Of a stretch of DNA of 23,075 nucleotides, positions 1 to 23,075 are shown one piece after another (the first letter of the stretch is position 1; every line of letters starts with the position of its first letter). The stretch is taken from positions 1-23,075 of the forward strand of contig JAFGPZ010000266.1 in the NCBI GenBank assembly GCA_016935935.1, in the 5' to 3' direction. The notes under the pieces were generated by a model. The model was given only the letters and a program-made list of their open reading frames with translations. It was not told the origin of the DNA and made no database searches. The position numbers and the translations under genes are program-made. The DNA is from Deltaproteobacteria bacterium (GTDB lineage: Bacteria > Desulfobacterota > Syntrophia > Syntrophales > UBA2210).

Positions 1-96
1 TTTCTTCACAGCCTCGGCTGGAAGCACAAGACCTCTCTCAAAGATGGACTTCGTCTGACTTACCAGGATTTTCTAAGAACCAAAGAAACAAAATAG
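1..96 (+). CDS. fcl: GDP-L-fucose synthase, C-terminal end (partial)
   Basis: Frame 1 is open from the window edge to a TAG at 94-96 and encodes 31 residues containing [20 protein letters not shown]. This matches the usual C-terminus of GDP-L-fucose synthase (GDP-4-keto-6-deoxymannose epimerase/reductase), where a 'LGW..K.SL..GL..TY..FL' block ends the protein. The family makes GDP-L-fucose in the cytoplasm, which would make fucose a candidate sugar of this glycan. The last codons (TKETK) already lie in the 9-nt minisatellite that starts at about 78, so the array supplies the end of the protein and its stop codon. Another extended SDR nucleotide-sugar enzyme is possible because only the tail is visible. 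Confidence 0.7.
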
Positions 97-194
97 ACCT
101 GAAAAACTAGGTAAACCAGAGGAACCAAATAATCCAGATAAACTAAAGAAACAAGACAGACCAGATAAACCAGATAGACCAGATAGACGAGAGA
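78..194. repeat. 9-nt tandem repeat (minisatellite), about 13 units
   Basis: From 78 to 194 the sequence divides cleanly into 13 consecutive 9-mers with consensus near RACCAGATA (examples: AACCAAATA, ATCCAGATA, GACCAGATA, AACCAGATA). The units at 159-185 are the most uniform and the first five or six the most diverged. The array overlaps the last six codons of the upstream fcl-like gene and ends before the galE-type remnant. The same unit type recurs at 16099-16143 inside a coding region. Confidence 0.85.
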
Positions 195-243
195 ATACGC
201 AATTATTTATGGCTGACCCCAGGCTCCAAAACTCTACCCAGAG

Positions 244-372
244 CCCGCTTCGGTAGCTTCATCAGGAAACCCAAAGTGTTTTAAACTGGAAGACCGAATT
301 CAACAAGCTCGATCAGATCATCGAAACAGCATGGAACTGCGGAACCCCAGCTGGAAGCGGAAAGGATATTGA
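244..372 (+). pseudogene. Remnant of a UDP-glucose 4-epimerase (galE-type) 3' end, frameshifted
   Basis: Three consecutive reading-frame blocks read together as the C-terminus of a GalE-type epimerase. Frame 1 at 244-273 gives PASVASSGNPK. Frame 2 at 275-337 gives SVLNWKTEFNKL followed by DQIIETAWN. Frame 1 at 340-369 gives RNPSWKRKGY, then TGA at 370-372. GalE proteins typically end with '(R)RPGDPA.LVASS..K...VLgW......L..II..AW.W......GY'. The two frame changes and the absence of the upstream ~280 codons mark it as a remnant. Its final codons (AAA GGA) now act as the likely ribosome-binding site of the next gene. It is not the N-terminal extension of that gene, because the remnant ends with a stop in a different frame. 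Confidence 0.65.
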
Positions 373-374
373 TA

Positions 375-1307
375 ATGAAAATTCTGGTGCTTGGGGGAAA
401 CGGATTTATCGGGTCACATCTGGTTGAACGCCTTTTACGAGAAGGGCATGACATGCGGGTATTCGACCGCAACCCAGAGAGATACCGAAAGCCGCTGGCC
501 GGTGTAAAGTATGATCTGCAGGATTTTGGTAACCGCGCCGCCCTCGCATCCGCTTTGGAAAATGTCGATATGGTTTTCCACCTGATCAGCACAACAACCC
601 CTAAAACTTCCAATGACGACCCGGAGTTTGATGTGACTTCTAATCTGGTCGAGACGGTTTCCTTGCTGAAATTGTGCGTAGAGAAAAGAGTAAGAAAGCT
701 CATTTATCTCTCCAGCGGTGGCGCTGTCTATGGAATACCATCTTGTTTGCCCGTGCATGAAGATGATCCTAAGAATCCGCAATCGTCATATGGGATCATG
801 AAACTAACGGTTGAAAAATACATTGAACTCTTCAACCGCCTGTATGGCCTGGACTATGCCATTATCAGACCATCCAACCCGTACGGTGAAAGACAAAATC
901 CCTTTGCCGATCAGGGGGTGATAGCCGTGTTTCTCGGACAAATAGCCAGAAGAAAACCTATCGACATCTGGGGAGACGGCAATGCGGCAAAGGATTATAT
1001 CTACATTGAAGATTTAGTCGACGGCATCTGCCGAGCGGCATTTCGGAACACTGAAAACCGCATTTTCAACCTCGGGAGCGGTGCGGCAACTAGCATCAAC
1101 AGCATTGTTGCGACGATCAAGGAGTTGACGAATGCTCCTCTGTGTGTGAATTACAATGGCGTGAAACAGTTTGATGTCCCGAATATCTACTTGGAAATCA
1201 GCCGTGCACGAAATGAATTGAACTGGAACCCCAAAACGTCTCTGAAAGAAGGGGTTTCGAGGGCATGGAAATTTGTTAAAGGGCTCGAAGAGCAAAGAGA
1301 TTTCTGA
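375..1307 (+). CDS. NAD-dependent epimerase/dehydratase (extended SDR, UDP-glucose 4-epimerase-like)
   Basis: 310-residue extended short-chain dehydrogenase with the N-terminal NAD-binding GGNGFIG (residues 7-13), the SSGGAVYG segment (about 113-120) with catalytic serine, and the YxxxK pair Tyr139/Lys143. It probably epimerises or dehydrates a nucleotide-linked sugar in the cytoplasm. A C-terminal ELNWNPKTSLKEGV block is complete, and the length is normal for the family. I choose ATG at 375 rather than the in-frame TTG at 369: GGAAAGGA at 359-366 is well spaced for 375, and residue 2 onward matches typical family starts. The next gene begins about 40 nt downstream. Substrate cannot be told from sequence alone; UDP-GlcNAc, UDP-Gal or UDP-GalNAc type epimerase, or a GDP-rhamnose-like enzyme, are all possible. 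Confidence 0.85.
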   Translation: MKILVLGGNGFIGSHLVERLLREGHDMRVFDRNPERYRKPLAGVKYDLQDFGNRAALASALENVDMVFHLISTTTPKTSNDDPEFDVTSNLVETVSLLKLCVEKRVRKLIYLSSGGAVYGIPSCLPVHEDDPKNPQSSYGIMKLTVEKYIELFNRLYGLDYAIIRPSNPYGERQNPFADQGVIAVFLGQIARRKPIDIWGDGNAAKDYIYIEDLVDGICRAAFRNTENRIFNLGSGAATSINSIVATIKELTNAPLCVNYNGVKQFDVPNIYLEISRARNELNWNPKTSLKEGVSRAWKFVKGLEEQRDF

Positions 1308-1345
1308 AATTTTGGTATGAAATTTACTGAACGGGGATATTAGGT

Positions 1346-2497
1346 TTGTTGCATCATCAAGTGTTGCAGTTTGTGGAGTGCTGGCTTCCGCAATCCATGG
1401 TTTGGATGCATGAGCAGTTGCTGAATCTACCGCCCCAATTCGTTCCTCATGTTACGTGCAATGAAAGAGCGAATGTAGATCAGTTTGCGATGAACAACAT
1501 CCATCTCACGAATCAACACCCGCTTATTTCAAGACTACGAAAGATCATTGCTTACCGTCTGGGGGGCATACCGTTTGACTTTTGTGCAGAAAATCTCGCG
1601 AAACACATAGGCGCGTCGCTGATACATTCACACTTCGGCAATGTGGCATGGATGAATCTCCGAACGGCTTCCAGACTCATGGTTCCTCACCTCGTCAGCT
1701 TCTATGGGTTTGACGTGCGTTCCTTGCCGACCAGGGACCCTGTTTGGAGAAAGCGCTATCGACGCCTGTTTTCCGAAGTTGAGTTGGTGCTGGCGATGGG
1801 GCCCAACATGGCCTGGGAGCTAGAGACGCTGGGCTGTGGTGCTCGAAAAATAAGAATTCATCATCTTGGCGTGGATTTGACGCATCTGCCCTTTAGGCCT
1901 CGACACCCCCACGCCAACCAGCCTTTGCGGATATTAATGGCGGGAACATTCAAAGAGAAAAAGGGAATTCCGTGTGCGCTTGAAGCTTTACATAAACTCA
2001 GAGGTCATGTTGACTTGGAAATTACCATTATCGGTGACGCCACTGATGATTACAGAGATCAGTTGGAGAAAAAAAGGATCATTGATACGGTACGCAGATT
2101 AAAGCTCGAATCGATAGTTAAGCTCCTTGGTTATCAGCCGTATAGCATTCTGATCAAAGAAGCGTACAGTCATGACATATTTTTAGCTCCCAGCTTGACC
2201 GCTAATGACGGCGATAAGGAAGGTATCCCCATGACTATCGTTGAGATGGCGGCCAGCGGTATGCCGATTGTCAGCACCGTCCACGCTGATATTCCGGAAA
2301 TCATTCAGCACGGTATAACCGGCTGGCTGGCCAAGGAGAACTGCGTCGACGAGCTTGTCACCTGCCTTCAGTTTGTGATTTCAAATCCTGAGAAGTGGTT
2401 GCCTGCGCTGAAAGCGGGGCGAGAGCATATAGAAAAGCAATTTGATGCATATAAACAGGGAATTAGACTTGGTGACATTTATCAACAGTTGATTTGA
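1346..2497 (+). CDS. Glycosyltransferase, GT4 family (WcaL/colanic-acid type)
   Basis: 383-residue GT-B fold protein. The N-terminal half has HSHFGNVAW and LVSFYGFDV, typical of colanic-acid-type GT4 enzymes. The C-terminal nucleotide-binding half starts with ILMAGTFKEKKG (about residue 198) and carries the donor-binding EGIPMTIVEMAASGMPIVST region with the E-x7-E arrangement. It should transfer a sugar from a nucleotide donor to the growing lipid-linked unit at the cytoplasmic face. No ATG is available near the front: the frame opens after TGA at 1328-1330, and TTG codons at 1346 and 1349 follow a GGGGAT stretch. Homologous starts of the type 'VLHFVDRWLP' match the residues right after these TTGs, so the N-terminus appears complete. 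It abuts the next gene with no gap. Confidence 0.82.
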   Translation: MLHHQVLQFVECWLPQSMVWMHEQLLNLPPQFVPHVTCNERANVDQFAMNNIHLTNQHPLISRLRKIIAYRLGGIPFDFCAENLAKHIGASLIHSHFGNVAWMNLRTASRLMVPHLVSFYGFDVRSLPTRDPVWRKRYRRLFSEVELVLAMGPNMAWELETLGCGARKIRIHHLGVDLTHLPFRPRHPHANQPLRILMAGTFKEKKGIPCALEALHKLRGHVDLEITIIGDATDDYRDQLEKKRIIDTVRRLKLESIVKLLGYQPYSILIKEAYSHDIFLAPSLTANDGDKEGIPMTIVEMAASGMPIVSTVHADIPEIIQHGITGWLAKENCVDELVTCLQFVISNPEKWLPALKAGREHIEKQFDAYKQGIRLGDIYQQLI

Positions 2498-3196
2498 ATG
2501 GAAATGAATCCATCTGAATTACATACAAACAAAAGGCATCATAATTGGTTAATATATAGAAACTATGACCGATTTCTGAAAAAGTCTGGTAACCATTGTA
2601 AAGGGATCCTTTATGATCTTGGCTGCGGCGAGTCGCCCTATAAGGATTTTTTTCTCCAACACGCTAATCAATATATAGGTGTGGATTGGTCAAGCAGCAT
2701 TCATAATACAAAAGCGGATATTAACGCAGACCTGAACAAAAGGCTACCTATCTCTTCAGAAGTTGCTGATACGGTTGTCTCATTTTCCGTTTTGGAGCAT
2801 CTTTGCGAGCCCCAACAAATGATAAATGAAGCATTCCGTATTCTTAAACGTGAGGGATGGATAATTCTGCACGTGCCGTGGCAATGGTGGATTCATGAAG
2901 CGCCGCATGACTATTTCCGATATACCCCTTATGGGTTGAAATATATTTTTGAAAAGGCCGGATTTGTAGATGTGCGTGTAGAACCGGTGTGTGGGTTTTT
3001 CTCCATGATGATTTTGAAACTCAATTACTTCAGCTTGCGTTTGGTCCGTGGGCTATTCCTTCTGCGAGGGGCCGTGAAGGTTATGCTGATTCCGCTTTGG
3101 TATATAGGCCAGTACATTGCTCCTTGGCTGGACAGACTGGACCGAAATTGGCTCCTCGAAGCAGCTGGTTACAACGTCACTGCGAGAAAGCCATAA
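2498..3196 (+). CDS. Class I SAM-dependent methyltransferase (Methyltransf_11 type)
   Basis: 232-residue protein with SAM-binding motif I YDLGCGE at residues 39-45, the acidic ribose-binding GVDWSS, and SFSVLEHLCEP as motif IV, followed by an ILKREGWIILHVP strand typical of type 11 methyltransferases. It lies in a polysaccharide operon and starts directly at the nucleotide after the preceding gene's TGA, so the two are probably translationally coupled. Likely role is O- or N-methylation of a sugar or of a chain end; this is inferred from context. ATG codons at 2498 and 2504 are both possible starts, neither with a strong Shine-Dalgarno sequence. The tail after residue 170 is hydrophobic (repeated LLRG and IPLWYIG stretches) and may associate with the membrane. 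Confidence 0.82.
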   Translation: MEMNPSELHTNKRHHNWLIYRNYDRFLKKSGNHCKGILYDLGCGESPYKDFFLQHANQYIGVDWSSSIHNTKADINADLNKRLPISSEVADTVVSFSVLEHLCEPQQMINEAFRILKREGWIILHVPWQWWIHEAPHDYFRYTPYGLKYIFEKAGFVDVRVEPVCGFFSMMILKLNYFSLRLVRGLFLLRGAVKVMLIPLWYIGQYIAPWLDRLDRNWLLEAAGYNVTARKP

Positions 3197-3272
3197 TACC
3201 GCGCGCCTGTTAGAATGCTGAAGCCTTGTCATTTTGAACGAAGGCGCTTAGGCTCGGGCAAATGAACCCACT

Positions 3273-3415
3273 CCCCGGGCTAAAGCCCGGGGTTTCAGGC
3301 TTGTGGCACGCCTGGCATGACCTTTGACCATGCCAGACATGCCGGAAAAGGCCTCCGCTTCGCTCCGAACGGATGCCATTCATCCCCAGGCTTAAAGCCT
3401 GGGGTTTTCTGGCAT
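3273..3415. repeat. REP-like hairpin cluster between methyltransferase and wzx
   Basis: The 337-nt gap 3197-3533 has no convincing gene. It holds three strong inverted repeats. Hairpin A (3273-3292) is CCCCGGGCTAAAGCCCGGGG. Hairpin B pairs CTGGCATG (3312-3319) with CATGCCAG (3329-3336). Hairpin C pairs CCCCAGGCTT (3384-3393) with AAGCCTGGGG (3395-3404), enclosed by an outer ATGCCA (3373-3378) / TGGCAT (3410-3415) pair. A and C are the same kind of element in the same orientation, both followed by GGTTT and a TGGCA-like segment. Palindromes of this form are dispersed intergenic elements in many genomes (REP-like, from general knowledge). C is followed by TTTTCT, so it could also act as a terminator. 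The rest of the gap (3197-3272 and 3416-3533) shows nothing further that I recognise. Confidence 0.75.
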
Positions 3416-3533
3416 GGCTTATAAATCTACTCATCACCGGAAGAATTTAAGAGGGAAATCTTATTAAGAGAAATTTTCGATTCGGCAACAAGGACTCAGA
3501 GAGTATCGAGACTTATAAAAGAGATCACTGTAA

Positions 3534-4973
3534 ATGACTCTGAAGCAAAAAGCGGTTTCCGGTATTAAATGGACTGGCGTCTCCATGGCAGTGGTGACGG
3601 CTCTACAGTTTATCACCCTGGCAGTGCTGGCACGGTATCTTGCGCCATTCGATTTCGGCTTGATGGGCATGATCATGGTCGTCATGGGCTTTGCCCAGGC
3701 CTTTGCCGACATGGGCATTTCCAATGCTATCATCCATCGCCAGGATGCCACACGAGACCAACTCTCCAGCCTCTACTGGCTGAATATGCTGGTGGGCGTC
3801 CTCGTCTTCTGCATTATTTGGGCGTCCACGCCCCTTGTCGTCATCTTCTATCGGGAGCCACGCCTGTACGATCTGCTCCATATCACGGCCGTCATATTCT
3901 TGATCACGCCTGTAGCGCAGCAGTTTCAGATCCTTTTACAGAAGAATCTGAATTTTAACGGGTTGGCCAAAATAGAGATGGCGACGGCGCTTGTCAATTC
4001 GACGGTTTCGATTGGCGCCGGTATGGCATCCCTGGGTGTTTATGCTCTGGTGTACGGGCAGTTGGCTGGAACAATCGCTCGGGTTGCGCTGCTGTGTGGC
4101 GTGGGGTGGCGCGACTGGCATCCGTCTCTGCATTTTTCAAGGAGGGATCTTAAAGGCTACGTGAGTTTCGGCCTGTATCAGATGGGAGAACGGACTGTCA
4201 ATTATCTCAGTGCGCATATGGATTATATCATAATCGGCCGCTTTCTAGGTCCTGCAGCGTTAGGATTCTATACGCTCGCCTACCAATTGGTGACATTCCC
4301 GCTGACGAAAGTGAATCCCGTAATAACGAAAGTCATATTCCCGGTATTCTCAATCATCCAAAACGATAACGAAAGTTTTCGCAAGGGCTACGTCAGGGTG
4401 ATCAATTACATTGCATTCATTACATTTCCGATGCTGATCGGGCTGTTCATTGTCGCGCCCGAATTCATCATATTGTTATTTGGCGAAAGGTGGGTGGCGT
4501 CCGCATTCGTCCTACAAATCCTTTGTATGGTGGGTCTTTTTAAATCGCTAGGTAATCCGGTGGGTGCCGTTTTACTGGCCAAAGGGCGTGCGGACATAGG
4601 CTTCTACTGGAATGTTTTCATCATGATCATCGTCGGCGTTGCCGTAATAATCGGCGTGAACTGGGGGATCAATGGAGTTGCCATCGCTATCCTCCTGCTG
4701 CAGATTCCGCTTTTCTTAATCATCCAGCCTATTGTTAACAGGTTAATCGATCTGAAAATGATTCAATATTTGAAGCCTTTGTTCACACCGCTGGTTTGCT
4801 CGCTTGCCATGCTGGCGGGCATTTTTTTGGTGAAAAGAGTTGTCGTGGAAAGCGATGCACAGCGTGTTTTCGCAATATCGGTTACGGTGGGCGTCCTCAT
4901 CTATACGGCCGCTTTGTACATTAAAGACAAAAACTCGTTTTGGGAAGTGGTCTCGCTAATCAAGGGAAACTGA
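3534..4973 (+). CDS. wzx: Wzx-type polysaccharide flippase (MOP superfamily, WzxC-like)
   Basis: 479 residues, very hydrophobic, with about twelve to fourteen membrane segments. The start MTLKQKAVSGIKWTG, then LAVLARYLAPFDFGLMGMI and an ADMGISNAIIHRQD segment, are hallmarks of the Polysacc_synt_3 / WzxC branch of the MOP superfamily. The product would flip the undecaprenyl-diphosphate-linked repeat unit across the inner membrane. Length matches the family (about 470-500). ATG 3534 is preceded by GAGAT at moderate distance. The next gene starts one base after its stop, so they are co-transcribed. Its presence together with a Wzy-like polymerase marks the locus as Wzx/Wzy-dependent rather than ABC-transporter dependent. 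The gene symbol is by family only. Confidence 0.9.
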   Translation: MTLKQKAVSGIKWTGVSMAVVTALQFITLAVLARYLAPFDFGLMGMIMVVMGFAQAFADMGISNAIIHRQDATRDQLSSLYWLNMLVGVLVFCIIWASTPLVVIFYREPRLYDLLHITAVIFLITPVAQQFQILLQKNLNFNGLAKIEMATALVNSTVSIGAGMASLGVYALVYGQLAGTIARVALLCGVGWRDWHPSLHFSRRDLKGYVSFGLYQMGERTVNYLSAHMDYIIIGRFLGPAALGFYTLAYQLVTFPLTKVNPVITKVIFPVFSIIQNDNESFRKGYVRVINYIAFITFPMLIGLFIVAPEFIILLFGERWVASAFVLQILCMVGLFKSLGNPVGAVLLAKGRADIGFYWNVFIMIIVGVAVIIGVNWGINGVAIAILLLQIPLFLIIQPIVNRLIDLKMIQYLKPLFTPLVCSLAMLAGIFLVKRVVVESDAQRVFAISVTVGVLIYTAALYIKDKNSFWEVVSLIKGN

Positions 4974-4974
4974 T

Positions 4975-6756
4975 ATGCCTGGCCTGATCGGATATTCGAA
5001 TAAGTTCCACAAATATGACAACGCCATGCTTCTGAAGATGCAGCAACTTTTGAAGTACGATGACAGGGTGATGGATGACGGCTTATATGCCGATGAGCTC
5101 ATTTGCGCATCGCGAACCCACCTAGGCATTATAAAGCAAGGTAGGCAACCTTTTGCTGTGAATGACGGGCTGTATGCCTGGTTGGAGGGAGAGTTTTACA
5201 ATCGGGCGGAGCTCGAGGCCAAGCATCAAGTTCGCGCTGAAAACGACTGCGAACTTCTGGCGAAGGTTTACGCCAGGACCGCATCCTTTAGTTTTCTGCG
5301 CGATGTGGATGGGTATTTTGCGGCGGTCGTTTATGACCAACCGCAGGGAGTAATCTACTTGATGACCGACCGCTACGGGTTCAAGCCTCTGTATTGGGGT
5401 TGCACGGGGAGCGATTTGGTCTGGTCTTCTGAACTCAAAGGTTTTTTGGGCCATGTGGACTTTAGGATTAAGATCGACCCTGTCGCTGTAGAACGATTCT
5501 TCGATGTCGGCTACCTGCTCCAAAATAGGACATGGTTTGACGGCGTCGAACTGATGTCGCCGGCTTCTGTGCTTGCCTTTCGTATGGCGGATTCGAGGAT
5601 TGATGTGTCTCATTACTGGTCATGGAACGAGATCGAGCCATTTGTCGGGACACTTCGGGAAGACGAGCTTGTCGAAGAATTGGGCGGTTTGTTTGAGCAG
5701 GCGGTGCGTGATCGCGTCAAGAAAGACGAGAAGGTAGGCATCACATTGAGCGGCGGGCTGGATTCCCGCGCCATTCTGGCAGCGGTTCCCTGCGATTTCA
5801 GACCACTGCATGCCTTTACCTTCGGTCAGGAAGGATGCGACGAAATCACCATTGCTGAGAAGGCCGCGACTATAAAAAGAGCGACGCATCATGCTCTTTT
5901 GCTTGGACCGGGCAACTGGCTCAACCCAAGAATATCGGGCGTTTGGAAAACGGATGGCATGCTCAATGTCCTGCATATGCACGGCATTGAGTTTTGCAGC
6001 CATTATAAGAACTACGTTGATATCATCATCAACGGTTTTGCGGGTGATCTTGTTCTTGGAGGCTCTTACTTAAAGCGGCGTCGGTATGTGGACAAAAGAA
6101 TCGATCCCGAGATCGCACAAGATATCATGCAGGCAAAGTCACAGATCGATGCGCCGACAGACTATGGAATAGATAAAATTGATCCCTACTTTTTAGACAA
6201 CCGTGTCCGCCGATTTACCAACACCGGATTAATCTATCTGGGGAAGTGGGTGGAGACCCGGCAGCCCTTTTTCTCAAATGCACTTATTGAGATCATTTAT
6301 TCCCTGCCGGATGTGCTGCGATATAAAAGCCGTCTTTACAACCGTCTTCTGCTTTCCCGCTTTCCGGAATACTTTAGGGACATTCCCTATCAGAAGACGC
6401 GGCTGCCGATCGGCTGCACCGGATGGACAGGCCGCCTGCTAGGTTATAAAAACCGAGTTGCAGGCAGGCTCATGCACAAAGCGCAACAGATGGGCTTTAA
6501 GACAAAACACGTTCGTCATTTCACCGACTACGCTGCATGGATCAGACACGACCCCGCACGATCGTTTTTTCAAAAAGTCTTATCGGATAAAAAAGCCCTC
6601 TATCCTAACTTTGTTGAAAGAACCAACATACTCAACCGCCTGCAAGAACATTTGCAAAACAAAGCCAACCGCGAGAATGAAATCTGCTTGGCGCTGACTT
6701 TTGAGATATGGTTGCAGCAGATTATTAATGGACGGTATCGCGATGGTCTGTCATAA
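4975..6756 (+). CDS. Asparagine synthase-like protein lacking the glutaminase cysteine
   Basis: 593 residues with the two-domain layout of AsnB: an N-terminal Ntn-amidotransferase-like domain (about 1-190) and a C-terminal ATP-pyrophosphatase domain with SGGLDS at residues 259-264. The mature N-terminal Cys of active glutaminases (MCG..G) is replaced: the protein begins MPGLIGY. The usual NGE.YN motif reads EGEFYN, and ARDR.G.KPLY reads TDRYGFKPLY. By family knowledge it should be unable to hydrolyse glutamine, so it would need free ammonia, an amine acceptor or a partner. Its context suggests amide or amine modification of a sugar acid, which is inference. ATG 4975 follows AAGGGA with good spacing, and the next residues match the family N-terminus, so the Cys is not lost through a wrong start call. 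Confidence 0.82.
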   Translation: MPGLIGYSNKFHKYDNAMLLKMQQLLKYDDRVMDDGLYADELICASRTHLGIIKQGRQPFAVNDGLYAWLEGEFYNRAELEAKHQVRAENDCELLAKVYARTASFSFLRDVDGYFAAVVYDQPQGVIYLMTDRYGFKPLYWGCTGSDLVWSSELKGFLGHVDFRIKIDPVAVERFFDVGYLLQNRTWFDGVELMSPASVLAFRMADSRIDVSHYWSWNEIEPFVGTLREDELVEELGGLFEQAVRDRVKKDEKVGITLSGGLDSRAILAAVPCDFRPLHAFTFGQEGCDEITIAEKAATIKRATHHALLLGPGNWLNPRISGVWKTDGMLNVLHMHGIEFCSHYKNYVDIIINGFAGDLVLGGSYLKRRRYVDKRIDPEIAQDIMQAKSQIDAPTDYGIDKIDPYFLDNRVRRFTNTGLIYLGKWVETRQPFFSNALIEIIYSLPDVLRYKSRLYNRLLLSRFPEYFRDIPYQKTRLPIGCTGWTGRLLGYKNRVAGRLMHKAQQMGFKTKHVRHFTDYAAWIRHDPARSFFQKVLSDKKALYPNFVERTNILNRLQEHLQNKANRENEICLALTFEIWLQQIINGRYRDGLS

Positions 6757-6762
6757 AACAAC

Positions 6763-7356
6763 ATGGTGCGCAATATGATTAGAAGCCTACTGTTTCGGAT
6801 CACAAGAGTATTTTCCATTCTGTTCTATCTGCTGAAATTTCGGAATGTGTGGCGGTTAAAAGCCTTTCTTGAAAATCAGTCTCAACCCAATAGAACGCTT
6901 TTGGCTTTATATGAGAGTTTACTTGCCAAAACAGGAAGCTGGATAGGTTACAACGCCAAATTCAAGGGGATTCCTTGTTTTCCTCACGGCCTTTATGGAG
7001 TATTCATCTCCGGCGGTGCTACCATTGGCAAGAATGTGATAATATTTCAGCAGGTCACGATCGGTTCAAACACTTTAAATGACAGCAAGAATATAGGCAG
7101 TCCTGTGATAGGCGACAATGTATATATTGGCGCCGGCGCAAAACTTATTGGGGATATCCGCATAGGGGATAATTGCAGAATTGGTGCGAATGCCGTGGTA
7201 TATAAAAGCTTACCACCGCACTCCGTCGCCGTCCAATCACCAACTAAAATTATCGCCAAGAATAGTCTCGATAACCGTTATTACTCTAGGAAGGGCGACA
7301 AGTGGGTATTTTATAACGATGGTAAGTGGGTTGTTGATGAGAGTAAGCAAATCTAG
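6763..7356 (+). CDS. Hexapeptide-repeat (LbH) acetyltransferase, serine acetyltransferase-like
   Basis: 197 residues. A basic, partly hydrophobic N-terminal helical region (about 1-65) precedes a left-handed beta helix from about residue 80 to 165, visible as repeats such as ATIGKNVII, VTIGSN, PVIGDNVYIGAGAKLIG and IRIGDNCRIGANAVV. These are the hexapeptide signature [LIV]-G-x4 of CysE/WbbJ-type acetyltransferases using acetyl-CoA. In this setting it more likely O- or N-acetylates a sugar than serine. The start ATG 6763 is six bases after the preceding stop; ATG 6775 is an alternative and neither has a strong Shine-Dalgarno. The C-terminal 25 residues (KGDKWVFYNDGKWVV) look like an extra tail not part of the beta helix. 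Confidence 0.82.
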   Translation: MVRNMIRSLLFRITRVFSILFYLLKFRNVWRLKAFLENQSQPNRTLLALYESLLAKTGSWIGYNAKFKGIPCFPHGLYGVFISGGATIGKNVIIFQQVTIGSNTLNDSKNIGSPVIGDNVYIGAGAKLIGDIRIGDNCRIGANAVVYKSLPPHSVAVQSPTKIIAKNSLDNRYYSRKGDKWVFYNDGKWVVDESKQI

Positions 7357-7374
7357 AAACATTTGAACAGATAG

Positions 7375-8835
7375 ATGTTAAGAAAACTATTTAATAAAGA
7401 TATTCTTATATTAGGCTTGATTTCTCTCGTATTTGCTTATGGGGTAAACGTAAAGGACATATACATTTCTATCGGTTGTATATTGTTGTTGCTGGCACTT
7501 AACGTTGTTTTCTCATTTAAAAAGATAAAAGAAAGAATTGTTTTTCTTATATTTCAAATTACCTTTTTCACATTTTTAATTGGACGCCTTTTAATCTATT
7601 ATCTATTCCCTGATTTGTTTATTTTTGCTTTTGTTTTTTCAGACTATATCATGATGCATATTCTCATGTCTCTTTTTCTCAGTTTGATATTTGTGCGTTT
7701 AGGATATGCTATTTCTGAAACAGCCAACTATAAAGGCAAAATAAAAGAGGTGGATTACCGAAGCAGATATAACATGTCAGTTAGAAAAATAGCTAGGATT
7801 TTGATGTATTTGACATTACTTCCCCGTCTAATAATTGTGGCTGAAAAAGCAATCCATGTGGGAAATCTTGGTTATGAGGCTTATTACACTGATTTTGCAA
7901 GCGATATCCCCTTTATAATTTTGAAACTAGGTTTTCTTTATGAACCTCTAACCTATCTGTTTTTAGCAACAATGCCGCCTAAAAAGGAATGCAAGTTACC
8001 ATTATTTATGTTTTTCCTTGTTGGATGCTTTTCGCTCAGTTATGGTCAACGCAATGGATTCATTCTGAACTCAATTTTTGTCCTTTTATATTTATTCATC
8101 AGAAATCAGATTTATTCTGGCGGGGTTGTGTGGTTTAAAAGAAGATACGCACTGCTGGTAATTGCTATGCTTCCTTTCCTCTTCACTTTTTTATTGGCCT
8201 TTGGTTCAATTCGCTCAGGAGAAGGGTTTCATTCTTCTTCGATGAGTAATAATACGCTTCTTTTCTTCTTCTCGCAGGGAAATAGTGCATCTCTTATTGG
8301 CTTAGCGCAAAAGTATAAAGATTCGATTCCCGAAAATAAGTTTTATTCGTTCGGCCCGGTTATATCTTTTTTAGAAGAAAACGCTATTGCTAAAGCTTTC
8401 TTTAATGTGCCGCAGTACCAAAAAATGTCCCCTGAGCAAGCATTAAATGGCCGTGCTTTTAGTTTTACCATAAGTTACTTACAAAATCCCGCATTTTATA
8501 TGCGCGGGGGTGCATTGGGCAGTTGTTATATTGCTGAATTATGGGTCGATTTCGGATATATCGGCGTTGCATTGGGAAGTCTTATTCTTGGAATATTAAT
8601 GGCGAAGTTTATACCTTATTGTAGATATAATATCTGGTTAACGACGATTGCCTTTTCAGGCGTTATGGCGATTATTTATGCGCCACGGGCCGAGTTTTCG
8701 GGGTTCATACACATTACGCTGAGCTTTGTAAACCTGCTTACCTTTGCTTTTATACATCTTCTAGGGAAAAATTCCCTAAGGCTTCCCCCCCAAATCTTGG
8801 AGATCAAGAATTCTAAGAAACTGCGAAGGACATGA
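7375..8835 (+). CDS. wzy: O-antigen/oligosaccharide repeat-unit polymerase (Wzy-like), polytopic membrane protein
   Basis: 486 residues with about a dozen predicted membrane segments and one long hydrophilic stretch at about 277-385 (from FGSIRSGEGF to the AELWVDFGYIG region), the arrangement of Wzy polymerases with a large periplasmic loop before the last helices. AELWVDFGYIGVALGSL resembles the conserved end of that loop in O-antigen polymerases. Wzy proteins are too divergent to name by motif, so the call rests on topology, length, and position in a locus with Wzx and several glycosyltransferases. The gene is clearly more AT-rich than the epimerase, WbpG or WbuB genes, common for wzy genes and suggestive of transfer. 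The stop overlaps the next start as ATGA. Confidence 0.78.
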   Translation: MLRKLFNKDILILGLISLVFAYGVNVKDIYISIGCILLLLALNVVFSFKKIKERIVFLIFQITFFTFLIGRLLIYYLFPDLFIFAFVFSDYIMMHILMSLFLSLIFVRLGYAISETANYKGKIKEVDYRSRYNMSVRKIARILMYLTLLPRLIIVAEKAIHVGNLGYEAYYTDFASDIPFIILKLGFLYEPLTYLFLATMPPKKECKLPLFMFFLVGCFSLSYGQRNGFILNSIFVLLYLFIRNQIYSGGVVWFKRRYALLVIAMLPFLFTFLLAFGSIRSGEGFHSSSMSNNTLLFFFSQGNSASLIGLAQKYKDSIPENKFYSFGPVISFLEENAIAKAFFNVPQYQKMSPEQALNGRAFSFTISYLQNPAFYMRGGALGSCYIAELWVDFGYIGVALGSLILGILMAKFIPYCRYNIWLTTIAFSGVMAIIYAPRAEFSGFIHITLSFVNLLTFAFIHLLGKNSLRLPPQILEIKNSKKLRRT

Positions 8836-9917
8836 AACAACTATTGTTTGTCTGCAAAGGCTTGCTGGATAAGGCTGTCCCGATTATCAGTATTGCCCAG
8901 GCTTTTTGCGCAGAGGGCCACCGCGTTGAAGTGGTGTGCAGCAATATCAGCGATGCGTTGAAAAAAGATCTGACGGGGGCGGGTCTAATAATTTTGTCGC
9001 TCGACCTGGATGCCCCGGATAATGGTAATCGAATAGGGGGCGTTTTTGAGAAACTGCATCACTGGGCCATGTTTAGATGGAGAACAAAAAGAATTCTTGC
9101 CCAGAAGACCCCCGATTTGCTTTATCTGGCTACTGCGGATACCGCCATTGCGTTGCGAGGCCTTGTTTCCCATTTCAAATATGTGCTTCATCTACGGGAA
9201 CTGTACGACGAGCAACCTCATTACATGAAATTATTGCGAAAACCGGCGCAGCAAGCCCATCGCGTGGTAGTACCCGAAGAAAACAGGGCATACTTATACT
9301 ATAAGTTTCTTAATTTAAGGGAAGTTCCCACAGTCATCCCCAACAAACCTTTTTATCATCCGCGGCAGCAGAAAATGAACATCGCTTTTTTGGATCCTGA
9401 GCTTCAATCACGCATCGCCGGCAAAAAAAACATTTTATATCAGGGGCCGATCCATCCCGAAAGGAATCTGGGCAAGCTGATTAGAGTCTCCACGATACTT
9501 GAAGATTATAATGTGATATTAATGGGGCAAGATTTTGGATTGATCGATTTATACCGCAAAACGAATCTCGCCATAATTCATATTCCGTTTGTCCGGCCAC
9601 CGCTTCATCTGAATATAACCAGCTGGGCACACATCGGCGTTATTACTTACGACTTTCGCAGTTTAAATACTATTTACTGCGCGCCCAATAAAAGTTGGGA
9701 ATTTGCCGGTTTTAGGATTCCTGTGCTGGGCAATCGAAATCCAGGCCTGGTTTATACAGTCGGAGCCGCCAAGGCCGGTGTCATTGTGGATTTTGAAGAT
9801 GAAAAGAGTATTCTCGACGGGATTCGCTATATTGAGAATAATTATGCGCGAATTCAGGATCATGCAGATGCATTTTATAACGGTGTTGACACGAGTAGAA
9901 TTAGTCAATTAATATAA
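8832..9917 (+). CDS. Glycosyltransferase, GT-B fold (GT4-like)
   Basis: 361 residues. The start MKQLLFVCKGLLDKAVPIISIAQAF fits a GT-B N-terminal Rossmann half, followed by LLYLATADTAIAL and HLRELYDEQPHY. The C-terminal half has ILYQGPIHPERNL (a 'G.....RNL' donor-domain start seen in GT4 relatives), VILMGQDFG, and a PNKSWEFAGFRIPVLGN block corresponding to the 'PNK..EYma.g.PVi' donor-site region. It should add one sugar of the repeat unit. ATG 8832 overlaps the preceding TGA (ATGA) with GAAGGA just upstream, so translation is coupled. Sequence conservation to well-known GT4 enzymes is limited and donor specificity is unknown. Confidence 0.75.
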   Translation: MKQLLFVCKGLLDKAVPIISIAQAFCAEGHRVEVVCSNISDALKKDLTGAGLIILSLDLDAPDNGNRIGGVFEKLHHWAMFRWRTKRILAQKTPDLLYLATADTAIALRGLVSHFKYVLHLRELYDEQPHYMKLLRKPAQQAHRVVVPEENRAYLYYKFLNLREVPTVIPNKPFYHPRQQKMNIAFLDPELQSRIAGKKNILYQGPIHPERNLGKLIRVSTILEDYNVILMGQDFGLIDLYRKTNLAIIHIPFVRPPLHLNITSWAHIGVITYDFRSLNTIYCAPNKSWEFAGFRIPVLGNRNPGLVYTVGAAKAGVIVDFEDEKSILDGIRYIENNYARIQDHADAFYNGVDTSRISQLI

Positions 9918-9936
9918 GAGCCGGCAGAAAACAAAT

Positions 9937-10473
9937 ATGAGACACAAATTGAAACGTTTGTGCTTTTATACTTTGAAACTGTTCGTTTATTTCATTTCCT
10001 ACTTTGATCATCGCATATACATGAAATTCTATATACCATTGTTAAAGTGGATGGGCATGCGAATAAACGGCGTTCCGCGATACATTGGCAAAGATGTTAA
10101 GTTTGATGAATTTAAAAACGTTACTCTAGGCGACAGGGTCGTCATTTCAAATGAGTGTTTCTTTCTGGTTCATGACTACTCTGTTACAACGGCGCTAATA
10201 GCTATTGGCCAACAGCCAAAAACAGACGTTCAGTTGGAAAGGAACATTGTGCTAGGCAATAATGTATTTGTCGGAAAGAGATCGATCGTCATGCCCAATA
10301 CAGTGATAGGAAACGACGTCATCATCGGCGCGGGAAGCGTGGTCAGAGGGATCATTCCGGACAACTCGGTAGTCATCGGAAATCCGTGTCAGATTATCGG
10401 TAGTACCACAGAGCAAGGATACAAGTGGAAGAAATATTTGTCGACGGACATAGTTAAGCACGACAAATATTAG
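9937..10473 (+). CDS. Hexapeptide-repeat acyltransferase (LbH, WbbJ/maltose acetyltransferase-like)
   Basis: 178 residues. A hydrophobic, aromatic N-terminal stretch (about 8-40) is followed by hexapeptide turns: RYIGKDVKF, VTLGDRVVIS, IVLGNNVFVGKRSIVMPNTVIGNDVIIGAGSVV, ending with VVIGNPCQIIG, the usual last strand before the C-terminal tail. FFLVHDYS lies where many sugar O-acetyltransferases have their catalytic His. It likely O-acetylates a sugar in the repeat unit. It is flanked by two glycosyltransferases with short intergenic gaps (19 and 15 nt), consistent with one transcript. This is the second LbH transferase of the locus and is not closely similar to the one at 6763. Confidence 0.8.
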   Translation: MRHKLKRLCFYTLKLFVYFISYFDHRIYMKFYIPLLKWMGMRINGVPRYIGKDVKFDEFKNVTLGDRVVISNECFFLVHDYSVTTALIAIGQQPKTDVQLERNIVLGNNVFVGKRSIVMPNTVIGNDVIIGAGSVVRGIIPDNSVVIGNPCQIIGSTTEQGYKWKKYLSTDIVKHDKY

Positions 10474-10488
10474 TGTGTAGACATAATA

Positions 10489-11619
10489 ATGGCAAACATT
10501 TTCTTAAACGGCCTTAAATCAAAAACTGGGGGCGGTAAGAGTATCCTCAATAATTATTTGGGCTTGCTTCACGAAAGTAAATCTAAGGATAGATATTTTA
10601 TCTTAACGCCAAACAAGAATGAATATGAAAAATATTCATCTGATTTTATCGAAATTATAGATATTGACAATTTGTACAAGAAGCAACTTCTCTTCCCGTT
10701 TGTAAATCACTTTGTACTGCCAAAATTATTGAAACAACTGAAGATTGATGCACTCTTCAACATCGGTGACATCGTCATACCGACCAAACTCCCCCAAGTA
10801 TATTTATTTGACTGGCCGTATGCTGCATATCCTGAAAGCATAGTCTGGAAAAGAATGGATATGCAGAGTTATCTAAACCGAATGATAAAAATGTATTTTT
10901 TCAAGAAGTATATCAGAGAAGCCACGACGGTGATTGCTCAGACAAGAACCATGAAGGAAAAACTTCAGTCGCTCTATGATCTAAAGAATATCGAGATAAT
11001 CCCCAATGCCGTTTCGCTGGAAAACGTTGGGGGTGGAGAGCCATTTGATTTCAATTTGCCGATGGAAAAAACAAAGCTTCTCTACCTTACATATTACTAC
11101 TCCCACAAAAACATAGAAGTATTTCTACCTCTCGCAAAAAAAATAAAGGCACTGAATTTGCCGTATTGTATAGTTGTTACTATTGCACCTGAGCAACATA
11201 AAAGAGCAAAGACATTTCTTAATACTGTGAAGAAGGAAAGCTTGGATGAGACGATTGTGAACGTTGGGCCGGTTGCCATGATGCGCGTCCCGTCACTATA
11301 TGCTCAAACAGACGCATTGTTGATGCCGACACTCTTAGAGTCTTTTTCTGGAACTTATGTAGAGGCGATGTTTCATCAGAAGATTATCCTGACATCCGAT
11401 CTTGATTTTGCGAAGGATGTGTGCGGCGGGGCAGCGCTCTATTTCGATCCTGTAAATAGTGATTCCATATTAGATACGGTCAATGTGGCCTTTGATGGCG
11501 ATGCGATGAGGAAAAGCAAGATAGATGAGGGAAAGAATAGACTGAGTCAGATGCTTACGTGGAAGCAGGCTTTTGACAAATATCAAAATCTATTGGAAAA
11601 GGCAGTAGCGGATATCTGA
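10489..11619 (+). CDS. Glycosyltransferase family 4
   Basis: 376 residues. MANIFLNGLKSKTGGGKSIL opens the acceptor half with the glycine-rich loop common to GT4 enzymes; IEIIPNAVSLENV marks the hinge (about residue 165-175). The donor half has LLYLTYYYSHKNIEVFLPL, VNVGPV, and LLMPTLLESFSGTYVEAMFHQKIILTSD split over the donor site, where ESFSGTYVEAM is the E-x7-E motif and SDLDFAKDVCGGAALYFDP the typical closing segment. The product should transfer a hexose or deoxysugar to the lipid-linked intermediate. The gene is AT-rich like wzy and unlike the WbpG gene after it. It ends 11 nt before the WbpG start. Confidence 0.85.
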   Translation: MANIFLNGLKSKTGGGKSILNNYLGLLHESKSKDRYFILTPNKNEYEKYSSDFIEIIDIDNLYKKQLLFPFVNHFVLPKLLKQLKIDALFNIGDIVIPTKLPQVYLFDWPYAAYPESIVWKRMDMQSYLNRMIKMYFFKKYIREATTVIAQTRTMKEKLQSLYDLKNIEIIPNAVSLENVGGGEPFDFNLPMEKTKLLYLTYYYSHKNIEVFLPLAKKIKALNLPYCIVVTIAPEQHKRAKTFLNTVKKESLDETIVNVGPVAMMRVPSLYAQTDALLMPTLLESFSGTYVEAMFHQKIILTSDLDFAKDVCGGAALYFDPVNSDSILDTVNVAFDGDAMRKSKIDEGKNRLSQMLTWKQAFDKYQNLLEKAVADI

Positions 11620-11630
11620 GGTACGGTTTC

Positions 11631-12770
11631 GTGAACGATCATAAGTATCAGATTTGTGCCAACTGCGTCATGGACACGTCTGATGCGCAAATCACATTCG
11701 ATGCGAATGGGGTCTGCGATCATTGCAATACGTTTTATAAGAAGATCCTCCCCAACTGGCATACGGATGAAAGAGGGCGGAAGACTCTCGAGAATATATC
11801 AGAAAAAATAAAAAAAGCAGGGACGGGCAAAGATTTCGACTGCATCATTGGGCTGAGCGGGGGGAGCGATAGCTCATATGCGACCTATATTGCTAAGGAG
11901 AAACTGGGACTGCTTCCTTTGGTATTTCATGTGGATACAGGATGGAATTCACAAGAGTCAGTGAACAACATCGAGCAATTGGTCAACAAATTGGGTTTGG
12001 ATTTGTTTACGGAGGTTATTGATTGGGAGGAAATGCGGGATCTCCAGTTGGCATTCTTAAAGTCGGGGGTCCCGCACATCGATACGCCGCAGGATCATGC
12101 GATTTTCGCAGGGATGTATAAATTCGCCCGCAAGTACGATGTAAAGTATATTCTGACCGGCGCCAATTACGCGACTGAATGCATCAGGAATCCGGTGGAC
12201 TGGATGTATTACCAGTCCGACTCCACCCAACTTCGGGATATTCACAGACGGTTTGGCGCACAGCCGCTCATTAGCTTTCCCACTACGAGCATTCTCTGGC
12301 ACAAGATATACCTTCCCTATATCAAAGGTATAAAAGTGATCCATCCACTGAACTTCATCCCATACCACAAGAAGAACGCTATGACAATGCTGCGTGATAA
12401 GCTTGGCTGGCAGCTATATCCCCAAAAACATTTTGAATCCCGTTTCACGACGTTTTATGAGGGGTTCTGGTTATACAGGAAATTTGGCTACGATACTAGA
12501 CGCGTTCAGTTTTCCAGCTTGATTCTAACCGGACAAATGTCGCGGGATGAAGCCATCGGAGCGCTGAAGTCTCCACCGCTGAATGATGATACTGCAGCCC
12601 GCGAGTTCGACTTTGTCGCTACCAAACTTGGGATTTCGCGCGAAGAACTTCAGTCTTATTTTGACGCGCCAAAGCGTAGTTATAAAGATTACCGCTCCCA
12701 GGTATGGCTGTATCGGATGGGAACATGGGCTTCCAGGCTTCTTGGCCTCGAACGTGGAGGCAAGCGGTGA
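11631..12770 (+). CDS. wbpG: N-acetyl sugar amidotransferase (WbpG/PseA family)
   Basis: 379 residues. The N-terminus has a zinc-finger-like pair Cys9/Cys12 and Cys29/Cys32 (CANC, CDHC), then the ATP-pyrophosphatase loop SGGSDS at residues 76-81. YILTGANYATECIRNP and HPLNFIPYHKKNAM are typical of the WbpG/PseA family, which converts an acetamido group of a nucleotide sugar to acetamidino using ammonia supplied by HisH/HisF2. It starts with GTG at 11631 after GAGG at 11618-11621. The stop overlaps the hisH start (GTGA), and the three genes form the standard WbpG-HisH-HisF cassette. The sugar substrate is unknown: enzymes for ManNAc3NAcA, pseudaminic or legionaminic acid synthesis are not in the window. 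Confidence 0.92.
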   Translation: MNDHKYQICANCVMDTSDAQITFDANGVCDHCNTFYKKILPNWHTDERGRKTLENISEKIKKAGTGKDFDCIIGLSGGSDSSYATYIAKEKLGLLPLVFHVDTGWNSQESVNNIEQLVNKLGLDLFTEVIDWEEMRDLQLAFLKSGVPHIDTPQDHAIFAGMYKFARKYDVKYILTGANYATECIRNPVDWMYYQSDSTQLRDIHRRFGAQPLISFPTTSILWHKIYLPYIKGIKVIHPLNFIPYHKKNAMTMLRDKLGWQLYPQKHFESRFTTFYEGFWLYRKFGYDTRRVQFSSLILTGQMSRDEAIGALKSPPLNDDTAAREFDFVATKLGISREELQSYFDAPKRSYKDYRSQVWLYRMGTWASRLLGLERGGKR

Positions 12771-13381
12771 TCACGATTGTCTCCTATGGCCTGGGCAATG
12801 TACGTGCGTTTGCCAACAGTTTCGAAAGGATGCATGTATCGGTAAACATCGCAACTTCGGCTCATGAGTTAAGGGATTCTACTCACCTAATTCTACCAGG
12901 TGTGGGTTCTTTCGACTGGGCGGTGCAGCTTTTGACAGCCTCAGGCCTGCGCGAGCCATTGAATGAACTGGTGTTAGAAAAGAAACGACTAGTCCTTGGG
13001 GTATGTGTTGGCATGCAAATGATGGCTCTAAGCAGTGAAGAAGGGGCTCTACCTGGCTTAGGTTGGATTGATGCGCAGGTCAAAAAATTCAGTCAAACTA
13101 CTCTCCCTAAGAGAATTTATCTTCCCCACATGGGTTGGAATGACGTTATACCGAAGCAGAGCGAATGCCTATTTCATGGTCTGGAATCGGGGGCCCGATT
13201 TTATTTTCTACATTCCTACTATGTCACCCCTCGCAAAAAAGATGATGTGCTGGCAATCACGGATTATAACGGTTCCTTTGCTTCCAGCGTCCGTTGCGGC
13301 AACATCTTTGGCGTGCAGTTCCACCCAGAGAAAAGCCATCAGTGGGGCATTCAACTTCTGAAGAATTTCGCCGAACTCTGA
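12767..13381 (+). CDS. hisH: HisH-type glutamine amidotransferase subunit (sugar amidation)
   Basis: 204 residues, class I glutaminase. Cys80 in GVCVGMQMM is the nucleophile, and His186 with Glu188 in VQFHPEKS complete the triad; YGLGNVRAF and LPGVGSF at the front are HisH signatures. I choose GTG 12767, which overlaps the stop of wbpG (GTGA) and has GGAGG at 12756-12760 six bases upstream; the residues IVSYGLGN then fall at the normal HisH position. The frame stays open upstream, but those codons lie within wbpG. It should release ammonia from glutamine and pass it through the HisF2 barrel to WbpG. It is the surface-glycan paralogue (HisH2 type) rather than the histidine biosynthesis enzyme, judged by its neighbours. 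Confidence 0.9.
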   Translation: MITIVSYGLGNVRAFANSFERMHVSVNIATSAHELRDSTHLILPGVGSFDWAVQLLTASGLREPLNELVLEKKRLVLGVCVGMQMMALSSEEGALPGLGWIDAQVKKFSQTTLPKRIYLPHMGWNDVIPKQSECLFHGLESGARFYFLHSYYVTPRKKDDVLAITDYNGSFASSVRCGNIFGVQFHPEKSHQWGIQLLKNFAEL

Positions 13382-13383
13382 CC

Positions 13384-14166
13384 ATGTTGCGTCCGAGAAT
13401 CATTCCTTGTCTGCTGGTCAAGAACGGCGGTTTGGTCAAAACCGTCCAGTTCGCCAATCCCAAATACGTGGGCGATCCCATCAACGCCGTCCGGATCTTC
13501 AACGAAAAGGAGGTTGATGAGCTGATCGTCTTGGACATCGACGCCACCGCGCAGAGTCGAGAGCCTAATTACAATCTGATTAAAAAACTTGCGGCCGAAT
13601 GCCGGATGCCTCTTTGTTACGGCGGCGGTGTCAAAACGGTAGATCAGATAGAGAAGATTATTACTATGGGTGTGGAGAAGGTCGCCATAAGTTCGGCGGC
13701 GATTCAGACGCCCGAATTGATTTCCCATGCAGTCGCGCGGGTGGGTAGCCAAAGCATCGTGCTAGTTACGGATGTCAGGAAGAATGGCGTTGTTGATCAT
13801 TATGAGGTCTGTACCCACAACGGCACTCAGGTGACGGGACTGAACCCAGTGGAGTTTGCCCAAAAAGCGGAGAGGCTTGGGGCTGGCGAAGTGGTAGTCA
13901 ACGCCATCAACCATGATGGCGTCATGAAGGGCTACGATCTGGATCTCGTTGCCGAGGTGCGCGACGCTATCAGTTTGCCAATTACAGTACTTGGCGGGGC
14001 GGGGTCTCTGAGGGATATTGCGGCGTTGATCCGTGCTTTCGGGACCATCGGCGCTGCAGCAGGCAGTTTGTTCGTCTTCAAAGGCAAGTACAGAGCTGTA
14101 TTGATCAATTACCCGAGCCGCACTGAGAAAGATAAGCTTACGATGGATAGCCTTAGGGCTGCATGA
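13384..14166 (+). CDS. hisF2: HisF2/AglZ-type barrel protein for sugar amidation
   Basis: 260-residue (beta/alpha)8 barrel of the HisF family, starting at ATG 13384 two bases after the hisH stop. True imidazole-glycerol-phosphate synthase cyclases need Asp11 and Asp130 (Thermotoga numbering). Here the numbering coincides: Asp130 is present in LVTDVRK, but position 11 is Leu (IPCLLVKNG). GLVKTVQF and PKYVGDPINAVRIFNEKE are the pattern of HisF2/AglZ acetamidino-modification proteins. It therefore probably does not cyclise the histidine precursor but serves as the ammonia channel between HisH and WbpG. It is followed after the stop by a truncated asparagine synthase. Confidence 0.9.
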   Translation: MLRPRIIPCLLVKNGGLVKTVQFANPKYVGDPINAVRIFNEKEVDELIVLDIDATAQSREPNYNLIKKLAAECRMPLCYGGGVKTVDQIEKIITMGVEKVAISSAAIQTPELISHAVARVGSQSIVLVTDVRKNGVVDHYEVCTHNGTQVTGLNPVEFAQKAERLGAGEVVVNAINHDGVMKGYDLDLVAEVRDAISLPITVLGGAGSLRDIAALIRAFGTIGAAAGSLFVFKGKYRAVLINYPSRTEKDKLTMDSLRAA

Positions 14167-14177
14167 AAAAATTTTAA

Positions 14178-14561
14178 ATCAGGTCGTCCAAAACATCTAT
14201 CTGGAACTATGGTTTGCGAAAAGCTTACACCTCCGAGGTGGAGGATAAAACAAAAAAGATTCTTCGTGATGTTGCAAAAGGAATCGTACCTGATAAAATC
14301 ATCCATCGCCCTAAGGCTGGGTTTGGAGCCCCATACCGGAAGTGGTTGAGATATGATCTGAATGAGATGTGGGATGAATTGACTTCGGAAGCTTCGGTTC
14401 GTAAACGGGGGTGGTTTGATCATAAAGCCCTTCAAGAGGCTCGGACGCGAAGCCAGGCCGGAAGAGACGATCTCTATATGCTCCAGTGGGCGATCCTTAC
14501 AATTGAACTCTGGGCAAGACAATTCATAGACCGAAATCCAGCAATGGATTTGATGTGTTGA
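14178..14561 (+). pseudogene. Truncated asparagine synthase (asnB) C-terminal stump
   Basis: The frame is open from after a TAA at 14175-14177 to TGA at 14559-14561. It encodes the end of an AsnB protein: LRDVAKGIVPDKIIHRPKAG then FGAP, a WLRYDL block, RGWFDH and, near the end, AILTIELWARQF. In complete AsnB proteins (about 600-650 residues) this is only the last ~120 residues; the glutaminase domain and the PP-loop are absent. There is no ATG near the front; a TTG at 14214 could give a 115-residue peptide without catalytic parts. The conserved text begins about 15 codons into the open frame, so the break lies between the hisF2 stop and about 14220. I call it a deletion remnant. Confidence 0.82.
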
Positions 14562-14602
14562 GTTTAAAGTTTAACACTTAAAACTTAAAATTTAGAGTTT
14601 CA
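14561..14602. repeat. 7-nt tandem repeat, six units
   Basis: The sequence between the asnB stump and the next gene divides exactly into six 7-mers at 14561-14602: two perfect AGTTTAA units, then CACTTAA, AACTTAA, AATTTAG and AGTTTCA. It is extremely AT-rich and fills the entire spacer up to three bases before ATG 14605, so it also forms the untranslated leader of the bi-domain oxidoreductase; no Shine-Dalgarno sequence is seen there, apart from a weak AGAG at 14594-14597. Confidence 0.8.
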
Positions 14603-14604
14603 TT

Positions 14605-16773
14605 ATGCATCAAGTGATTCAAAATATTCGTAACGGTAGGCTTAGCGTGAAGGAAATTCCGGATCCTGTCGTTAAGCCTGGCCATGTGTTGATCTCTAAT
14701 GCGTTTTCGGTAATATCGGCTGGGACTGAGAGAGCCGCGATTGAACTGGCCAAGAAGTCCCTGCTTGCAAAAGCCAAGGACAGGCCAGATCAGGTTCGTC
14801 GGGTTCTTGAAAAGCTTAAGAACGAAGGAATCCTGAATACGATCTCCCAGGTGCGTGAGAGGCTCGATGAACCCATGACCATGGGATACTCCTCTGCAGG
14901 TGTGGTGCTTGCATGCGGCGAAGGGATTCATGAATTCAAACCAGGCGACAGGGTAGCCTCCAATGGTCCCCATGCCGGAGTGGTTTGTGTACCAAAGCAT
15001 TTATGTGCCAAAGTTCCAGATGGAGTTGAACTCGATTCCGCAGCCTTCACTGTATTGGGAGCGATTGCCCTTCAAGGAATTCGGCTGGCACATCTTGGAC
15101 TGGCTGAAACAGCCTTCATCATTGGCCTGGGATTGATCGGACAACTGACTGTGGCACTGCTTAAGGCACAGGGTTGCCGGGTGTTTGGAATAGATATCGA
15201 TGGAGATAAGTGCCGCATTGCAGAGAAAATGGGTGCAGAGAAGGCTAAATCCGACTTTGAAATAAAAGAGTTAAATGATCTAACTCGTGGGGCAGGAGCA
15301 GATGCTGCTATCATTACTGCCTCCACAAAATCAAATGAGCCGATTGAGATGGCTGCCGAGGTCGTGAGAAAGAAGGGCCGCGTGGTTGCCGTGGGAGATG
15401 TTTCTCTAAACCTTCCCCGCCGTCCCTTCTACTTCAAAGAAGCTGAATTCGTGGTCTCCTGTTCCTATGGCCCGGGTCGTTACGATGCCGAATATGAAGA
15501 ACGGGGGCATGACTATCCAATCGGTTACGTCCGGTGGACGGAACAGCGGAACATGCAGGCTGTGCTCGATCTCATGGTAGCAAGAAAGCTTGATATGTCA
15601 CCATTGATTTCGCACAGGTTCAAGATTGAAAATGCGGAAACTGCGTATGAGATAATTGAAAAAGGTAAAGAGCTTTATCTGGGAATTCTGTTGGAATATA
15701 ACGGCAGTGAAGTCTCTTCCTTAAAAAGAGTAGAGTTAAGAACAGCATCGCAAACCTCTGTCGAAGGAATTGGTGTAGGGGTTCTTGGGGCAGGTAACTT
15801 CGCAAGGTTAGTTTTGCTGCCAGCGCTGGGAAAGATTGGGACAGTAAAACTGCGTGCCTTATGCTCTACGGGTGGATTGTCAGCGGTCCAGAGTGGACAA
15901 AAACTGGGCTTTGAAGTTGCAACGTCGGATGAAGAAGAAGTTTATAAAGACCCAGCAGTCGGAGCCGTATTTATTCTCACGCGTCACAATCAGCATGCCC
16001 GCCAGGTGATTAAGGCACTTCAAGCTGGCAAACACGTCTTCGTCGAAAAACCCCTTTGTCTGAACGAAACAGAACTTAATGACATCATTGCTGCTTATAA
16101 CCAGATAAACGAAAGAGACCAAAGAAACCAGACAAACCAAATACTCATGGTTGGCTATAACCGCCGCTTTTCTCCCATGGCTCTCCAACTCAAATCCTTC
16201 CTGGCAAACAGACACGAACCTCTGGTCATGCATTATCGTGTGAATGCCGGCTATATCCCATCCGATCACTGGGTTCAAGACCCCGAGCAAGGGGGAGGCC
16301 GGATTATCGGGGAAGTATGTCACTTCGTTGATTTCTTAACTTTCCTGACAGGGAATCTACCGAAGAGGGTTGATGCTCGTGCGCTTACCAGTGATGGCCG
16401 TTATCACGACGACAACGTGGTCACCACCCTTGAATTTGCCGATGGATCCCTTGGAACCATCACTTATGTGGCCAATGGGGATGCAGCATTCCCAAAGGAA
16501 CGAGTTGAAGTTTTTGGTGGGGGTATGACTGCGGTGTTAGATGATTTTAGCCGCCTTGAATTGGTGCAACGCGGGCGTAAAAAGGTGTATAAATCTCGCC
16601 TGCGCCAGGATAAAGGGCATCAGGAAGAATGCAACGCTTTTATCGGGGCCATTCGGGCAGGAGGTTCTCTTCCTATTCCGCTTGAAGAACTTGTGGCGAC
16701 CACCTTGACAACGTTTGGAATCAATGATTCACTCCGCAGCGGTACATCGATCGAGTTAGATTTGAAGACCTAA
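14605..16773 (+). CDS. Bi-domain oxidoreductase: Zn-dependent-alcohol-dehydrogenase-like plus Gfo/Idh/MocA
   Basis: 722 residues. The N-terminal half (about 1-365) is a medium-chain dehydrogenase with a VISAGTERA opening and a nucleotide-binding GLGLIG at 174-179. The C-terminal half (about 388-722) is a Gfo/Idh/MocA oxidoreductase with GVLGAGNF (about 392-399) and the EKP motif at 481-483. The fused architecture is a recognised family found in exopolysaccharide loci, often beside heparinase II/III genes; its reaction is not established, but oxidation and re-reduction of a nucleotide sugar is likely. An in-frame 15-residue run NQI NER DQR NQT NQI (499-513), encoded by five 9-nt repeat units, sits just before LMVGYNRRFSP. 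Translation starts right after a 7-nt repeat and lacks a strong ribosome-binding site. Confidence 0.88.
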   Translation: MHQVIQNIRNGRLSVKEIPDPVVKPGHVLISNAFSVISAGTERAAIELAKKSLLAKAKDRPDQVRRVLEKLKNEGILNTISQVRERLDEPMTMGYSSAGVVLACGEGIHEFKPGDRVASNGPHAGVVCVPKHLCAKVPDGVELDSAAFTVLGAIALQGIRLAHLGLAETAFIIGLGLIGQLTVALLKAQGCRVFGIDIDGDKCRIAEKMGAEKAKSDFEIKELNDLTRGAGADAAIITASTKSNEPIEMAAEVVRKKGRVVAVGDVSLNLPRRPFYFKEAEFVVSCSYGPGRYDAEYEERGHDYPIGYVRWTEQRNMQAVLDLMVARKLDMSPLISHRFKIENAETAYEIIEKGKELYLGILLEYNGSEVSSLKRVELRTASQTSVEGIGVGVLGAGNFARLVLLPALGKIGTVKLRALCSTGGLSAVQSGQKLGFEVATSDEEEVYKDPAVGAVFILTRHNQHARQVIKALQAGKHVFVEKPLCLNETELNDIIAAYNQINERDQRNQTNQILMVGYNRRFSPMALQLKSFLANRHEPLVMHYRVNAGYIPSDHWVQDPEQGGGRIIGEVCHFVDFLTFLTGNLPKRVDARALTSDGRYHDDNVVTTLEFADGSLGTITYVANGDAAFPKERVEVFGGGMTAVLDDFSRLELVQRGRKKVYKSRLRQDKGHQEECNAFIGAIRAGGSLPIPLEELVATTLTTFGINDSLRSGTSIELDLKT
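16099..16143 (+). repeat. In-frame 9-nt repeat array inside the bi-domain oxidoreductase gene
   Basis: Five consecutive 9-mers (AACCAGATA, AACGAAAGA, GACCAAAGA, AACCAGACA, AACCAAATA) encode five NQx-like tripeptides. They are the same unit type as the intergenic array at 78-194; AACCAGATA and AACCAAATA occur exactly in both. The array lies between IIAAY and LMVGYN of the Gfo/Idh/MocA domain, a place where relatives, as I recall them, have only about six residues. Confidence 0.82.
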
Positions 16774-16816
16774 TAGGCTTAGACCTCGTAGGCCGCTATT
16801 AAATAAACCAAGAAAA

Positions 16817-17578
16817 ATGCAAGCTCGGATGTCTACCTATGCAGTTCACAAAGAAAGGAAACTGAAAGGTTATGTCGGGTTAGGGGTCAAAAAGGCTTTT
16901 TCTTTTTTCTATTCTGACCGTCTCAATCAGGATGAACTTTTTGCCCAAGAAATCATTCCTTGTTTGACAAAGGAATCCTTCGTTCTGGACGCGGGGTGTG
17001 GCAATGGCACCTCGTTCCACTATGATTTGAAGCAAAATGTTCGTTATCTTGTTGGCTGTGATCTCGGCAGTTCGATATCGAAAAACACAAATATTATGAT
17101 AGGTATCCGCACGAATCTGGAATGTTTACCATTTGCCCGCGAATCATTTGATATTATCTTCTCCCGATACGTATTGGAGCATCTTAGTGAGCCAGGCGTC
17201 ATTTTTTCTGAGTTCGCTCGCATACTCAGGCCGGGAGGAAAACTGATTGTACTTACCCCAAGCAAGTTTCACTATACAGTGCTATTGAGCCGATTGACAC
17301 CACATCGCTTTCATGAATTTGTCTCTGCTCTTCGAGGTAATTTACCGGAGGACACCTTTCCCACAAAGTATTTATGCAACAGTAGGACCGAACTAATTCG
17401 GATTGCTCAAGAAGCCGGTTTGACTTTAACAAAAATTGTACATACAGAAGTCTCACCTAACTATCTGCTATGGTCGTTACCTTCTTTCTTAGCTGGCGTG
17501 GCTTATGAGCGCATAGTTAATAAGTTAAGCTTTTTAAGTGCGCTTCGGGTTAGCATTATTGCCGTCTTCCAGCGTTAG
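16817..17578 (+). CDS. Class I SAM-dependent methyltransferase
   Basis: 253 residues. Motif I is VLDAGCGNGTS (about 56-66), followed by VGCDLGSS and, at the catalytic side, IIFSRYVLEHLSEP and ILRPGGKLIVLTPS, all typical of Methyltransf_11/25 proteins. The C-terminal 60 residues include a hydrophobic YLLWSLPSFLAGVAYERI stretch as in glycan methyltransferases that may contact the membrane. ATG 16817 and ATG 16829 are both possible starts and neither has a clear Shine-Dalgarno. The gene sits between the bi-domain oxidoreductase and wecB, so a sugar or uronic-acid methylation is plausible. It is not a close copy of the methyltransferase at 2498; only the general motifs are shared. Confidence 0.82.
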   Translation: MQARMSTYAVHKERKLKGYVGLGVKKAFSFFYSDRLNQDELFAQEIIPCLTKESFVLDAGCGNGTSFHYDLKQNVRYLVGCDLGSSISKNTNIMIGIRTNLECLPFARESFDIIFSRYVLEHLSEPGVIFSEFARILRPGGKLIVLTPSKFHYTVLLSRLTPHRFHEFVSALRGNLPEDTFPTKYLCNSRTELIRIAQEAGLTLTKIVHTEVSPNYLLWSLPSFLAGVAYERIVNKLSFLSALRVSIIAVFQR

Positions 17579-17611
17579 CAAACCAGGGTGGTTAAACACT
17601 CGGAAACTTCG

Positions 17612-18703
17612 ATGCATATCGTTCACGTCGTGGGAGCCCGTCCCAATTTTATGAAAGCTGCACCCGTGATGCGGGCGCTCGCCTCGCTGGATGGATTTCA
17701 TCAAACCCTGGTTCACACAGGTCAACATTACGACACGAACATGTCAGAAGTATTCTTCCAGCAACTGGATATCCCTGAGCCTAACATCAACCTGGGAGTG
17801 GGCTCAGGGAGCCACACCTGGCAGACGGCACAGATCATGAATTCCTTTGAGTCCGTTGCCCTGGAGTCCAAACCAGATCTGGTTTTGGTCTATGGGGATG
17901 TCAATTCCACTGTGGCCACCGCGTTAGTATGCGCCAAGATGTCGATACCCGTTGGCCATGTGGAAGCAGGGCTGCGGAGTTTTGATCGAACCATGCCTGA
18001 AGAGATTAATCGCTTACTTACAGACCAGATAGCTGATTTGCTTTTTACCCCATCAAGGGATGCTGACGAAAACCTCTTGCGTGAAGGTATCCCCTCGCAA
18101 AAGATCCATCTTGTGGGTAATGTGATGATTGATACCTTAGTCCACCTGTTGCCCAAAGCATTAGATCGATGGAGCATTCTGCATTCTTCATGGAAGTTTG
18201 AGCGATTTGGACTGGTCACGTTGCATCGTCCGTCCAATGTAGATCATCCGGAAAAGATCTCTTCCATCATGAAGGCCCTCATCGAGGTGGGTGATCTACT
18301 GCCTCTCGTCTTTCCCATCCATCCTCGCACCCGTCGGCGTTTAGAAGATCAAAAACTCTTCAATCAAAATTCTCGGGTTCACCTCCGGGAGCCCCTGGGC
18401 TATTTGGATTTCCTGGCCCTGCAATCTCACGCCGCCCTGGTGATCACCGACTCGGGAGGCATTCAAGAAGAAACAACCTATCTTGGTGTTCCCTGTCTGA
18501 CCGTGCGTGAGAATACCGAGCGACCAGTGACGCTCACTCTGGGGACGAATATCCTGGTTGGGGAGGATATGGATCGATTGAAGGCTGAGGTGAGACGAAT
18601 TCTTTCTGGAGACAGGAAACAGGGACAGATGGTACCACTCTGGGATGGCCAGGCTGCCCGTCGAATTGCCGATTCGATCGCGAGTTCGCCATTTCAACAA
18701 TGA
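17612..18703 (+). CDS. wecB: UDP-N-acetylglucosamine 2-epimerase, non-hydrolysing
   Basis: 363 residues from ATG 17612. Signatures: MHIVHVVGARPNFMKAAPVM at the start, HTGQHYD, VYGDVNST, the central HVEAGLRSFDRTMPEEINR, and TDSGGIQEE in the C-terminal UDP-binding half. These are diagnostic of WecB/MnaA, a GT-B-like fold enzyme converting UDP-GlcNAc to UDP-ManNAc; FnlC/WbjD-type enzymes acting on FucNAc/QuiNAc precursors share the same motifs. An in-frame GTG at 17588 would add eight residues, but GGAAA at 17602-17606 is placed for 17612 and the family start matches there. No UDP-ManNAc dehydrogenase (WecC) is in the window. The gene precedes a C5-epimerase-like gene by a short gap. Confidence 0.9.
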   Translation: MHIVHVVGARPNFMKAAPVMRALASLDGFHQTLVHTGQHYDTNMSEVFFQQLDIPEPNINLGVGSGSHTWQTAQIMNSFESVALESKPDLVLVYGDVNSTVATALVCAKMSIPVGHVEAGLRSFDRTMPEEINRLLTDQIADLLFTPSRDADENLLREGIPSQKIHLVGNVMIDTLVHLLPKALDRWSILHSSWKFERFGLVTLHRPSNVDHPEKISSIMKALIEVGDLLPLVFPIHPRTRRRLEDQKLFNQNSRVHLREPLGYLDFLALQSHAALVITDSGGIQEETTYLGVPCLTVRENTERPVTLTLGTNILVGEDMDRLKAEVRRILSGDRKQGQMVPLWDGQAARRIADSIASSPFQQ

Positions 18704-18721
18704 AAACCCGCTTTGCCAGTG

Positions 18722-19702
18722 ATGTCAGTACTAAGCCGGATAAATTATTATCGTAGGATCATTCCTGCCTACTTCACTTCGCAAAAAAGCCATCTCACCT
18801 TCTGGCATGAATCGCCAGAAGTCAACGAAAATATGAAGCCGGGAGAGTTGAGTGAATACTATATGCCTTTCACTGCCAAAGCCGATTATCCAGGGCAATA
18901 CGACAAGGCAGGGATCCCGCTTCTCAACTATCATGGCAAATTGGGACTCCAGTACAATCCTATTGCCATCGCCCAATACGGGCTGGGAAACTATAATCTT
19001 TTTTTACGGACAGGAGATACACAACGCCGCAGGAAGTTTTTGAGGGTCGCCGATTGGTTATTGACTCGTCTTGAAAAGAATAGTTCTGGAATGTGGGTAT
19101 GGAACCACCACTTTGATTGGGAATATCGGACTCGACTCAAAGCCCCCTGGTATTCAGCCCTTGCTCAAGGGCAAGGCATTTCATTTCTGGTAAGAGCTCA
19201 TCGAGATGTCGGAAACACTATTTATCTCGATGCGGCCCAACGGGCCTTTGAGCCACTTCTGAAAACCTTGGACAACGGGGGTGTTGCTTATCGGGATGAT
19301 AGTGGCCATACCTGGCTCGAAGAGTATATTGTTTCTCCTCCCACGCATATCCTGAACGGTTTCATCTGGGCGAGCTGGGGGGTCTACGACTATTTCCTTG
19401 CCACCGGGGAACCTGTAGCAAAGACGCTGTTTGACCAACTCATCGAAACGCTGGGGGCTAAACTTCACCTTTACGAGGCAGGCTTCTGGTCTCTGTACGA
19501 ACAATCGGGTACCCGGCTCAAAATGCTGGCCAGCCCATTTTATCATCATTTACACATCGTCCAACTTGAAATTCTCTATCGGTTAACGGGCCGGGAGATT
19601 TTTCATCAGTTTGCTTCACGATGGGAGGGTTACCGCAAGAGTCGCCTGAAGCGGACGGCGGCCCTTCTTTACAAGACCATCTTCAAACTCTGTTACTATT
19701 AA
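18722..19702 (+). CDS. D-glucuronyl C5-epimerase-like protein (C5-epim_C family)
   Basis: About 326 residues. The central PWYSALAQGQGISFLVRAH, then ILNGFIWASWGVYDYFLATG and FYHHLHIVQLEIL, match the C-terminal catalytic (alpha/alpha toroid) domain of heparan D-glucuronyl C5-epimerase, which inverts C5 of glucuronic acid to iduronic acid in a polymer. There is no signal peptide or membrane segment visible at the start, so it would act in the cytoplasm. The frame opens at TTG 18713; ATG 18722 is the first ATG and is chosen with little ribosome-binding-site support. The protein has just this domain and is shorter than animal enzymes. Polymer substrate is unknown; no heparinase or glycosaminoglycan synthase is in the window. 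Confidence 0.82.
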   Translation: MSVLSRINYYRRIIPAYFTSQKSHLTFWHESPEVNENMKPGELSEYYMPFTAKADYPGQYDKAGIPLLNYHGKLGLQYNPIAIAQYGLGNYNLFLRTGDTQRRRKFLRVADWLLTRLEKNSSGMWVWNHHFDWEYRTRLKAPWYSALAQGQGISFLVRAHRDVGNTIYLDAAQRAFEPLLKTLDNGGVAYRDDSGHTWLEEYIVSPPTHILNGFIWASWGVYDYFLATGEPVAKTLFDQLIETLGAKLHLYEAGFWSLYEQSGTRLKMLASPFYHHLHIVQLEILYRLTGREIFHQFASRWEGYRKSRLKRTAALLYKTIFKLCYY

Positions 19703-19725
19703 TAGTTGTTAAAACATTTTCTTTT

Positions 19726-19850
19726 CAGGCTGCTCAAAAATATCCAGATGCAAGGCTCCCGAAATCCTGAGGAATGAGGCGTACTCGGATGTACGCTGCA
19801 ATGACGAAGGATGAGGGGAACGCCACAGATGGGGGTTTTTCAGTAGCCTG
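19726..19850. repeat. Long imperfect palindrome (dispersed intergenic element)
   Basis: The 157-nt gap between the C5-epimerase-like gene and the next gene is almost filled by a hyphenated palindrome. The outer arms CAGGCTGCTCAAAAA (19726-19740) and GTTTTTCAGTAGCCTG (19835-19850) pair with few mismatches; CCAGATG (19744-19750) and CAGATGGG (19826-19833) extend the pairing, and the apex is GCGTAC (19779-19784) / GTACGC (19791-19796). The TTTTTCAG-AGCCTG end is familiar to me from dispersed intergenic repeats in Desulfobacterota genomes (recollection, not a search). The element ends nine bases before the GTG start of the next gene. Confidence 0.78.
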
Positions 19851-19859
19851 CCAGGTGCT

Positions 19860-21119
19860 GTGAAGATCCTATATATATCCCAGTATTTTCCGCCGGAGAT
19901 GGGAGCCCCGGCTGCACGAGTCTCGGAGCTTGCACACCATTGGGTTCAATCCGGGCACCAGGTGACCGTGCTCACCGGCTTTCCGAATCACCCGACAGGG
20001 AATATTCCGCCAGAGTACAAGGGGAAATATCGCCGGCTGGTTTGCCGGGAGGCTGTTGACAACATTCGTGTGGTGCGAACCTGGCTCCTGCCCTTTCCCA
20101 ACCGGAAGGCACACGAGCGGATTCTGAATTACCTTTCCTTTTGTTTGTCCGCATCACTCACTGGAAGTTTTCTGGGCCGGCCTGATGTGATCATTGCCTC
20201 CACCCCCCAGCTTTTCGTCGGCCTGTCCGGCTGGTGGATTGGCCGTATTCGAAAGATCCCCTTTGTCCTGGAGGTGAGAGACCTCTGGCCAGACTCTATC
20301 ACCGCCTCAGGGATGGGGAGGGAGGGATCAATGCCAATCAGGGTCATCCGCGCCGTTGCAGGGTTTTTATACCGGTCTTGTGAACACATCGTCGTGGTTA
20401 CCCCTGCATTCCAAGAAGATTTGGTTTCGAAGTGGGATATGCCTTTGGAGAAGATATCGATCGTTGAGAACGGGGTCGAGACCGATCTTTTCACTCCAGA
20501 CGGTGGGAGAGATACTGATAAAAGCGCGCTGGGTATTCAGGGGCGTTTCGTCGTTTCCTACATCGGGACGCTTGGGCTGGCTCACGGATTGAGCACAGTG
20601 CTTCAGGGGGCTGCTCAGTTGCAGACTGTCTCACCGGAGATTGTATTCTTATTTGTAGGAGAAGGGGCTGACAAAGAGAGGTTGATTTCAATGGCTCAGG
20701 ACAAGGGTCTTTTAAACGTTTTATTCCTTCCCCAGCAACCAAGAGAGAAAGTACCCTCCATTATCAGAGCCTCAGACGTCTGTCTTGTTCCACTTAGGAA
20801 AGCTGATGTCTTCAAAACGGTTATTCCTACGAAGATGTTGGAATTCATGGCTTGTGGCCGGCCAGTGATCTTAGGTGTTGATGGGCAGGCGCGCCAGGTG
20901 CTTGATCAGGCCCAAGCGGGTGTTTTTGTGGAGCCGGAAAACCAGGATGCGCTGGTTCAGGCAATCAAACGCCTTTATCAGGATAGCACTCTGAGGCAGA
21001 CCCTTGGTCGTAATGGGCGAAATTATATCATTGAGTATCTTTCACGGGAGCAGACAGCAAGACTATATACGACTGTATTAGAGAAGGTTGCCTTTCATTG
21101 GAACGAATCTCTTCAATGA
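19860..21119 (+). CDS. wbuB: Glycosyltransferase family 4, WbuB-like
   Basis: 419 residues. The start MKILYISQYFPPEMGAPAAR followed by VLTGFPNHPTG, then VLEVRDLWPDSI, is the WbuB pattern of GT4 transferases (FucNAc or GlcNAc-type donor). The donor half has VSYIGTLGLAHGL, LFVGEGADK, and KMLEFMACGRPVI with the E in the donor site. In many O-antigen and capsule loci WbuB is adjacent to wecB, as here apart from the epimerase between them. The GTG start at 19860 is chosen because it gives the exact family N-terminus; the leader has only CCAGG upstream and lies next to a long palindrome. The stop TGA overlaps an ATG that begins a small ORF in a repeated segment. Confidence 0.9.
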   Translation: MKILYISQYFPPEMGAPAARVSELAHHWVQSGHQVTVLTGFPNHPTGNIPPEYKGKYRRLVCREAVDNIRVVRTWLLPFPNRKAHERILNYLSFCLSASLTGSFLGRPDVIIASTPQLFVGLSGWWIGRIRKIPFVLEVRDLWPDSITASGMGREGSMPIRVIRAVAGFLYRSCEHIVVVTPAFQEDLVSKWDMPLEKISIVENGVETDLFTPDGGRDTDKSALGIQGRFVVSYIGTLGLAHGLSTVLQGAAQLQTVSPEIVFLFVGEGADKERLISMAQDKGLLNVLFLPQQPREKVPSIIRASDVCLVPLRKADVFKTVIPTKMLEFMACGRPVILGVDGQARQVLDQAQAGVFVEPENQDALVQAIKRLYQDSTLRQTLGRNGRNYIIEYLSREQTARLYTTVLEKVAFHWNESLQ

Positions 21120-21235
21120 ATTGGTTCCGATCTGCCAAGTCAATCTACGTTATCCTCATTCCTAAAATGATCGAAGAGCTCCTCAACCGGGGGGAATGAA
21201 CCTCCGTCCCGGAATCCAGCATCGCCGTTGATATC
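21111..21235 (+). repeat. Diverged repeat copy 1 (possible DUF4143 ATPase remnant)
   Basis: This segment is similar to 22910-23025 over about 120 nt and to 21921-21979 over about 58 nt. It contains a 27-codon ORF (ATG 21116, TGA 21197-21199; MNWFRSAKSI, then MIEELLNRGE at the end), which begins inside the stop codon of the WbuB-like gene. The VI.I..KMIEELLNRG text resembles the 'fViSEliK.llNrG' segment of DUF4143-domain AAA+ ATPases, and GTTGATATCC further down fits the following 'EVDIL' codons, both inferred by eye. The remaining part up to 21343 shows no gene. Confidence 0.5.
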
Positions 21236-21343
21236 CATCCACAAGCCGCCTGACCTCCCGAATACATTTTCCAGTGAAGCGCTTAGCGCGAAACAATAAA
21301 ATCATCTGGAACCAACGGTGTTCTCAATCCCTGAATCGGACCA

Positions 21344-21374
21344 AAATCCTGACTAAATAATTTAGTCAGGATTT
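21344..21374. promoter_or_regulatory. Perfect 14-bp inverted repeat, candidate operator of the winged-helix regulator
   Basis: AAATCCTGACTAAA (21344-21357) and TTTAGTCAGGATTT (21361-21374) are exact reverse complements with a TAA spacer. The site ends nine bases before ATG 21384 of a winged-helix protein, the classic position for autoregulation. A second, weaker site with the same GACT-N9-AGTC layout lies just behind the gene. The right arm contains AGGA, so binding or RNA folding there could also affect ribosome access. Confidence 0.8.
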
Positions 21375-21383
21375 GGACCTCTT

Positions 21384-21683
21384 ATGGCAAAAGGCATTGA
21401 TCCCGAGGAGACACTGGTGAAACTTTTCGGCTCCGTTTCGAGGGCAAGGATTCTCAATTTCCTGTATGCCTTTGAAGGACAGTCCTTTTATCAGAGGGAG
21501 ATCATGTACGAGACCGGTCTTGCACTCCGGGCGGCGCAGAGGGAGCTTGAAAACCTTGCCTCCTTGGGCCTTGTCAAGATCCAAAAGACTCGTAACAAAG
21601 TCTATTATGAAATCAATCGTCACTCCCCGCTCTTCAAGCCTTTTAAAGAAATCTGCGGACTGACTCCCAAAGGGGGAGAATAA
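21384..21683 (+). CDS. Winged-helix transcriptional regulator (ArsR/MarR-like fold)
   Basis: 99 residues: LFGSVSRARILNFLYAF, then a FYQREIMYETGLALRAAQRE recognition-helix region and a wing GLVKIQKTRNKVYYEINR, followed by the SPLFKPFKEI tail common in small winged-helix proteins found next to nucleotidyltransferase genes. ATG 21384 has GGA at 21375-21377, six bases upstream. The palindrome just upstream suggests it represses its own transcription and perhaps that of the HEPN-MNT genes 410 nt downstream; this is inference. It is not related to the glycan genes by sequence. Confidence 0.8.
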   Translation: MAKGIDPEETLVKLFGSVSRARILNFLYAFEGQSFYQREIMYETGLALRAAQRELENLASLGLVKIQKTRNKVYYEINRHSPLFKPFKEICGLTPKGGE

Positions 21684-21699
21684 TCGGTATTGTCCTTTC

Positions 21700-21718
21700 T
21701 GACTTAATTTTTTAGTCA
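21700..21718. promoter_or_regulatory. Second, imperfect operator-like site behind the regulator gene
   Basis: TGACTTAATTTTTTAGTCA has TGACT/AGTCA arms nine bases apart and an A/T-only centre, matching the core of the perfect palindrome at 21344-21374 (TGACTAAATAATTTAGTCA) in all ten arm positions. It lies 17 nt downstream of the regulator stop. Confidence 0.55.
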
Positions 21719-21882
21719 ACTTCATAAACTCACTAACCCGAAACCCGGCAGCGTCCAACTACATTGGACCCTATCCGGATGATCCAAGGGGACCAAGCCC
21801 GGCACCCTTCTGACTGGCCGGAGAGTCACGCACAATAAAGCCTGGGATGCCGTCAAACAGGAATAAATAATCATTAATAATC

Positions 21883-22053
21883 ATGGACCAATCTCATAAG
21901 TCTTTAACGAATTCGTCTCAATCTCCCAACCCAACCCATGCTATCCTCATTTCCAAAGTGATCGAAGAGCTCCTCAACCAAAGGAAAGGAGCTCTATCCT
22001 TTTGGCGTGAAGCTTCCATTTTTCAGTCAGAAGAGATCAATTTGTTTTGTTGA
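21883..22053 (+). pseudogene. Small ORF with DUF4143 ATPase-like fragment (repeat copy 2)
   Basis: The gap 21684-22095 contains a 56-codon ORF (ATG 21883, TGA 22051-22053). Its middle, HAILISKVIEELLNQRKGAL then SFWREAS, resembles the 'VISEiiKellNrgk.paLyFWRd.sG' region of the C-terminal DUF4143 domain of AAA+ ATPases; this is by eye. Nucleotides 21921-21979 are the second copy of the segment seen at 21111 and 22910. Flanking parts of the ORF look unrelated to the family, and no ATPase P-loop or Walker region is near. It could be translated but more likely is a fragment. No ribosome-binding site is clear. The remaining bases of the gap show only the operator-like site at 21700. Confidence 0.5.
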
Positions 22054-22095
22054 ACTTTTATCTCTTAAATGATAAATTGTTGAACGGCAAAGGCC

Positions 22096-22428
22096 ATGTT
22101 GCAGACCGGGCGTTATATTTATGCCATTTTCATGTGCCAGCAATCTCTTGAAAAGTGTTTTAAGGCACTCCTTGCATATGGAGAAAAGGAAGTTGTTCCG
22201 ATCCATAACCTACGTCGCTTGGCTGAACTTGCTAATGTTATTCATGAAATAGATGATTCTACGTTGATAAAGATGGATTTTCTTTCAAGTTATTACATCA
22301 ATGCCCGATATAAGGAAGATTTAGAGCAATTATCGAAGGGGATTACAGAATCTGTGGTCCAAGATTTTATCCAATTTTCTGAGGAGTTGATCACATGGCT
22401 TTGTCAAAAGATGAAGTTGTCAAGATAG
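22096..22428 (+). CDS. HEPN domain protein, 5' end probably damaged
   Basis: 110 residues from ATG 22096. MLQTGRYIYAIFMCQQSLEK, IHNLRRLAELA and SSYYINARYKEDL match the PF05168 HEPN domain (helices 1-4) that pairs with MNT nucleotidyltransferases; such HEPN proteins are toxins or RNases in several systems. HEPN proteins normally begin about 20 residues earlier with a helix ending 'D..TAKAML'. Here codons for TAKA (22084-22095) do precede the ATG, but an in-frame TGA at 22081-22083 cuts them off, and the text upstream (YLLNDKLL in another frame) looks like the lost start. I see no canonical R-x4-6-H motif. The gene overlaps the following MNT gene by 34 nt. Confidence 0.75.
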   Translation: MLQTGRYIYAIFMCQQSLEKCFKALLAYGEKEVVPIHNLRRLAELANVIHEIDDSTLIKMDFLSSYYINARYKEDLEQLSKGITESVVQDFIQFSEELITWLCQKMKLSR

Positions 22429-22721
22429 CCAGCGGATTCCTTGAGATCATTCGCCGTGAACACGATGTGCGGCAGGCTTACCTGTTTGGTTCTTTTGCCA
22501 AAGGAACAGCAAGAGATTATAGTGATGTGGATCTTGCCATTGTGTTGGGGTCTTTGGATCGGTCTGAAACATCGCCTTTTCATGAGGATTTTATGATCTT
22601 CCATAAAGCACAAAAATATAATTCATTATTAGAAGTCGTCTGTTTTATCGAGGGTGAATTTGATCAAGATGGCGGGGCTTTAGCTCAATTAATTAAAAAA
22701 GAGGGAATAAGATTGATTTGA
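22395..22721 (+). CDS. MNT-type minimal nucleotidyltransferase (MntA-like antitoxin)
   Basis: 108 residues. GSFAKGTARDYSDVD (about residues 32-46) is exactly the GS-x10-D-x-D signature of MntA-type nucleotidyltransferases, which can AMPylate and so silence the partner HEPN protein. The length is typical. ATG 22395 lies inside the HEPN gene and both are in different frames, so they are co-transcribed and translationally coupled; this overlapping HEPN-then-MNT order is common. The protein seems complete and intact, unlike its partner. Confidence 0.88.
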   Translation: MALSKDEVVKIASGFLEIIRREHDVRQAYLFGSFAKGTARDYSDVDLAIVLGSLDRSETSPFHEDFMIFHKAQKYNSLLEVVCFIEGEFDQDGGALAQLIKKEGIRLI

Positions 22722-22909
22722 ATCATCTGAATTTAGCATTTTCTCCAATTTATCGTTCTCCCTGAAGGCATTAACGACATAGACCCCATCAACCAAACGA
22801 GCTGTATGCGGAGATCAACCAGGTATCTCTGATTGAAAAATTCAGTCACCTTCTCAATGCCCCGCCCTATGTATGGGGAGCTTCACATTGATGTAACAAC
22901 CTCATCCGT
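22722..22909 (+). pseudogene. Probable decayed coding sequence, family not recognised
   Basis: No intact gene. Two frames read as protein-like text in sequence: LPEGINDIDPINQ (22758-22796) and, after a change of frame, ELYAEINQVSLIEKFSHLLN followed by APPYVWGASH and TGA (22799-22891). The composition looks like coding, and the break at about 22797 looks like a frameshift. I do not recognise the family. Confidence 0.35.
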
Positions 22910-23030
22910 CTTCAATGAATTGGTTTAGATCTGCCAAGTCAATCCACGCGATCTTCATTTCTAAGGTGATCGAGGCGCTTCGCAACCGGAGGAGGTGAGC
23001 CTCCATCCCGGGACCCAAGGCCGCCATTGT
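22910..23030 (+). repeat. Diverged repeat copy 3 (possible DUF4143 ATPase remnant)
   Basis: Counterpart of copy 1: both begin with TCTTCAATGAATTGGTT and encode a 27-codon ORF; here ATG 22915, TGA 22996-22998, protein MNWFRSAKSI then a VIEALRNRRR end. Similarity continues past the stop (CCTCC-TCCCGG) to about 23025, so the conserved unit is longer than the ORF. The rest of the window to 23075 shows no feature I can support. Confidence 0.55.
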
Positions 23031-23075
23031 TCCCGATATGGTTCATGCTTTAATCACCTCGCTAAGAGGTAAAAA

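Follow-up and report, generated by a model that had tools for sequence, protein, structure and literature searches.

How does a conserved enzyme gene come to hold, within its reading frame, a short tandem repeat of a family that also lies between genes? The question is raised by a bi-domain oxidoreductase gene in a 23,075 nt stretch of a Deltaproteobacteria contig (JAFGPZ010000266.1, positions 1 to 23,075; this whole stretch is called the window below). The features concerned are as follows.

14605..16773, + strand: bi-domain oxidoreductase gene, zinc alcohol dehydrogenase (ADH)-like plus Gfo/Idh/MocA, 722 aa (Pfam, fold)
16099..16143, + strand: array of five 9-nt units in frame (residues 499-513), located where a helix meets a strand in the Gfo/Idh/MocA Rossmann domain
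15697..15786, + strand: interdomain linker, about residues 365-394, second recurrent array site in relatives
78..194, + strand: intergenic array of 13 units, consensus about RACCARAYA (Tandem Repeats Finder and matrix)
14555..14600, + strand: separate degenerate 7-nt array, immediately 5' of the oxidoreductase start codon

The in-frame array and its intergenic relative

The five units at 16099-16143 are, in order, AACCAGATA AACGAAAGA GACCAAAGA AACCAGACA AACCAAATA. They encode NQI NER DQR NQT NQI and are directly followed by LMVGYNRRFSP; the position, frame and units claimed in the earlier note are confirmed. Tandem Repeats Finder reported period 9 for both arrays, with 4.8 copies and a score of 44 at 16099-16141 and 12 copies and a score of 76 at 78-185. 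Within the 45 nt of the gene array 26 of 36 positions are identical at a lag of 9, a level reached in 0 of 2000 codon shuffles. The claimed kinship with the 78-194 array was evaluated using a matrix built solely from the 13 intergenic units, with the gene units excluded. The best five-unit match in the gene starts at 16099 and scores 59.3 bits. Codon-shuffled versions of the gene give a maximum of 9.5 bits (59.3 was reached by 0 of 2000), and the window minus both arrays gives a maximum of 1.1 bits on the + strand and -5.2 on the - strand. The kinship is therefore upheld for units that are similar, not identical, the consensus of the loop unit differing from the intergenic consensus by more than one base. 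Short tandem units lying head-to-tail at several places are found in the window's two arrays, as in the dispersed 7-9 nt tandem repeats to which, we presume, the name STRR applies (STRR/LSSR type). The degenerate array just 5' of the start codon is TTTAAAA-like and represents a second repeat family beside the 9-nt one.

The array in the oxidoreductase gene is real and well supported, and it is part of a broader phenomenon than first described. Six registers are possible for the 9-nt unit. In forward frame 1 a T at the pyrimidine position creates stop codons; forward frame 2 reads P-D/N-K/R, and translations of the reverse strand are mostly hydrophobic (YLV, IWF, SGL). The register in use gives polar N/D-Q-I/T tripeptides, both in the window gene and in the gene of locus L192 described below.

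Pfam matches in the protein are ADH_N (85-131), ADH_zinc_N (178-294), GFO_IDH_MocA (389-499) and GFO_IDH_MocA_C3 (546-638), so that the array begins at the residue where the GFO_IDH_MocA match ends. Fold matches to both classes, zinc ADH and Gfo/Idh/MocA, place the protein among the bi-domain oxidoreductases; compared with other members, both domains are alike and the loop text alone differs. All chains among the PDB matches listed (the best 60 of 187 and the best 50 of 1997) are shorter than 450 residues, thus none of these has the two-domain form. An AlphaFold2 model from 40 homologues (mean pLDDT 83.3, pTM 0.52) has a helix at 488-507, coil at 508-513 and a strand at 514-516. According to this model, the first part of the array would extend the helix and the remainder would form the turn before the strand. 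The pLDDT is 70 for block 501-510 and 94 and 92 for the flanking blocks; in the linker it is below 50 at 367-373 and 383-386. The window gene's own linker has no array. In the Rossmann topology EKP lies at the C-terminal end of strand 477-480, and the array turn enters the next strand N-terminally; because of this topology the turn can be expected to point away from the cofactor. Together with the pLDDT values, it suggests that the loop is surface exposed.

The gene lies in a polysaccharide-type locus with genes for a NAD-dependent epimerase, a methyltransferase, UDP-GlcNAc 2-epimerase, a class-I amidotransferase, HisF-like proteins and proteins with asparagine-synthase domains. Consecutive genes at 11631-14166 code for a weakly NAD-synthase-like product, the class-I amidotransferase and a HisF-like protein, and resemble the WbpG-HisH-HisF trio of O-antigen loci. 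A 115-aa frame at 14214-14558, between the HisF-like gene and the oxidoreductase, matches the end of the asparagine synthase profile (262-354 of 354) and looks like the remnant of a larger gene. Overlapping frames with a HEPN domain and a nucleotidyltransferase domain at 22096-22721 resemble a HEPN-MNT toxin-antitoxin pair.

Recurrent array sites in related enzymes

The loop was recognised in 118 of 120 homologous proteins listed (the two others were left out) and is 9 to 64 residues long, with a median of 16. Three or more consecutive N/D/H-Q/E/K/H tripeptides occur in 7 of the 118 loops, against a shuffled mean of 0.03 and maximum of 1. The earlier note had expected homologues to have a shorter loop without N/Q-rich text. 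This agrees with the N/Q type in 7/118 only and with the solved relative 3ezy, in which 9 residues are absent at the array position in a pairwise alignment. An equal-length N/Q-rich loop shared by distant homologues, which would speak against the proposal, is not seen. Even relatives with 78-85% protein identity have unrelated loop text. Many other loops resemble translated heptamers: at an offset of 7 residues, loops have a self-identity of 0.123 vs 0.064 in the remainder of the proteins, and a protein rule for heptamer loops selects 31 of 118 vs a shuffled mean of 12.9 (maximum 21), a high background which makes single heptamer labels on the protein tree uncertain.

This quick tree comprises 51 proteins (9 of 60, not over 600 aa, were dropped) and leaves out the loop and the linker. 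The three loop types need 12 changes on it vs a shuffled mean of 21.0; they are therefore clustered but have switched. The row nearest to the window by path, P0007, has a heptamer-type loop, and P0002, the other close protein of the 9-nt type, pairs with P0007 with 89% support on a branch that is not starred. All six rows of the 9-nt type fall within one 14-row clade. Three changes are needed for them, and only one of these is enforced by starred branches, so this loop type may have a single origin. The close relatives with such loops are represented by protein sequences only. No homologue with more than 60% identity was found in 395 genomes (the phylum of the L074 genome) or in the classes of genomes G110 (42 genomes), G394 (85) and G232 (46), and a scan of viral contigs found no close relatives.

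At the DNA level, the first gene set was drawn from 80 named loci, 35 loci obtained by searching one phylum and one class, and the window. Fourteen of these 116 loci, six of them among the named 80, were dropped as the gene pattern was unmatched. L027 and L084 are the same gene; L084 was left out of the density and unit-sharing counts and L027 out of the array map and the trees. Both were counted in the first test, in which the loop was the most repetitive window of the gene in 8 of 102 genes vs 2.5 expected (in the median gene 7.7% of the other windows scored at least as high). The test is weak, since arrays are also present elsewhere in the same gene, and array mapping replaced it. The 101 distinct open-frame genes were searched for arrays with periods of 7-11 using one fixed score cut-off, which gave 24 arrays in 16 genes. 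In window residue numbering, 11 of them lie at 486-516 (the loop), 7 at 370-393 (the linker), 2 at 135-142 and 1 each at 105, 322-336, 528-542 and the N-terminus. The loop or the linker thus holds 18 of 24 arrays (binomial 5e-15 for sites picked after looking).

The repeats at loop and linker of the relatives are mostly 7-mers. The units include ACTCAAA (L086), ACTCATC (L014, L096), CTCGTCC (L091), ACCGCTC (L084), AATCGCT (L021), AAACAGT-like ones (L023, L032), 8-mers (L104) and the 9-mers of the window. Across lineages it is the location within the enzyme that stays constant, while the repeat occupying the loop or one of the further sites changes.

A second set was analysed with the two sites named in advance. 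It came from 301 genomes (the phylum of the L021 genome), 46 genomes (the class of G232) and three more loci; 32 of 34 loci were recognised and removal of 4 duplicates left 28 genes. These have 18 arrays within the gene body, 13 of which (in 11 genes) are at the loop or linker, where 8.6% would be expected (p = 8e-11). Leaving out L138, which had been seen earlier, 11 of 16 are at these sites (p = 5e-9). The linker site noted beforehand was 370-393 and the script used 368-394; all 13 array midpoints are inside the noted ranges. As the second-set genes share ancestry with one another and with the first set, the binomial treats them as more independent than they are. The remaining 5 of the 18 arrays lie at 137-144, 323-336 and 524-539, which are minor sites of the first set. 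In the model, 322-336, 484-518 and 524-542 run across helix-to-strand junctions, and 366-394 is the linker.

In a FastTree phylogeny of these 101 genes, 11 changes are required to account for the 11 loop arrays (starred branches force at least 8 of them) and 7 for the 7 linker arrays. Label shuffling gives a similar requirement (mean 10.7 for 11 loop rows), so the loop arrays are not clustered by descent. In the tree of all 129 genes, 13 changes account for 14 loop arrays and 14 for 17 linker arrays. These counts represent the upper end, since weak arrays were scored as absent by the threshold. All trees were made by quick or FastTree methods, and L104 and L106 kept less than half of the columns in the 101-gene tree.

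Array density was determined in 74 of the 80 named loci for periods 7, 8, 10 or 11. The oxidoreductase genes have 0.103 arrays per kb (17 in 164 kb, within 11 of 74 genes), the sequence outside ORFs 0.117 (22 in 188 kb) and other ORFs of at least 150 aa, which were called mechanically and may include false ones, 0.016 (15 in 923 kb). The oxidoreductase density is thus close to the intergenic one and six-fold above that of other ORFs. Among ORFs of at least 400 aa, arrays are borne by 10 of 73 oxidoreductases vs 6 of 326 others (Fisher p = 8e-5). Genes besides the oxidoreductase can also take arrays. In the polysaccharide-type locus L156 (6863-15371) heptamer arrays are present in three different open frames: two arrays in that of a DegT-family aminotransferase, three in that of a UDP-GlcNAc 2-epimerase and three in the oxidoreductase.

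Source of the repeat units

The earlier note proposed that the 9-nt family spreads and that genes can absorb it. Spread within the source genome rests on the window's two arrays. Elsewhere the family was detected, as three consecutive units with at most one mismatch, in 28 of the 395 genomes from the phylum of the L074 genome. It is therefore widespread but patchy, with 1 to 126 pattern matches per positive genome (126 in G394); with two mismatches allowed, it was found in 0 of 8 genomes behind other loci. The reversed pattern is useless as a control, as an array read backwards still matches in another register. In 20 stretches picked for holding the family, 25 of 34 loosely tagged arrays lie between ORFs of at least 120 aa and 9 inside such ORFs. 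Two of the nine are long in-frame arrays in L192:6251-7321 (+ strand; NQRNQTNQINQTDEIDQ...), which encodes a protein with a DnaJ domain above the cut-off and a SnoaL-like match below it. This second in-frame case, in another genome, supports the proposed absorption by genes; the seven further ORFs may be false. The L192 gene is situated near genes for CpsB/CapC and Wzz-type proteins, in a capsule/exopolysaccharide-type locus. In loci L184-L187 of genome G093 many different 7-, 8- and 9-nt tandem families lie side by side between ORFs.

Thirteen loci have arrays both inside and outside the gene. Of their 19 gene arrays, 7 have a unit that, allowing one mismatch, recurs in an array of the same stretch lying outside the gene (three of the seven matches are in L104/L156). 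Permuting the loci gives a mean of 1.26, and 4 of 2000 permutations reach 7. In L050, AGTCAGA is present both upstream of the gene and inside it. In G232 (L104/L156), the oxidoreductase frame contains AACCTTG at two places and the epimerase frame next to it at a third, all within 3.3 kb. The window's own loop unit is not among the seven shared ones. No array outside the gene was found in the stretches read for L023, L027, L032, L058, L074 and L096. Outside the gene, the genome of L086 contains the unit of this locus at a single place when up to two mismatches are allowed. Of 20 genomes searched for one loop unit, 3 contained it, so that this unit is not common at that stringency.

Our preferred explanation, to which we assign a probability of about 0.78, is that short repeats are repeatedly established in frame at a few permissive sites, come from the repeat pool of the host and persist as near-neutral passengers. 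It starts from what was observed, namely the array itself, its relation to the one between genes, the recurrence of sites, their changing content and the excess of units shared with arrays outside the gene. A small set of sites in the enzyme would be permissive, and 7-9 nt tandem repeats drawn from the host's dispersed pool would establish there again and again, in frame. In the lineage of the window the occupant would be the 9-nt RACCARAYA family, in the register giving polar N/D-Q-I/T tripeptides. The units would arrive by copying from arrays elsewhere, through template switching or recombination, rather than all by slippage from a local seed. The window array may then be a tolerated passenger with a near-neutral effect on the enzyme, forming a longer helix end and a turn before the next Rossmann strand, opposite the NAD/EKP site.

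A bolder version would regard the 7-9 nt repeats as mobile-like, with host-specific families copied from array to array, coding ones included, and with landing sites in this polysaccharide-locus enzyme that, in several phyla, are filled and overwritten in frame. We consider this version tentatively, as a possibility with the odds somewhat against it. If true, it would provide a cross-phylum tandem-repeat counterpart of the palindromic elements of protein genes and a natural map of permissive sites.

Alternatively, the arrays could have grown in place: in an unconstrained loop slippage would act on a chance seed, and the likeness to intergenic arrays would reflect a mutational bias shared across the host genome. 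Permissive sites alone would explain the array positions, and the units of L014, L016, L021, L037, L086 and L091 are unmatched among the outside arrays read. However, the window array fits a specific 9-nt consensus also found in other genomes, units recur in nearby arrays above permuted pairing (7/19 vs 1.26), and the AACCTTG unit of G232 stands twice in the oxidoreductase frame and once in the adjoining epimerase frame. We therefore regard growth in place as rather unlikely.

It is improbable that the arrays are contingency switches, i.e., that slippage turns a surface-polysaccharide enzyme on and off (phase variation). Near-perfect 7-mers such as ACTCAAA in L086 and GTTCAAG in L104, where one unit more or less shifts the frame, and the polysaccharide-type loci around the window gene and that of L104 would suit such switching, but the 9-nt unit of the window keeps the frame on gain or loss and its units have diverged (26/36 lag-9 matches). 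An open frame was an inclusion condition in both gene sets, thus open frames are no evidence against switching. Classed as a phase-variable repeat, the window array was rejected on its unit length and 26/36 lag-9 identity; some relatives' 7-mers would qualify.

A selected function, with the N/Q-rich stretch kept, e.g., for partner binding or an oligomer contact, is highly improbable: seven of 118 homologues do have an N/Q-type loop and the six on the tree share one 14-row clade, but relatives of 78-85% identity differ entirely in loop text and the loop can be anywhere between 9 and 64 residues long. Chance low-complexity coding or an assembly error can be practically dismissed, having the modest length of the array in its favour and nothing more, and being contradicted by the shuffle tests and by the same loop type in proteins from other contigs.

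Relation to known repeats and implications

The Rickettsia palindromic element (RPE) appears comparable. In the review PMC2229807 (on Ogata et al., 2000) RPEs are described as dispersed intergenic repeats which are also found in frame in conserved Rickettsia protein genes, 105-146 bp long and with terminal inverted repeats; the RPE-bearing Gmk is active, with a changed substrate affinity. As with RPE so described, one repeat family is present outside genes and in frame in a conserved gene (78-194 and 16099-16143 in the window; L050). Unlike RPE so described, the arrays here consist of tandem units of 7-9 nt, belong to many unrelated families and, in several phyla, converge on the same small number of positions in a single enzyme. 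With 45 nt of direct tandem units and no palindrome of about 100-150 bp with terminal inverted repeats, the window array is not an RPE.

Heptamer direct repeats such as TAACTGA are dispersed in Beggiatoaceae and cyanobacteria, according to the accessible part of PMC4679880, which also speculates that inserts might be tolerated between the parts of modular proteins. Read in reverse, TAACTGA gives LSVISYQ, nearly the loop-helix text SKQLSVISKQL of two Chloroflexi copies (L023, L032). As far as that part of the paper goes, the heptamer work deals with sets of one heptamer and possible regulation and mentions no recurrent coding sites within one protein family, such as those described here. It also states that heptanucleotides are the commonest class of long simple sequence repeats in most prokaryotic genomes, that slippage has been proposed for these and that units in multiples of three are likeliest in coding regions. 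In contrast to that description, 7-mers, which are not multiples of three, occur here in frame in a conserved enzyme at near-intergenic density. Among the titles and abstract openings listed in literature searches, none reports recurrent short-tandem-repeat capture at fixed sites of one enzyme across phyla, which is weak evidence.

Overall, the phenomenon can be described as tandem-repeat capture at permissive protein sites, in which the step from the repeat pool to the coding site would be one of copying. To our knowledge, how 7-9 nt tandem families multiply in bacterial genomes is unsettled. An enzyme with several sites refilled in different lineages constitutes a comparative system for asking whether, and at what rate, such repeats are copied from elsewhere or grown in place. 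Annotators who meet N/Q-rich or S/N/Q/L-rich loops in proteins of this kind should look for repeat DNA before assigning a function to the loop. The arrays also list, as tested by nature, insertion sites that a two-domain enzyme permits, and they show where repeat DNA can settle in a protein without breaking the frame.
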